Origin: Puniceicoccales bacterium Verruco_01
GTDB taxonomy: Bacteria > Verrucomicrobiota > Verrucomicrobiia > Opitutales > Oceanipulchritudinaceae
Direction of reading: 5' to 3'
Length of the DNA stretch: 64,000 nucleotides
NCBI GenBank assembly: GCA_001604565.1
Contig: LVBV01000018.1
Span: 62,001-126,000 of the forward strand
Part shown: one piece after another, positions 1 through 64,000 of the stretch
Layout: each line of letters opens with the position of its first letter
Position numbering within the stretch: position 1 is the first letter of the stretch
The notes under the pieces: model-generated
The model's input: only the letters and a program-made list of their open reading frames with translations
The model's database searches: none
What the model was told of the DNA's origin: nothing
Translations under genes and position numbers: made by a program

Positions 1-2687
1 ACCGTCGTCTGCAAAAGGGACTCGAAACGCTTCTGGTTCTTGGGCAGATCCTCGCCGATGATGCGCTGGCGGACGGCCTCGAAGGGTGTGAAGAGGTCGC
101 TGTTGTAACCGGGAAGGGCGTAATCGACGGCGAGAAGATCCTTGAATTCCTCGTTCTCGGCATCGCGATGAAAGTCGCTCATCTGCCGCTTCTGAATCTC
201 GGCCTTGTTGTGGAAGCCGTCCTGTAGTTTGCGCCGCTCGCGGATCATCCGTTCCGATAGCGAGCGACGTTCCCCGTCCAGTTTGGACAGTTCCACTAGG
301 GGGAAGGCCAGCATCCCCGCGATTTCAGGATAGAGGGAGCGGAAGTCTCCAACGCGGGGATTTGCCCGGGCTTGTGTATCGAAGATCTCCACCACCCGGC
401 GACATTCCGCAGCGGCCTTGTCGTTTGCCCCCGCGCGCTCCTCAAGGGCGCCTTCCTGCTTGTTGAGCGCCTCCTTGCGGAGAAGCACGGCCTCCAGTTC
501 GCGCTCGGCCTGCTCCTTCTCTTTTTCCAGAGCTTTCAGGCTGTCGGAACTTTCCTGCAGGCGGCGCCGTTCGGCCTCCTTCTCCTCGATTTGTACCGCG
601 ACGTTCTGCCAGTCGATCCCGGAATAGTCGCCATATTCCTCCACAATCCGCCGCGCCGCGCCGATCCGCACGTCCAAAGCGTTGCGCTCGGCATTTAGGG
701 CATTGATGCCGTCTTCCGCGCGCGCGATCTGTGCCTGAAGGTGGCGAAGATTCGCCGCCAGCGCCGCGATCTTTTCCCGGTTGTCCCAGCCCAGAACGTA
801 GGAACTTGCGTCCTCCAGTTCCCTGCGGTCGTCCTTGCGGCGTTCCGTGCCCCGCTGCTTGATGAGGCCACGGATCGTCAGTGCGTTCTCCGCCTCGCGG
901 AAGCGCGCGAGCGTGTCCTCGCAGCAAATGTGGTCGAAACGGCGGGCGAGTTCCGACTCCAGCCATTCCCCGAGCGTCCCCTGCCCCGCCTTCACCTCCA
1001 GCTTCGCGGCGACACTCTCCGGATGCGCATTGGAACCGGAACGACTCATCCGCTCCGGCACCGCGTGATAGACGACGAGCCCCTTCTGGCGCGTCGAGTG
1101 CACGAAGGCGTCCACCTTCTCGCGAAGGTCCGCCCGCACAAGGAGGCACAGGGCGAAGGAATGTACGAGGCGCTCGACGGCCCCCGTCCAGCGCGCCTCT
1201 GACGAGCGCACCTGCACCAGTTCGCCGACGAAGGGCAGATCCCCGGACTTCAGCCCGAGTCTCTCGGCGATGAAGTCGCGAGATTTCAGGTTCTCGACGG
1301 GAATGTTGCTCTGGCGCTCCATGAGGGAACGCTGCTCGCCCTCCAATACCTCCCTCTCCTTGCAGAGCTCGTTACGCTTGAGTTGCTGGCCTGGCAGTTC
1401 CCGCTCCTCGATCGCGCCCTTGCGTTTCGCAAGGGCCGGGACTTCTTCATCGCACGAGCGCAGGATCGCCGCATGCGCAAGCTCGTCACCGGCGGGCTGG
1501 TTGGGCCGCCACTTCGCGAGCAATCGCTCGAAGGCATCGCGCGACTTCTTGCGCGCGAGTTTTTCCACCTCAAGCGTCTTAAGCAGATCCGCGAGGGCCC
1601 GCAGCCGCCGCCCATCCTCGCTGCCGGAAAGGCTCTCCTTGATCTCTTCGATCTTGCGGGAAAGTTCCGACGCTCTCGCCTCCACGATCGCCAGGTCCGC
1701 CTTGAGCTTCAGCGCCTCGGCATCGAGCCTGTCCTTCTGTTCCCGACGCAGGCGCAGCTCCTCCTCGGCGAAAAAGGGGTTCAGCACCTCCTCGCGCGTC
1801 CTGGCCTCGTCCAGGGCCTGCTGGAGTGCGATCAGCGCCTGATGGTCCTCGAAAATCCGGTCGAGCGCCGTCTTCTGGCGGGTCGCCAGTTCGATGCGGC
1901 GATTCGTGTCCCTGAGCTCCACGAAATTCCGCCTCAGTGTGTCGAGCCGCTCGGCGGAACCGCCGTCGTCCAGCATGTAGCGGCGGATGAACTCGGTCAG
2001 GGCCGGGATGTCCTTGATGCAGATCGCCTGATTGAAGATCTCCATCGGCGACTTGATCCTGTTCATGCAGAGCAGCTCGTGGAAGCGCTCCGAATAGGCC
2101 GTGAAAGAGTCGTGGATCGTCAGTCCCCGGTCCTCTTTGAGGACGCGGCGGAAGGCGGCGGGCGAGCCAAGGTCAGCGAACTCGGCGGCGATCGTCAGCC
2201 GGCGCTTCTCGGTGATGAAGATTTTGTCGATTCTGCCGGTCGTGTTCTGCCAGAGAACCTGCGCGAGGGTCACCCACGAGTTCAGGTCCTCGTTGAAAAA
2301 CGCGGCAAGGAGCACCGAATAATGCCCCACCTCCTTGCGCAGGTATTCCTTGCGTCCCTGACGGAGCGCGTCGTCGTGCTTTTCCGAATAGGCGCCCAGG
2401 ACATAGTCCTTTTCCGTGCGCTCGGTTCGCTCGTGCGACTGGCCCGCCTGATTGTAGTTACGCGTCTTGTTCGGGACAAGGAGCGTCAAAAGCGCATCCG
2501 CGAGAGTGGATTTGCCCGTGCCGTTGCCGCCCGTCAGGATGGCGGTGCGCCCATCGGGATGAATCGAGTACGGCGCTCCATGGAAGGTGCCCCAGTTGTA
2601 CACCGCCAGTTCGTGCAGACGGAACCCCGCGCGGTCCGCATCCGGGGAAAATTCCATCACATCCTGCATCATCGGCTCAGTTTGCAT
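1..2687 (-). CDS. jetC: Wadjet JetC / MksB-like SMC-family ATPase, 5' part only (C-terminus lies beyond window start)
   Basis: Reverse-strand frame is open from ATG at 2687 to the window edge; N-terminus reads MQTEPMMQDVMEFSPDADRAGFRLHELAVYNWGTFHG...ILTGGNGTGKSTLADALLTLLVPNKTRNYNQA (Walker A), followed by long charged coiled coil. Start overlaps the JetB-like stop. Confidence 0.88.
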   Translation of the reverse strand, partial: MQTEPMMQDVMEFSPDADRAGFRLHELAVYNWGTFHGAPYSIHPDGRTAILTGGNGTGKSTLADALLTLLVPNKTRNYNQAGQSHERTERTEKDYVLGAYSEKHDDALRQGRKEYLRKEVGHYSVLLAAFFNEDLNSWVTLAQVLWQNTTGRIDKIFITEKRRLTIAAEFADLGSPAAFRRVLKEDRGLTIHDSFTAYSERFHELLCMNRIKSPMEIFNQAICIKDIPALTEFIRRYMLDDGGSAERLDTLRRNFVELRDTNRRIELATRQKTALDRIFEDHQALIALQQALDEARTREEVLNPFFAEEELRLRREQKDRLDAEALKLKADLAIVEARASELSRKIEEIKESLSGSEDGRRLRALADLLKTLEVEKLARKKSRDAFERLLAKWRPNQPAGDELAHAAILRSCDEEVPALAKRKGAIEERELPGQQLKRNELCKEREVLEGEQRSLMERQSNIPVENLKSRDFIAERLGLKSGDLPFVGELVQVRSSEARWTGAVERLVHSFALCLLVRADLREKVDAFVHSTRQKGLVVYHAVPERMSRSGSNAHPESVAAKLEVKAGQGTLGEWLESELARRFDHICCEDTLARFREAENALTIRGLIKQRGTERRKDDRRELEDASSYVLGWDNREKIAALAANLRHLQAQIARAEDGINALNAERNALDVRIGAARRIVEEYGDYSGIDWQNVAVQIEEKEAERRRLQESSDSLKALEKEKEQAERELEAVLLRKEALNKQEGALEERAGANDKAAAECRRVVEIFDTQARANPRVGDFRSLYPEIAGMLAFPLVELSKLDGERRSLSERMIRERRKLQDGFHNKAEIQKRQMSDFHRDAENEEFKDLLAVDYALPGYNSDLFTPFEAVRQRIIGEDLPKNQKRFESLLQTT

Positions 2688-3321
2688 CGTCCGCTTCCTT
2701 CCCTTCCCCGGCAGTTTCGGCGGATTCCGCCTCCTGATCCCCCGCACCCTCCAGCCTCGCGCGCACCTCGGCGATCTTCTCCGGCGGGAGCTTGGCCTTG
2801 ATGATCGGCTCCACGCGGTAGATCGCCTCCGTCCGGTTCTTCATCGGGAGGATCAGGTTCAGCGCGTCGAAGCGCCGGATGAGGGCGAGCACGGCCTGAT
2901 GCAGAACCTTTTCGTTGTTCGCCGCAGCGGGCAGATACGGGCGCAGCATTTCGGTCAGCTCACCAAAATCCATGTACAGGGGACCATCGCCCCCCGGCGT
3001 CATCTCGTGGCGCAGGAGCCTCTCGCGAAGCAGGACAAGAAACACCGTCTGCGTGTAGGAAAGCGGCGTGCGGCGCAGGATGCGCGGCAGAGGCGCCATG
3101 CCGGACTCGGCCCAGCCCTCGGAATCCTCGTCGGGCATCTGCCGCAGGTAGGCGTATCCCGCGCCCTCGTCCAGGACGAGGAGGAGCCCCATCTCGGCAA
3201 AGTGCTGGCGCACACGGTCGAGCGAACCCTTCAGGGCCACCCAGTACTCGCTGTCGCTCTGGTAGATGGGGCCGACCGCCAGCTTTGCGAGGACGTGTCT
3301 GTGATTGATGCGGGCGTTCAT
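2677..3321 (-). CDS. jetB: Wadjet JetB / MksE-like protein (DUF4194)
   Basis: MNARINHRHVLAKLAVGPIYQSDSEYWVALKGSLDRVRQHFAEMGLLLVLDEGAGYAYLRQ...; ATGA overlap (3318-3321) with upstream gene; position between DUF3375-like and SMC-like genes. Confidence 0.85.
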   Translation of the reverse strand: MNARINHRHVLAKLAVGPIYQSDSEYWVALKGSLDRVRQHFAEMGLLLVLDEGAGYAYLRQMPDEDSEGWAESGMAPLPRILRRTPLSYTQTVFLVLLRERLLRHEMTPGGDGPLYMDFGELTEMLRPYLPAAANNEKVLHQAVLALIRRFDALNLILPMKNRTEAIYRVEPIIKAKLPPEKIAEVRARLEGAGDQEAESAETAGEGKEADDAN

Positions 3322-4775
3322 TGCTTCTGGAAAATGATGCGGTTCATGGTGGCAGCGCGGGGATGGCGTGGCCGGTTGAGGTCGATCTCCTCCTCGCGGG
3401 CGTCGTCGATCATGTGCCGGGGGTCGTCCGCCGCCACGGTCAGGTAGGCGACAAGATCCACCGCGCCATCGCGCAGGGGTTCGGTCTCCAAAAGCGTCGG
3501 GAGGGCGATCTGGTCGCATCCGGCTAGGTGACGAGCCACTGTGCGGCGGAAACGTTCGATATCGAGGGGCCTGCCGATGCGGCGCACCGCGTCGGCCACG
3601 TCGGCGTCGTTTTCCGCAGCGGCGTCCCCCATGCGGGCAAAGACGACTTCCTCGCGCCGCTCGTGGAAGGAAACCTCCATGAGGTTCGACCACGACACGC
3701 CCTCGTCGATCTCGATGAAATCGCCCTCCGGAGGCGTGTCGCGACGGGCGAGCATCGCCGCTTTGACCGCGGCGATGGAATCGAGGAGCCGGATCGAGTC
3801 CTGCGCGGCGTTTTCCTCCACCACGCGCCGGAGCTGGGCGGCGATGCGCAAATAGCTTTCCTGAACGATGCTCATGCGCGTATTGAGGCGCTCCATCAAG
3901 GTCTCGTACGCCTGTGCGTCGGCCCCGGCCTCGCGCGCCAGTCTCGCGGCGTCGGCGATCCATGCGTCGAGCGCCTCGCGGCTTTCGAGCGAACGGATGA
4001 TCTCGCGGAAACCGTAATAGCTCTTCCCCTGTTCGGAATTGCGCAGAGTCTCCCCCGCATCGAGGGCGAACATGACAATGTCGCCCTTAGAGCGCCCGCG
4101 CTTCAAGTGAATCTCCTGAATCTGCGCCGCCTGCTCCTTGAAGTGGTCCTCGATGGCGCGAAAGTCCGCCAGAAACGCCTCGATCATGTCCTCAAGGTCG
4201 ATGAGACGGTCCTTCACCTGCTCGGGCGAGAGCGTCACGGCCTTTCCCGTCGCGCGAATCTGCGCAATTTCCGCGTCGATGGCATCGCGTTTGGCCAGCA
4301 GAGTCGCCTCGCGGGCGCGGGGATCGTCGCGGGTCTGCTCGTAGAGCATCTTGAATTCGTTGAAAATGCGGGCGAAGCGGGACTCCGTCGTCACATGGCC
4401 CACCCTCTCGCCCGTCCGCAGTTCCCGTAGCCACTGGAGGACCTTTTCGCTGTGGCGAGTCAGTTGGTACACATAGCAGCCGCCCTCGGGAGAAAAGACC
4501 TTCCGCAAATACCCGTGCGTATCCCGGCACCAAAGGTTGAGGTAGAGCCGCGCCCGGTTGTCCGCCGTTTCCCCGACGGTCTCCGGGTCCTCGCCCGCGC
4601 CGTTCAGTTGAAGGTATTTCTCCAGCAGCAGCTCCAGATCCTCCTCCTCGACGGTCTGGCGGTTGGCCTCCTTGAAGGCGTCCTCCAAAAAGCCGAGGAC
4701 GAGCGGCGCATTCCTGGCGGAAACCAGCCGAAGCGTCAGCGAGTCACGAAACAGGCTTTCAATCGCGTCAGCCAT
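3318..4775 (-). CDS. jetA: Wadjet JetA / MksF-like protein (DUF3375)
   Basis: 485 aa, MADAIESLFRDSLTLRLVSARNAPLVLGFLEDAFKEANRQTVEEEDLELLLEKYL...; first gene of the three-gene overlapping set. Confidence 0.87.
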   Translation of the reverse strand: MADAIESLFRDSLTLRLVSARNAPLVLGFLEDAFKEANRQTVEEEDLELLLEKYLQLNGAGEDPETVGETADNRARLYLNLWCRDTHGYLRKVFSPEGGCYVYQLTRHSEKVLQWLRELRTGERVGHVTTESRFARIFNEFKMLYEQTRDDPRAREATLLAKRDAIDAEIAQIRATGKAVTLSPEQVKDRLIDLEDMIEAFLADFRAIEDHFKEQAAQIQEIHLKRGRSKGDIVMFALDAGETLRNSEQGKSYYGFREIIRSLESREALDAWIADAARLAREAGADAQAYETLMERLNTRMSIVQESYLRIAAQLRRVVEENAAQDSIRLLDSIAAVKAAMLARRDTPPEGDFIEIDEGVSWSNLMEVSFHERREEVVFARMGDAAAENDADVADAVRRIGRPLDIERFRRTVARHLAGCDQIALPTLLETEPLRDGAVDLVAYLTVAADDPRHMIDDAREEEIDLNRPRHPRAATMNRIIFQKQ

Positions 4776-4887
4776 GAGTGTCCGCCATCCTGAAGGCAGT
4801 CAACGTGATGTCAAACGTTCCCCGTCCCGGGGCCGGAACGGCATCCGGAATGCATCCGGATGACGCTATTGCGGTTTGGCGCGCCGG

Positions 4888-6018
4888 TCACGCCACGATG
4901 CCGCCGCCGGAGAGGAAGATGCCCTTGAGGTTCATCTCCAGCGCGCGCGGATTCGGCGAGACGGCGAGGGCATCGTTCTTGGCGACGATCCCGGCCTTCA
5001 CGAGGCGGTACAGGTCCGCATTGAAGGTGCGCGAGCCCGCCTGGCCGCCCGCCTCCACCACCTGCGGAATTTTCTCGAAGGCGCCGTCCTCGATGGTCTT
5101 GCGGCCCACCGCGTCCATCGCGAAGACCTCGACGACGGGCACGCGTCCGCCGCCTTCCAGCTTGGGCACGAGCATCTGCGTGATCGTGGCCTTGAGCGAC
5201 GAGGCGATCTGCCGGCGCATCCCGTGGTGCATCTCCGGCGGGAAGAACTCAAAAAGCCGCTGGACGGCCTGCTGGGCGCTGCCGCTGTGCAGGGTGCCGA
5301 AGACAAGGTGCCCTGTCTCCGCCGCGCCGAGGGCGGTCTCGAAGGTGTCGCGATCGCGCATCTCGCCGACGAGAATGATGTCCGGGTCCTGCCGCAGCAC
5401 CGCACGCATGCCGAGGGCGAAGCTCGGGGTGTCGATCCCCACCTCGCGCTGGTTGAAGATGCTCTTGTCGTCCTCGTAATTGAATTCGATGGGGTCCTCC
5501 AGCGTCACGATGTGACGCTCGTGCCGGTGGTTGATCCAGTCGAGCATCGCGGCGAGGGTGGAGCTTTTGCCGGAGCCCGTGGGGCCGCAGACTAGGACGA
5601 TGCCGTCCTTCTCCGCGCAGAGGCGCTCGAAGATCGCCGGATCGTGGTTCAATTCCGCAAAAGTGGGCGGATTGTCCTTCACATGGCGGAAGACGAGACT
5701 CGGAACGCCCCGCTGGTGGAAGGCACTCACGCGGAAGCGCCCGATGCCGACGGCCTCGTAACTGAAGTCCGCCTGCATTTCCTCGCGCCAAGAGGTTGCG
5801 ATCTGCCTGGGCACGGCGGCGGCCACGAAGGCGTAGATCTGGGCGCTTGTCAGCTTCTCCATCTCCACGGGCTTGATCCGCCCGGAGATGCGCAGGTACG
5901 CGGGACAGGCGCTTTTCACATGCACGTCACTCGCGCCGCTTTCCACGGCCATGCGCAGGATTCGATCGAAAAGGAGCAACGGATCGTACGGATCGCTCAC
6001 GAAGGCATTGTGCAACAT
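4888..6018 (-). CDS. pilT: PilT-family type IV pilus retraction ATPase
   Basis: ASDVHVKSACPAYLRISGRI, GPTGSGKSSTLAAMLDWIN (Walker A), LRQDPDIILVGEMRDRDT, TGHLVFGTLHSGSA. Start taken at MLHNAFVSD. Confidence 0.9.
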   Translation of the reverse strand: MLHNAFVSDPYDPLLLFDRILRMAVESGASDVHVKSACPAYLRISGRIKPVEMEKLTSAQIYAFVAAAVPRQIATSWREEMQADFSYEAVGIGRFRVSAFHQRGVPSLVFRHVKDNPPTFAELNHDPAIFERLCAEKDGIVLVCGPTGSGKSSTLAAMLDWINHRHERHIVTLEDPIEFNYEDDKSIFNQREVGIDTPSFALGMRAVLRQDPDIILVGEMRDRDTFETALGAAETGHLVFGTLHSGSAQQAVQRLFEFFPPEMHHGMRRQIASSLKATITQMLVPKLEGGGRVPVVEVFAMDAVGRKTIEDGAFEKIPQVVEAGGQAGSRTFNADLYRLVKAGIVAKNDALAVSPNPRALEMNLKGIFLSGGGIVA

Positions 6019-6122
6019 AGGCGCCCTGCCTGCGAGCGGGAAATCGGTCAGGGCTTTGTAAAACGTATTGGCACATACAATGTTGAAAAAACACGCCAAA
6101 CCCTGTTTTCTATCCCCTCAGC

Positions 6123-7010
6123 ATGGACCAAACACGCTATCAGGGAGTATTCACGGCACTTGTGACGCCGATGGTGAACGGCCGCATCGCATGGAGCGAG
6201 CTGGACGCCCTCGTCGAGAGACAGATCGAGGCCGGGATCGACGGACTTGTCCCCGTGGGGACGACCGGCGAATCGCCGACCGTGAGCATGGACGAGCACG
6301 TCGAGATCGTCCGCCACGTCGTGAAGAAGGCCGCCGGTCGCGTGCCGGTCATCGCCGGAGCGGGGGCAAACTCCACCGACGAGGCGCTGCACCTGACGCG
6401 CGAGTGCGATCGTGCGGGCGCGGACGCGCTCCTGCAGGTGACGCCGTACTACAACAAGCCCTCGCAGGAAGGCCTGCTCCGCCACTTCGGCGCCATTGCC
6501 GAGGCCACGAAGAAGCCCATTGTCCTTTACTCGATTCCCGGACGCGCCGTGATCGAAGTGGCCATCCCCACCCTCGTGAAACTCGTGGAGCGCCACGAGA
6601 ATATCCGCACGATCAAGGAGGCTGGCGGACGGGTTTTCCGCGCGAGCCAGATGATCGACGCCCTCGGGGACAAGATCACGGTTCTTTCCGGCGAGGACGA
6701 GCACACCGTCCCGTACCTGTCCGTCGGCGCGACGGGCGTCATCAGCGTGGCCTCGAACGTCGTTCCCGAGGCGATGGTGAAGATGGTACACGCGGCCCTC
6801 GCGGGTGATTACGCCACGGCGCGCGCCATGCACCAGAAGCTCTATCCCCTCTTCCGCGACCTCTTCGTCGAGCCGAGTCCCGCGCCCTGCAAGTACGCGA
6901 TGGTCAAGGCCGGGATCATCTCTTCCGATTGTGTACGCCTGCCGCTTGCGGAGCTTTCCGCAGCCTCGCGTCCGCTTCTGGATTCCTCCCTCGCAAAAGC
7001 CCTCGCCTAA
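6123..7010 (+). CDS. dapA: 4-hydroxy-tetrahydrodipicolinate synthase
   Basis: MDQTRYQGVFTALVTPM..., PVGTTGESPT, PYYNKPSQEG, TIKEAGG motifs. Confidence 0.95.
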   Translation: MDQTRYQGVFTALVTPMVNGRIAWSELDALVERQIEAGIDGLVPVGTTGESPTVSMDEHVEIVRHVVKKAAGRVPVIAGAGANSTDEALHLTRECDRAGADALLQVTPYYNKPSQEGLLRHFGAIAEATKKPIVLYSIPGRAVIEVAIPTLVKLVERHENIRTIKEAGGRVFRASQMIDALGDKITVLSGEDEHTVPYLSVGATGVISVASNVVPEAMVKMVHAALAGDYATARAMHQKLYPLFRDLFVEPSPAPCKYAMVKAGIISSDCVRLPLAELSAASRPLLDSSLAKALA

Positions 7011-7020
7011 AGACACGCAT

Positions 7021-7755
7021 ATGGCCGTCAAAATCCTTCTCAACGGTGCCAAAGGGCGCATGGGCCAGACGATCACCCGCGTGAGCCCGGAATTTGGCGC
7101 GGAAGTGGTCGCCGGCGTGGACATCGGCGACGATCCCGCGCCGTTCGTGGCGCAGGCCGATGTCGTCGTGGACTTCAGCTTCCACACGGCGACGCTCGCC
7201 ATCGCCGAGCTTGCCGCCGCAAACGGCAAGGCGCTTGTCGTCGGGACGACCGGGCACACCGCCGAGGAACGCGCCGCGATCCTCGCCCTCGCGGCCAAGG
7301 TGCCGATGATCTACACGAGCAATTACTCGATCGGCGTCAACGTCCTCTACCACCTTGTCGGCAAGGCCGCGAAGATCCTCGGACCGGAGTTCAACCCCGA
7401 GGTGGTGGAGATGCACCACAATTTGAAGAAGGACGCCCCGAGCGGCACAGCGGAGGAGATCGTGAAAATCATCCGCGACTCCCGTGCCATTCCGGCGGAC
7501 CATGTGAAGAACGGACGCTCCGGCATGACCGGTGCAAGGCCCGTTGACGAGATCGGCGTCCACGCCCTGCGCGGCGGGGACGTGGTGGGCGACCACACGG
7601 TGATCTTCGCGGGACCCGGCGAGCGAGTCGAGCTGGCCCACAAGGCGGGCGACCGCGCCATCCTCGCACGCGGCGCCGTCCGCGCGGCGGTGTGGCTGGC
7701 CGGCAAAAAGCCCGGCCAGTACGGCATGAAGGACGTGCTGGGCCTGGCGGACTAA
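7021..7755 (+). CDS. dapB: 4-hydroxy-tetrahydrodipicolinate reductase
   Basis: MAVKILLNGAKGRMGQTI, VVGTTGHT, MHHNLKKDAPSGTA motifs. Confidence 0.95.
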   Translation: MAVKILLNGAKGRMGQTITRVSPEFGAEVVAGVDIGDDPAPFVAQADVVVDFSFHTATLAIAELAAANGKALVVGTTGHTAEERAAILALAAKVPMIYTSNYSIGVNVLYHLVGKAAKILGPEFNPEVVEMHHNLKKDAPSGTAEEIVKIIRDSRAIPADHVKNGRSGMTGARPVDEIGVHALRGGDVVGDHTVIFAGPGERVELAHKAGDRAILARGAVRAAVWLAGKKPGQYGMKDVLGLAD

Positions 7756-7843
7756 ACGACCTCTTCCCTTCAGCCGATTCGGAAATGCCGTACCCTTGCC
7801 GATTTTGTTTGAAAGGCCGGGTGAATCGGGCAGAGTGCGAGGC

Positions 7844-7939
7844 GGCCGGGTCCTGTGCAACGACGGACCGGTGAACCCCGCCAGGGCCGGAAGGCAGCAA
7901 CGGTAGCCGGAAAAATCGTGTGCCGCAGGGTGCCTGGCC
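7844..7939 (+). ncRNA. ffs: Small bacterial signal recognition particle RNA (4.5S)
   Basis: Conserved core GGTGAACCCCGCCAGGGCCGGAAGGCAGCAACGGTAGCC with terminal stem GGCCGGGTCCTG / CAGGGTGCCTGGCC; followed by ACTTTTTG. Lies immediately upstream of dnaX. Confidence 0.93.
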
Positions 7940-8060
7940 ACTTTTTGTGTACGGACGGGACGCGCCGCCCGAATTGGGAACGTTTGCCGAAAGATTCCGA
8001 GACAAATCCCACAAACCCTTGACCGTCCGGGGTGTCGATGGGATACTCGGTTCCATCCCC

Positions 8061-9215
8061 ATGAGCGAAGGCTACCAGGTCATCGCGCGCCGCTGGCGCC
8101 CGAAGCAGTTCGACGAAATCGTCGGGCAGGACCATATTGTGCGGACGCTCAAGAACGCCATCGCGAAGAACCGCATCGCGCACGCCTACCTGTTCGTCGG
8201 CCCGCGCGGCACGGGGAAGACGAGCACGGCCCGCATCTTCGCCAAGGCCCTGAACGCCGAGGGCGGCCCCTCCGCCACGCCGGACGACAATTCGGCGACG
8301 GCCAAGGCCATCATGGCGGGCAACTGCATGGACGTGATCGAGATCGACGGCGCCTCGAACAATTCCGTCGATCAGGTGCGCGATTTGCGCGAGGACTGCC
8401 AGTACGCGCCCGGCCAGTGCACCTACAAGATCTACATCATCGACGAGGTCCACATGCTCTCGGCGGCGGCCTTCAACGCGCTTCTCAAGACGCTGGAGGA
8501 GCCCCCGCCGCACGTAAAATTCATCTTTGCGACGACCGAGGCCGCGAAATTGCTCCCAACCATCGTCTCGCGCTGCCAGAGGTTTGAATTCAGGCCGATT
8601 GCCGACGAACTCATCGCCAAGCGCCTCGGGGAGATCGCGGTGGCGGAAAAAATCGCCGTCTCGCCGGAGGCCCTCGCGGCCATTGCGCGCCTTGCCTGCG
8701 GAGGCATGCGCGACGCACAGAGCATCCTCGACCAGATGATCTCCTTCTGCGGGGAGAACATTTCCGAAAACGACGTGATGGACGTGTACGGACTGGCGAG
8801 CACGCAGACCATCCGCGACCTTGCCGGTGCCATCGCCTCGGGCGACTTCCCGCAGATCGCCAAGGCGGCGGAAACACTTTCCGACGAGGGGCGCGACCTG
8901 TACCGCGTGGTGAGCGACCTTTCCGCCATTGCGCGCGAGGCGTTGCTCGACGCCATCAAAAACGGTGGGCGAAGCACACTCCTTGGCCGTGACATGGCGA
9001 CCGAAAGCCTGCTCCGCATGCAGGAGGCGCTGAATGCGGGCGCCGTGGCCGTGCAGAAGGGGCTGTCGGAGCGCGTCAATTTCGAGGTCGCCCTCTTCAG
9101 CGCCGCCGAGGCCGCGAAGAGCCGCGCCATCGACGAGGTGATCCGGGCCCTATCCGGCATCGCGGAGTCTCTGCCCGAGGGGCCGGCTCAAAAAAAAACG
9201 GCCCTGACAGCGTAG
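8061..9215 (+). CDS. dnaX: DNA polymerase III subunit DnaX, 0-frame (gamma-like, 384 aa) product
   Basis: [30 protein letters not shown]...[18 protein letters not shown]...[35 protein letters not shown]. Confidence 0.95.
9190..9198 (+). promoter_or_regulatory. A9 slippery run in dnaX; candidate programmed -1 frameshift or transcriptional slippage site
   Basis: GGCTC-AAAAAAAAA-CGG; 0 frame ends at TAG 9213-9215, -1 frame stays open to 9841. AGGGG (9178-9182) lies just upstream. Confidence 0.75.
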
Positions 9216-9841
9216 CGGCTGCCCCAATGCCGGAAGCGCCGCGCCCCTTCCCGTCCCAACCTTCGCGGGAAAAGGAACCGGCGAAAACTGCGCCGCAACC
9301 CGTACCCAAGCAGGAAAAACCGGTCCCCGTCCGGCACGCGGAGGAGCCCGCGGTCATTCCGCCATCTGAGGAACTTTCCGTTTCCGGAAAATCCCCCGCC
9401 GAACAACTCGCGCCAAAGGCTTTCTCCATCGCGGACCTGCCGCCTCCCATGCCTGCCGCCGAGGATTCCGACGGCGAGGACGATGAGGCCGACAGCGAGG
9501 AGGGAGACACGGAAGCGGCACACGCCCCCACCCCGGCTCCTGGGACAGAGAACCGCGAGGAGACCGACCGCTGGGCCGGAACCATGGCCCGCGAGTGGGA
9601 GGAATCGGACGACGAGGGGGATTCTTCTTCCTCAAGGCCGCCCGCGCGGCCCCTCGCTCCGGCAAAAACGCTCCTGCCAAAGCGAGAGCCAGAAAAACCG
9701 GTGCACCTCATGAGTCTTGCCGAGGCCGCCGCGAGCATCCCGCCGGACGCCGCGCAGTACCTCCGGACCCAGCTCCGAACAGAAATCACCAAAGTCCGCC
9801 CCTACAAACCCACGCGCATCAGCCGCAATGCGGGAGTGTAG
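9197..9841 (+). CDS. DnaX tau-like C-terminal extension, in the -1 frame relative to dnaX
   Basis: The -1 frame after the A9 run reads [34 protein letters not shown]... with no stop until 9841; Pro/Glu/Asp-rich linker then a compact C-terminus. Confidence 0.7.
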
Positions 9842-9847
9842 CGCCGC

Positions 9848-12838
9848 TTACCGGGCCGCCTTCACGAGCGCCACGCGCAGGCCCAGATAATTCCAGCGGT
9901 CCGCCGGGACAAAGCTATTGCGCGCCGCGCTGCGTGCCTTGGAAGCACCCTGCTGCCACGCTCCGCCGCGCGCCACGCGGAACTGGCCGGAAGCCGGTCC
10001 CACCGGATCCACCGCATCGCCCGGCGCGTACGGCGCGAACCAGTCGAGGCACCATTCCGCCACGTTCCCGCGCATGTCGAAAAGACCGAAGGCGTTGGCC
10101 TTGAGGGAAGCCACGGTATGCGTCCGGCGGCCCGAATTGGCGGCGGTCCATCCAAAGGCGGCGATATCGGCATCCTTCCCCTCTCCGGCGCGGCAGGCGT
10201 ATTCCCACTGCGCCTCCGTCGGCAGGGAGAATTCATATCCTACGGGCAAAGCCTTCGCGGCGCGGGCGATCTCGCTCAAGCGGTGGCAGAATTCCATCGC
10301 CTCGGCCCAGCTCACCCGTTCAACCGGCGCATCGGCCCCGGCATCCGTGAAGGCACTCGGATTTGACCCCATCACCGCCGCCCACTGCGCCTGTGTGACC
10401 TCGGTTTTTCCGAGCCAGAAGCCCTGCGTGAGGGTGACGTTGTGCGGCGTCTCCGTCGCCTCGCGTCCGATCTCTCCGGATTCGCTCCCCATGCGGAAGG
10501 CGCCGGGAGCAAGCCAGACAAGCGGCAGCGAGCGCCCTCCGGCAAGGAGGATCGCGCCGTCCCTGCCCTCGACGGGCGTCTCTATTTTTTCCAGGTTCGC
10601 AGTCAGTTCCAGAGTGCCGGCGTCAGTCAGCTTCCCGCGCACGGTGGCTGCGGAATACCCCTCGGCGGAGACGGTGAAAAGATAACTTCCCGGCGCGGCG
10701 AGCGGGATCGAAAGCGGGGTCCTGCCGAGGACGCGGCCCGAAGCGTCCGTCACCGTGGCACCCGGCACGTTGCCCGTGACGGTGATCGACCCTCCCGGCG
10801 CGGTCACGGCAAGGTCCCGAGCCTGCGGCGACACCGTCACGCTTTTGCGGAAGGGAGCGATCCCTTCAAAAGAGAACTCGAAAACGTACGTGCCGGTCGG
10901 CAGCTTTTCGAGCACGGCACCTCCCTTGCCTGAAACGGGCGCGGCGTCAGCATCCGCGGGCTTTTCCACGATTTTCCACGCGAGCGGGACGGGGCTCGTC
11001 GCTAGGCGCAGGGTGCCGGTCTGCCGGACAAAGGCGACGGGGCCGAAGTCCGTCATCTCGCCCCGCTTCACGCGAATGGTTTTTTCCAGAGGCTCGCATC
11101 CCTCGCGGGAAAGAATCAGGGAGTGTTTGCCCGCGTCGAGGCCCGCGAGGTCGCCCGCAAGCGGCTTCGGGGCGGATCCGTCGATGGAGAAGGAGGTGCC
11201 CGGGGGAACGTTCCTGAAGGCGATGCCGCCCTTTGCGGGAAGGGCCTGCTCCGTCTTCGGCGCGGGGGAGGAAGGCCCGGAAACCGCAGGGGAGGCGGAA
11301 GCCGGGGACTGGGGAACTGCCGGAGAAGGCGGCGTTCCCGGCGCAGGCATTGACGAAGGCGCCGCCGCTGTCGTCTGTGGGGAAGGCTGTGCGGGAGAAG
11401 ACGGACTGGACGTTTCGCGCGCCGTTTGAGACGCGGGGGGTTCCCGGCGCGGCTCCACGGATTTCTTTTTGGAAAGGTTCACGGCGATCCCGACACCGAC
11501 GGCGAGAAGGACGAGAATCGCACCGACGACAAGGATCGGCAGGAGGGAATTCTTCCTTGACTTGGCCGGAGTCGCAGCAGGCGGAACCGGGGCGGGTGTC
11601 GGGGCCGGAGCAAGCGGGACAGCCGCCGTGACATCGCCGCCCGCAAGGCGCACCTTCGCGAGGGCCTCCAACGCCTCGCCCGCACTCTGGAAGCGATCCT
11701 GCGGCTCCACCTCAAGGCACTTGTCCACCCAGTCGTCCCACGTGGGGGAAAGGCCGGGACAGAGGACGGACACAGCCTTGGCGCGGCCCAGTGGCTTGCG
11801 GCCCGTCAGCATCTGGTAGGCCATGATGCCCACGGCGTAAATGTCGCTCCGCGCGTCCGCACTCCTGCCGAGGCGCACCTCGGGACTCATGTAGTCGAGC
11901 GTGCCGACGAAGGCGGAGTCGTCCCTCATGGCGGAGGCGGCCTGCGGAGTCGTGGCGGCGGGTGCGGATTGTGGCGCGGAAAGAACGGTGGCGTCCTCCG
12001 GGGGCAGTGGCGAAGAGGGCGCGGCGACAACTGTCGCGTCCGCCTCTGGAACCCTTTGCGAGGGAGCCCCGGCATACACGGTGCGGTCGTCAGGAGCGGG
12101 GGCGTTCGCGGGCCCGGCCACGACCGTTGCATCGGCATCTGGGATAGCGGGGCGGACCGGGGAGGCTCCGGCAACCACCGTTGCCTCGCCATCGGCAAAG
12201 CGCGGCGCGGAAGGCGGCGGCGCGACCATCGTCTCGTCGGAGGTGCCCGTGCGATTCTCCGCCACGATGCTCTTGCGGACAAGGTCCTGCACGAAGCCGC
12301 TGTCCATCACGAGGGCGAGGCCAAAGTCGCTGATCTTGAAGTTGCCCTCGGCGGTGCGCAGGATGTTCGCGGGCTTGAGGTCGCGGTGGACGATGCCCTT
12401 CTTGTGCGCGTAGGAAAGACCGTCAAGGATCTCGGAGAGGACCTTGTGCGTCTCGCGCTCGTCGAGCTTGCCGCCGTGAGAGCGCAGGTATTCGGCAAGG
12501 TCGCCGCCCTCCACGAACTCCAGCACCATGTAGTGCCGCCCGCTGTCTACGCCTGCGTTCAGGACGCGCACGATGTTCTGGTTGTTGAGCTGCGCAAGCG
12601 CCCTGCCCTCGATCGTGAAGCGCCGCGTGAAGTCGGGGCTTTTGGAAAGCTCCTGCGGAAGCACCTTGATCGCGCAGGTCTGGTTCAGGATCAGCTGGCG
12701 CGCCTCGTACACCTGGCCCATCGCGCCCGCGCCCAGCATCTTCATGAGGGAATAATCGCCCAACCGGTCCCCGACGGAAAGCACCCGACGGAACGGACCC
12801 GGACTGCCTGCGCTGGACTCCCCGTTATTTCCGTTCAT
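9848..12838 (-). CDS. Transmembrane Ser/Thr protein kinase with PEGA domains and C-terminal FGE-sulfatase (SUMF1-like) domain
   Basis: HRDLKPANIL, DFGLA, GTLDYMSPE kinase motifs; TM LLPILVVGAILVLLAVGVGIAV; two PEGA-like segments; C-terminal FRMGSESGEIGREATETPHNVTLTQGFWLGKTEVTQAQWAAVMG...VARGGAWQQGASKARSAARN. Confidence 0.9.
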   Translation of the reverse strand: MNGNNGESSAGSPGPFRRVLSVGDRLGDYSLMKMLGAGAMGQVYEARQLILNQTCAIKVLPQELSKSPDFTRRFTIEGRALAQLNNQNIVRVLNAGVDSGRHYMVLEFVEGGDLAEYLRSHGGKLDERETHKVLSEILDGLSYAHKKGIVHRDLKPANILRTAEGNFKISDFGLALVMDSGFVQDLVRKSIVAENRTGTSDETMVAPPPSAPRFADGEATVVAGASPVRPAIPDADATVVAGPANAPAPDDRTVYAGAPSQRVPEADATVVAAPSSPLPPEDATVLSAPQSAPAATTPQAASAMRDDSAFVGTLDYMSPEVRLGRSADARSDIYAVGIMAYQMLTGRKPLGRAKAVSVLCPGLSPTWDDWVDKCLEVEPQDRFQSAGEALEALAKVRLAGGDVTAAVPLAPAPTPAPVPPAATPAKSRKNSLLPILVVGAILVLLAVGVGIAVNLSKKKSVEPRREPPASQTARETSSPSSPAQPSPQTTAAAPSSMPAPGTPPSPAVPQSPASASPAVSGPSSPAPKTEQALPAKGGIAFRNVPPGTSFSIDGSAPKPLAGDLAGLDAGKHSLILSREGCEPLEKTIRVKRGEMTDFGPVAFVRQTGTLRLATSPVPLAWKIVEKPADADAAPVSGKGGAVLEKLPTGTYVFEFSFEGIAPFRKSVTVSPQARDLAVTAPGGSITVTGNVPGATVTDASGRVLGRTPLSIPLAAPGSYLFTVSAEGYSAATVRGKLTDAGTLELTANLEKIETPVEGRDGAILLAGGRSLPLVWLAPGAFRMGSESGEIGREATETPHNVTLTQGFWLGKTEVTQAQWAAVMGSNPSAFTDAGADAPVERVSWAEAMEFCHRLSEIARAAKALPVGYEFSLPTEAQWEYACRAGEGKDADIAAFGWTAANSGRRTHTVASLKANAFGLFDMRGNVAEWCLDWFAPYAPGDAVDPVGPASGQFRVARGGAWQQGASKARSAARNSFVPADRWNYLGLRVALVKAAR

Positions 12839-12904
12839 GAACGCGGCGCGATGGAAAGCCGCGCCTCACATTGTACGATTTTATCGGCCAAGCGGAAGTG
12901 CAAA

Positions 12905-12953
12905 GGACGGAGAGTGTACGCAAAGACGCTCCGTCCCTATGCGGAACGGAGCG
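12905..12953 (-). promoter_or_regulatory. Two mutually exclusive hairpins between rpmG and the kinase gene (terminator/antiterminator-like)
   Basis: CTCCGTCC (12929-12936) can pair with GGACGGAG (12905-12912); overlapping CGCTCCGT (12927-12934) can pair with ACGGAGCG (12946-12953). On the - strand each stem is followed by a short T-rich stretch. Confidence 0.5.
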
Positions 12954-12980
12954 CAAAAGTGACAAAAGGACGATCTGGAA

Positions 12981-13151
12981 TTAGTCCTTGATCTCCTTGT
13001 GCAGCGTATGGCGGCGGAGGTACGGATTGTACTTCATCTTCTCGATCTTGGTCTGCTGCTTCTTCTTGTCGCGCTCGGTCATGTAACGGGAAGGACGCTT
13101 GCCCTCCTTGCGCGCTTCAGTGCATTCGATGATGACGGTTTCCCTAGGCAT
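12981..13151 (-). CDS. rpmG: 50S ribosomal protein bL33
   Basis: MPRETVIIECTEARKEGKRPSRYMTERDKKKQQTKIEKMKYNPYLRRHTLHKEIKD. Confidence 0.93.
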   Translation of the reverse strand: MPRETVIIECTEARKEGKRPSRYMTERDKKKQQTKIEKMKYNPYLRRHTLHKEIKD

Positions 13152-13230
13152 GGCTGTAAATGGATTGGAAAGGTTGGAATGTGTCCCGTGAGGAAGGCTG
13201 TGGCAAGAAAAAACTCCCGTGAGCCTGACT

Positions 13231-13734
13231 TCAGGGAACGTTTGCCGGTTGCGGCCCCGGGTTGTCTCGCTCATTGCCGTCAGGTGCGTCCGCAGCTTGC
13301 TTCCGATACTTTTCCGCATCCTGTTCTGAAAGCTCGGTGAGTGCCTCGTTGCGGAGTTCGACCCATCCTCCCGATCTCTGTGTATCTTCCTCCCATTTTC
13401 CGTTCTTTTTCACAAAATAGAGCGTGATGCCATGAAGCGGGTTGGAACGCTCCACCATCTCAACTTCCACATCCCCGTTTCCCCGGACAACGGCCTGCCG
13501 AAAGCGATGTTCCGCATGTGCCGCCAATTGCCTCCGGATCGCCCTCCACTCCGCAAGCCGGAGGGTAAACACGGACGGGCTTTCGATATACACCTTGTCC
13601 GTGCACCACCCCAACCAATGCGGGTCCGAAGTCGGGCCTGCACATCCGCCGAATGCCATCTCCATCACAAGAAGGCAGATAGCTGCACAAGCAGTTATTT
13701 TTCCACGGAGATGAATTACCGATACCCTCTTCAC
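13231..13734 (-). CDS. Hypothetical lipoprotein
   Basis: Signal peptide ending in a lipobox-like FGGC; no family recognised. Confidence 0.6.
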   Translation of the reverse strand: MKRVSVIHLRGKITACAAICLLVMEMAFGGCAGPTSDPHWLGWCTDKVYIESPSVFTLRLAEWRAIRRQLAAHAEHRFRQAVVRGNGDVEVEMVERSNPLHGITLYFVKKNGKWEEDTQRSGGWVELRNEALTELSEQDAEKYRKQAADAPDGNERDNPGPQPANVP

Positions 13735-13782
13735 CTCGAAGCTCTCTTCTTCTCTTCAGGATAGGCGTGCGAAGCCAGCCGC

Positions 13783-13846
13783 AAGGGCGGAGCCCTTCCC
13801 GATGCATCCGCAGATGCATCGGAGGGTGCAGGGCGTTCCGCCCTGC
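13783..13846. repeat. Three consecutive perfect hairpins between rho and the lipoprotein gene
   Basis: AAGGGC-GGA-GCCCTT (13783-13797), CCGATGCATC-CGCA-GATGCATCGG (13799-13822), GCAGGGCG-TTC-CGCCCTGC (13828-13846). Confidence 0.8.
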
Positions 13847-16312
13847 CTAGCGGTTGAGGCCCATGAGGAACTCGATGTTTGTCTTGGTCTTCTTGACACG
13901 GGTGATGAGCATTTCCATCGCGTCGGGGCTCGGCACGCCCTTCATCGCGCGGCGCAGGCCGTACACCTTCACCATTTCGTCGGGATGGTAGAGGAGTTCC
14001 TCCTTGCGCGTGCCGGATTTTTCCAGGTTGATCGCCGGGAAGATGCGCTTGTTGACGAGTTCGCGGTCCAGCACGAGTTCCATGTTGCCGGTGCCCTTGA
14101 ACTCCTCAAAAATCACCTCGTCCATGCGGCTGCCGGTCTCCACGAGCGCCGTGCCGAGGATCGTCAGGCTGCCGCCACCCTCGATGTTGCGGGCGCTGCC
14201 GAAGAACCTCTTGGGCTTCTGCATGGCAGTGGCCTCGACGCCGCCGGAAAGAATCTTGCCGCTGTTCCCGGCAAGGGCGTTGTAGGCCCTCGCAAGGCGC
14301 GTGATGGAGTCGAGCAGGATCACGACGTGGCGACCGACCTCCACCATGCGGCGGGCTTTTTCGATCACCATCTCCGCCGCGTGGACGTGGCTTTCCGCGT
14401 TTTCGTCGAAGGTGGAGGCGACGACCTCGCCCTTGACGATCTGGCGGCGGAAGTCCGTGACTTCCTCGGGGCGCTCGTCCACGAGGAGCACGATCAGGTG
14501 GCTCTCGGGATTGTTGCGCATGATGGCGTTGGCGATCCCCTGCTGGAGGATCGTCTTGCCGGTGCGCGGCGGCGCGACGATCAGGCCGCGCTGGCCCTTG
14601 CCGACGGGCGTCAAAAGGTCCACAACGCGCATGGAGACGTTGTCCCACTTGACGTCGGGGCTCGTCTCCAGAAGGAAGCGTTCCGTCGGATAGTACGGCG
14701 TCAGCTCCTCGAAAATGGTCGTCTGGAGGTTCATTGCCGGGTCGCGGCCCATGATCGTCTCCACGGTGAGGAGGACCGGGCAGTTCTCCTTGTTGCCGTC
14801 GAGGGTCAGATCCTTGCGCGGGGGTTGGAGCTGGCCCCTCACGATATGGCCGCGCTTGAGGCCCCAGCGCTTCATCGTCACCTTGGGGACGAAGGCGCAG
14901 AGCGGCTTCACACGGTAACTGTCGTGCGTGTAGGTGAGAAGACCCCACCCGTCCTGCGAGACTTCCACCACGCCCTCGGCGGTGATCGGCCTCTTCGCCT
15001 CCCACGCGGCGTTCAGGATCTGCTCGACGAGCGCCGAGCGCAGCGGCATGCCCTCAACGGGAAGAGCGAATTCCACCTTCGCGCGGGTGATGACGTCGTG
15101 AATGTTACCCGTCAAGAGCGCGACAAGGTCCACGGCATCGCCGCCGCCCTGATGCTCCGCCGCAACGGCTTCCATCGCCGCGGGATCGCGCAGGGCCTCA
15201 AGTTCCGGGAGGTCGCCCACCTCGATAAAGGAATTATCCTCGCGCGGGGCGAAGTCACTGCGGCGCGGCCTCTGGCTCCATCCGCCGTGCTGCGAGGCGC
15301 CGTTCTGGGACTGAGGACGCTGGGGAGCGGACTGCTGGGTCTGCGGGTAATTGCCCTGCTGGTGAGCGCCGCCCTGCTGGTACTGCTGGTATTTCTGCTG
15401 TTTTTTCAGCTTGAACTTCTGGCGCTTGGAAAGGTGCCGGTCGTTGAAATTGCCCTGACCGTATCCCTGATTGCCGTAACCCTGACGGTAACCGCCCTGA
15501 TCGCGGCGCTGGCCCCGGTCCTGCCCCTCGCCGCGATTCTCGCGGGAGTCGCCCTCGCCCTCCTCGTCGCGGCCCGAATCATCGCCTTCCTCGCGGCCGC
15601 GGTCCTCCTCGTCGGAGGCATCCTCCGCGCGCTCGGCGTTGCCGTCACCTTCATCGCGGTCGTCGCCGGAATCCTCCGCGTCGTCGCGGCGTTCGTCGGA
15701 ATCCTCAGCACGGTCGGCGGAAGGCTCGCGGGAATCGTCCTCGCGGGAACCATCGCGATCCTCGCTCTCCCGGGTTTCGCGCGCAGGCTCGGAATCCTCG
15801 CCCCGATCGTCGCGGGATTCCTCCCTCGGCGCGTCACGACCGGTCTCCGCAAAACCGCCGGAGCGGAAATCGTCGCGCCCGAAGCGGGAGGAACGCCTGC
15901 GGCGGCTGTCGCCTTCGCGATCGGCGGGAACCTCCCTTTGGGGTACCTCGCGGACCGGCTCCGGAGCGGGCGCGACCTCATCGGCATCGCTCGAAAAACT
16001 CGTCGGAACATCCTCCACCGGGCGGCGCGGGACGACAATCTGCGGGACGATCCTCGGCGGGGCCAGTTCGTCGCCCACTTCGTCCGCGATCTGCGGCACG
16101 GGGGTGGCGGGGGCCTCCTCGGAAGGTGCGTCCTCCGCGCGGCGGCGGCGCGGGCGCGGCGCCGGGGTGACGGACAGGCCCTCGTAAACCACGGTCGACT
16201 CCGCCGGATTCTTGCGCGGGGTGCGGCGTGCGTTGCGACGCGCCTTGGGCGCGGCGGGTGCGGGAGCGGATTCGCCCTGTGTGCTGGGACTGTCCAGATT
16301 CTCGTCGGTCAT
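13847..16312 (-). CDS. rho: Transcription termination factor Rho with long low-complexity N-terminal extension
   Basis: Core with [105 protein letters not shown]. Confidence 0.95.
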
Positions 16313-16414
16313 ATCGGGTACTGAAAAAGGGATAACGTTGTGAAAGTGCGTCGAAACGCCTAGAAAAAACGAGCGCGCCCAATCGGTGGAAACGCGCCTT
16401 GCGCGAAGGGAGGG

Positions 16415-16990
16415 TTACTGCGCCTGACGGATGAAATGGGCAACCTGTGCCCGCGTGAAATCCTTGTTGCCGTTATTCGAGATCACGGCATCGGCCAGAA
16501 GCTCCTTCCGGGCAAGCGGCATCTGTCTTGCCATCCTTGCGAGCGCATCGCTCCTGCCAACGCCTCTTTGGGCAAGACGCACCAGTTGCGTCTCTGCCGC
16601 AGTGCTTACACAAACGGAAATCCCGAAGAGTTTTTCAAGATTTTTCTCGAATAGAAGCGGGATTTCAACGATGACGGGCCGGTTTCCGGCTGCGGCGAGG
16701 GCCCCCTCCCACCCCGCTCGGATGCGTGGATGGAGAATTGCCTCCAGCTTCGCGAGGGCCTCCTTGTCGTGAAACACCCTGCGCGCCACCTCCGCACGGT
16801 TCACAGAGCCCTCCGGCAGGATCGCCCCTTCGCCGAAGAGTTCCCGCACGGCGTCAATCGTTCCCGCGTCGCGCGTGAGAAGCTCGCGCGCGATCGCGTC
16901 GCAATCGACGGTGAGCCACCCCGCCTCGCCAAAGAGGGACAGGACAAAGCTCTTGCCGCAGCCGATGCCGCCTGTGAGCGCAACCTTCAT
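16415..16990 (-). CDS. coaE: Dephospho-CoA kinase
   Basis: MKVALTGGIGCGKSFVLSLFGEAGWLTVDCDAIARELL; length and motifs fit CoaE. Confidence 0.92.
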   Translation of the reverse strand: MKVALTGGIGCGKSFVLSLFGEAGWLTVDCDAIARELLTRDAGTIDAVRELFGEGAILPEGSVNRAEVARRVFHDKEALAKLEAILHPRIRAGWEGALAAAGNRPVIVEIPLLFEKNLEKLFGISVCVSTAAETQLVRLAQRGVGRSDALARMARQMPLARKELLADAVISNNGNKDFTRAQVAHFIRQAQ

Positions 16991-17036
16991 CGCGATGACT
17001 CCTATTCTCCCGAACCCGCCGCCGCGAGAAAGAAAC

Positions 17037-18872
17037 CTACAGCGCCGGGGCGAAGCGCCAGAACGTTTCCGCCGCCGGAAGGGGCTCCTCCACGAGGATG
17101 ACGCCACCGTCGCCCGCATACAGGGTGCTGCCCACGTCGCTCCATTTCGCCAGATCCGCACTCTTCTGCAAGTGATAGGTGACGCCGGGGGCGGTGCGGA
17201 AATACAGACGCAGCTTTCCTGCCCCCGCGTCGCGCTCCATGCGGAAGGAGGGCACGTCGGGATCGGCCAGGACAAAATGAAGAACGCAGTGCGCCGGGAG
17301 GGTGTAGGAGAAAGCGTTGCCGGAAATCGCCGCAATGGGAGTCTTTTCCGAGAGCGCCGCCCCGCCCGCTTCGGAAAAACCGAACACCCTTGCCGATTCA
17401 AACACGCGCGCGGAGTCGGCCAGGGTGACATTCGCCACCTGCGCCGACGCCGTCTTGTTGATGAGGATCAGATGCAGGCGGCCCGTCGCGCTCTCCCGAG
17501 CCGCGTAGGCGGAGTATCCCGCCACGTCCGGATTTTCCACCGGCAGCGAAAGCTCGCCAAACGTCCCGCCCCGCCCGTCATAGTTGAGAAAAATGTTGAA
17601 CGCAGGCACGACAAAGCCCTCCAGCGTCCCCCAGTAGGTGGCCAAGTACGCGCCGTGCCGTCCGAGAATGCCGAGCAGGTCCGCCTGCGCCAGTCCGCCG
17701 CTGTAACCGAAGTGTCCGCCGAAGTCGTATTCCGTAAGGCTGATGCGCGTTCCGGGATAGTACTCGTCGATCGACTCCTTCAGGCGCGGCAGAAGGCGGA
17801 TCGGACCGTAGGTGGACCACTGAGTGATCCAGCTCGTCTCGGTGTAGGATTCGTCCCACAGGGAGCGCGGGGCCTGCATGCGCGCCTCGGACACGCCGGG
17901 CGATGTATCGCTTCCGGTGATGCGGGTGGCGACGCCGGAGGCGTTGTTCCCCTGCGCCTCGGGATAGTAGTGCAGGTCCAGAACGTCCAGAAGCCGTTTC
18001 CCCTCCGCGTCCGAAGCCTGCTTCATCTTCGCGAGGTAGTACGAAACAAACCACGGGTACGTGGAAGAGTAATCGTCCCAGTCCGGCGCACCCTGAAGGT
18101 TCATGAACGCGGACCATCCGTAAAGAACGGGACCGAAGACCAGGGCGTCGCCGTCCAGAGTCTTCACAACATGCGCCGCAGCGACGTTGCGGGAAACCAG
18201 CTCCGAGCACCGCACCGGATTGGGATGGATGCGCGGATGCGTGGAAGACCAGAGTCCCGGCTCGTTGTCCAGACAGTAGCCGAGGACGCCACCCTGCGAA
18301 GCGCTTCCGTAGCGGGAAAGGAGGAAGTTCACTTCCTCGTCGAGATAGACATAGCCGTCGCTCGTGTCCGGAGTGGTGGAAAGCGGCGTCGCCTTCTGCA
18401 CGAGCACCGCCTTCCAGCGGGAGCTGGGCGCGGTCTGGGCCTCGCTCACGGTGCCGTTCTTGTCCGCGGCCACGTACCCGGCAAGAGGCAGGGTCATGAC
18501 GCTGCGGGCTCCGGCGACGCGGGCGGAGTCGATCGACATGGTAAGCACGATCCCCGGCACGGACTGCTGCGCGTACGGCAGCGAGCTCACAAGATAATTG
18601 TCGCTACTATGATACCAGTCGCTCCCGGCGTTGGAAGCGTTGTTCTCCCAGTTGTAACCGGTCATGCGGTTACCGCCCTGACGCTCCACCGGGACGGGTA
18701 CGCTGCGGTCGCCCTGCGCGGCCCAGTCGTTGCAGCCGTACACATACGGACTGATCGGAACCGGCGTTGCGGAGAGATCGACGGAAAAGTCCACAGCCCG
18801 GCAAATCACGGGGAAAACCGACAGCACAGAGGAAGAAACGCAGACGCACCGGAAAAATGGGGATGCCTTCAT
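17037..18872 (-). CDS. Secreted glycoside hydrolase, GH44-like (endoglucanase/xyloglucanase family)
   Basis: Signal peptide; VERQGGNRMTGYNWENNASNAGSDW, LGYCLDNEPGLWSSTHPRIHP, ISLTEYDFGG motifs. Confidence 0.82.
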   Translation of the reverse strand: MKASPFFRCVCVSSSVLSVFPVICRAVDFSVDLSATPVPISPYVYGCNDWAAQGDRSVPVPVERQGGNRMTGYNWENNASNAGSDWYHSSDNYLVSSLPYAQQSVPGIVLTMSIDSARVAGARSVMTLPLAGYVAADKNGTVSEAQTAPSSRWKAVLVQKATPLSTTPDTSDGYVYLDEEVNFLLSRYGSASQGGVLGYCLDNEPGLWSSTHPRIHPNPVRCSELVSRNVAAAHVVKTLDGDALVFGPVLYGWSAFMNLQGAPDWDDYSSTYPWFVSYYLAKMKQASDAEGKRLLDVLDLHYYPEAQGNNASGVATRITGSDTSPGVSEARMQAPRSLWDESYTETSWITQWSTYGPIRLLPRLKESIDEYYPGTRISLTEYDFGGHFGYSGGLAQADLLGILGRHGAYLATYWGTLEGFVVPAFNIFLNYDGRGGTFGELSLPVENPDVAGYSAYAARESATGRLHLILINKTASAQVANVTLADSARVFESARVFGFSEAGGAALSEKTPIAAISGNAFSYTLPAHCVLHFVLADPDVPSFRMERDAGAGKLRLYFRTAPGVTYHLQKSADLAKWSDVGSTLYAGDGGVILVEEPLPAAETFWRFAPAL

Positions 18873-18947
18873 GGAGTCGTGGGGTTTTCCACAATCTGCG
18901 CCAAAGAGGCGCAAAGTCAAAACCCTCTCTGCGGGCGACAGGCGATA

Positions 18948-19427
18948 TTATCGCGCGTTTTGCACATACTCCAGTTTTCCGCCGGGAGCGAGCCTCCGGT
19001 AATAGCAGGTCTTCCGCGTGGCGCCGTCCGCATCCTTTGTGTGGCACACGCCTCCCTTGCGCGGACGGACGAGGTAGAGGAGGGAATTCTGCTCGCAGTT
19101 GACGCGCACGTCCACGAGGTCCAGGGCGTCGCCGCTCGACGCCCCCTTCACCCACAACTCGCGCCGACTCGTGCTCCAGAAGACGGCGATCTTGTCCGCG
19201 AGTGTCTTTTCCAGCGCCTCGCGGTCGGCATACGCAAGGGTCAGCACCGCCATAGTATCGGCATCCTGCACGACGACGGGCAGCACGGCCCGCCCGCAAG
19301 CGGCGACCTTCGCCAGCTTGTCAAAGTCCAGCTTCTCGGCAAGGCCCTCCTCGATCTCGCGGTTCATGGAACGCAGGATGGCCGCGGGATCGGAAAGAGG
19401 CAAGTCCGGCTCTTGCCACGCAACCAT
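18948..19427 (-). CDS. hisI: Phosphoribosyl-AMP cyclohydrolase
   Basis: LDFDKLAKVAACGRAVLPVVVQDADTMAVLTLAYADREAL...FWSTSRRELWVKGASSGDALDLVDVRVNCEQNSLLYLV...CHT...TCYYR. Confidence 0.92.
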   Translation of the reverse strand: MVAWQEPDLPLSDPAAILRSMNREIEEGLAEKLDFDKLAKVAACGRAVLPVVVQDADTMAVLTLAYADREALEKTLADKIAVFWSTSRRELWVKGASSGDALDLVDVRVNCEQNSLLYLVRPRKGGVCHTKDADGATRKTCYYRRLAPGGKLEYVQNAR

Positions 19428-19446
19428 TCGGCCTTATTCTGAAATC

Positions 19447-19929
19447 ATGTTCAACTACAACGCAGAATCGGGCTGCTGCCCGCGCTTCGATCCGGCGAAA
19501 TGGGATGGGAAGGAAATCGTCTGGCAGGACAAGATCTTCCTCAGGGACGAGGTGAAGACATTTTTCTACATCCCCATCAATTTTGAAAGTGTGATCGTCC
19601 GCCTCTGGGAGGCCGCCGAAAAGGCCGGTGCGCTGACGCCGGAGCCGCCCGTCTGCCTGTCGCTGCACCCCTCGCCGTGGAAAATGGAAATCCGCCTTGA
19701 GGTGGCGAAGGAGGTGCCGGGCTTCGAGAATGTGAAAATGTCGGGCCGCTACCTCTGCCGCGTCTTCGAGGGCCCGTATGCAAAGGTGGACCGCTACTGC
19801 CGCGAGGCGAAGGAATGGGCGTCCGGAAAGGGATTTACGGCAAAGAACCTCTACATGTGGTACGTCTATTGCCCCAAATGCGCGAAGTTCTACGGCAAGA
19901 ACTTCACGGCCATCTTCACCGAAACGTAA
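19447..19929 (+). CDS. Conserved hypothetical protein, possible GyrI-like/small-molecule-binding fold
   Basis: MFNYNAESGCCPRFDPAKWDGKEIVWQDKIFLRDEVKTFFYIP...YVYCPKCAKFYGKNFTAIFTET; paired Cys at both ends. Confidence 0.5.
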   Translation: MFNYNAESGCCPRFDPAKWDGKEIVWQDKIFLRDEVKTFFYIPINFESVIVRLWEAAEKAGALTPEPPVCLSLHPSPWKMEIRLEVAKEVPGFENVKMSGRYLCRVFEGPYAKVDRYCREAKEWASGKGFTAKNLYMWYVYCPKCAKFYGKNFTAIFTET

Positions 19930-19978
19930 CCGCACCTCGGCGCTTGCGGGAAGGCCCGCGTTGTGCCACAAGAACGCG

Positions 19979-20839
19979 ATGGAGGTTCTGTTTCACAAGT
20001 ATCACGCCCTCGGCAACGACTATCTGGTCCTCGACCCGTCCGATCTCACGGGCACGCCTCGGTCCATTCCCTTCACGGCGGCGCAGATCGAGCGCATCTG
20101 CCACCGCAATTTCGGCCTCGGGTCCGACGGCATCCTCTGGGGCCCCTTCCCGGTGGAGGGCGCGGAATACGGTCTTTCCATCTTCAATCCCGACGGCGGC
20201 GAGGCGGAAAAGAGTGGCAACGGCCTGCGCATTTTCTCCCGCTACCTGCACGACATCGGCTGCGTGGAGAACGAAACTTTTTCCGTATGGACCAAGGGCG
20301 GCATCGTGAAGAGCCGCGTGCGGGACGACGGCTTGATCGTGGTGGACATGGGCCGCGTGAGCTTTGCGAGCGATCGCATCCCGGTCCTGCCGGTCGCGCC
20401 GGTGCATGAGGTTCTCAATGAGAAAATCGCCGTGAACGGACGCGAATTCTCCTTCTGCGCCGCGACGATCGGGAATCCGCACTGTGTCCTGCCGCTTGAG
20501 GAAATTAGCGAGGCCCTCGCGCGGGAAATCGGCCCGGTGATCGAGCACGACGCCCGCTTCCCCAACCGCACGAACGTCCAGCTTTTGAAGGTTCTGGACC
20601 GCAAAAACATCGAGATCCAGATCTGGGAGCGCGGCGCGGGCTATACGCTCGCCTCGGGCTCCAGCTCCAGCGCGGCGGCCTCCGTGGCCCGCAAGCTCGG
20701 CCTTGTGGACAGCTCCGTCACGGTGCACATGCCAGGCGGCATCCTGCACATCGACATTGCGGAGGATTACGCCATCCGCATGACCGGTCCCGCAACCCGC
20801 GTGGGCGACATGAAGCTCGACTACGAGGCCCTTGCATAG
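19979..20839 (+). CDS. Diaminopimelate epimerase-family protein with both catalytic Cys replaced by Ser
   Basis: FHKYHALGNDYLVLDP, FNPDGGEAEKSGNGLRIF, ATIGNPHCV, ERGAGYTLASGSSSSAAA, MTGPATRV; DapF-like along its full length. Confidence 0.85.
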   Translation: MEVLFHKYHALGNDYLVLDPSDLTGTPRSIPFTAAQIERICHRNFGLGSDGILWGPFPVEGAEYGLSIFNPDGGEAEKSGNGLRIFSRYLHDIGCVENETFSVWTKGGIVKSRVRDDGLIVVDMGRVSFASDRIPVLPVAPVHEVLNEKIAVNGREFSFCAATIGNPHCVLPLEEISEALAREIGPVIEHDARFPNRTNVQLLKVLDRKNIEIQIWERGAGYTLASGSSSSAAASVARKLGLVDSSVTVHMPGGILHIDIAEDYAIRMTGPATRVGDMKLDYEALA

Positions 20840-21005
20840 GGCCCTCGCGTAGAGGAAACCCGCACTGAAGGAGCGCGGCGCTAGGCTACCCACCCCACGC
20901 TTGCATGAAATCGCCGCTAAAGAGAGCGCGCGAGAGAGCCCAGCGTTGCGCGGAAAAAGGGATTGGACTACCTTTAAACTGTTGGAAACCGAGTTCTTCC
21001 AATTG

Positions 21006-21515
21006 ATGCAAAGGCCGGAAAATCCAGTTTTTCCAAAGCGGCGCCGCGCCGGTTTCTCCATCGCCGAGGTCCTCATCGCCCTCATGATCCTTGCCGTGAT
21101 GGCGGCGGCGATCGGCAGCGCGTGCCTATTTGCCCGCCGCAGTGCGGAGGCCGCCGTGGCGGAGAACACCGCGCTCAACACGGCGCAGGCCTACATGGAG
21201 CAGCTCAAGACTTTCACCTACTCGGCGCTGATGGCCTCGGTGAACGATCCCACCGTGCCGCTCCAGACAATGTCCAGCCTCACGGCGACGGACTATCTCA
21301 CCCAGAACGCGTGGCTGACAAAAACCGTCGTCATGCGGCGCGATGCCTCCGGCAACGTCCTCCAGAGACTCAATGTGGACATCAAGCCGGTTTTGAGCGA
21401 CGCCTCCTCCGGCACGGGACGGGACATCGTCGGCATCCAGATTTTCTACCGCTGGACGGACCCGGTCACGAAAACCCTGCGCAGCGCGTCGATCCGCAGC
21501 GCCAAATCCATCTAG
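21006..21515 (+). CDS. Type IV pilin/pseudopilin-like protein (prepilin cleavage motif)
   Basis: KRRRAGFSIAEVLIALMILAVMAAAIGSACLFARR. Confidence 0.8.
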   Translation: MQRPENPVFPKRRRAGFSIAEVLIALMILAVMAAAIGSACLFARRSAEAAVAENTALNTAQAYMEQLKTFTYSALMASVNDPTVPLQTMSSLTATDYLTQNAWLTKTVVMRRDASGNVLQRLNVDIKPVLSDASSGTGRDIVGIQIFYRWTDPVTKTLRSASIRSAKSI

Positions 21516-21517
21516 CA

Positions 21518-22180
21518 ATGAAACCGCGCCCGCAAAGGTCCGGCAGCAAGGCCTTCACACTCGTAGAGCTACTGGTAGCGCTCGGCATCTTCGGCCTTGT
21601 GATGGGCGCCCTTATTACCTTCAGCCGCAGTTCCACGCGCGTCATTTTTGAAAGCACCCTGCGGCTGGACCTCGACCGCGACCTGCGCCAGTCCGCACAG
21701 CGGATCCTCGCCGACGTGAACACAGCGGACGCCTTCTACCTGTACAAGAGTTTCAAGAGCAGCGACCGCAACGCAACAAATGGCTCGCAGCGGCTGGGGT
21801 CCGACGCCTCGGGGGACTTTCTGCTCCTCGTTTATTCCGAACCACAGCCCCTGACGACGAGCAACGTGTACGTGACGCGCCTTGTCGGTTACTTCCGCAA
21901 GGCGGACACCGCCAGCGCGCGCGGAGGCATCCACCGCTTCCAGATCGACTATGCCGACCAGACCGTGCGCGCGGATTCCAACCCTGTGGAAAGTCTTCTG
22001 GCCTCGTATTCCTACAACGACGAATACCCACGCCTGATTCCTTCGGCGGCAGGCGGCTACACAAACGGGATGTTCTACAACTTCCGCGGCAAGACCGTGA
22101 TGATCTCGGCTGACCTCTACCGGGGGGCCTCCTACCGCAATTCCACCGAAGTACTGAGGCTTTGCGCCTCGCCACGATGA
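21518..22180 (+). CDS. Type IV pseudopilin-like protein (PilW/GspJ-like)
   Basis: GSKAFTLVELLVALGIFGLVMGALITFSRSS; follows previous gene by 2 nt. Confidence 0.8.
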   Translation: MKPRPQRSGSKAFTLVELLVALGIFGLVMGALITFSRSSTRVIFESTLRLDLDRDLRQSAQRILADVNTADAFYLYKSFKSSDRNATNGSQRLGSDASGDFLLLVYSEPQPLTTSNVYVTRLVGYFRKADTASARGGIHRFQIDYADQTVRADSNPVESLLASYSYNDEYPRLIPSAAGGYTNGMFYNFRGKTVMISADLYRGASYRNSTEVLRLCASPR

Positions 22181-24429
22181 AGGAGCCCATGAAAAAAAGA
22201 ATCGGGAAACTTCGTTTTGCACCGGCTGGAAGCAGGCGCCGCGGTTCCGCGCTGGCCGCCGTTCTCATCCTCTGCACGGCAGCGGCGATGATCGGCGCCG
22301 GGACGATGGACGTGGCGACGACCGAGCGGCGCCTGAATCACCGCGCCGCCATGAATCTTGAGGCGCGCAACGCCGCCGAGGCCGTCGTCGAATACGGCCT
22401 TGCGGAACTGTCCCAACGCTTCCAGACGCAAAACAGCTTCCAGTCCAACGAGCTGTCCCGCACCCAGCGGCCCCTCACTCTGCCCGCCAGTTTCTACAGC
22501 GTCTTCGCCGGGAGCAATGTGGTTCTCCCGGCCAATCCCTATTCCGGAGCTGTGGAGCACGGCACGTATTCGACTGAACTCATCGGCGGTTCCGTGCCGG
22601 ACGCGGGCTGGATGTTTCTGGACCCCCGCATTCCCGGCAATGCGTCGGACCCCCTCTCCAGCCGCAACGTCCTCGTCCGTCAGGTGCGCGTGTACGGCAG
22701 GGCGACAGTTCGGGATTCACGGGGTGTGGAAAGCGTCTCCCGCTGCCGCGCCACGCTTCAGATCCGCGACGCCCCGCTCTTTTCCTATGCGGTGTTCTAC
22801 AACATGGACATGGAGGTGGCTCCCGGCGTGACGATGGACATCGTGGGGCCTGTGCACACCAACAAAAACCTGTATGTCTGCGGCCAGTCGGGAGCCTCGC
22901 TCCGGTTCCACGACACGGTGACCGCCGTGGGAGGCGTGTACCACACCCTAAAGACCGGTTACGGCGAGTCCGTGGGGAGCGGCATCATCTCCTTTGCGAA
23001 CGATGCCGGGAACCTCGTGGCGATGAACACGGGCAGCGCCCACGGCTACGATTCCACCTACGCAGACTGGTACAACAAGAGCATGGCTCTCTGGGACGGC
23101 AACGTGCAGGACTCCGCCTACGGAGTGCAAAAGTGCGCGTCGGTGTCGCTGCCGGATTACGAGCAGGACGACCTGGCGACCGCCACCATCGACGACGCCC
23201 TGAACTACGCCTACCAGATGATCCTGCCGCTCAACACCTCCGCCTCGGCCAACGCCTCCGTGGAGGAGCAGAAGTTCGCCTACAAGGCGGGGCTGGTCCT
23301 TGTCATCACAACCGCGTCGAACAACATCACCACCTATTCCCTTTACGCTCAGAAGCACGATTCCGACGGCAAGCTCGTTTACAGCGGCACCGCGCCGGAC
23401 CGCACCTTCCTCTGTTCCAGCACCTCCACGGATCCGGAGATCGCGGCAAACCTCGCGGCGATCTTCGCCGTCAACAATTACGCCAGTCACACAAGCGGCA
23501 CCGCCACGATCGTGGACGGCGGCCTGTACGACACGCGGCGACAGAAGGGCGTCGATCTCTTCGAGATCAACATGGGCAAGCTCCGCGACGCTCTGGAAAG
23601 GAACGACGCGCGCGACTGGGGGAACACCTCCTCGGCCTCTGACGCCACCTATGCGCCCTCGACATGGTGGAACGGCATCGTTTACGTGGAGTTTCCCGCA
23701 GCTTCGGGAACAGCGGGGCCCGACGGCGTACTCGCCTCGCAGGACGGATACGGCCTGCGCCTCAAGAACGCTCAGTCCAGCGGCTCCGGGAGTACGTACA
23801 CGCCGGGAATTCCCGACCCGAGCTGGTCCTCGGCCACGGGGACGACCCTGGTCACCAACAACGTGATGTACGTGCAGGGCAACTACAACGCCGACGGCAA
23901 GAGCAGTACTGGCTCCTCCACGACCGTGGACGACCCCAAGGAACCCGCCGCCGCCCTTGCCGCCGATGCCATCACACTCCTCAGTCCCGGCTGGGCGGAT
24001 GCCGAGAGCGCGCGACAGGTGGCCAAGAGCACCACCACCTACAAGTACGCGGGGGCCACGAGCGACTACCTCGAAATTTCCGCCGCACTCATCGCCGGCA
24101 TCGTCCCCACGAACAAGGCCAACAACGGCTACGGCAGCGGCTCGGTGAACAACCTGCCGCGTTTCCTTGAAGTGTGGAACCAGACGGTGCGCTACCGGGG
24201 CTCTCTCGTGGCCCTGTACGAAAGCGAGATCGCCATCCAGCCCTTCCGCACGAGCCTGAGTTCCTCGAACTACGTTTTCTCGCCGCCGCAGCGCGACTGG
24301 GGCTTCAACAGCCTCTTTTCGAGCGGCGTCTATCCGCCGGGTACTCCCAACATGCGCTCCTTCCGCCGCGTGGACCTCAAGTTCCTCGGCGAGGATGAAT
24401 GGAACAGCGAGATCGCCGCGCTACCGTGA
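22177..24429 (+). CDS. Large PilX/GspK-like pilus assembly protein
   Basis: RRRGSALAAVLILCTAAAMIGAGTMDVATTERRLNHRAAMNLEARNAAEAVVEYGLAEL; ATGA overlap with upstream gene. Confidence 0.65.
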   Translation: MKEPMKKRIGKLRFAPAGSRRRGSALAAVLILCTAAAMIGAGTMDVATTERRLNHRAAMNLEARNAAEAVVEYGLAELSQRFQTQNSFQSNELSRTQRPLTLPASFYSVFAGSNVVLPANPYSGAVEHGTYSTELIGGSVPDAGWMFLDPRIPGNASDPLSSRNVLVRQVRVYGRATVRDSRGVESVSRCRATLQIRDAPLFSYAVFYNMDMEVAPGVTMDIVGPVHTNKNLYVCGQSGASLRFHDTVTAVGGVYHTLKTGYGESVGSGIISFANDAGNLVAMNTGSAHGYDSTYADWYNKSMALWDGNVQDSAYGVQKCASVSLPDYEQDDLATATIDDALNYAYQMILPLNTSASANASVEEQKFAYKAGLVLVITTASNNITTYSLYAQKHDSDGKLVYSGTAPDRTFLCSSTSTDPEIAANLAAIFAVNNYASHTSGTATIVDGGLYDTRRQKGVDLFEINMGKLRDALERNDARDWGNTSSASDATYAPSTWWNGIVYVEFPAASGTAGPDGVLASQDGYGLRLKNAQSSGSGSTYTPGIPDPSWSSATGTTLVTNNVMYVQGNYNADGKSSTGSSTTVDDPKEPAAALAADAITLLSPGWADAESARQVAKSTTTYKYAGATSDYLEISAALIAGIVPTNKANNGYGSGSVNNLPRFLEVWNQTVRYRGSLVALYESEIAIQPFRTSLSSSNYVFSPPQRDWGFNSLFSSGVYPPGTPNMRSFRRVDLKFLGEDEWNSEIAALP

Positions 24430-25091
24430 TGAAAGCTCTCTTCCGCATCGCCTGCCTTGCGTCCGCCTTTGTTCTGGCCGGTGCCAGAGCTTCCGCCGCG
24501 GAGCCGCGCATCCTTGCATGGCCTTCACAGGCATTACCGCCCTTCAGCGTCACCACGGTGTGGGACACTCCCCCGGAATCGGGCCCCACCGCCTTCTTCC
24601 GTCTGGAGGGAAGCGGCGTCACGCTGGAACTGGGGACGCTGCGTCCCTTCGTCGTGGCGGCGGCAACCGATCCTCGCCCGGCGATTCCCGGCGCGCTCTT
24701 CTTCCGCCACGGGAGAACGGCGGACGGCTGGCTCGCCTTCACACTCTTCGAGAAAGACGTCTTCATGGACACGGCTTCGGAGGTGAATCTCGCCGCCTAT
24801 CTGGCGGGCATCGTGGCAGGTTCCGCCCCTGAGAGGGGGCGCATTGTGACGGTTCTTGAACCTCCCGCGCCGATCGACCGACGCGAACTCCTGATCGGCC
24901 TGCGTCCGTTTTCCCTCTCGTGGAGAACGGACGACGCCCTGTCGAAAACCTCCGTCACGCGGTGCGACTGGTTCTTCGAGCTGGAGGGCGGGCGACTCCT
25001 TGTCGTAAGCGTCGTGGCGGGCAGCGCAGGCTTTGAAGGCGTGCGCAATGCGGCCCTCGCGGTGCTGCGCGACGCCGCCATCGTCCATTGA
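24429..25091 (+). CDS. Hypothetical secreted protein
   Basis: Signal peptide MKALFRIACLASAFVLAGARASAA; overlaps upstream stop (TGATG). Confidence 0.6.
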   Translation: MKALFRIACLASAFVLAGARASAAEPRILAWPSQALPPFSVTTVWDTPPESGPTAFFRLEGSGVTLELGTLRPFVVAAATDPRPAIPGALFFRHGRTADGWLAFTLFEKDVFMDTASEVNLAAYLAGIVAGSAPERGRIVTVLEPPAPIDRRELLIGLRPFSLSWRTDDALSKTSVTRCDWFFELEGGRLLVVSVVAGSAGFEGVRNAALAVLRDAAIVH

Positions 25092-25116
25092 CGCCAGACT
25101 CCCTGCGGAGAGCGCC

Positions 25117-26229
25117 CTACCGGTAGAGCAGCTCGTCCATCAGGTCCTCGCGGTCGGGGCTGAAGGAGAGCGCCACCTCCTGCGTCACGACTCGGTTGCG
25201 GACGAGCTTGGCGAGCGACTGGTTCATCGTGCTCATGCCGACCTCGCTGCCGCCCTTGATGACGGAGGGAAGCTGGTGGAGCTTGTTCTCGCGGATCAGG
25301 GCGCGGACGACGGGAGTGGCCACCATCGTCTCCGTCGCAAGGACGCGGCCCGTACCGTCGGCTTTGGGCAAAAGCTGCTGGCAGACCACGACGCGCAGGG
25401 TCGTGGCCACGACAAGGCGCGCCCTCTCCTGTTCGGCGGGCGGGAAGGAACCGATGATGCGAATCACCGTCTGGTACGCCTCGGAGGTGTGCAGAGTGCC
25501 GAAGGTAAGGTGCCCTGTTTCCGAAAGCGTGAGCGCGGCGCGGATCGTCTCGGGATCGCGCATCTCGCCGATCAGCACCACGTCGGGATCCTGGCGGAAA
25601 CTCCGGCGCAAAGCCTCCGAAAAACTCTCCGTATCCACCCCAACCTCTCGCTGCGTCACGTAGCTGCAACGGCTCTTGTGAAGGTATTCCACAGGCTCCT
25701 CGATCGTCACGATGTGCGAGGGCCGCGTGAGATTGATCTCGTTGATGATGCAGCCGAGGGTCGTCGATTTGCCCGAGCCGGTGGCGCCCGTCACCAGCAC
25801 GAGGCCGTGACGCAGGGAGAAGATCTGGCTCACCACCTTGCGCGGCAGTCCCAGCGTCTCGAAGGGCGGGAAGGAGGACGGCAGTAGGCGGATGGCCAGA
25901 GCGATGTTGCCTCGCTGGTAGGAGGCATTGATGCGGATGCGGGAGCCGTCGGGCAGCGTCTCGGCAAAGTCGAATTCATGCTCTTTCTGGAAAACGTCAA
26001 ACCGTGGCTCGCCCAGAAGGGTCCGGGTCAGTTGAGCAACCTCCTCTGCCGGAACAGGCCGGGAATCCGGCATCTCGATCATGTCGCCGTTCAGGCGGAC
26101 GAAGGGAAGGTCGTTCGCCGTTACGTGAAGGTCCGTCGAGTTGAGCTTGAGGAACTTCTCGATGAGAGGGGGCAGAATGGTGAGCGCGGGTTTCGGGTCC
26201 TGCGCGGGTCGGGGACGGTCATTCTTCAT
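25117..26229 (-). CDS. PilT/PilU-family ATPase
   Basis: GATGSGKSTTLGCIINEIN, FRQDPDVVLIGEMRDPETIRAALTLSETGHLTFGTLHTSEA. Confidence 0.9.
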   Translation of the reverse strand: MKNDRPRPAQDPKPALTILPPLIEKFLKLNSTDLHVTANDLPFVRLNGDMIEMPDSRPVPAEEVAQLTRTLLGEPRFDVFQKEHEFDFAETLPDGSRIRINASYQRGNIALAIRLLPSSFPPFETLGLPRKVVSQIFSLRHGLVLVTGATGSGKSTTLGCIINEINLTRPSHIVTIEEPVEYLHKSRCSYVTQREVGVDTESFSEALRRSFRQDPDVVLIGEMRDPETIRAALTLSETGHLTFGTLHTSEAYQTVIRIIGSFPPAEQERARLVVATTLRVVVCQQLLPKADGTGRVLATETMVATPVVRALIRENKLHQLPSVIKGGSEVGMSTMNQSLAKLVRNRVVTQEVALSFSPDREDLMDELLYR

Positions 26230-26328
26230 CTCGGGGAAAGAAACAGAACTCTTCTACAAGTAACGGACAAAAGCGTCACATTGAAAGGCGTTATTTCCCG
26301 CGGCGGCGAAATGCCCGTGTTGCCCGAT

Positions 26329-28116
26329 TCACACCGTCGCACGGTCCTCGCCAAGGAAACGGGCGCCGATGTGGTCCGCGTAATAACCGTGAAGGAGGCC
26401 GGCGATCGCCTCAGGGCTTTCCTGCGCCAGAACGTCCGTCACCATCTTCGCGGTGTCGGACATCGAGATGTTGCGGATGAAGTACTTGATCTCTGGCAAC
26501 ACCGCTCCCGCGACGGAAAGCTCCTGCGCGCCCATGCCGAAGAGCAGGCCCGCGTATGCCGCGTCGCCCGCCATCTCGCCGCAGACGGAGACCGGAATCC
26601 CCGCCTTCTTTCCGGCGTCGAAGATCATCTTGAGCAGTCGCATGATCGCCGGATGGTTCGGCTCGTAAAGATGAGCCACGCGGTCGTTCACGCGGTCCAC
26701 CGCCAGCGTGTACTGGATGAGGTCGTTCGTGCCGATGCTGAAGAAGTTGCAGTGTTTGGCCAGAAGGTCCGCCGCGAGGGCCGCGCCGGGAATCTCGATC
26801 ATGCTGCCCACGGGGATGTTCGCGTCGAAATCAATCTTCTTGGCGGCAAGCTCCCTCTTGCATTCCTCAAGGATTGCATTGGCGCTCACGAGCTCCTGCA
26901 CGGAACTGATCATGGGGTACATGATCTTTACCCTGCCGAAGGCGCTCGCCCTCAGGATCGCGCGAAGCTGGTCCTTGAAGAGCGCCACATGTTCCAGACA
27001 CAGGCGGATCGCACGGAATCCCATGAAGGGATTGGACTCCTCATGCCCGAAAATGGGATTGGAGATCTGCTTGTCGCCGCCGATGTCGAGAGTACGGATC
27101 GTGACGGGAAAGGGGGCCATCGCCTCCGCCACGCGGCGGTACACGCGCAGCTGCTCCTCCTCGCTCGGGAGCGTGGCGCTGCGCAAAAAGAGATTCTCCG
27201 TCCGGAAGAGGCCAATACCGTCCGCACCGCTCTTCTTGAGGTCGTCGTTGCTTTCCGAGCCATCCACGTTCAGCATCACGCGGACCTCGAAACCGTCCAC
27301 CGTGCGCGCGGGCAGGTGAAGGTTCGAATGATACACGGTCTGCGCCTTCTGGCGCTCGGTACGGATCTTGCCGTAGCGGAAGAGGCTCTGCTCGCTGGGG
27401 TTGATGATGACAAGGCCTTCGAAACCGTCCACGATCACCGTGTCGCCCGTCTTCACACGCTTGGTGATATCGTGCAGGCCAACGACGGCGGGAACGTTGA
27501 TGGAGCGCGCCACGATGACGGCGTGGCTCGTGCGGCTGCCCTGATCGGTCACCAAGGCGGACACGCGGGAACGGTCCAGCTTCACGGTGTCCGAGGGGGA
27601 AATGTCGTCGGAAACAAGGATCCGCGCGCCTGAATAGTTATCCAGTTCCATCTCCGCCTGCCCGAGGAGATTGTGCAGCAGCCGACGCGAGACATCCTTG
27701 ATGTCGGCCACGCGTTCCTTGATGTAGTCGTCGTCGATGTGGGAGAAGGCCTCCACGTAGCGATTGGAGACGGTCTGGAAGGCATACTCGATATTCCAGC
27801 CGTTCTCGAAGATTTCCTTCTCCACCTCGTCGATCAAGGCCTTGTCCTCAAGAACCATCTGGTGGGCATCGAAGATCTGGGCCTCCTTTTCGCCCAGCTT
27901 TTCCTCGATCTCGCAACGCAGGACGCGCAGCTGCTGCTTGATCTGGAGGAGCGCCCCCTCCAGCCGCGCCACCTGTTCCTCGCGCTTTTCCGGCGGGACA
28001 AAATAGCTGGCCACCTCGATTTCCTTGCGGACGAAGAGAAACGCCGGACCGTGCGCCACGCCCGGGGACGCGGCGACGCCCTTCACCTGTATCTCCTCTT
28101 TGACAGCAGTTTCCAT
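26329..28116 (-). CDS. ptsI: Phosphoenolpyruvate-protein phosphotransferase (PTS enzyme I)
   Basis: VKGVAASPGVAHGPAF, TDQGSRTSHAVIVARSINVPAVVG, GADGIGLFRTENLF, FFSIGTNDLIQYTLAVDR, VSVCGEMAGD. Confidence 0.95.
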   Translation of the reverse strand: METAVKEEIQVKGVAASPGVAHGPAFLFVRKEIEVASYFVPPEKREEQVARLEGALLQIKQQLRVLRCEIEEKLGEKEAQIFDAHQMVLEDKALIDEVEKEIFENGWNIEYAFQTVSNRYVEAFSHIDDDYIKERVADIKDVSRRLLHNLLGQAEMELDNYSGARILVSDDISPSDTVKLDRSRVSALVTDQGSRTSHAVIVARSINVPAVVGLHDITKRVKTGDTVIVDGFEGLVIINPSEQSLFRYGKIRTERQKAQTVYHSNLHLPARTVDGFEVRVMLNVDGSESNDDLKKSGADGIGLFRTENLFLRSATLPSEEEQLRVYRRVAEAMAPFPVTIRTLDIGGDKQISNPIFGHEESNPFMGFRAIRLCLEHVALFKDQLRAILRASAFGRVKIMYPMISSVQELVSANAILEECKRELAAKKIDFDANIPVGSMIEIPGAALAADLLAKHCNFFSIGTNDLIQYTLAVDRVNDRVAHLYEPNHPAIMRLLKMIFDAGKKAGIPVSVCGEMAGDAAYAGLLFGMGAQELSVAGAVLPEIKYFIRNISMSDTAKMVTDVLAQESPEAIAGLLHGYYADHIGARFLGEDRATV

Positions 28117-28184
28117 CGGAACCGACTACTCACATATACCCGCAGTCACGCTTCATGCAACCAAATGAAACAGAAGAGCAATCC

Positions 28185-29057
28185 TTACAGAATCCAAGTA
28201 GAGGCAAAAAACGCATCCGTGCCCCAGGCCCGCCGCACGATTCCTTCGATCGCCGCGTGCCTTCCCTGTTCCGCAAAAGCGAAGACCGCGCTCCCACTGC
28301 CGGTGAGGGCCATCTGTGGAAGGTTCTCCGCGCGCAAAAGATCGTTCAGGGAGTCGTACGCCAGATATTTGCCAAAGACCACCTTCTGGAAGCTGTTGTA
28401 GATCGGGGGCAGTGACGATGCGAAGGGGTTCCAGCCGTAGATCGCCTTTTCCGCTTCGCCGAGGTTGGCCACCTCCCCTTCCCGGTCCAGAGCGCCGTAT
28501 GCCCAGCCCGTCGGGACACCGAAGTGCGGCTTTGCGACGACGAGGCAGAGTTCCCGGAGCGCAGAAGCGGTCTTTTCGGGCAGCGCGTCGATGGATTCCC
28601 CCCGTCCGCCCATGAAGCATGGACCCTCCACAAGAAAGAGCGGGCAGTCCGACCCGACGGACGCCGCAAGATCGGAAAGAGCCGCGCCCGCGAGCGGATA
28701 CCCGCAGACTTGATTGAGAATTCGCAGTGCCCCCGCCGCATCACTGCTGCCTCCGCCAAGACCCGCACCCCACGGGATGCGCTTGGTGAGGCGCCATGCA
28801 AGGAAAGGCGCGCCCGGCACCTTGGCGCGAAAGGCCGCCGCCGCCTTGAGGACCAGATTGTCCGGCCCGGCGGAAAGCTCCGCATTGTCGCAAAAAAGTT
28901 CGTCGCGGCCCGTGGCGGAAACGCTCGCGGATAGTTCGTCATACACGCCGATCCGGACAACGAGCGAGGCAAGATCGTGGTATCCATCCGCCCGTTTCCC
29001 TCCGACGGCAAGATACAGGTTCAGCTTGGCCGGGCAGCGTTCCGCGATCGTCTCCAT
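28185..29057 (-). CDS. ispE: 4-diphosphocytidyl-2-C-methyl-D-erythritol kinase
   Basis: CPAKLNLYLAVGGKRADGYHDLASL, KRIPWGAGLGGGSSDAAGALRILN, SVGSDCPLFL, LTGSGSAVFAF. Confidence 0.93.
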   Translation of the reverse strand: METIAERCPAKLNLYLAVGGKRADGYHDLASLVVRIGVYDELSASVSATGRDELFCDNAELSAGPDNLVLKAAAAFRAKVPGAPFLAWRLTKRIPWGAGLGGGSSDAAGALRILNQVCGYPLAGAALSDLAASVGSDCPLFLVEGPCFMGGRGESIDALPEKTASALRELCLVVAKPHFGVPTGWAYGALDREGEVANLGEAEKAIYGWNPFASSLPPIYNSFQKVVFGKYLAYDSLNDLLRAENLPQMALTGSGSAVFAFAEQGRHAAIEGIVRRAWGTDAFFASTWIL

Positions 29058-29098
29058 GGGGCGATTTTCGGCGCGGTTGAGGAACGTGACAAGTTTCC

Positions 29099-30235
29099 TC
29101 AAAAAAATTCCAACGCCACCTCGTCGGCGAGGAGGCGTCCCCGGCGAGTCAGCCGCAGGCTCCGTCCGTCAAATTCCGCAAGGCCCTGCCCCTCCAGTTC
29201 CGAGGCCTTCCGCGCAACCTCCGCCCAGTCGTGCGACGGGAAGCGCGCGGCTAGTTCCGCGAGGTCCACGCCCTCCACCATCCGCAGGCCGAAGACCACC
29301 GCGTCCGTCGCAAGGGTTGCCTCGTCGAGGATGACCTCGTCCGTCCGCGCCGGAGCGCCCTTTTCGACACCCTCCGCCCAGCGGGCAAGGTTCGCCGCAT
29401 TGGCGTAACGGCGCAGCCCAAGCTGGCTCGCCGCCGCCGGACCCACACCCGCCCATTCCCGCATGCGCCACGTGTTCAGGTTGTGGACGCACTCGTAGCC
29501 GGGACGGGCGAAGTTCGAGACCTCGTACTGCCGGTAACCCGCAGCCTCCAGCAGGTCCCACGTCCTCTCGTAAAACGCGGCCTCCTCGTCGGGAGTGCGC
29601 CGGGATAGACGCCCCCGCGCCAGTCGGGCGAAGAGCGGGGCGGATTCCTCGATCGTCAGGCAGTAGGTGGAAATGTGCTCCGGTCCGGCGGCAATCGCGG
29701 TTCTCAGATCCCTCTCCCACTCTTCCAGAGTCTGCCCCGGCAGGGCGAACATCAGGTCGAGGTTCAGGTTCCCGATTCCCGCTGCGCGCACCGCGCCAAT
29801 CGCCTCAGACACCTGCGCGGTGGTGTGCAGGCGTCCCAGTCCCGCAAGGATCGCCTCGTCAAAACTCTGCACGCCGATGGAAACGCGCGTAACGCCCGAG
29901 TTCTTCAGCACCGCGAGCCGGTCGGCACGACAGGTGGCGGGCGTGGTCTCCACGGTCCATTCTTCGGGCGTTCCACCGCTGGCCCCGAGCGTCGCCCCCG
30001 CCAGTCGCTCTAGATCCGCCGGAGCGAGGATCGAGGGCGTCCCTCCGCCCCAGAAGACCGTCTCCGCCCTCCGGGGTAGGTGCAGCTCCGCCAGCTCCCT
30101 CTCCGCGCAGGCAAGGTAACGTTCCACGTCCGCACGACGCGGCGGCACCTCGTAAAAGGCGCAGAATTCGCAGCGACGCGCGCAGAAAGGCACGTGCACG
30201 TACAGTCCGAGCGCGCTTTGCCGTGAAAGAGTCAT
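29099..30235 (-). CDS. hemW: Radical SAM HemW-like protein (coproporphyrinogen oxidase-related)
   Basis: GLYVHVPFCARRCEFCAFYE (CxxxCxxC), WGGGTPSIL, TRVSIGVQSF, YEVSNFARPGYECVHNLNTW. Confidence 0.9.
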   Translation of the reverse strand: MTLSRQSALGLYVHVPFCARRCEFCAFYEVPPRRADVERYLACAERELAELHLPRRAETVFWGGGTPSILAPADLERLAGATLGASGGTPEEWTVETTPATCRADRLAVLKNSGVTRVSIGVQSFDEAILAGLGRLHTTAQVSEAIGAVRAAGIGNLNLDLMFALPGQTLEEWERDLRTAIAAGPEHISTYCLTIEESAPLFARLARGRLSRRTPDEEAAFYERTWDLLEAAGYRQYEVSNFARPGYECVHNLNTWRMREWAGVGPAAASQLGLRRYANAANLARWAEGVEKGAPARTDEVILDEATLATDAVVFGLRMVEGVDLAELAARFPSHDWAEVARKASELEGQGLAEFDGRSLRLTRRGRLLADEVALEFF

Positions 30236-30241
30236 GAACGG

Positions 30242-31654
30242 CTATTCCGCGGCGGAGCCCGCGCCGTCGGCAAGTGCGGCGCCGAGCGCAGCCGCTCTTG
30301 CGGCATCGAAGGACGCGCCGAGCGGCAGTCTGCCGTCGCTCGCCACCTCCTTGAGGACCACGGCTCGACTCCCCGTCACCATGAAGCCGATGAGCTTGCC
30401 ATTCAGCGAGAAGACAAGGTCGCCCTCCGCCGGAACGAAGGAGCCGAAGAGCACATTGGCGAAGCTCGTCTGCACCTCGACGTAGCGGTTGGTGCCCGGG
30501 CTGACACGGATCGGCGCCTCGCCGTACTTCTCGCCTCCTGTCGTGACGACAACCGCCGTCGGGAAGCGCAGCGGGTTCTCCTCGATCTCGAATGGTCTCA
30601 CCGCGGCGTCGCCCGCAAGAGGCGCCGGAACGGGGAAAAGCGCGACGCGGCTGTCCGAGGAAAGGAAGAGAACGCTCTCGGCCTCGAAGGACTTCATGCC
30701 GGGAAGAAGCATCGTCGCCGAAGCGGAGCGGAGCGAGACGAGCGACTGGGGTTTCAGCGCCGTGCGCCCCACTTCCGCCATCGCGTACACCCCGCCCTTT
30801 TCATCCTTGGCGAAGACCGCGTATTTCTCGAAGGAGGCATCGACTTCCCCGAGGAGCCCCTTCGTCCGGATCGTGGCACGCACCACGGCGCGGTTCTTGC
30901 GGAAGAGCGTGAAGACCTCGTTGATGGAAAGGTGCGTCGTGTCGCGGATCTCCTTGCGGATGGCCTCGCCCGTGGTCTGGTGGACCTCGGCGAGCTCGCC
31001 GACGTTCCGGGCAAGGGTTTCGGCGCTGCGGCTGGCGGCATCCTTTTCCTCGCGAAGGGCCGCCATCTCGCCCTCCAGCCTCTTCTGCGACTGTGCGGCA
31101 CCCTCAAGCCTTGTGGCCAGGACGGCGCTTTCGCGTTCGGCGCGGGCCTTCTCTTCCTGAAGCGATGCGATGCTGCCACGCGCGGTGAGAAGCTCGTTTT
31201 GCGTCGCCTCCATCTGCTGCTGCATGAGCCGTTCGCGCGCCTGGGCGGCCACCACCTCGTCGCGCAGACGGTCGCGCTCTTGCTGGCTGAGCTGATACTG
31301 TCCGGCGAGGCTGCTGCGTTTCTCCTCCAGCTCGCGGCTCAGTTTTTCCAGCCTCTCGGCCTCACCCTGAAGGCGGTTCTTCTCTTCTTCGAGGGATTCG
31401 GAGCGGGACCGTTCCGCCTCCAGAACCTTCGAGCGTTCCTCAAGAGACCTGGAAAGCTCCGCGCGTGCGGCCTCCTCGCCTTTGAGCGAATCGCGCAGAC
31501 TGTCCACCACGTCGGGACGCACCGCCTGCGAGACGGGTGTCGCCACCGCCGCGCGCGCATTGGGGTCCAAAGGAGCCGCCTTGTCGAAGCGGGCCAGCGC
31601 CAGCATCGAAAGGAGCAGGAAGTCGCAGATGACGATAAGGAGCGAGTGGTTCAT
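30242..31654 (-). CDS. Membrane-anchored coiled-coil protein with TolR/ExbD/MotB-like N-terminal TM and beta-rich C-terminal domain
   Basis: MNHSLLIVICDFLLLSMLALARFDKA (TM with central Asp), long heptad region, C-terminal domain with GDLVFSLNGKLIGFMV; ATGA overlap with upstream gene. Confidence 0.65.
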   Translation of the reverse strand: MNHSLLIVICDFLLLSMLALARFDKAAPLDPNARAAVATPVSQAVRPDVVDSLRDSLKGEEAARAELSRSLEERSKVLEAERSRSESLEEEKNRLQGEAERLEKLSRELEEKRSSLAGQYQLSQQERDRLRDEVVAAQARERLMQQQMEATQNELLTARGSIASLQEEKARAERESAVLATRLEGAAQSQKRLEGEMAALREEKDAASRSAETLARNVGELAEVHQTTGEAIRKEIRDTTHLSINEVFTLFRKNRAVVRATIRTKGLLGEVDASFEKYAVFAKDEKGGVYAMAEVGRTALKPQSLVSLRSASATMLLPGMKSFEAESVLFLSSDSRVALFPVPAPLAGDAAVRPFEIEENPLRFPTAVVVTTGGEKYGEAPIRVSPGTNRYVEVQTSFANVLFGSFVPAEGDLVFSLNGKLIGFMVTGSRAVVLKEVASDGRLPLGASFDAARAAALGAALADGAGSAAE

Positions 31655-33363
31655 TTGCCTTCCGTGGCGGCGGGCGTCGCCTGCGCGCCGTTCTGGATTT
31701 CAAGAATGAGCCCCCGCCGATAGGTGCGCAGGTTCACCACCTTGAGGAGCGCCGTGAAGAGGATGCCGAAGAGTGTGGAGGAATACGCCGCCACAAGACT
31801 CGCCTGGATCACGTTCATGGCCAGCATGAGGAGCGACCCCACGGTGCCGAAGAGGCCGATGTACAGGCCGAGGTCGAAGAGATAGTCCTCGTTCTCCAGC
31901 AGCTTGAGCCGTGTTTCCGGCGGGACGGGAGTCGCGCGGATGCGGGCCAGCCGCATCACGCAGAAGACATATACCGCCAGCTGCACCATGAAGAAGAACA
32001 GAAGCGACAGAATAGAGGCCTGATCGAGTGAATTGGCGTTCATAGCTTGCATTGCTTGTTGGGTGGAGGCGAAGGCGTGACCGAGTTCAAAGACCGCCCG
32101 CGCGGGCCTTTCGGTGGTGAAACGGAGCAGATTCGGTTCGAGAAACATCCAAAGGACGATCGTGAAGGCTCCCGCGGCGAAAACGTTGCCCGAAAAAACC
32201 AGGCAACGGCGGCAGTGGGAAAAATCCCTTCCGAGGCGGCAGACGCCGAACCACGCGTCGAAAACCGCCATCGTGAGAAAATATCCCGAGGCGAAAAGGA
32301 TCGCAATCTTGACGACGAGCGCCGCCGCGCGGTGATGCAGGGCGGCCCCGGCAAAGGAATCGGGCCGCAGGGCAGTGAGGTTCCGGTCGAAGAAACGCAT
32401 GAGGCGCGGCGGGGTGTACAGGCCCTCCCCGTGCCGGGTGAGGACGCCAAGCGCCCCGGGGCCGAGGTTCACCGCCAGACGCAGCGCCGCGATTCCATCG
32501 CCGGGGGGCAGATTTTCAACATAGCCGGAAACCTTCGCATAGTCGTCCGCATACACCGTCGCGGCGAAAAACGTGGCCAGATCGTCCGGGGAGGAGGCAA
32601 TGCGGCTTGCGGCGTCGCAAAGATCCTCGGGGGAATCCGTGCGGCGGGTCATTTCGACGAGTGTCGTCCAGTCCATGCGCCGGGAAAGGGAGAGGACGGC
32701 AAGGAGCACGTTTTCCAGTCGCGACTGGTCCATGGCGTCGCCCCGGGCCGCGCCGTCGGCAATTCCCGGCAGCACGCGGGCGAAGGAAGGGCGCAACGCG
32801 TCCGTCTCCGCAAGCATGGCAAGGGTCAAAATCGCGGAATCGAGCGGTGCGCCGGCCTCGCTCTCCACGGGCATCAAAACTTTCCAGCCCGCGAGGTCGC
32901 GCGAACGCAGGAGCGCCTGCACGGCGCTGTTCCCGCTTTCCGAAAGCCGCGCAAGGGCCTCCGCGCGAACGCTCCGCAGCACCATCACCTCGCCGAGATT
33001 CACGTGGAAGGAGGAATCGGGCCTCAGGCGTGCCCCGGTTAACACCGCCTCGAAGAACGGAGAGGAACCTCCCGTAATGTTCAGGATGGGGCTGCGCGCC
33101 ACTAGATCCGCCATCTTCTGACGTTCCGTACCCTGCGGGGAGGCGATGCGGTTCTCCCATAACAGACGCAGCGGGCCCACCTTGCCGGAAAGGATGTAAT
33201 CGGCGGCGTAATCCTCGGGAGAACGCCCCTCCTGCCCCGCACGGACCAGAAGCTCCGGCGCCACAGCGCGGAAATGGACGGGAATGCAGATGCCCAGCCA
33301 CGACAGAAGAGCCGAGGCGGCCAGAAGTATGACAAAACGCGCGATTTTCCAGTTTCCCTGCAT
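31651..33363 (-). CDS. Multi-TM protein with C-terminal TolQ/ExbB/MotA-like segment and large N-terminal domain
   Basis: C-terminal LGLYIGLFGTVGSLLMLAMNVIQASLVAAYSSTLFGILFTALLKVVNLRTYRRG resembles TM2/TM3 of the MotA/TolQ/ExbB family; ~300-aa N-terminal region not recognised. Confidence 0.6.
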   Translation of the reverse strand: MQGNWKIARFVILLAASALLSWLGICIPVHFRAVAPELLVRAGQEGRSPEDYAADYILSGKVGPLRLLWENRIASPQGTERQKMADLVARSPILNITGGSSPFFEAVLTGARLRPDSSFHVNLGEVMVLRSVRAEALARLSESGNSAVQALLRSRDLAGWKVLMPVESEAGAPLDSAILTLAMLAETDALRPSFARVLPGIADGAARGDAMDQSRLENVLLAVLSLSRRMDWTTLVEMTRRTDSPEDLCDAASRIASSPDDLATFFAATVYADDYAKVSGYVENLPPGDGIAALRLAVNLGPGALGVLTRHGEGLYTPPRLMRFFDRNLTALRPDSFAGAALHHRAAALVVKIAILFASGYFLTMAVFDAWFGVCRLGRDFSHCRRCLVFSGNVFAAGAFTIVLWMFLEPNLLRFTTERPARAVFELGHAFASTQQAMQAMNANSLDQASILSLLFFFMVQLAVYVFCVMRLARIRATPVPPETRLKLLENEDYLFDLGLYIGLFGTVGSLLMLAMNVIQASLVAAYSSTLFGILFTALLKVVNLRTYRRGLILEIQNGAQATPAATEGK

Positions 33364-33643
33364 GCGCCTGCGGGTATTCCGTCCCGTTTCGGAGGGGGCG
33401 GTTCCGAATGGATTTATCCAATCACACCTCGCAGCCGACGTAAAACAAAAGCGGAGTGGAATCGACGGGCGGGCGGAAAGAAACACGGGAATCGACCGGC
33501 ACCCCTGCGCATCCGAAAAGGACCCGCTGCGGCGGAAAACGCGGTCTTTCCGCGCGGCGCGTCTTGACCGGAAGGCCCGCTGCGGTTTGCCTGTTTCATG
33601 AAAGACCGGGACAAAGGCCCGGAGGAGACAAGGAGATTGCACG

Positions 33644-34231
33644 ATGTTGCGAGTGACCAAGTATGGAGAAAGCGTCCTGAGAAAGAAGGGCGAGAAGGTG
33701 ACGGAGTTTGGCGCGAAACTGAAGAAGCTGGCGGCGGACATGGTGGAAACCATGCACGAGGAGGACGGCGCGGGACTGGCGGCGCAACAGGTGGGGCAGG
33801 CTCTGGAACTTTTTGTGATCGACCTTGGCTGGCACGAGGGGCTGAACGATCTGCCCTACGAGCTCGACGGCAGGCATCCGCCGCTGGACCTGCTCATGCC
33901 GATGACCTTTGTGAATGCAACCGTCACACCGCTCAAAAGCGACATGGTGACGGCGGAGGAGGGCTGCCTCTCCTTTCCGGAAATTCGTGCGGAAGTGACG
34001 CGGCCCGACCGCATCCGCTGCGAATTCCAGGATCTCGACGGGGTGCGTCACACCCTTGTCGCGGGGGACTGGCTGGCGCGCGTGGTGCAGCACGAGTACG
34101 ACCACACGCAGGGCGTACTCTTTGTGGACCGCATGGCACGCGAGACGCTCCGCGCCATCGACACCCCGCTCAAACACCTGCGTAAGGAAGGTCGCAAACT
34201 CGAAAAAGCCTTCGGAAATCCGGAGGACTGA
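33644..34231 (+). CDS. def: Peptide deformylase
   Basis: DGAGLAAQQVG, EEGCLSFPE, VVQHEYDHTQGVLFVDR motifs. Confidence 0.95.
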   Translation: MLRVTKYGESVLRKKGEKVTEFGAKLKKLAADMVETMHEEDGAGLAAQQVGQALELFVIDLGWHEGLNDLPYELDGRHPPLDLLMPMTFVNATVTPLKSDMVTAEEGCLSFPEIRAEVTRPDRIRCEFQDLDGVRHTLVAGDWLARVVQHEYDHTQGVLFVDRMARETLRAIDTPLKHLRKEGRKLEKAFGNPED

Positions 34232-34329
34232 CCTCGCCCGCACGGCGCAATCGACGCCGTTTTCGCGCGGTTTTCGCCCCATCCGCATCAAGAGCGCCTT
34301 GGGGGTGGACAAAAGGCGACAATTTTGGT

Positions 34330-34629
34330 ATGGATTTACTCATGAAAAGCGCGTACGAAATGGCACTGGCGAGGATGGGACTGTCCGGCGACGATGCCCC
34401 GCGCGTTCTCACCGACGCACAGCGCGCGGAACTTTCGGACATCGACCGCCGCTATGGCGCGAAGATCGCCGAGAGGGAAATCGTCCTGCGCGGGGAGATC
34501 GACAAGGCCCGCGACGCGGGCGATGCGGCGGAGATGGAACGCCTTCGCGAAATGCTGTCCCGCGAACGGGCGGAATTCGAGGAGGAACGCGAACTCGCCA
34601 AGGAGCGGGTGCGCAGGAACGCCGTATAG
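34330..34629 (+). CDS. Small charged coiled-coil hypothetical protein
   Basis: 99 aa, MDLLMKSAYEMALARMGLSGDDAPRVLTDAQRAELSDIDRRYGAKIAEREIVLRGEIDKARDAGDAAEMERLREML. Confidence 0.6.
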   Translation: MDLLMKSAYEMALARMGLSGDDAPRVLTDAQRAELSDIDRRYGAKIAEREIVLRGEIDKARDAGDAAEMERLREMLSRERAEFEEERELAKERVRRNAV

Positions 34630-34671
34630 GCCCAAGCCTCCTTAAGAAACAAACTTTCTTCGAGACGCTCC

Positions 34672-34688
34672 GGAACCGCTCCGGTTCC
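34672..34688. terminator. Hairpin between convergent genes
   Basis: GGAACC-GCTCC-GGTTCC followed by TTCTCC. Confidence 0.4.
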
Positions 34689-34730
34689 TTCTCCGCATCC
34701 CTTCTCAGAACAGTCAGCCCAACCGCCGCC

Positions 34731-35135
34731 CTATTTCCCGAGCTTGGCGATTTCCGCCCGCATGGCGTCCACCGACACCTTGTATGCGGCAACGATGTTC
34801 TCCGCGCCGCTCGCTAGCTCCGCCGGCGTCAGGCCGGGATTGGCGTTGGAGGTGTGCTCGTAATCGCGGCAGATACGGGAAAGCCGCAGGCAGCCGAGAT
34901 TGCCGCTGGCTCCGGCAAGGGCGTGGGCAATACGGCTGCACTTGTAGCGGTCCAGCGACGCGGCACAACTGCGCAGCTCCTCGAATTTCGGCTCCGCCTC
35001 GCTCGTGAAAAGACCGAGAAGTTCGCCCAGCATTCCCGGCGCGTCGTCGTCGCACGTGGCGGCGATCATTTCAAACTGCTCCTGGTCAATGAGGGGGGTG
35101 GAGGAAAAATCCTGTAGCGGCATGGCAGACGGCAA
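34731..35135 (-). CDS. HPt (histidine phosphotransfer) domain protein
   Basis: ELLGLFTSEAEPKFEELRSCAASLDRYKCSRIAHALAGASGNLGCLRLSRICRDYE. Confidence 0.82.
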   Translation of the reverse strand: MPSAMPLQDFSSTPLIDQEQFEMIAATCDDDAPGMLGELLGLFTSEAEPKFEELRSCAASLDRYKCSRIAHALAGASGNLGCLRLSRICRDYEHTSNANPGLTPAELASGAENIVAAYKVSVDAMRAEIAKLGK

Positions 35136-35219
35136 TGGAAGTTGAAGGGGAGACGAAGACCGGAACAGTCCCGCATTCTACCCCGGCTTCCATGACAGGC
35201 AAGTAATTATCTGGCCTCT

Positions 35220-35981
35220 TCAGATCGCGCTCATGTGCCGAGCGTAGCGGCGGAGCTGTTCCAGCCCCTGAGAGCGGATCTGGCAGATGCGCGCCTCGGA
35301 AAGATTCATCGCCGCGCCGATTTCCGCCAGATTCAGTCCCTCGACGAAATAGAGGGTGAGCACCCTGCGGGACTGCTCGGGCATCTCCATGATGCGCCGT
35401 GCGACCAGTTCCCGCAATTCCTCGCGCTCCATGCGGGTCTGCACGGCCTCGGTCTCCTCGTCGGCGATGCATTCGTGCATCGCCCCGCCCTCACCGGGCG
35501 CCTCGCCGTCGAGATACACGATGCCGACGGGTCGGGCCTGCATGCGAAGTTTCTGGAAGTTCTTCTGGTCGAGACCCATCTCGTCCGAAAGCTCGGAATC
35601 GGTCGGCGTGCGGCCCAGACGCTGCTCCAGCGCCTGCGTCGTGCGCGCAATGAGCCTCTGCTTGAGGCGCACCGATCGCGGAACCATGTCCATGTGGCGC
35701 AGTTCGTCGAGGATCGCGCCGCGGATGCGCACGGCTGCATAGGTCTGAAAGGTGTAACCGCGCGAGGGATCGTAGCGTTCGATGGCGGCGAGGAGTCCCG
35801 TCATGCCCGCGCTCTCCAGTTCGGGAATGTCGGCGTGCTGGGGCATCCTTCCCCGCATCCGGGCGACGATCGCCTTCACGAGCGGGGCATATTTGAGGAG
35901 CATTTCCGCGCGGTTGTCCGCACCTTCGCCCGCGGCTGCGGGAAGATTCTTCTTCTCATTCTCAAGGTTGCGCGCCTGCAT
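35220..35981 (-). CDS. RNA polymerase sigma factor, FliA/WhiG (sigma-28) type
   Basis: LLKYAPLVKAIVARMRGRMPQHADIPELESAGMTGLLAAIERYDPSRGYTFQTYAAVRIRGAILDELRHMDMVPRSVR; C-terminal region 4 EGLNLAEIGAAMNLSEARICQI. Confidence 0.9.
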   Translation of the reverse strand: MQARNLENEKKNLPAAAGEGADNRAEMLLKYAPLVKAIVARMRGRMPQHADIPELESAGMTGLLAAIERYDPSRGYTFQTYAAVRIRGAILDELRHMDMVPRSVRLKQRLIARTTQALEQRLGRTPTDSELSDEMGLDQKNFQKLRMQARPVGIVYLDGEAPGEGGAMHECIADEETEAVQTRMEREELRELVARRIMEMPEQSRRVLTLYFVEGLNLAEIGAAMNLSEARICQIRSQGLEQLRRYARHMSAI

Positions 35982-36111
35982 GTGTTTCGTTCTCCGCGAA
36001 GAGATTAGCACACGCTGTGCCGGACGTTTTTTCATCCTCTGTCTCAAGAAATAAATAGATGCGCAATACACTCTACACGAGCAGGATACGCGACCAATTG
36101 GCCAACAAAAA

Positions 36112-36137
36112 AATCCCCCCGAAACCATCGGGGGGAT
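36112..36137. terminator. Intrinsic (bidirectional) terminator
   Basis: AATCCCCCCGA-AACCA-TCGGGGGGATT flanked by A-rich and T-rich runs. Confidence 0.85.
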
Positions 36138-36173
36138 TTTCTTAAGGAGGAACTTTCTTCCCTTGCGGAAAGA

Positions 36174-37295
36174 CTACATCGAGAGCTTGGCCGCGTCGAT
36201 CGAGTCGTGGAACTTCCAGTCCTTCGATTCCTCGAAGCCGCGGCATTCCTGCACGAGCTGCGGGTTGCCGACCAGGCCGTACTTGAGCGTCAGCTCCTGA
36301 CAGACCAGCATCGCATCGACGAGCAGTTTGATGAGGGCCATGTTCACGTTGCGGACCTCGTGCACGTCGAAAATGACGCGCGAGAAGCCCTGGTCCACCG
36401 CCTCGGAAATCTTGGGCTTGAGGTAGGCGTTGATCTCGTTGATCGCCGTGGTGGAGGTGGATTCCGGCAGGCGGACGACGAGGATGTCCTGATCGAAGAA
36501 GAAGTAGCGCTCCGAGGTGTCGAGATTCACGGCCTTGGCCACCTTGCTCTCCAGTTCCTCGTAGTCGATCGGCTTGGTGAGGATGCTCGTGAAACCGTAC
36601 TGCTGGGCCTGCTGCTGGGCGTGCAGGTCCGTCTTCACCGTGAGGGCAAAGACCGGCACGTACTTGGTCTTCATGTTCGAGCGCAGGAGGCGGAAGAGCG
36701 TGTAGGCGGCCTCGTCCGGCAGGGAGAGGCTGATGACGATCACGTCCGGAACGTTCTTCTGGCAGTAGTCGATCGTCTCGCCCGTGGAGGCCACGCCGTG
36801 CACCTTCCAGCTCGGCACTCGGATGCCCTGAGAAATCTGCTGGATGATGACGGGCTTGTCCTCGACGATGAGGATCTCGCACGGATCGGAAAGGGTCTTG
36901 CGGCGCGCCTGAGTCTCGGAGATGGGGCGCAAGTCAATGATGCGGCCCACCTTCTCGTTCAGCACATCCTCCTTGAAAGGCTTCACGATGTAGTCGCGAA
37001 TGCCGAGCTTGGCGATCTTGAGGACCATCTCGCGGCCCGCCTCCGCCGTCAGCATGATGATGGGGATAGCCTTGAGGGAGGGATCGCTCTTGAGCTTGGT
37101 GAGCATCTCCACGCCGTCCATGACCGGCATCGTGACGTCGAGAAGGATGAGGTCCGGCAATTGCTTGGCGGCCATGGCCAGACCCTCGACGCCGTTGGAG
37201 GCCTCAAGGATTTCGACGTTGTACGTCTTGAACGCCTTCTTGACGATGATTCGCACGGCGCGCGAATCGTCCACGGTGAGGATCTTCAGTTGCAT
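36174..37295 (-). CDS. Response regulator with two receiver domains and a C-terminal STAS-like domain
   Basis: MQLKILTVDDSRAVRIIVKK...LILLDVTMPVMDG...; second receiver CEILIVEDKPVIIQQ...PDVIVISLSLPDEA...LTKPIDYEELE; C-terminal STAS-like segment. Confidence 0.82.
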   Translation of the reverse strand: MQLKILTVDDSRAVRIIVKKAFKTYNVEILEASNGVEGLAMAAKQLPDLILLDVTMPVMDGVEMLTKLKSDPSLKAIPIIMLTAEAGREMVLKIAKLGIRDYIVKPFKEDVLNEKVGRIIDLRPISETQARRKTLSDPCEILIVEDKPVIIQQISQGIRVPSWKVHGVASTGETIDYCQKNVPDVIVISLSLPDEAAYTLFRLLRSNMKTKYVPVFALTVKTDLHAQQQAQQYGFTSILTKPIDYEELESKVAKAVNLDTSERYFFFDQDILVVRLPESTSTTAINEINAYLKPKISEAVDQGFSRVIFDVHEVRNVNMALIKLLVDAMLVCQELTLKYGLVGNPQLVQECRGFEESKDWKFHDSIDAAKLSM

Positions 37296-37328
37296 TTTCG
37301 CTCGAAAGGGGTGCGGAAGACCATGAGA

Positions 37329-37883
37329 TTAACAGTCTCCAGGCTTCATTGTCAGGTCTGCAATGAAGGGAGCATCGACTATTTTGAAGGAATAGATCTG
37401 ACGGAAAACGGTGCTAGGGGTCTCGATGGTGAAATTCGTGCCCCGCAGGATCGACGGAACGGTCATGCGGCATTGGAAGCCCTTGTCCGAAACCGTGTTC
37501 TTGAAGGTGCCGACGATCATGTTCGCCATCTCGCCCAAGGCGTCGTGGATGACCTCGGGGCCCTCTGCGGCAACCTCCTCCTCGTTCATGCCGAGAAAGC
37601 TGCCCGTGAGTTTCACGGCGAGGTCCTCTTCAAGATACAGGTTGATGACGCCGTTCATCGCACCGACAAAGCCCACCATACCCACGATCACGGTTTTGCG
37701 CGAGGGTAAAACCGGCGGCGGAGGGCCCTCCAGCTCGTCATAACCAAGACCGGGACGAGAATTCTCGTACTGGATCGGCAGGCTGATCATCGTGTCGAAG
37801 TACTTGCTGACGGCCTCGATGACCATCCCCTCCAGCTCCTGCGGGCTGAAGGGCAGCTTTTCCTGTACGTGCGGGTCCGTCAT
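37329..37883 (-). CDS. CheX-like chemotaxis phosphatase family protein
   Basis: DALGEMANMIVGTFKN (ExxN motif), MNGVINLYLEEDLAVKLTGSFLGM. Confidence 0.78.
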   Translation of the reverse strand: MTDPHVQEKLPFSPQELEGMVIEAVSKYFDTMISLPIQYENSRPGLGYDELEGPPPPVLPSRKTVIVGMVGFVGAMNGVINLYLEEDLAVKLTGSFLGMNEEEVAAEGPEVIHDALGEMANMIVGTFKNTVSDKGFQCRMTVPSILRGTNFTIETPSTVFRQIYSFKIVDAPFIADLTMKPGDC

Positions 37884-38070
37884 ACCTGTATCATCATCGA
37901 CGAAAACTTCTCACTAGGCAAACACTGTCCGTAAATCGGTATGCATGACGCTCGCTAAAGCCTTGCGCGTCATTTTTGAATGTTCCTGGAATGTGTTTTT
38001 CTCAAAATCAACCCGGAAGGAGAGAACACAAGGCGCCCCATCCCACCCTGACAGAACCCCGGGGGGATTG

Positions 38071-39597
38071 TCAGAGGGCAAGGAAGCCCTGCCAGAAGCC
38101 AAGGCACACCGTGATGAGCGCGAGGGTCGTCAGCACCGTGCGCAACCAGAAGCCCGACGCGATGGGCGCCGCCTTGAGCGTCCCCGCCTCCACCTCGTCC
38201 TCCGTCTTGCACGGCACGAAGACCGCCACGCGCATCCAGTTGAAATAGTAGTAGATGGAGACCACCACGCCGAAGAGCCCCACCGCCGCAAGCCAGTAGA
38301 GGTGCGCTGTGAAGGCCGCGATGAAGAGGAACAGCTTGGCGACGAAACCCGCCATCGGCGGAATGCCCGCGAGCGACCCAAGGGACACCGCGAGGATGCC
38401 GCCGAGGAAGCTGTCGCGCTTCATGAGCCCGGCGTAGTCGTTAAGCGTCTGGGCGGAATCGTCCTCGCCGGAAAGGACGCTCATGACCCCGAAAATGGCG
38501 TAGGAGGCTAGGAGGTAGGTGAAAAGGTAGAAGTACACCGCCACGATCGGCCAGTCCACGTTGAGCGCCATCGCCGCGCAAACGCCCATGAGGAGGTACC
38601 CCGCGTGCGCGATGCCGGAAAGGCCCATCAGGCGCTTGACGTTCTGCTGGCCGAGCGCCGCAAGGTTGCCGAAGAGGATGGTGAGGATCGCCACCGCGCT
38701 AAGAAGCGGCAGAAGCACGCCCCGCAGCGGCAGGAGCGGCCCGGTGACGACATTCACAAGAAGGACGAAGCCCGCCGCCTTGCTCGCCACGCCGAGGTAG
38801 GCCGTGACGGGCGTCGGAGCGCCCTGGTACACGTCGCCCACCCAGATCTGGAAGGGAACCGCCGCGATCTTGAAGAAAAGGCCGCAGAGGACCAAAGCCG
38901 CGCCGCCGAGGACGAAGGCATTGCCCTGATTGAGGAAAATGAAGACGCGCAGCTCCCTGAAGGAGAAGGGATCGGCACAGGCGCCCGGGAGGGCGGTGTT
39001 GCCCGCCGCGCCGAAGAGAAGGGCGATGCCCGCCAGAAGCAACGCCGAGGAAAGCCCGCTCTGCGTCAGGTATTTGATGCCGGCCTCAAGCGAGGAGGCG
39101 CTGTGGCGGATGTAGGCCACGAGCACGTACATCGAGATCGACATCGTCTCCAGCGCCACGAAGAGGAGGATGAAATCGCGCACCTGGGCGAGCAGCATGA
39201 GCCCAGCCGTGGCAAGGAGGATCAATACGTCGAACTCCGCCTGCGGCACGCCCTGCTTCTTGAGGAGCGTCCCGCCAAGAAGCGTCGTCAGAAAACCGCT
39301 GAAGAGGAAGAACGCGCGCAAAAGCTCAGTCGTCCGCGACTGCTCGATCATCCCACCGAAGAAGCTGGCCGACGCTCCCGCGGGAATCGCGAAGGCGTTG
39401 CGCACGCAGAGGAGCGAGAAGAGAAGCAGGAAGATCGTCGTGAAAGTCGCCGCGCCGCGCGAACCGGGTTTGCGGAAGGCCTCGCGCAGGAGGACGTACA
39501 GGGCCCATACGCCGAGGGCGATTTCGGGCGCGATCGAGCTCCAGTCCACGCCGTTGGGCGCGAGGGAGCGGAAGGTTTCAGCTGCCTGGGTAAGCAT
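38071..39597 (-). CDS. nuoN: NADH-quinone oxidoreductase subunit N
   Basis: Multi-TM, GLSSALLLAGIALLFGAAGNT, WVGDVYQGAPTPVTAYLGVASKAAGF. Confidence 0.93.
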   Translation of the reverse strand: MLTQAAETFRSLAPNGVDWSSIAPEIALGVWALYVLLREAFRKPGSRGAATFTTIFLLLFSLLCVRNAFAIPAGASASFFGGMIEQSRTTELLRAFFLFSGFLTTLLGGTLLKKQGVPQAEFDVLILLATAGLMLLAQVRDFILLFVALETMSISMYVLVAYIRHSASSLEAGIKYLTQSGLSSALLLAGIALLFGAAGNTALPGACADPFSFRELRVFIFLNQGNAFVLGGAALVLCGLFFKIAAVPFQIWVGDVYQGAPTPVTAYLGVASKAAGFVLLVNVVTGPLLPLRGVLLPLLSAVAILTILFGNLAALGQQNVKRLMGLSGIAHAGYLLMGVCAAMALNVDWPIVAVYFYLFTYLLASYAIFGVMSVLSGEDDSAQTLNDYAGLMKRDSFLGGILAVSLGSLAGIPPMAGFVAKLFLFIAAFTAHLYWLAAVGLFGVVVSIYYYFNWMRVAVFVPCKTEDEVEAGTLKAAPIASGFWLRTVLTTLALITVCLGFWQGFLAL

Positions 39598-39600
39598 GGA

Positions 39601-41214
39601 TTAAAATTTCCTTTCGCCGGAAAGTGCCACGTCGCCGTCCTGCGACAGGGAGGCCGCCGCGGAGGGCACCACCTGCTGGACGGGAGCCGCGGGATACTTG
39701 GCGGACATTTCCGCGTTGATCGAATCGCTGATGGAGCGCGGCCAGAAACCGACGAACATGAGCGCTCCGAGGAGGACTAGGATCGGCAGTTTCTCGGCAA
39801 AGGTGAGGTCGGCGGGCTTGCCGTTGGCGGCGATGCGCTTTTCATACGCCGCACTGCGGCTGCCGAAGAAGAGAGCCGCCGAGGCGCGCAGTCCGTAGAT
39901 CGCGGAAATGATGATGCCGAGGACCGCGAGGGCTCCGACAAGATGGTTCATGTTGAACACCGCGGTGAAGATGGAAAGTTCGCCCCAGAAGTTCGCGAAG
40001 CCCGGCAGGCCCACGCTTGCAAAGATCGCCGCGGAGAAGAGTGCCGCGAGGACCGGAGTCTCGTGCGCCATGCCGCCGAAGGAGGCCATCTCCGTCGTAC
40101 CGGCGCGCTTTTCCACGCAATCCGCCATGAGGAAGAGCGCCGCGATGGTAAGACCGTGCGCGAACATCATGATCACCGCGCCGGATAGGCCGAGGACGCC
40201 CATCGTCGCGATGCCGAGGAAGGCGTAGCCCATGTGCATCACGCTGCTGTAGCCGAGCATGTAGCGCAGGTCCTTCTGCGCCATGGTGATGAAGCCGATG
40301 ACCAGAATGTTGCCAAGGGCCAGAACCACCAAGAGGTTCGTCCACTGCCCCACCCCGTCGGGAAGGAGCGGCGCGGCGATCTGGATGAGGCCGTAAAGGC
40401 CGAACTTCTTGAGGACACCCGCATGGAGCATCGCGGCGCTCGCCGGAGCGTTGGCATACCCGCGCGGCGCCCAAGTGTGGAACGGAAAGAGCGAAACAAG
40501 GACGCCGAAGCCGATGAGGAGCAGGCCGTACACCCACTTCTGCGTGACGAGCGAGAGCGGATTGGCCGCAAGATAGTCGCGCAGAGTAATGAAGTCGAAC
40601 GTGGCGATTCCCGAACCCACGTAGAGCGCGACCAGTCCCGCCAAGACCAGCATCGCGCCGAGAGTCAGGTAAATCGTCATTTCGATCGCCGCGACCCTGC
40701 GCGCAGTGCCGCCCCAGATGCCGATCATGATGAAGGTCGGGATGAGGGCCAGTTCGTGAAAGAAGTAGAAGAAGAAGATGTCGATCGAGGCAAAGAGCCC
40801 GAGGACGCCGCCCGCCATCGTGAGCAGGAGGGCCAAGTAAAGCTGCTGGCGGTCCTGATTGCCCGCGATCGCGTAGATGCCCGCCGCGAAGGAGACGATT
40901 GCCGCCATCGCGAAGAGCGGCAGCGCAATGCCGTTCAGGCCCAGTTTGAGCGAGATGCCCGCCGCGGGAAGGCCGAGGCTGGCGTCGCTATAAAAGGCAT
41001 AGCCGGAAATTTTCACCGCGTCCGCGAACTGCGTGCAGAGATACAGCGCCAGAACCAGAGGCACGGTGAAACCGATGGCGGCCATCACCTTGGCGACCAT
41101 CTTCGGCACAGAGCCGAGGTAGAGCAGCGCCGCGCAGATGAGAGGCACGGCCACCGAGGCGAAGAGCACGGCGCTCCCGACGTGGGTGAACGGGCAGGTG
41201 CAGGAAGTGTCCAT
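39601..41214 (-). CDS. nuoM: NADH-quinone oxidoreductase subunit M
   Basis: FFYFFHELALIPTFIMIGIWGG, LFPFHTWAPRGYANAPASAAMLHAGVLKKFGLYGL. Confidence 0.95.
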   Translation of the reverse strand: MDTSCTCPFTHVGSAVLFASVAVPLICAALLYLGSVPKMVAKVMAAIGFTVPLVLALYLCTQFADAVKISGYAFYSDASLGLPAAGISLKLGLNGIALPLFAMAAIVSFAAGIYAIAGNQDRQQLYLALLLTMAGGVLGLFASIDIFFFYFFHELALIPTFIMIGIWGGTARRVAAIEMTIYLTLGAMLVLAGLVALYVGSGIATFDFITLRDYLAANPLSLVTQKWVYGLLLIGFGVLVSLFPFHTWAPRGYANAPASAAMLHAGVLKKFGLYGLIQIAAPLLPDGVGQWTNLLVVLALGNILVIGFITMAQKDLRYMLGYSSVMHMGYAFLGIATMGVLGLSGAVIMMFAHGLTIAALFLMADCVEKRAGTTEMASFGGMAHETPVLAALFSAAIFASVGLPGFANFWGELSIFTAVFNMNHLVGALAVLGIIISAIYGLRASAALFFGSRSAAYEKRIAANGKPADLTFAEKLPILVLLGALMFVGFWPRSISDSINAEMSAKYPAAPVQQVVPSAAASLSQDGDVALSGERKF

Positions 41215-41217
41215 GGC

Positions 41218-43071
41218 TTAAAGGATTCCGGAGGTGGTGAGCCAGAATGCGAGCACTCCGGCGGCAAACCAGTAGAAGTAGGTGTTGAGGCTCCCGGTGT
41301 GGGCGCGGCGCGCGGCGAGTCCGATCAGGCCCGCGACTCCGCCGCTTCCGCGGACGAGAACGCCCTGAATGACGACCAGTTCCAAGATGGCGACAAGGTT
41401 CGCCACCCTTTGCTGAACGGCGCGCACGTACCAGTCGTAGAGATTGTCGAACCACAGCTTTTCGCGCAGGACGCCATAGACGCCGGGCGCGGCTTTCTCA
41501 AAGGTGTCGGTGTTCTTTCCCGGGCGGTAGTAAATGAAGAAGGCCGCGAGGAGACCGCCGAGGGACAGGATCGCGGAGATGAGGAGCATCGAGGCGTGCT
41601 CCGCGTGGGTCGGTTCGGCGATGTTGGCCTCAAGGTAGCTCGCGAGCGCATGCGGATACAGGCCCGTGTAACCGGCCAGCACCGCGCCGATCGCGAGGAT
41701 CACGAGGGCGAAGAGCATGTCCGGACGGCTCTCGTGCGCGGCCTCCACAGCGTGGCTGCGGGCCTTGCCGAGGAAGGCGACAAAAATGATCCGGCCCATG
41801 TACGTCGCAGTGAGGAAGCTCGTCACGACAAGGAGCCAGAAGGCCGCGGGATTGGCGTGCTTGGCTAGGAGCAGAATCGCGTCCTTGGAGAAGAAGCCGG
41901 AAAGATAAGGAACGCCCGCGATGGCAAGGGTGGCCAGAAGGAAGGTGACAAAGGTGACCGGCATCTTCTTCCAGAGGCCGCCCATCTTGTAGATATCCTG
42001 CTCGTGGTGGCAGGCGTGGATCACCGAGCCCGCGCCGAGGAAGAGGAGGGCCTTGAAGAAGGCGTGTGTCGTCAAATGGAACTGCGAGGTCGCCGCGCCC
42101 TCAGAGCCGCCCGCCAGCGCGAAGGCCACGACCATGAAGCCGAGCTGCGAGAGCGTGGAATACGCCAGAATCTTCTTGATGTCCGTCTGGCCGAAGGCGA
42201 ACAGGGCCGAGAGGAAGGCCGTCGCAAGCCCCACGGCGAGGATCACCGAGAGAGCCTGCGGATTGAAGATGAAGGCCACGCGGCCAAGAAGGTACACGCC
42301 CGCGGCCACCATCGTGGCGGCATGGATGAGGGCGGAGACCGGCGTCGGGCCCGCCATCGCGTCCGGCAGCCACACATGCAGAGGCATCTGCGCGCTCTTG
42401 CCCATGACGCCGCAGAAAAGAAGCAGGCCGATGAAGGTCAGCGTGCAGGCGGCGACCGGCGAGGCGGAGAGAGCCTGCGGGAGCTCCGCGAGGGAAACGG
42501 TCCCGAACTGCCAGAAGCACCAGATAATGCCAAGGAGGAAGCCGAAGTCACCCACCCTGTTCACGATAAAGGCCTTCTTGGCCGCCGCGCTCGCCACATC
42601 CGTCAGGTAGTGGCCGATCAGCATGTAGCTGGAAAAGCCGACGAGCTCCCAGAAGATAAAGAGCATGAAAAGGTTCTCGGAGAGAACGATGCCCGTCATC
42701 GAGAACATGAAGATGGAAAGACCGCCGAAGAAGCGCCCGCGCGCCTTGTCGTCGTCGGAATACCCCACTGCGAAGACGTGGATGAGGAAACCCACGATCG
42801 TCACGACGCCAAGGAGCAACGCCGACATCTGGTTGAAATAGAACCCGAGGTCGATCTGTAGCTCGCCGAGCGTCAGCCACGTGGCGGTGTCGCGGAAGGT
42901 GGAGCCGTCCCAGCCGCCTCCCACGAGGAGAAACAGGGTGAGCGCGGCCTGAAGACCGGCGCTCGCCACGGAGATCGCTGCGGAGAGGCGACCGCGCCTG
43001 CGCCCGAAAAGGGCGATGAGCGCCGCCGCACAGAGCGGGGAAAGAAGAATGGTCAGGAGTGTCCGCGTCAT
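41218..43071 (-). CDS. nuoL: NADH-quinone oxidoreductase subunit L
   Basis: FIFWELVGFSSYMLIGHY, KSAQMPLHVWLPDAMAGPTPVSALIHAATMVAAGVYL. Confidence 0.95.
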   Translation of the reverse strand: MTRTLLTILLSPLCAAALIALFGRRRGRLSAAISVASAGLQAALTLFLLVGGGWDGSTFRDTATWLTLGELQIDLGFYFNQMSALLLGVVTIVGFLIHVFAVGYSDDDKARGRFFGGLSIFMFSMTGIVLSENLFMLFIFWELVGFSSYMLIGHYLTDVASAAAKKAFIVNRVGDFGFLLGIIWCFWQFGTVSLAELPQALSASPVAACTLTFIGLLLFCGVMGKSAQMPLHVWLPDAMAGPTPVSALIHAATMVAAGVYLLGRVAFIFNPQALSVILAVGLATAFLSALFAFGQTDIKKILAYSTLSQLGFMVVAFALAGGSEGAATSQFHLTTHAFFKALLFLGAGSVIHACHHEQDIYKMGGLWKKMPVTFVTFLLATLAIAGVPYLSGFFSKDAILLLAKHANPAAFWLLVVTSFLTATYMGRIIFVAFLGKARSHAVEAAHESRPDMLFALVILAIGAVLAGYTGLYPHALASYLEANIAEPTHAEHASMLLISAILSLGGLLAAFFIYYRPGKNTDTFEKAAPGVYGVLREKLWFDNLYDWYVRAVQQRVANLVAILELVVIQGVLVRGSGGVAGLIGLAARRAHTGSLNTYFYWFAAGVLAFWLTTSGIL

Positions 43072-43078
43072 GGTGATA

Positions 43079-43402
43079 CTACTTCTTAAGCGCGGTTAAA
43101 TCGTCGGTCATCACGGTCGAACGGCGGCGGTAGAGCGCCACAACGATCGCCAGACCCACGGCCACTTCAGCCGCAGCCACGGTGATGACAAAGAACACAA
43201 AGGCGTTGCCGTCCATCAGCGGATGTTCCGGTGTGGCGTTGAAGCGGGCGAAGGCGACGAGCGCGATGTTCGCCGCGTTCAGCATCAGCTCAAGGCACAT
43301 GAGGACGATGATGAGATTGCGGCGGACGAGCACCCCGGCGAAACCGGTGGCGAAGAGCAGGGCCGCGACAATCAAATAGTGGTTCAGGGCAATGGCGTGC
43401 AT
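43079..43402 (-). CDS. nuoK: NADH-quinone oxidoreductase subunit K
   Basis: [54 protein letters not shown]. Confidence 0.95.
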
Positions 43403-43414
43403 GCGGCAAATCGG

Positions 43415-43933
43415 TTATTCCGCCTCCGTGGTTGTGTCGCCGGAGTCGGGACGCTTCGAGATAAAGATCACGCCGACCATCGCTGCGAGCAGGAGAAAGC
43501 CCGTGATCTCGAAGGCGAGCTGGTACTTGGTAAAGAGAATCATGCCGAAGTTCGCGGCGCTGGAGGCGGGGGAAACAGGCAGTGCGTCCGTCCCTACCCC
43601 GGTCTTCGCGATCGCGGCAATGCCGAAGAGGCTGAGTAGGACAAAGACGCCCGAGGCAAGCGCCATGTTGCGGAAGTCGCGTTTGGCGAGCTTCGGGCTC
43701 CCCGCGCCCACTAGCATCGCGATGAAGAGGAAAAGGACGATCACCGCGCCGACATAGACGACCACCTGCAACACAGCCAGCAGGTACGCCTGAAGCAGCG
43801 CGAAGAGCGCCGCCGTGCCGATGAAGGAAAGGATCATCAGCATCGCGCTGTTCACGCTCTTGCGGGAGAAGACGAGCGCCACTGCGGGCAGGATCGTCAG
43901 CGCCGCGAAAATGTAGAAGAGAATGTCTTGCAT
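43415..43933 (-). CDS. nuoJ: NADH-quinone oxidoreductase subunit J
   Basis: SVNSAMLMILSFIGTAALFALLQAYLLAVLQVVVYVGAVIVLFLFIAML. Confidence 0.93.
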   Translation of the reverse strand: MQDILFYIFAALTILPAVALVFSRKSVNSAMLMILSFIGTAALFALLQAYLLAVLQVVVYVGAVIVLFLFIAMLVGAGSPKLAKRDFRNMALASGVFVLLSLFGIAAIAKTGVGTDALPVSPASSAANFGMILFTKYQLAFEITGFLLLAAMVGVIFISKRPDSGDTTTEAE

Positions 43934-43969
43934 CGCATTCGGCTCCGGGGAGCGGTTAACGGGAAAGGG

Positions 43970-44515
43970 TTAGTGGTGTCCTCCGGCGGCCTTGTCCGCA
44001 GCGGCCTTCTTTTTGTCCCACTTCATGATCTTGTCCGGGAGGGTACCGCCAAGTTCGTAGAGCTTGTCCTTGTGGAGGACCACTTCCTCGCGGGTTGCGG
44101 CGTTGAGGCTGTACACATTCTGCAGGACGATGGCCCTCTCCGGGCAGGCTTCCTCGCACAGGCCGCAGTAAATGCAGCGCAGCATGTTGAGCTCAAAATC
44201 CTTCGGCGCCTTCTCCACATGGGCCGTGGCCGAATCGGCGGGAATTTCGCCAGGAGTGATGCGGATGGCCTTCGGCGGGCAGACGAACTCGCAGAGCTGG
44301 CAGGAAACGCATTTCTCGCGTCCGTTCGGATCCTTGACGAGGGTCGGAACACCGCGGTAGCCGCGCGGAATCGGCGGCTTCTGCTCGGGGTATTCGAGCG
44401 TCACCCTGCGGCCAAACATCTTGCGGAACGTGACCCACAGGCCCGCCGCGATCTGCGGCAGGTAGGTGCGCTCGGCAAGTGTGAGCGGCTTTCTTTCGAG
44501 GATTTTCGTGGCCAT
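43970..44515 (-). CDS. nuoI: NADH-quinone oxidoreductase subunit I
   Basis: Two 4Fe-4S motifs: CVSCQLCEFVCPPKAI and CIYCGLCEEACPERAI. Confidence 0.95.
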   Translation of the reverse strand: MATKILERKPLTLAERTYLPQIAAGLWVTFRKMFGRRVTLEYPEQKPPIPRGYRGVPTLVKDPNGREKCVSCQLCEFVCPPKAIRITPGEIPADSATAHVEKAPKDFELNMLRCIYCGLCEEACPERAIVLQNVYSLNAATREEVVLHKDKLYELGGTLPDKIMKWDKKKAAADKAAGGHH

Positions 44516-44529
44516 CGGTTTGAAAAGGT

Positions 44530-45318
44530 TTAGTGGTTCCCGGCCAAGTTGCAATCATTGCCGTTTTTGGGCGCCGAATCCGTCGCCGCGCCCGCGGCAA
44601 GAGCGGCCTTGAGGCGCTCGTTCTCCGCGCGCAGGGCCTCGGCTTCGGAAGAGGCGGGGGAATTGTCGATGTGCAGGAGCGAGAGGACCGACGCGGTGAT
44701 CGCGCCGAACATGCCGACGCCGAAGATCATCGTCATGACACCGATGCAGCGCCCGATGCTCGTCACCGGATAATAATCGCCGTAGCCAACGGTGGAGATC
44801 GTCTCAAAGACCCACCAGATGGCGCTCCCCGCCGTCTTGATGTTGGCCTCCGGATTGCCGCTCTCGGCGAAGAGGATCGCGGGGGCGCAGATCATCATGA
44901 TCGTGTAGAAGAGGAAGAACGCCAGGACGGGCGCGCTCACCTTCTTGCCCGCGAAGACGTGGCCATGCAGCATCCGCACGCCCTCCACGGCCCGCAGAAG
45001 CTGCAGCACGCGGAAGAGCCGGATGCTCCGCCCCCAGCGCAGGAACGGGAAAAGCGGAATGCTGGCGAGCAGGTCGATCCAGCCCCACTTCCAGAAGCGC
45101 AGCTTGTCCGGCGCCTTGCGGAAGCGCACCACAAGATCGAAAAGGAAGAGTCCGCAGAGGGCAAGGTCCGCAATGGAAAAGAGCCTCTCCTCCTCCGGTG
45201 AAAGCTTCACGAAGATGCCGACAAGAAGCAGCACGATTGAGTACAGCGCCACGAACCCGACATACACGTCGAGCGGACCGATGCGACCGGCCTCTGCACT
45301 GCGAGAATCCCCCCCCAT
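44530..45318 (-). CDS. Voltage-gated-type potassium channel protein
   Basis: Multi-TM with FRKAPDKLRFWKWGWIDLLASIPLFPFLRWGRSIRLFRVLQLLRA (S4-like) and selectivity filter ETISTVGYGDYYPVT. Confidence 0.9.
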   Translation of the reverse strand: MGGDSRSAEAGRIGPLDVYVGFVALYSIVLLLVGIFVKLSPEEERLFSIADLALCGLFLFDLVVRFRKAPDKLRFWKWGWIDLLASIPLFPFLRWGRSIRLFRVLQLLRAVEGVRMLHGHVFAGKKVSAPVLAFFLFYTIMMICAPAILFAESGNPEANIKTAGSAIWWVFETISTVGYGDYYPVTSIGRCIGVMTMIFGVGMFGAITASVLSLLHIDNSPASSEAEALRAENERLKAALAAGAATDSAPKNGNDCNLAGNH

Positions 45319-45340
45319 ATGCACCCCTCGTTGAGACGGA

Positions 45341-46447
45341 CTAGCCCTCGACAAGGGCCAGAATCACGGCATACACCGCGAGGTTCACCACCGCCAGCGG
45401 CAGCAGAATCTTCCAACCGAGATCCATCACCTGATCGTAGCGGAAGCGCGGGAGCGTCCAACGCACCAGCATGATGAAGCTCATGAGGATCACGGTCTTC
45501 ACAAAGACCACGCCCACCGAGACCACCGCCCCGAGGAGCCCGACCGGCATCGCGTCCATCGAAACGAACGGAATGCTCCAGCCGCCGAGGAAGATCACGC
45601 TGAAAAGGATCGCCGCGAGGGTCATGTGGGCGTATTCGCCGACGAAGAAGAGGCCGAACTTGAAGGCACCGTATTCGGTGTGGAAGCCTCCGACAAGGTC
45701 CGTCTCGCTCTCAGCCATGTCGAAGGGAAGGCGGTTACTCTCCGCAAAGAGCGCGACAAGGTAAAGGAGTGCCGAGACCGGCATGATGCAAATGAACCAC
45801 TTGGGCAGGCCGAAAACTCCGCCGCCGACCACGCCGCCCTGCTCGCGAACGATGGAGAAGAGGTCGAGGGTGCCGCCCGTCCACATGAAGACCGGCAGGA
45901 GCGCGAGCCCGATCGTCAGCTCGTAGCTGATGAGCTGGGCACTCGCGCGAATGCTGCTGAAGTACGGGTATTTGGAGTTCGAGGCCCAGCCCGCCATGAT
46001 GATGCCGAAGACCGAGATCCCGGAAACGGCCATCACAAAGAGCATGCCGACATCGAAATTGGTGATGGCCAGCGGCACCGCCACGCCGTCACTCCCCACG
46101 TACTGGCCGAAGGGCACCGCCGAGAGCGCCGCCATCGCGGGCACGAAGGCCACGACCGGCGCCACGAGGAAATACAGCTTGTTGACGTGCGCGGGCGTCG
46201 GCTCCTCCTTGAAGAAGAACTTCGCACCGTCCGCCCAGAGCTGGAAAAAGCCCATGCGCCGCAACCACCAGCCGACGACCGGGATCGACCCGAGGATCGG
46301 GACGGTCGTGCGGTTCGGACCGGGGCGTTCCTGCACCCAGCTGGCAATCTTGCGCTCGCCGACAACGGCGTAACCGGCGACAGCCATCACAAGGGCCACC
46401 ACGACGACGGCCTTCACAAGAACGATGAGTAAATACATCCAGTCCAT
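45341..46447 (-). CDS. nuoH: NADH-quinone oxidoreductase subunit H
   Basis: GERKIASWVQERPGPNRT, MAGWASNSKYPYFSSIRASAQLISYE, ESNRLPFDMAESETDLVGGFHTEYGAFKFGLFFVGEY. Confidence 0.95.
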   Translation of the reverse strand: MDWMYLLIVLVKAVVVVALVMAVAGYAVVGERKIASWVQERPGPNRTTVPILGSIPVVGWWLRRMGFFQLWADGAKFFFKEEPTPAHVNKLYFLVAPVVAFVPAMAALSAVPFGQYVGSDGVAVPLAITNFDVGMLFVMAVSGISVFGIIMAGWASNSKYPYFSSIRASAQLISYELTIGLALLPVFMWTGGTLDLFSIVREQGGVVGGGVFGLPKWFICIMPVSALLYLVALFAESNRLPFDMAESETDLVGGFHTEYGAFKFGLFFVGEYAHMTLAAILFSVIFLGGWSIPFVSMDAMPVGLLGAVVSVGVVFVKTVILMSFIMLVRWTLPRFRYDQVMDLGWKILLPLAVVNLAVYAVILALVEG

Positions 46448-46471
46448 GATTTTGCCTGATGGAGGAAAGGG

Positions 46472-48166
46472 TTAGGCGTTGGCCGGGGCGTAGTGGAGGG
46501 TCTTGCCCTCGCGGAATTTCTCATTCGCGAAGGCGGAGCCGTCGATCACGACGCCCTCCGCCGGAATCTTCGCGTAGGATTGGTCCTTGAGAGGGGCGAC
46601 CTCGGCGGAAAGGGCCGCCCAGACCGCCGCGAGACCGCCCCCGCGCGTCGCCGGAGAGCCCATCGCCGCGAGAAGCGCCGCAAAAAAGTCCGCATCGGCA
46701 AGAACCCCCGCGGGGCCGGGAACGGCCTTGGCAAACTTCTGAAGGCGCCACTGCTGGTTCACGAAGGAGCCCTCGCGCTCGAAGACGGTGAGAAGGGGGA
46801 TCTCGATCGCGGCGTACTGGCTTGTCTGATAGAAATGGGTGCCGAGGCTCACGTACTTGATCTTCTTCAGGTCCTCGATGCCGAGGCCCGCGCTCGTGAC
46901 GGACTCGTTGACCGAGAGGACCGTGTCCACCTCGCCCGCGTCCACGGCGGCCTTGAGGGAGGACATATCCGTCTGCGCGAGGCCCTTGATCAGGCCCGTG
47001 ACGAGAGCGCCGCGCAGGTTCGGTGTGCGGTCCGCCGAGATGAGCAGGCCGTCACCCTCCGCATAGTGCGGGGCCACATACACGAGCTTCTTCGCCGCCG
47101 GAATCGCCTGGGCGAGCTTCTTTAACAGCCACTGCTCCTCGACGCTGGAAAACGCGCTGGCAATGAGGGCCACGCCCTTCGAGGCCTTGAGGAGCGCCGC
47201 AAGTGCCTTGAGGGCTTCGTCGCTCTTCACGGGACGGCCCTCGATCGCGTAGGCGCTCGTGCGGTTCTCCGCCGCCACGGCCTTGTACAGGTCGCGCGCG
47301 GTGTCGCTCATCCAAGAGTCGTTCACCGCCTCGTTGCGGCGCGGTGTGATGCGGTAGATCGTGCCCTCGCGGCTCCAGATCGTGGTGTTCACGCCGACGC
47401 TGGATTCCGTGCTGATGGACGGGGTCTCCTTGAGGAACCACGTGCGCATCTTGAAGCGGAAGTCCACGCTCGTGAGCGCGCCCACCGGGCAGATGTCCAC
47501 CACGTTGACGGAGTAATTGTTGGAAAGGGTTTTTCCCGGGAAGCAGTCGATGGAGGAGTGGCTGCCGCGCTCGGTGAAGCCGAGAACCTCGTCTTTGGCG
47601 ATTTCCTTGCAGAAGCGCACGCAACGTCCGCAGAGGATGCAGCGCTCGTTGTCGAGGATGACGCGCGGCCCGATCATCTTGCGCTTGGGCTTGACGTTCT
47701 TCTCCTCCACATAGCGGCTGTAACCGCGACCGTACTGGTGGGCGTATTCCTGCAGATGGCATTCACCCGCCTGATCGCAGATCGGGCAGTCCAACGGGTG
47801 GTTCACAAGGAGGAATTCCTCCACACCCTCGCGGCAGTCCTTGACAAGCTTGGTCGTCGTGCGGATGTGCAGGCCCGGCGTGGCGTTGGTCGCGCAGGCG
47901 ATCACGGGCTTGGGCATCCACTGGATGACCTGCTTGCCGTCGGGGCCCATCACGGGGGCCTTCGTCACGCGGTCGAAGGCGGGCGTGCCCATCTCCACAA
48001 GGCACATGCGGCAGTTGCCCGCCACGGAGAGGTGCCGGTGGTAGCAATAGTGCGGGATTTGAACGCCGGCCTTGCGGGCGGCTTCAATCATGTTCGTCCC
48101 CGGCAGCACCTTTACTTCGATGCCGTCGATGAACACGCTGATGAGCTTGTCTGCGTTCTCTGCCAT
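46472..48166 (-). CDS. nuoG: NADH-quinone oxidoreductase subunit G
   Basis: GVQIPHYCYHRHLSVAGNCRMCLVEMG, HPLDCPICDQAGECHLQEYAHQYG, CILCGRCVRFCKE. Confidence 0.94.
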   Translation of the reverse strand: MAENADKLISVFIDGIEVKVLPGTNMIEAARKAGVQIPHYCYHRHLSVAGNCRMCLVEMGTPAFDRVTKAPVMGPDGKQVIQWMPKPVIACATNATPGLHIRTTTKLVKDCREGVEEFLLVNHPLDCPICDQAGECHLQEYAHQYGRGYSRYVEEKNVKPKRKMIGPRVILDNERCILCGRCVRFCKEIAKDEVLGFTERGSHSSIDCFPGKTLSNNYSVNVVDICPVGALTSVDFRFKMRTWFLKETPSISTESSVGVNTTIWSREGTIYRITPRRNEAVNDSWMSDTARDLYKAVAAENRTSAYAIEGRPVKSDEALKALAALLKASKGVALIASAFSSVEEQWLLKKLAQAIPAAKKLVYVAPHYAEGDGLLISADRTPNLRGALVTGLIKGLAQTDMSSLKAAVDAGEVDTVLSVNESVTSAGLGIEDLKKIKYVSLGTHFYQTSQYAAIEIPLLTVFEREGSFVNQQWRLQKFAKAVPGPAGVLADADFFAALLAAMGSPATRGGGLAAVWAALSAEVAPLKDQSYAKIPAEGVVIDGSAFANEKFREGKTLHYAPANA

Positions 48167-48322
48167 GATGCGAAAGTGAAAGTCCTGATGTAAATCAGCC
48201 TGCTAGAAAAGAGCAAGTGCCCCCTCCGACGCAAACCCAAATCGGAGTTTTGCAGGTTCCGGCGCCTCGAACACGCGAGCGAATTTCTTTACCGTCGCCG
48301 GAAGGAGGCATAAAACGAATGC

Positions 48323-49282
48323 ATGGCGACGCAAACCATTCTGGTCACCGGAGCGGCGGGAAACCTCGGCAGCCACCTCGTCCGGCATCTGGCGGAACGG
48401 ACCGGGCATTCCGTGCGTGCCATGATCCACCGGAAGGAGCTGGATGCGGAAACGGCCTCGCTCCCGAATGTGAGAAGCGTCCGCTGCGACCTCGCAAAAC
48501 CGGAGACTCTCGACGCCGCCTGCGATGGCGCGGACTGCATCGTCCACTTCGCCGGGCTCCTCTTCGCGCCGAGACCCGAAAAATTCCTGCCGGAAACCAA
48601 CGTCACCTACGTGAAGAACCTCCTCGTCGCCGCGAAAAAGGCCGGGGTAAGCACGTTCATTCTCGTGAGCTTCCCGCACGTGGAGGGTGTCTCGACGCCG
48701 GACAATCCCGCGCGCGGAGGCATGGACGGCGCCCCGGATTCGACACACGCGCGGACACGGCTGGAGGCGGAGAAGGAGGTGTTCGCCGCCGGAAGGGAAA
48801 GCGGCATGCGCTGCATCGCTCTGCGCGCGGGCATGATCTACGCGAAGGACATCCTGATGATCGACGCAGCCCGGTGGCTCGCGCGGCGGCACCTCCTTGG
48901 CGTGTGGAGGAGCCCCACGTGGATTCACCTTCTCTCCCTGCCGGACTTCAACCGCTGCGTTCAGGCGGCGATCGAAAACGCTTCGGCATCCGGGGTGTAC
49001 GGTCTCGGCGACGACCGTCCCCTCACCCTTCAGGAATTCCTCGATACGGCCTGTGCGCACTGGGACTGCTCCAGACCCTGGCGCGCGCCGGGCGGTCTCT
49101 TTCCGCTGGCGGGGGCGCTCGTCGAAGGCTGGGCTCTTCTCACTGGCTCGCGCGCTCCCCTCACCCGCGATTTCATACGGATCGGGATGGCTTCCTACTG
49201 TTCCGACACGGCGCGGATGAAGAGGGACCTCGTGCCCGCTCTCAAACACCCCACGCTCGAAACCGGCCTCCGACTTCTGTGA
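48323..49282 (+). CDS. NAD-dependent epimerase/SDR-family protein
   Basis: TILVTGAAGNLGSHLVRHLAERTGHSVRAMIHR; Rossmann motif and SDR-like layout. Confidence 0.85.
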   Translation: MATQTILVTGAAGNLGSHLVRHLAERTGHSVRAMIHRKELDAETASLPNVRSVRCDLAKPETLDAACDGADCIVHFAGLLFAPRPEKFLPETNVTYVKNLLVAAKKAGVSTFILVSFPHVEGVSTPDNPARGGMDGAPDSTHARTRLEAEKEVFAAGRESGMRCIALRAGMIYAKDILMIDAARWLARRHLLGVWRSPTWIHLLSLPDFNRCVQAAIENASASGVYGLGDDRPLTLQEFLDTACAHWDCSRPWRAPGGLFPLAGALVEGWALLTGSRAPLTRDFIRIGMASYCSDTARMKRDLVPALKHPTLETGLRLL

Positions 49283-49363
49283 GCGGCGCCTGAATGCACA
49301 AATCCGGAGGATAGAACGGACGGGCGCGGTCGGATTCCACCGGTCGCAAGATGCGTCCGCTCG

Positions 49364-49379
49364 ATTGCAGCAGTGCAAT
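49364..49379 (+). terminator. Possible intrinsic terminator
   Basis: ATTGCA-GCAG-TGCAAT followed by TTCTTCTT. Confidence 0.4.
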
Positions 49380-49458
49380 TTCTTCTTATCCCCGTGCCGC
49401 GTTTGGGAAAACTGGCCGGGTTTCTCTGTCATAAAAACGCCTTTTCAGCCTCAACCCA

Positions 49459-50877
49459 ATGAAAGCTCTCTCCTTTACCGGTCTTGCACTGGCTCTTTTC
49501 CTGCCTGCGGCACTCCTTAACGCCAACACCAAACCGGGGTATTTCCTCATGGGCACGGGCATCTGCACCCACGGGCAACTGGGCGTTCCCGGCACGGACA
49601 ACGCCTATTTCCCGGTCGAGGTGGCGGAACACGTGACGGCCGTCGCCGCAGGCAACGCACACGCCGCCTTTCTGACAGAGAATGGCGACCTCTTCGTGAT
49701 GGGCAGCAACACCTACGGTCAGCTCGGCGACGGCACGAGGATCGAGAGGACCACTCCGGAGCAGATGGCCGCCGGCGTGGCGACGGTCGCCACGGGCACT
49801 TTTCACACCCTCTATATCACCAACGCGGGCGATCTCTATTCCGTGGGACTCAACGAAAAGGGCCAGCTCGGCGTGGACCTCGGCAAGACGCCAGCGGACG
49901 ATGTCATCGTCACGACGGACATGCCGCATTTCGTCGCAGCGGACGTGGCTGCGGTTTCCGGCGGGAACTCGCACACCCTGTATCTGACGACGACGGGCGA
50001 CCTCTACTCGATGGGTAGCAATTCCTGCGGCCAGCTCGGCTACGGGACGCACGACTACAACACGCATTACGCCCCCCAGAAAGTGTGCTCCGGCGTGAAA
50101 GCGATTTCCGCGGGCAGCATGCACAGCCTCTACGTGACGACGAGCGGTGACCTCTATGCCATGGGCAGCAACACCTACGGTCAGCTCGGCGACGGCACGA
50201 CGACCGATCGCGCAACCCCGGTCCTAGTCGCTTCGGACGTGGCCGAAATCGCCGCCGGTTACAATCACAGCCTCTTCATCAAGACGAACGGCGACCTCTA
50301 CGCCATGGGCAGCAACCTCTCCGGCCAGCTCGGCGACGGCACGAAGGCCAACCGCTCCACGCCGGTCCGGATCGCCACCAACATCGCCGCCATTTCCGCC
50401 GACTACGACCAGAGCATGTATGTGACGACAAGCGGCGACCTCTACACCGCGGGCTTCAATTTCTACGGCCAGCTCGGCATCGGAAAGACTGCGGAATATA
50501 ATGTGACGACTCCCGTGCTTGTCGCGGGAGGCGTGAACGCCGTCGCTGCAGGCAACGGCTTCAGCCTGTATCTGACAGGCGACTGCACGTCGGCCTACTG
50601 GCCGAGCGGGGAGCTCGGCGCCAAGTGGGACGCCACGATGGGCTGGATCGACGACACCAATTTTCCCTGGGTCTGGAGCTACACCGGAAGCAACTGGTAC
50701 TACCTCTACGACGCATTGAAGGCCGAGCCCGCGCGCAACGGCTACTGGATCGCCTACTACACCCCCGACTTTTCCGACTACGGCTGGGGTTACGTGTGGC
50801 CGGGATACGGCTGGTACTGCTTTGCGAGCGACATGAGCTGGACCTGGCTCGGCGTAGGGGAAAAGCAGCCTGAATAA
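49459..50877 (+). CDS. Secreted RCC1-repeat beta-propeller protein (7 repeats) with aromatic C-terminal domain
   Basis: Signal peptide; seven MGxN..GQLG-type repeats; C-terminal WIDDTNFPWVWSYTGSNWYYLYD...YWIAYYTPDFSDYGWGYVWPGYGWYCF. Confidence 0.88.
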   Translation: MKALSFTGLALALFLPAALLNANTKPGYFLMGTGICTHGQLGVPGTDNAYFPVEVAEHVTAVAAGNAHAAFLTENGDLFVMGSNTYGQLGDGTRIERTTPEQMAAGVATVATGTFHTLYITNAGDLYSVGLNEKGQLGVDLGKTPADDVIVTTDMPHFVAADVAAVSGGNSHTLYLTTTGDLYSMGSNSCGQLGYGTHDYNTHYAPQKVCSGVKAISAGSMHSLYVTTSGDLYAMGSNTYGQLGDGTTTDRATPVLVASDVAEIAAGYNHSLFIKTNGDLYAMGSNLSGQLGDGTKANRSTPVRIATNIAAISADYDQSMYVTTSGDLYTAGFNFYGQLGIGKTAEYNVTTPVLVAGGVNAVAAGNGFSLYLTGDCTSAYWPSGELGAKWDATMGWIDDTNFPWVWSYTGSNWYYLYDALKAEPARNGYWIAYYTPDFSDYGWGYVWPGYGWYCFASDMSWTWLGVGEKQPE

Positions 50878-51048
50878 GCGCGTCCGAAACGCAGCCGCAC
50901 GGAAAAAGAACCCCTTCGAGGGAACAGGAACGGCATGATTGCTGTTCCAATCCTATTGCCATTTTTCCGCGCGCCCCCGTTTTCCCTTGCGCCCGGTGCC
51001 CCCTCATCGAATACCATTGTGCCCGTGTCTCTCAAAGCCCGTACGAAC

Positions 51049-53613
51049 ATGAAATCTAGTCCCGCCTCGTTTGCCCACCGCGTCCGCGGCTCCCTGCCCG
51101 TCCTGATCGCCGCAACGGCGATCATGCCGCTCTTCGCCTTTTCGGCCCGCGCCGCAACGACGCGGCTGATGGGCACGGGTTCAACCTACGACGGCCAGCT
51201 CGGCATCGGCGTCATCGGCGACTTTTCGACACCGGAACACGTGGCCGACAATGTGATGTCCGTCGCCGCGGGCAACGGCTTCACGTATTTCATCACCACC
51301 TCGAACGATCTATATACAATGGGATCGAACGTGGTAGGTCAGCTCGGCGACAGGACTTACCAAGACCGCGACTACGCGGAGAAACTCGCCTATTCCGTCG
51401 CCTCCGCCTCGGCGGGAACCTATCACGGTTTCTTCGTCACGACATGGGGCGATCTCTACGGCATGGGCGACAATTATTATGGCGAGCTCGGGATTGACCT
51501 CGGCACGGACGATGGCGAACCGATTCAGAACATTCCCGATTTCCGGATCATCTCGCACGACGTGGCACAGGCCGTGGCCGCGGACGGTTTCTCCCTGTTC
51601 ATCACAACGAGCGGCGACCTCTACGGCATGGGCTACAACGGCGACGGCCAGCTCGGTGTCGATCTCGGCACGGACGGCGGCGGCTCGCCGGTCTTCTGCG
51701 CCTTTTCCCCTGTGAAAATCGCCTCGAACGTGGCGTCGGCGTCGGCGGCGGGCGGCCAGTCGATCTACCTGACCGAGGCCGGCGACGTGTATGTGACGGG
51801 CGACAATTCCTTCGGCCAGCTCGGAAACGGTTCCACCACGGCGACCAAGATTCCCGTCAAGGCGGCCTCCGGCGCGAAGGCTGTGGCGGCGGGTCACGGC
51901 AACCTGTATTACCTTGCCACTTCCGGCGATCTCTACGGCGCGGGCGACAATCAGTACGGCCAGCTCGGCGTGACGCTCGCAGGCGGGGCCACGCGCAGCA
52001 CCTCCTTTGTCCACATCGCCTCCGGCGTCACAAAGATGCAGGCCGGAGAGGGACATCTTCTCTACCTCACCACGGCAGGCGACCTTTACGCGACCGGACT
52101 CAACTCCAGCGGCCAGCTTGGCGACGGTTCGCAGGTGAACCGCCCCACGCCCGTACGGGTGGCTCAGAACGTAGCCGACATGGCGGCGGGCGCGTTCCAT
52201 TCCCTTTACCTGAATGACGAGGGCGTCCTCTACGCCTTCGGCGAAAACGAGACCGGTGCTCTCGGCATCGAATCCGCCCTGTACAAGCGCCGCACGCCCG
52301 TGGACATCGCGGCCTTCACTGTCACCTTCCCGCATTGCGCCTACAAGACGAATCTGTACCTCAGGGACAACACTCTCTACGGATTCGGCGACAACAACTA
52401 CGGCCAGCTCGGCGACGGCACCACGAGCGATCGCGCGACGCCGGTCACCATCGCCGCGAATGTCACGGCGGCGGCGTCGGGCCTCTGGCACACCCTGTAT
52501 GTGACCAGTTCCGGCGACCTCTACGCGGTGGGCGACAATTCGCGCGGCCAGCTCGGCGACGGCACCACCACCCAGCGCAAGAGCCCCGTCAAGGTGGCCT
52601 CCGGTGTTTCCAAGGTGGCCACGGGCGGACGCTCCAGCTACTATATCACGACTTCGGGTGACCTCTACGCGATGGGCGACAACCAGTACGGTCAGCTCGG
52701 TGCGGCGGTTTCGACCAATTCCGGTCTTTACACGGCAACCCCGGTCAAGGTGACGGGCTCCGTCTCGGCGGTTGCCGCCGGGCGCAACTTCGCGGCCTAC
52801 CTCACCACCTCGGGCGACCTCTACACGATGGGCGACAACCAGTACGGTCAGCTCGGCGTGGATCTCGGCAAGGATACCGACAAAAACGCCATCGTGAAGA
52901 CCACCACGCCCGTCAAGGCCGCGAGTTCCGTCTCGGCGATTTCGGCGGGCTGGTATCACCTGCTCTACCTCACAAGCGCCGGCGATCTCTACTCCGTCGG
53001 CTCCAATCAGTTCGGTCAGCTCGGCGTGATCCTACAGGACAACTCGAAAGACGGCGACACCGGCGAGGTCTATCCTTGGTACACCGTCACCCCGCAGAAG
53101 GTGGCCAGTTCCGTCACAAAGATTTCCGCGGGCACCACGCATAGTTGCTACCTGACAAGCGCGGGCGTGCTCTACGGCATGGGTCAGGGCCGCGACGGAC
53201 GCCTCGGCGTTTCCGGCGAGGCGTCGCACACCACCCCCGTCCTCATCGCCGAAAGCGTGAGCGACGTTGGCGCGGGCTACAACACCACCCTCTTCCTTAC
53301 CACTGCGACGGATGTCTCGGCCTTCTGGCCGCGTTCCAAGAAGGGCGCCAAGTACGACATCACCTTCGGCTGGATCGACGACACCTACTTCCCCTGGTTC
53401 TGGAACTACCAGAACGGGAACTGGTTCTACCTCTACGGCGGGACGAGCGTCATCCCCGACCTCAACAATTACTGGGTGGCCTACTACCTGCCGAACTTCT
53501 CCAGCTACGGATGGGGCTACGTCTATCCGAACATCGGCTGGTGGTGCTTCGACAAGGACATGAAGGGCCGCTTCCTCTGGCGCACCGACAAGATCGTCAC
53601 AAGCAGCAACTAA
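51049..53613 (+). CDS. Secreted RCC1-repeat protein (14 repeats) with aromatic C-terminal domain
   Basis: Fourteen GxN..GQLG-type repeats; C-terminal WIDDTYFPWFWNYQNGNWFYLYGG...YWVAYYLPNFSSYGWGYVYPNIGWWCF. Confidence 0.88.
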   Translation: MKSSPASFAHRVRGSLPVLIAATAIMPLFAFSARAATTRLMGTGSTYDGQLGIGVIGDFSTPEHVADNVMSVAAGNGFTYFITTSNDLYTMGSNVVGQLGDRTYQDRDYAEKLAYSVASASAGTYHGFFVTTWGDLYGMGDNYYGELGIDLGTDDGEPIQNIPDFRIISHDVAQAVAADGFSLFITTSGDLYGMGYNGDGQLGVDLGTDGGGSPVFCAFSPVKIASNVASASAAGGQSIYLTEAGDVYVTGDNSFGQLGNGSTTATKIPVKAASGAKAVAAGHGNLYYLATSGDLYGAGDNQYGQLGVTLAGGATRSTSFVHIASGVTKMQAGEGHLLYLTTAGDLYATGLNSSGQLGDGSQVNRPTPVRVAQNVADMAAGAFHSLYLNDEGVLYAFGENETGALGIESALYKRRTPVDIAAFTVTFPHCAYKTNLYLRDNTLYGFGDNNYGQLGDGTTSDRATPVTIAANVTAAASGLWHTLYVTSSGDLYAVGDNSRGQLGDGTTTQRKSPVKVASGVSKVATGGRSSYYITTSGDLYAMGDNQYGQLGAAVSTNSGLYTATPVKVTGSVSAVAAGRNFAAYLTTSGDLYTMGDNQYGQLGVDLGKDTDKNAIVKTTTPVKAASSVSAISAGWYHLLYLTSAGDLYSVGSNQFGQLGVILQDNSKDGDTGEVYPWYTVTPQKVASSVTKISAGTTHSCYLTSAGVLYGMGQGRDGRLGVSGEASHTTPVLIAESVSDVGAGYNTTLFLTTATDVSAFWPRSKKGAKYDITFGWIDDTYFPWFWNYQNGNWFYLYGGTSVIPDLNNYWVAYYLPNFSSYGWGYVYPNIGWWCFDKDMKGRFLWRTDKIVTSSN

Positions 53614-53629
53614 AGCTGCTCACTTTCAT

Positions 53630-53659
53630 ACCGCCGCACGGAACCTCCCGCGCGGCGGT
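53630..53659 (+). terminator. Intrinsic terminator between convergent genes
   Basis: ACCGCCGC-N14-GCGGCGGT followed by TATGTTTTCT. Confidence 0.65.
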
Positions 53660-53679
53660 TATGTTTTCTAAGGGACCGG

Positions 53680-55260
53680 TCACGCCAAGCGCGCGGCCAG
53701 CCCGCTCGAACGGCGGCACTGGCGCGGCAGCGCGGCGCGCAGGACCGCAGGAGTTGCCAGCACTTTCAGTTCCCGTCCCGCGCGGCTGATGCCCGTGTAG
53801 AAAAGCTCGCGCGAAAGCATCGGATGATCCTTCTCCGGCAAAAGGAGCGTGACGCCGCCGTATTCCGAACCCTGCGCGCGGTGCACGGTGATGGCATAGG
53901 CGCTCTCCACCGGCGGCAGTGCGGCAAGGGAGATCTCGCGCACGCCCTCAAACCCCGGGAAGTATGCACTGAGGGTCCCGCCCCGGCGCAGAACGACACC
54001 CGTGTCACCGTTGAAGAGGCCGCTTGCCGGATCGTTGCGGGAAACGATGACAGGCAGGCCGTGGAAAAACCGGGCCGTCCCCGCCCGCATCCTCTCCGCC
54101 GCGAAATTGAAGGCCGCCGCGTTCACCGCCTCCGCCCCGCAGGAGCCCTGACGCAACATGCAGACGAGTCTTTCCGACGAGGCGGCGGCTAGAGCCTCCT
54201 GTGGCGACGCGGCGTTGGCGATGCGTTCCACGAACGAGGAGAGATTGCGCCGCGTGAAGGCGGCAAGCTCCCGGGGCGAGGGCGGCGGCTCCATCGACAC
54301 GGCACCGCCTTTGTCCAGAATCGCGAGCGCCGCCTCCGCATCGCCCCCCTGCACGGCGGAAATGAGCGCGGCCAGTTCCGGCGCGGCAGAGCGGTGATTT
54401 TTCTTGAGCTCCGTCAGGCAGGGGAAGAGCGGCGAAGACTCGTTGGCCGCCGCTGCCACCATGTCCGCCAGAACGCTGCCTGTGTGAATCGCCGGGAGCT
54501 GCCCGGAGTCGCCAAGCAGGATCAGGCGCGTCGTGGCGGGGTCCGTCGCATCGGCAAAGCGCGCCATGAGCGGCAGGTCCATCATCGAGGATTCGTCGAG
54601 CACCACGATGTCGGCGGGGAGCGGGGTTTCCGCATCGCGGCGGGGCTTGGTGGGATCGCTCCCGATGCCGAGAAGGGAATGCACCGTGCCGTGCAGGAGT
54701 TTGACGTTCAAAATCCCATCCAGCGCGCGGGAGACCGATTCCTTCAGGCGCGCGGCGGCCCGGCCCGTCGGCGCGGCCAGAATGACGGAAAGCGTTCTCT
54801 CCGGCGCCTCCTCCGCGAGAAGCCGCAGGAGCCTCCCGGCAAGGAAGGTCTTGCCCGTCCCCGGTCCGCCGGTCACAAGGGCCAGACCGTGACCCAAAAG
54901 GGATGCGAGTATCCCCTCTGCCTTCGCGGGAAGCCTTGTCCGGACGGCGGCGAACTGCTTGAGGCGAGCGGCAAGGGAGGTTTCCAGCACATGGTAGCGC
55001 TGGAAGTAGGCATTGCCCCCGTCCAGAATCAGCGGGTAATTCTCCCCCGCCCTTCCCGCAACGGTACTTGCCAGAAGCCGCGTCTCCACCTCCGCCGCCT
55101 CGCCCAATTCCGCAAGAGGCAGGCACGAGCCGCCCTCCTCCAGAACCTCGAAGAGCCGCGCGGCGCAGCGATCGACAAGATCTCCCTCCGCCTTCGCGGC
55201 AACCCGGAGCAGCTCCCGGGCATGCCCGGCAAGCGGTTGCAGTTGGTGTTCCGCCTTCAT
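53680..55260 (-). CDS. recD: Exodeoxyribonuclease V alpha subunit
   Basis: GLALVTGGPGTGKTFLAGRLLRLLAEE, IVVLDESSMMDLPLMARF, LLGDSGQLPAIHTGSVLADM, YAITVHRAQGSEYGGV. Confidence 0.92.
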   Translation of the reverse strand: MKAEHQLQPLAGHARELLRVAAKAEGDLVDRCAARLFEVLEEGGSCLPLAELGEAAEVETRLLASTVAGRAGENYPLILDGGNAYFQRYHVLETSLAARLKQFAAVRTRLPAKAEGILASLLGHGLALVTGGPGTGKTFLAGRLLRLLAEEAPERTLSVILAAPTGRAAARLKESVSRALDGILNVKLLHGTVHSLLGIGSDPTKPRRDAETPLPADIVVLDESSMMDLPLMARFADATDPATTRLILLGDSGQLPAIHTGSVLADMVAAAANESSPLFPCLTELKKNHRSAAPELAALISAVQGGDAEAALAILDKGGAVSMEPPPSPRELAAFTRRNLSSFVERIANAASPQEALAAASSERLVCMLRQGSCGAEAVNAAAFNFAAERMRAGTARFFHGLPVIVSRNDPASGLFNGDTGVVLRRGGTLSAYFPGFEGVREISLAALPPVESAYAITVHRAQGSEYGGVTLLLPEKDHPMLSRELFYTGISRAGRELKVLATPAVLRAALPRQCRRSSGLAARLA

Positions 55261-58200
55261 CGCGTCCCTCCTTCCGCCTGAAAAGCCTCCGCAAGGCCGT
55301 CCAGCAGACGCGCCGAGGGCCGGAAGGAGAAAACGCCGCTCCCGGGCCTCTCCTTCTCCACGCCGCGAAGGAACACGTAGTATATGGCGCCGAAGTCGCG
55401 AGAATAGTCCCACTGCGGCGCGCGGAAGGCCATGCACTTTTTGAAGGCCAGCGCGTAGAGGGCACCCTGAAGGTAATAGGAGTTCTCCACCATCGCGCGG
55501 TGCAACGCCTCCGGGGCGTAGTCCGCCGCCGAGGGACCCAGCCAGTTGCTCTTCCAGTCTAGGATATGGAAGCGCCCCTGCGAGCGGAAGAGAAGGTCCA
55601 CATAGCCCTTGAGATACCCTTCCACCTCGCGCGGGGCCATCCGCCGCAGCCGTCCGGCAAAGTCGGCAAGCGGCCCCTCCTCCGCCGCGAAGGCGTCCGC
55701 CATTTTTCCGAAATCGACGCCCCTCGCCGGGAAGTAGAATTCCTCCTCGCGGCGCAGGTCGCCCGGCAGGCTACCGTAGAGGATCGGACCCTCCGGGGCG
55801 AGCGGCGTCTGCAAAACCGAGGAGAGGCAGTCGAGTGCCGCCGCCGGATCCGCACCGTCCAGCCCCGCCGCCGCCATGCAGGAACGGATGACGCCCTCCC
55901 ATCCCGAGCTTTCCGCAAAATCCATTTTCTCCAGCGCGGAGTGGAAGAAGGTGCCGACCTCCGGCCCGCGCGGGAAGGCCGCGATGCCGAAAAGCGGTTC
56001 CTCCGAAGCGACCGGGACCGAGCGGGGGGAATCCGCCTTGTCCGGCGCCTCGCCCTCGCCGCCCGCACAAAGACCGGTGAAGCTCGTGACGAAGGGTTTT
56101 TTTGCGATTTTCCCGGCAAAGGGATGAAAGGATAGTTCGGGAATTTCGCCGTCCTGCGCCAGATGGGGTTTTTCAACCGGGTCGTCCTCCCACAGGACGG
56201 AAATCGAGCCCGTAGCGGCGGCGCAGGCTTCCAGGGCCGCGCCCGTCCCATCCCAGTCCGTCGCGCCGAGGACAGCGCGGAGCAATCCGCCGAAGGAGCC
56301 CTCCTCCAGTGCGTCCTCCGCCAGATACACCGTGCAGCGGCTGCGCGAGCGGGTGAGAAGGACGTAGAGGAGCCGCGTTTCCTCGCGTAAGACCTCCGCC
56401 ATCTCCGCCTCAACCACCTCCGGTGAAAACGAGCCCTGCGCCGCAAAATGGAGGACGGGGCGCGCCCCGCCGCGCCGGACGGCAAAGCGGCCCTTCAGCG
56501 CCAGAAGCCGTCCGCCGAAGAACGGGGCAAAGACAATGGGGAATTCGAGGCCCTTGCTCTTGTGACAGGTGATGACGCGCACGGCGCCCCCGTCGCTTTC
56601 AAGGCGCAGCTCGTCCCCCTCGCGCGGACGGCTCCGCTTGTCGGCGATGCGGAGGGCAAGCCAGCGGCAAAGGCCCTGCGCGCCCAGCTTTTCCTCCCGC
56701 TCGGCCCCGCTGAGCAGCTCCTCAAGATGCAGGAGGTTCGTGAGACTGCGCTCCCCGCCTTCCGTTGCCAGCAGGCGTGCGCGCAAGTCCGTCCGACGCT
56801 CCAACCTGCGGAAGGCCGCCGCGAAGCCCTCATCCGCAAGAACCTTGGAAAATTCGTGTAACGCCGCGCCCGAATCGTTCGCCCCATCCGAATCGAGGAT
56901 TTCCCGTGCGGAGCAGCGGAAAATATCCCCCGCCAGAACCCGCCGCAGCCCCCCTGCATCAGACGGGTTCTCCGCCGCCGTCAAGAGGTCCAGCAACGCC
57001 CTGGCCTCGTCGCTGTCGAACACGCTGGCGTCGGACTCCTCCACGGCGCGCACGCCCGCCGCGGCAAGGGAGCGCACCACCTCCTGCGCCTGCGCATGAC
57101 GGCGGACGATGACGGCAATGTCGCCGCCCGCAACCGGACGGGAACCGATCGTCGCGCCGGAAGAGAGGCATTCGCAGACATCCGCCGCAAGGCGCGCCGT
57201 CATCCATGCGGAAGTGGGCAGCGTCCCGTCGCGGCGCAGGACAAAGCGCATCGGCTCCGGCGGCAGGCTCCCCGGGGAAAACACTTTCTCCGGTTTGGTC
57301 TTCCCGCCGCTTTCCACAGGGGTGAAGGCGATGCCAGCGCCGAAGGGCTTTTCCGTGGCGGAAAAGAGGGAATTCACGGCGCGAACAAGGGGTTCGTCGC
57401 TCCGCCAGTTGACGCCGAGGCCATACCGCCGGGGAGCCTCGCCCGCCGCGCGGAGGTATGCGTCCACGTCCGCTCCCCGGAAGCGGTAGATCGCCTGCTT
57501 GGGGTCGCCGATCATGAAGAGCGAGTGCTCCGGATCGTCGAAGAGGGTGCGGAAAATCTCCCACTGGAGAAGGTCCGTATCCTGAAACTCGTCCACGAGG
57601 CCCACACGATAGCGCGCCTTGAGGAGGCTCCGCAGCGTGCCAGGGCCCTCCCCTCGCAAGGCCTTTGCGGTCAGGAGGATCAGGTCGTCGAAATCGAGAC
57701 AGCCGCTCTGGGAGCGCAGCTTGGCAAGCAGAGTCCCGCTCTCTGACAGGAAAGCGCCGAGAACCCCGGCGAGAAAGCGGTCAAGGAAGGTCATCACCTC
57801 GCCGCAGAGGGCGAAGAGCGAGGTTTGCGGAGCCCCCTCCTTCGAGCGCTTGTTGGTATTTTCCGCGATGTTTTCCGGGGTGAGGTGGCGGAGTGCCGCA
57901 AAGGCGCAGGCCTCTGGAACGCCGCCGCCCGCAAGCGACTCCATGCCCCGGAGGATCGTGTCCGCTGCTTTGCGCAAATCGCTCTTGGCGCGCTTCTCGT
58001 CCCGCAGGAAGGCCGTGACTGCATCCGCACAAAGACCCCACTGACGCGCCACCTGCTCTAGCAGCGCCTCCAGAGCGGCGTCGCATGACGGCACGTCCGG
58101 CGCGGGCACGGCGGGGGAAAGCGGCATCTCAGCATCCGCGCCGCGCATCCACAGGGCCTCGGCAAGGATCTCCGCAAGGTTCTGCCCGCAAAGGCGCAGG

Positions 58201-58694
58201 GCAAGGCAGGTCTTCGGCGCGCGGACGGCCAACCGGCGCGCAAAGTCAGCGGCTGCGACGCGGGAAAGCTCGCCGGGATTGTCCGCAAGGGTGGCACCGA
58301 AACCCGTGCCGCTCTCGAAGGCGTGCTCGGCGAGCACCCGGCTGCAAAAGCCGTGAATCGTGGAAATGCGGGCGCAGTCGAAAGAGGCCGCCGCCGTGGC
58401 GAGGCGCCTGCGGACCGTCTCTTTCCCGAGAGCTTCCTCCGCCACCGCAAGGACCGGATCGCCGCCGGCTAGGGCCGCGAGGATTCGGGAGCGGATTCGC
58501 GTGGAAAGCTCGCGCGTGGCGGCATTCGTGAAGGTGCAGACGAGGATTTCCGGCACGGGGACGCCTGTTTCCGCCACAAAGCGCAGGTATAGGCCCTCGA
58601 TCGCATAGGTCTTGCCGGTGCCCGCGCTGGCTTCAAGGAGGGTGACGCCCGTGGCAAGCGGCGTCCGCGCGGTATCGAAGGCCGGGTAGCTCAT
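55257..58694 (-). CDS. recB: Exodeoxyribonuclease V beta subunit (helicase/nuclease)
   Basis: LEASAGTGKTYAIEGLYLRF, VDEFQDTDLLQWEIF, MIGDPKQAIYRFRGADV, C-terminal nuclease GYVDLLFRSQGRFHILDWKSNWLG. Confidence 0.95.
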   Translation of the reverse strand: MSYPAFDTARTPLATGVTLLEASAGTGKTYAIEGLYLRFVAETGVPVPEILVCTFTNAATRELSTRIRSRILAALAGGDPVLAVAEEALGKETVRRRLATAAASFDCARISTIHGFCSRVLAEHAFESGTGFGATLADNPGELSRVAAADFARRLAVRAPKTCLALRLCGQNLAEILAEALWMRGADAEMPLSPAVPAPDVPSCDAALEALLEQVARQWGLCADAVTAFLRDEKRAKSDLRKAADTILRGMESLAGGGVPEACAFAALRHLTPENIAENTNKRSKEGAPQTSLFALCGEVMTFLDRFLAGVLGAFLSESGTLLAKLRSQSGCLDFDDLILLTAKALRGEGPGTLRSLLKARYRVGLVDEFQDTDLLQWEIFRTLFDDPEHSLFMIGDPKQAIYRFRGADVDAYLRAAGEAPRRYGLGVNWRSDEPLVRAVNSLFSATEKPFGAGIAFTPVESGGKTKPEKVFSPGSLPPEPMRFVLRRDGTLPTSAWMTARLAADVCECLSSGATIGSRPVAGGDIAVIVRRHAQAQEVVRSLAAAGVRAVEESDASVFDSDEARALLDLLTAAENPSDAGGLRRVLAGDIFRCSAREILDSDGANDSGAALHEFSKVLADEGFAAAFRRLERRTDLRARLLATEGGERSLTNLLHLEELLSGAEREEKLGAQGLCRWLALRIADKRSRPREGDELRLESDGGAVRVITCHKSKGLEFPIVFAPFFGGRLLALKGRFAVRRGGARPVLHFAAQGSFSPEVVEAEMAEVLREETRLLYVLLTRSRSRCTVYLAEDALEEGSFGGLLRAVLGATDWDGTGAALEACAAATGSISVLWEDDPVEKPHLAQDGEIPELSFHPFAGKIAKKPFVTSFTGLCAGGEGEAPDKADSPRSVPVASEEPLFGIAAFPRGPEVGTFFHSALEKMDFAESSGWEGVIRSCMAAAGLDGADPAAALDCLSSVLQTPLAPEGPILYGSLPGDLRREEEFYFPARGVDFGKMADAFAAEEGPLADFAGRLRRMAPREVEGYLKGYVDLLFRSQGRFHILDWKSNWLGPSAADYAPEALHRAMVENSYYLQGALYALAFKKCMAFRAPQWDYSRDFGAIYYVFLRGVEKERPGSGVFSFRPSARLLDGLAEAFQAEGGTR

Positions 58695-61600
58695 CGCGCC
58701 ACCTCCTCCGCATGGTCGTAATACCCGTCCCAGACCCGGTGGGCAACTTCGAGGAAGCCGGAAGATGCGACGATCGGCTCCGCGCCGCGCCAGACGAGCC
58801 GGTTCCAGGGGTCCTCGTCCTCATAAGTCCTCTCCACGCGGTTGCCGGGCGGGCGGTGCCACTCGGCGAGCGCGCGTTCGAGCGGGGTCTTTTTCGTGCG
58901 GGCCGTCTCCGTCACCGCCGCGAGAGAGCTTTCCGGAAAAAACGGCAGAGGAAGGCAAAGTCCCGCACGGCGAAGGGCGACGAGGTCGTCCAGCCGGGCA
59001 AGGGCGTTTTCCGGCGCGCGGACCGTGAGGAGGGCGTCGCGCGTCAGGAAAACGACGCTGCCATCCGCAACTCGCGCACCGGTTTCGCACAGGGCGCCGA
59101 GGAAGAGTGCAGAGAGCCACGCCTCCAGCCGGTCCGCCGCGCGGAGCTTCGCCGTCTTCCAGCGGACGAGGTTCGTCCCGTGGAGCGGATGCAACCTGCC
59201 GCGCAGGGAAAGGCGCGTTCCCGGCAGAAGGACCTCGCCCGCGACGCTTTCCTGCGGAGCCGCCAGAAGGGGACGCGCGGCGTTGGCAAAGACGAGAGCC
59301 TCGCCCGCCGCATCCGCCGCCGCGGATTCCCCCGCGAGGCCCCAAGGCAGGATGCCGCGCGCAAGGGCCTCCGCACGAACGCCCGCAGCGCCGCCTCCGG
59401 CAAGGAATTCCTCCACCATTCGCCGGGCTTCGCGGGAAAAATCGCGCCGGTCCATTTCGAGCGGTTCTTCTTCCTGTGGCAGTTCCTCCCCGCGAGCCAC
59501 CGTAATGCCGAGATTTTCCGCAAAGAGGCGCGAGGGATTGCAGAGAGCCCGGCAAAGATCGGCGAATTCAAGCACCGCCCCCTCCCCTCTTTCCGGCAAA
59601 GCCTCCGCCGCGAAGGCCGGGACGGGCCCGGGGGCAAGACCCGCACGCGCCGCCTCGAAATCCGCCCGCGAATAACTGCGGAAGGCCCCGCCGGAAAAAT
59701 ACGCGCGGGAAAAGCTCTGGAGGGGATGGCGCACGATTCGCGACTCGGGTCTGCCGGGAGAAAGGTATTCCAATAGTTCCGCGAGAACCACCGAGGGCGG
59801 GCTGTCCGCCGCGCCGTGCTGGGAGACGCCGGAGTAACTCACGTACAGCTTCTGCCGGGCGCAGAGGAGGGTTTCCAGGAACAGATACCGGTCGCCCTCG
59901 CGCACGGAACGGTCGCCCGGGCGGTGCTCGCACGCCGTGCGGTCAAAGGAGAGGGGTTTGTCCTGTCGTGGAAACGCCTCCGCATCCATGCCGAGAAGGC
60001 AGAGCACCTTCGCCGGAACGCTCCGCATGGGCTTGAGCTCCGCAAAGGTCACCCCGCCGGAGAGGAAGCCCGGCGGCGAGTCGCTCTCCGCAAGAATTTC
60101 AGCGAGGGCATCGGCCACGACGCGCGCATCGACGACGTCGCTCCCGGCGCCCCGCACCTGTGCCCGCAAAATCTCCACCGCGCCGAGAACCCTGTCCGCG
60201 CCACGCTGAAGGTCGCCCTCCGCACCCGCCACGGTGAGGAGCGCCGCCTGACGCACCCTTTCGGGCCACTCCGAGGGCGAAAATTCCCCGTCCAGAAGGC
60301 GCAGGGCCTTCCTCGCGGCCTCGAAAAGAGCCGCCGCCTTCGCCGCCACGGCGAGAGCATCGCCCTCCGCCGGACCGTAGGCCGCCCTTCCCGCAAACAC
60401 CGCGCCCGGCTCCATCATCGCCCCGAGGGCGAGACTGTCCACGCCGCTCTTCCACGAGTTGTTCGCCTCGGGACCGAAGCCGAGCGCCTCGCGATCCTGC
60501 GCGTCGATCCCCCAGCGGACGTTCGTCGCCGAAAGCATCACGCGCATTTCGGCGGTCTCCTCCGCATCGAGGCCGAAGTGCGCCGCCACGGCGGGATGCT
60601 CGCAAAAGGCAAGGATTTCCGGCAGCGTCCGGCGCGAGGCATGGAGGGCGAAGAGCCGCGCAAAGGCGTCCACCGCCGGGATCTCGCGCACGCGGCGGTC
60701 CGCCACGGCGAAGGGAATGCGGCAATCCTCCTCTCCCTGACCGAAGACGGCCTCCACAAGGGCGGCGTACTTCCCGACATCGGGAAAGAGAACGAGGACG
60801 TCGCGCGGGGAAAGTTCCGGATTCTCCTCGAAAAGGGCGAGGAGTCGCTCGCGCAATATCTCCACCTCGCGCATCGGACCTGCTGCGGAGACAACCTCGA
60901 TCGAGCCGTCCGAGTCTCCCTCATGGGCGCTCTTCATCCACACGATCTCCTCCTGCAGGCGGGCCAGTTCCGATTCGCCGGAGGGCGCGGGATAGCTTTC
61001 GGACGCCTGTTCAAACCCGGCATCCACCAGCATGCCGAGGAATTCGCTCCCCTGCCTGCCCATCGAGGAAAGCAGGCTCTGCCCCTCCTCGTCCGCGTTC
61101 CCGAGGATGCGCTCCACGGCGGCGGCGCGGCGGCGCGGCAGATCCCCCCACCACAGTGCGCAGGGAGAGAAATGGAAGAGGTGCACCTCCACGCTCCTGC
61201 CGAGAATGCGGATGAATTCGAGGTAGAGCTGCGGGAGCGTCGAGAGGGCGAAGAGATGAATCCGCTTCGGGAAGTCCGCAGGAAGGGGCGCGTTTTCAAG
61301 GTCCTTGAGGCGTCTGGCGAGATTCGCACCGGCCAGATCGGGCGCGAGGGCCCGCCAGAGGTTCGCCTGCCAGTCGTCCGGCTCGGCCCCTGCCTCCCAC
61401 GCGGCGGCCAGTTCCGGGCGGTGCGCAAGGGTGCGGTCGCAAAGGTCCGCGACGCGCACGGCAAGCTGCCACCGGGCGAGGGAGTCTCCTGAAGCGAGGT
61501 AACCGGCCAGTTCCCCCGCGGCGGACTTTTCCGCCACAGAGGGTAGCGCCGCGAAGATTTTCCACGCGAGCGCCTGACGGTCCAGCCCGGCGGGCTTTTC

Positions 61601-61846
61601 CGCCCCGAGGAGCTTTCCCGCCGCCCAATCGACAAAGTTCTTCGGGAAGAGCGTCCGCATCCCCATCGCGCAGCCCAGGTGATCCGCAAGCCGCAGGGCC
61701 AGCCAGCGCGCCACACCCGGAGTCTGCACGACCACCACGTCCGGTGCCAGCGGATCGGCCCGCACGCCCGTCTTCATCAGGGCCGCGAGCATCGCCGCGA
61801 GGTCCTCCAGACGGCTGGAGCTGTGCATGAAAAGGCCGGGCTGCAT
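58691..61846 (-). CDS. recC: Exodeoxyribonuclease V gamma subunit
   Basis: MHSSSRLEDLAAMLAALMKT...VVQTPGVARWLALRLADHLGCAMGMRTLFPKNFVDWAAGKLLG; ATGA overlap with recB. Confidence 0.93.
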   Translation of the reverse strand: MQPGLFMHSSSRLEDLAAMLAALMKTGVRADPLAPDVVVVQTPGVARWLALRLADHLGCAMGMRTLFPKNFVDWAAGKLLGAEKPAGLDRQALAWKIFAALPSVAEKSAAGELAGYLASGDSLARWQLAVRVADLCDRTLAHRPELAAAWEAGAEPDDWQANLWRALAPDLAGANLARRLKDLENAPLPADFPKRIHLFALSTLPQLYLEFIRILGRSVEVHLFHFSPCALWWGDLPRRRAAAVERILGNADEEGQSLLSSMGRQGSEFLGMLVDAGFEQASESYPAPSGESELARLQEEIVWMKSAHEGDSDGSIEVVSAAGPMREVEILRERLLALFEENPELSPRDVLVLFPDVGKYAALVEAVFGQGEEDCRIPFAVADRRVREIPAVDAFARLFALHASRRTLPEILAFCEHPAVAAHFGLDAEETAEMRVMLSATNVRWGIDAQDREALGFGPEANNSWKSGVDSLALGAMMEPGAVFAGRAAYGPAEGDALAVAAKAAALFEAARKALRLLDGEFSPSEWPERVRQAALLTVAGAEGDLQRGADRVLGAVEILRAQVRGAGSDVVDARVVADALAEILAESDSPPGFLSGGVTFAELKPMRSVPAKVLCLLGMDAEAFPRQDKPLSFDRTACEHRPGDRSVREGDRYLFLETLLCARQKLYVSYSGVSQHGAADSPPSVVLAELLEYLSPGRPESRIVRHPLQSFSRAYFSGGAFRSYSRADFEAARAGLAPGPVPAFAAEALPERGEGAVLEFADLCRALCNPSRLFAENLGITVARGEELPQEEEPLEMDRRDFSREARRMVEEFLAGGGAAGVRAEALARGILPWGLAGESAAADAAGEALVFANAARPLLAAPQESVAGEVLLPGTRLSLRGRLHPLHGTNLVRWKTAKLRAADRLEAWLSALFLGALCETGARVADGSVVFLTRDALLTVRAPENALARLDDLVALRRAGLCLPLPFFPESSLAAVTETARTKKTPLERALAEWHRPPGNRVERTYEDEDPWNRLVWRGAEPIVASSGFLEVAHRVWDGYYDHAEEVAR

Positions 61847-61934
61847 CGCGGGAAAAGTGGATGCAGACTAACGACCCGCCACCGTCACAACAAGAACGTT
61901 TGCGCGAAGCCGTGCCGGAAGGACCGGGCATGTC

Positions 61935-63599
61935 CTACCGTTTCGCGGCGAGGATTTCCTTCGCGCGGATGAGGGCCGCGTCGATGTCCGGGCAGATGTT
62001 CTCGATGCCGATGCGTTCGATGAACCCGGCCTTCTCCATCGTGTGCAGCGGCTGCACCTGCGGGGCGGAAATCACCATCGCATGGCCGCGCCGGGCGAGC
62101 TTCTCGCGCAGGTTTTCGAGGGCGTTGAGGCCCGTGGCGTCGAGGGCCATGACCTTGCGCATCCTTAAGACCAGCACGTCCGGCTCGCTCTTCACGCGGG
62201 AGAGGATCGTCTCCAGCTTGCTGGCCGCACCGAAAAACAGCGCGCCCGCCATGCTGTACACCATGACGCCCTCGGGGATCACCTTGCCGTCAAGGGAGTG
62301 CTGGCGGCCTTCCTCCTCCCTCTTGTTATCGACAAGCGTCACCTCGCTCGTCTCGGAGACGCGCTTGATGAAGAGCAGGGCCGCGAGGACGACACCCACC
62401 TCCACCGCCGCCGTGAGGTCGATCACCACAGTGAGGACGAAGGCCGTGACGAACACCGCCGCGTCGCTCGCGGGCCAGCGGAACATCGCCTTGAAGTTCC
62501 GCCATTCACCCATGTGGAGAGCCACGTTGAGGAGCACGGCGCTTAAGGCGGCAAGGGGCACGTACGCCGCGTACGGCGCCGCAACAAGAAGGATCACAAG
62601 GAGCACGATCGCGTGCACGATGCCCGCCACAGGGGTCTTCGCGCCGCTTTTGACGTTCGTCGCCGTTCGGGCGATGGCGCTTGTCGCCGCGATGCCGCCG
62701 AAGAGCGGGCAGGCGATGTTGGCAATGCCCTGAGCGACCAGTTCCTGATCGCTGTTGTGACGGCCGTCGGTCATGCCGTCGGCCACCACGGCGCAAAGGA
62801 GGCTCTCAATGGCGGCAAGGAGCGCGATGGTGATCGCGGGCTGCACGAGGCTCGGCAGGTTTGCCCAGTCGATCGTGGGCAGGCTCGGCGCGGACAGGCC
62901 CTGCGGGATGGCGCCGAAGCGGCTGCCGATGGTCTCCACGGGCAGGTGGAAGTAATAGGCGACGAGCGTCCCGGCGATGATCGCCACGATCGTCCCCGGC
63001 ACGCGGTGAGCCAGCGCCTTGGGCCAGTAGCGGATGAAGAGGAAGGTTGCGATCGAAAGGATCGTCGCGGAGAGGGAGAGGCCCGGCATGGCCTTCACGA
63101 GGGCGATCACCTTTTCAAAGAATTCCGAGGGCACCTTTTCTACCGGCAGGCCGAAGAAGTCCTTCACCTGCGTGGACATGATGAGGACGGCGATGCCGCT
63201 CGTGAAACCCATCGTCACAGGGTACGGGATGTACTTGATGATCTTGCCCAGGCCCGTGACGCCGAGGACGACGAGGAAAACGCCCGCCATGATGGTGCAG
63301 AGCATCAGGTCGTTCCACCCGTGTGCCGCGCCGATCCCCGCGAGGATCACGACGAACGCGCCCGTCGGCCCGCCGATGCAGACGTCCGTCCCGCCGAGGA
63401 AAGAGATGAGGAAGCCCGCGACGACCGCCGTCACGATGCCCGTCTGCGGCGGCGCGCCGGAGGCGATGGCAAAGGCCATGGCCAGAGGCAGCGCAACGAT
63501 GCCGACAGTGAGGCCCGCCGCGAGATCCGCGCCGAAAAGACGCTTGTTGTATCCCCGGATCGTCTCGAAGAATCGTGGACGAAGATGCGAAATTTTCAT
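61935..63599 (-). CDS. SulP/SLC26-family anion transporter with C-terminal STAS domain
   Basis: LAAGLTVGIVALPLAMAFAIASGAPPQTGIVTAVVAGFLISFLGGTDVCIGGPTGAFVVIL; C-terminal VLVLRMRKVMALDATGLNALENL. Confidence 0.93.
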   Translation of the reverse strand: MKISHLRPRFFETIRGYNKRLFGADLAAGLTVGIVALPLAMAFAIASGAPPQTGIVTAVVAGFLISFLGGTDVCIGGPTGAFVVILAGIGAAHGWNDLMLCTIMAGVFLVVLGVTGLGKIIKYIPYPVTMGFTSGIAVLIMSTQVKDFFGLPVEKVPSEFFEKVIALVKAMPGLSLSATILSIATFLFIRYWPKALAHRVPGTIVAIIAGTLVAYYFHLPVETIGSRFGAIPQGLSAPSLPTIDWANLPSLVQPAITIALLAAIESLLCAVVADGMTDGRHNSDQELVAQGIANIACPLFGGIAATSAIARTATNVKSGAKTPVAGIVHAIVLLVILLVAAPYAAYVPLAALSAVLLNVALHMGEWRNFKAMFRWPASDAAVFVTAFVLTVVIDLTAAVEVGVVLAALLFIKRVSETSEVTLVDNKREEEGRQHSLDGKVIPEGVMVYSMAGALFFGAASKLETILSRVKSEPDVLVLRMRKVMALDATGLNALENLREKLARRGHAMVISAPQVQPLHTMEKAGFIERIGIENICPDIDAALIRAKEILAAKR

Positions 63600-63882
63600 G
63601 CCTGCTTACCCCATCCCGGTGTCGGCTGTAGCGGGAAAAGGCTCGTGCCCCGTCCCGGCGGTCAGGCATCGGGATTTGTCTCAAAAAGACTGTCCGAATG
63701 GCGGAGGACCCCTCCCCCGGATCAGACAGCCCATAGTCAATATCCCTGCGTGAAAAAAATGGGAAAAGTTACGGGGATTGCGGTGCCATGCAAGAAGATA
63801 ATTCCGGAAGCGGAATTCGCATACCGCTGACGAGGGAAAAACGGGATCGGCCCGCCGTACGTCCTCGTTTCTCGTACACAAC

Positions 63883-63910
63883 AAGCGGACGCCCCAAAGA
63901 GCATCCGCTT
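63883..63910 (-). terminator. Possible terminator downstream of purH
   Basis: On the - strand AAGCGGATGC-TCTTTGGG-GCGTCCGCTT (one G-U pair). Confidence 0.45.
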
Positions 63911-63932
63911 GAAGAGGATGGACTGACCGCGC

Positions 63933-64000
63933 CTAGTGGCGGAAGTGGCGGTAGCCGGTGAAGACCATCGCCATGCCCGCGTCGTCGGCGGCCTTGATCA
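63933..64000 (-). CDS. purH: 3' end of purH (AICAR formyltransferase/IMP cyclohydrolase), truncated by window edge
   Basis: Translated C-terminus ...IKAADDAGMAMVFTGYRHFRH* matches the typical PurH C-terminus. Confidence 0.75.
   Translation of the reverse strand, partial: IKAADDAGMAMVFTGYRHFRH

Follow-up and report, generated by a model that had tools for sequence, protein, structure and literature searches.

A conserved gene pair of Verrucomicrobiota that may encode a sequence-diverged ion-driven motor with a periplasmic shaft

Two adjacent genes, referred to here as A and B, occur together in much of one bacterial phylum and are absent from the protein-family libraries searched. The pair is an annotation gap: it is unnamed by Pfam, NCBIfam and PADLOC, and no published description of it was found from titles and abstracts, most subscription journals lying outside the coverage. 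By analogy with known systems, A and B may form a new 5:2-type motor, driven by ions, diverged in sequence and fitted with a periplasmic shaft like that of GldM, a reading to which we give a probability of about 0.6. It is supported by the co-occurrence of A and B, an invariant aspartate (Asp11) in B, a joint sequence motif and the charge topology in A, and the top rank of ExbB in hhalign comparisons; it is weakened by the lack of significant sequence homology to any 5:2 motor in Pfam, NCBIfam or the PDB.

The gene pair and its distribution

The window, meaning the whole 64,000-nucleotide stretch of DNA that was analysed, is part of contig C46 of genome G000. It contains the pair as follows:

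31651–33363, minus strand: gene A, encoding a 570-residue inner-membrane protein with six transmembrane helices (TMs), the candidate ring subunit (open reading frame; relatives in 35 of 55 genomes; AF2 model)
30242–31654, minus strand: gene B, encoding a 470-residue periplasmic protein with a single TM, the candidate axle and shaft (open reading frame; AF2 model)

An earlier note on this DNA had described two open reading frames joined by an ATGA overlap and had quoted peptides from them; frames, overlap (31651–31654) and peptides are all present where it had placed them. The open frame of gene A reaches up to 33753. Its start was placed at 33363 by alignment to 31 relatives, and the frame beyond this point overlaps a divergent peptide deformylase gene at 33644–34231. 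The host genome contains seven matches to PF01618, seven to ExbD and one to MotB, and gene A is not among the PF01618 matches; A and B therefore constitute an additional system.

The co-conservation of the two genes, which the earlier note had proposed to check, is borne out. Of 55 related genomes, 36 have a relative of B; within the same family the figure is 16 of 17, the host genome counted. All but one of the 36 also have A, directly upstream of B in 33 and unlinked in two. Among the 19 genomes lacking B, of which four were searched in one round and 15 in another, no convincing A was found, the only match in the fifteen-genome round being 24 residues long (G030). Searched against 19 genomes at an E-value of 10, profile A7 retrieved no ExbB, and its sole weak extra match lay in a solute-symporter-like frame. 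A first contig scan with B as the query gave no match.

The two unlinked cases, G032 and G051, belong to one genus and have A at another genomic place than B (L281, G032:C2; L268, G051:C1). The G032 copy of A is intact on reading and has no B beside it, and the match in G051 contains one in-frame stop (TAG). As both genes are kept at unlinked places in these two genomes, their link is not just operon hitchhiking. A single genome, G024, has B and no A (L280:3214–4036, G024:C13). Its B is without the Asp-bearing TM and the coiled coil, and consists only of the C-terminal domain after a short signal-peptide-like start. This fits a partnership of A and B through the TM and the shaft, as one natural experiment and not as a statistic. 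In one draft genome A is found in two overlapping frames (L036:9409–10987), probably owing to a frameshift or an assembly error.

A profile search for A across 289 genomes of the phylum returned full-length A within the order and, elsewhere, mostly short open reading frames matching only residues 440–556 or thereabouts. Twenty of these loci were fetched for closer reading. Two have a full-length A (L185 and L186), and the other 18 have a compact A (171–221 residues, four TMs) without the domain of about 300 residues that occupies positions 27–344 of the window protein; in one of the 18, L175, the called frame is longer (282 residues) and its start uncertain. B, of 485–629 residues, follows A in all 20 with a gap of −4 to +27 bases, and so stands directly after compact A in 18 of 18. 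Named genome contigs were also scanned, the named records being Lentisphaeria (for example Victivallis vadensis, L198) or uncultured bacteria without a name. Each of the 80 loci kept there has a compact A with B directly behind it and an Asp at position 11 of B. Since the short forms match the three-TM part only, with B always next, the conserved unit consists of the three-TM core of A together with B, and the 300-residue domain is an addition common to the order of the window organism and to at least two other genomes (L185, L186). Conservation across the phylum also argues that A and B are not a chance pair of open reading frames.

The peptide deformylase gene (PF01327; 33644–34231, plus strand) is divergent from A, and homologous neighbours in the opposite direction occur in about 25 order-level loci, the Pfam identification being that of the window copy; it gives no functional hint for A and B. 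Downstream, a HemN-like radical SAM gene (PF04055, PF06969; 28185–30235, minus strand) begins a few bases past the B stop and is followed by an ispE-like open reading frame, an arrangement that was not seen to recur in relatives. In part of the order a Fur-family regulator lies near A (14 loci), as does a periplasmic binding protein (six loci); L034:5968–6348 and L044:12885–14123 are examples of these neighbours. A hint of metal-related regulation from these neighbours is possible but weak, and they were dropped as a guide to function, their occurrence being too inconsistent.

Two motor-like genes, one of them encoding a long coiled coil, bring to mind the Zorya anti-phage defence system, with which A and B share, besides the two-gene plan, the Asp and a candidate Ser/Thr ring. 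In Zorya the rod is cytoplasmic and belongs to ZorA, and ZorB has a domain that binds peptidoglycan (PMC11890865); in the present pair B, not A, bears the rod, which is predicted to be periplasmic. PADLOC gives no ZorA or ZorB match, B matching only coiled-coil SMC-like profiles; the pair is conserved across the order, often fixed beside peptide deformylase (about 25 loci); and no recurrent nuclease or helicase partner was seen in the neighbourhoods. A Zorya-like defence role thus has next to no probability.

Predicted architecture of the two proteins

The features of A and B to which the following refers are:

32332–33285, minus strand: A residues 27–344, all-helical domain, predicted periplasmic, missing in compact forms (AF2 helices, Lys/Arg density)
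31681–32022, minus strand: A residues 448–561, conserved core of three TMs (TM1, TM2, TM3), the sole part common to all members (alignments A3, A5, A7)
31840–31857, minus strand: A residues 503–508 (GLFGTV), TM2 signature and counterpart of ExbB GLLGTV; G503, G506 and T507 invariant in 32 sequences
31762–31782, minus strand: A residues 528–534 (SSTLFGI), TM3 signature with Ser/Thr, candidate polar ring and counterpart of ExbB TTxxGL
31598–31648, minus strand: B residues 3–19, single N-terminal TM helix (AF2; hydrophobic in all members)
31622–31624, minus strand: codon (GAC) of B Asp11, invariant intramembrane aspartate in mid-TM
31061–31510, minus strand: B residues 49–198, continuous coiled coil (AF2 helix, hydrophobic periodicity)
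30323–30925, minus strand: B residues 244–444, trypsin-like domain (S1C/HtrA fold) without conserved catalytic Ser or His (Foldseek)

The AF2 model of A, built on a 32-sequence alignment, has a mean pLDDT of 84.9. The N-terminal domain of about 300 residues and the further TMs that the earlier note had attributed to A are seen in it as a helix at 2–26, the helical domain, and five membrane-length helices at 345–374, 386–408, 448–477, 498–515 and 522–561. In the 32 sequences the density of Lys and Arg alternates along the chain. It is 0.20 at the N-terminus, 0.23 in loop 373–387, 0.21 in loop 476–494 and 0.21 in the C-terminal tail, all assigned to the cytoplasmic side, and on the other side 0.10 in domain 27–343 (0.097, with Asp and Glu in excess), 0.05 in loop 409–447 and 0.03 in loop 515–521. 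This alternation points to a protein with its N-terminus inside, six TMs and a periplasmic domain. Charge alternation and AF2 helices together give the last three TMs the order out–in, in–out, out–in with a cytoplasmic C-terminus. The stator-like topology suggested earlier is thereby recovered, with the last three TMs of A in the order of ExbB, TolQ and MotA and a single Asp-bearing TM in B.

Invariant positions of the core include N491, E492, F496, G499, G503, G506, T507, A526, Y527, S529, F532, G533, K541 and R546; its conserved charged residues are E492, D497, K541 and R546. In the TM3 signature S529, G533 and I534 are invariant in the 32 sequences and T530 is present in at least 90%. The likeness of TM2 and TM3 to those of TolQ, ExbB and MotA, including the TM3 Thr, had been part of the original observation, and both GLxGTV and [ST]TxxG are indeed found. 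A joint pattern, G[LIVMFA]xG[TS][VIL]-x(14-45)-[ST]TxxG[LIVM], was searched for in 545 proteins of the loci. It matched 45 of 121 multi-TM proteins, namely 44 A proteins and one true ExbB (L050), and none of 45 further multi-TM proteins; the pattern was written after the similarity had been seen, so this result measures specificity and is no independent discovery.

The model of B (mean pLDDT 82.7) comprises a TM helix, a disordered link, a long helix and a beta domain at 255–444. The N-terminal TM with a central Asp (helix 3–19) is as the earlier note had read it, and Asp11 is invariant in every intact B in sets of 35, 20 and 80 sequences. A lipoprotein signal at this N-terminus was considered and rejected: Cys10 varies among members, an Ile precedes it at position −1, and the hydrophobic run does not stop there. 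The long coiled coil is likewise upheld; helix 49–198 has a hydrophobic heptad period of 3.50 residues, measures about 22 nm and is predicted to be periplasmic. Together with the S1C domain it takes the place of an OmpA-like or ExbD domain, neither of which is present on B.

What the note had called a trypsin-like look at the C-terminus of B corresponds to a predicted S1C fold. Foldseek matched the domain, in which pLDDT is mostly above 90, to the solved structures of DegP, Deg1 and HtrA1 (E 4e-6, probability 1.0), at an identity of only 11–17% to S1C matches. The alignments contain no conserved His, and at no position is Ser present in more than 70%. Asp334 and Asp412 are retained, Asp334 being the only conserved residue of the catalytic His–Asp–Ser set; the GxSGG pocket motif is missing, the consensus there being GDxVFSxxGxxxGxMV. 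With the fold present but GxSGG, a conserved His and a highly conserved Ser lacking, a pseudoprotease is the natural reading, and the domain is probably one. The fold it shares with HtrA and DegP would also suit a membrane-anchored protease module of the DegS/HtrA type, which the same three absences make very unlikely.

In the main rival explanation the pair would be a static envelope-spanning scaffold or sensor: A would anchor B, Asp11 would be a buried polar helix-packing contact (A–B or B–B), and the head would sense periplasmic peptides or damage, with no ion-driven work. The lack of sequence homology to motors agrees with this, basic residues among E492, D497, K541 and R546 of the A core could pair with Asp11, and the use of an S1C domain other than in a plain protease is exemplified by the S1C-NTF2 structure of RsgI9 (7sjy), itself a Foldseek match. 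Against it, the TM2/TM3 signature and the topology of A match ExbB specifically, and absolute invariance at a single position throughout all lineages is more than one would expect of a purely structural Asp. On balance we regard the static explanation as unlikely.

Comparison with known motor families

The family matches that the earlier note had proposed to look for were not obtained. PF01618 matched neither the window A nor the A consensus, and among 32 relatives of A it matched one (E 0.17). For 35 B proteins, neither PF02472 nor PF13677 appeared at an E-value of 0.1 or better among the first 25 of 33 families, and the consensus of the B N-terminus had no match in Pfam. Single-sequence and per-member scans of A and B against Pfam and NCBIfam returned coiled-coil noise only, a sequence search of the PDB with profiles A3, A5 and A4 gave nothing meaningful, and Foldseek with the full A model matched no solved structure.

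Comparison of alignments gave a weak signal of resemblance between the A core and ExbB. With hhalign the core scored 22.2 against local ExbB alignments, which lies within the range of block-shuffled controls (two of 60 scored higher, at 22.3–23.6); local MotA alignments likewise gave no score beyond such controls. Two ExbB clusters scored 23.3 and 21.5, colinear over TM2–TM3, and ranked first among the tested membrane families; unrelated membrane families of the same loci, only three in number, scored 9–12 and a MotA cluster 11.6.

Such a signal might reflect common descent and not convergence, in which case A and B would be genuine but very strongly diverged members of the PF01618/ExbBD group of generic ion transporters. 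This explanation is compatible with the motor reading, from which it differs on ancestry only. The colinear motif and the first rank of ExbB speak for it, as does the variation among generic ion transporters, which have varied A extensions and can have very large B periplasmic domains (PMC12505986); no profile test, on the other side, reached significance. We hold it as a tentative possibility, somewhat short of an even chance. Many PF01618 loci of the order (L066–L091) carry an ExbB-like frame of 460–560 residues and, after it, a second ExbB-like frame of about 200–230 residues.

With ExbBD/TolQR (PF01618 and PF02472) the pair shares the order of A then B, GLxGTV and TTxxG in the last three TMs, and the Asp-centred N-terminal TM of B. 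It differs in the absence of a significant profile match, in the much shorter cytoplasmic loop of A, in the coiled coil and S1C domain that B has instead of the ExbD periplasmic domain, and, in full-length A, in the 300-residue periplasmic domain absent from ExbB. Two of the measurements count against the motor reading: the cytoplasmic TM1–TM2 loop of A is only some 19 residues long, and the TM2 and TM3 landmarks of A lie closer together than those of ExbB, by about 10 residues from Thr to Thr. MotAB shares a central Asp followed by Phe in the B helix (CDF in B, ADF in MotAB) and a TxxG landmark in a TM, but A is without the expanded cytoplasmic domain, B is without the OmpA-like domain, and hhalign is at background.

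In its long shaft B is more like GldM than like ExbD or MotB. GldL has two TMs, A four or six. GldLM/PorLM, the motor of type IX secretion and gliding, is likewise encoded by two genes, and its axle subunit bears a long periplasmic shaft that is dimeric; the periplasmic part of GldM comprises four domains (PMC9389320), where B has a coiled coil and a trypsin-fold head. GldLM, whose GldM shaft measures 18 nm, is a 5:2 motor without obvious homology to MotAB, so a true 5:2 motor need not be evident from sequence comparison (PMC9389320).

A possible mechanism and its meaning

From these comparisons we infer a motor function for A and B, and likewise an A–B complex, its stoichiometry, pore, ion flow, rotation and target. 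In the simplest model, several copies of A, by analogy five, would form a ring in the inner membrane. TM2 and TM3 would line its pore, and T507 and S529/T530 would make up a Ser/Thr ring there. In ZorAB and MotAB a Ser/Thr ring surrounds the Asp of the B subunit (PMC11890865). Two B helices would sit in the pore, where Asp11 would bind the ion and face this ring, and passage of ions via Asp11 would make the B shaft and A rotate relative to each other. B has no OmpA-like anchor, which suggests A as the part held in place and B as the part in motion. The B dimer would extend as a periplasmic coiled-coil shaft of about 22 nm, which would be long enough to span the space between the two membranes, and at its tip an enzymatically dead trypsin-fold head may grip or push some target close to the outer membrane or the cell wall.

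The fuller proposal is that the pair represents a further class of 5:2 ion-driven motor, unrecognisable by sequence and old in Verrucomicrobiota and Lentisphaeria, in which a pseudoprotease-tipped coiled-coil shaft spans the periplasm and the full-length ring is held by its own periplasmic domain; we place this slightly under an even chance. The two natural forms of A, with and without the 300-residue domain, and the genome without A provide built-in tests of which part is anchored. If A and B are a motor, they would add one more lineage to the few ion-driven rotary machines known so far, and would show that machines of this kind escape family profiles. A 22-nm shaft with a pseudoprotease head would, if the proposal is true, let force or information pass directly through the envelope of bacteria with a poorly known cell biology.
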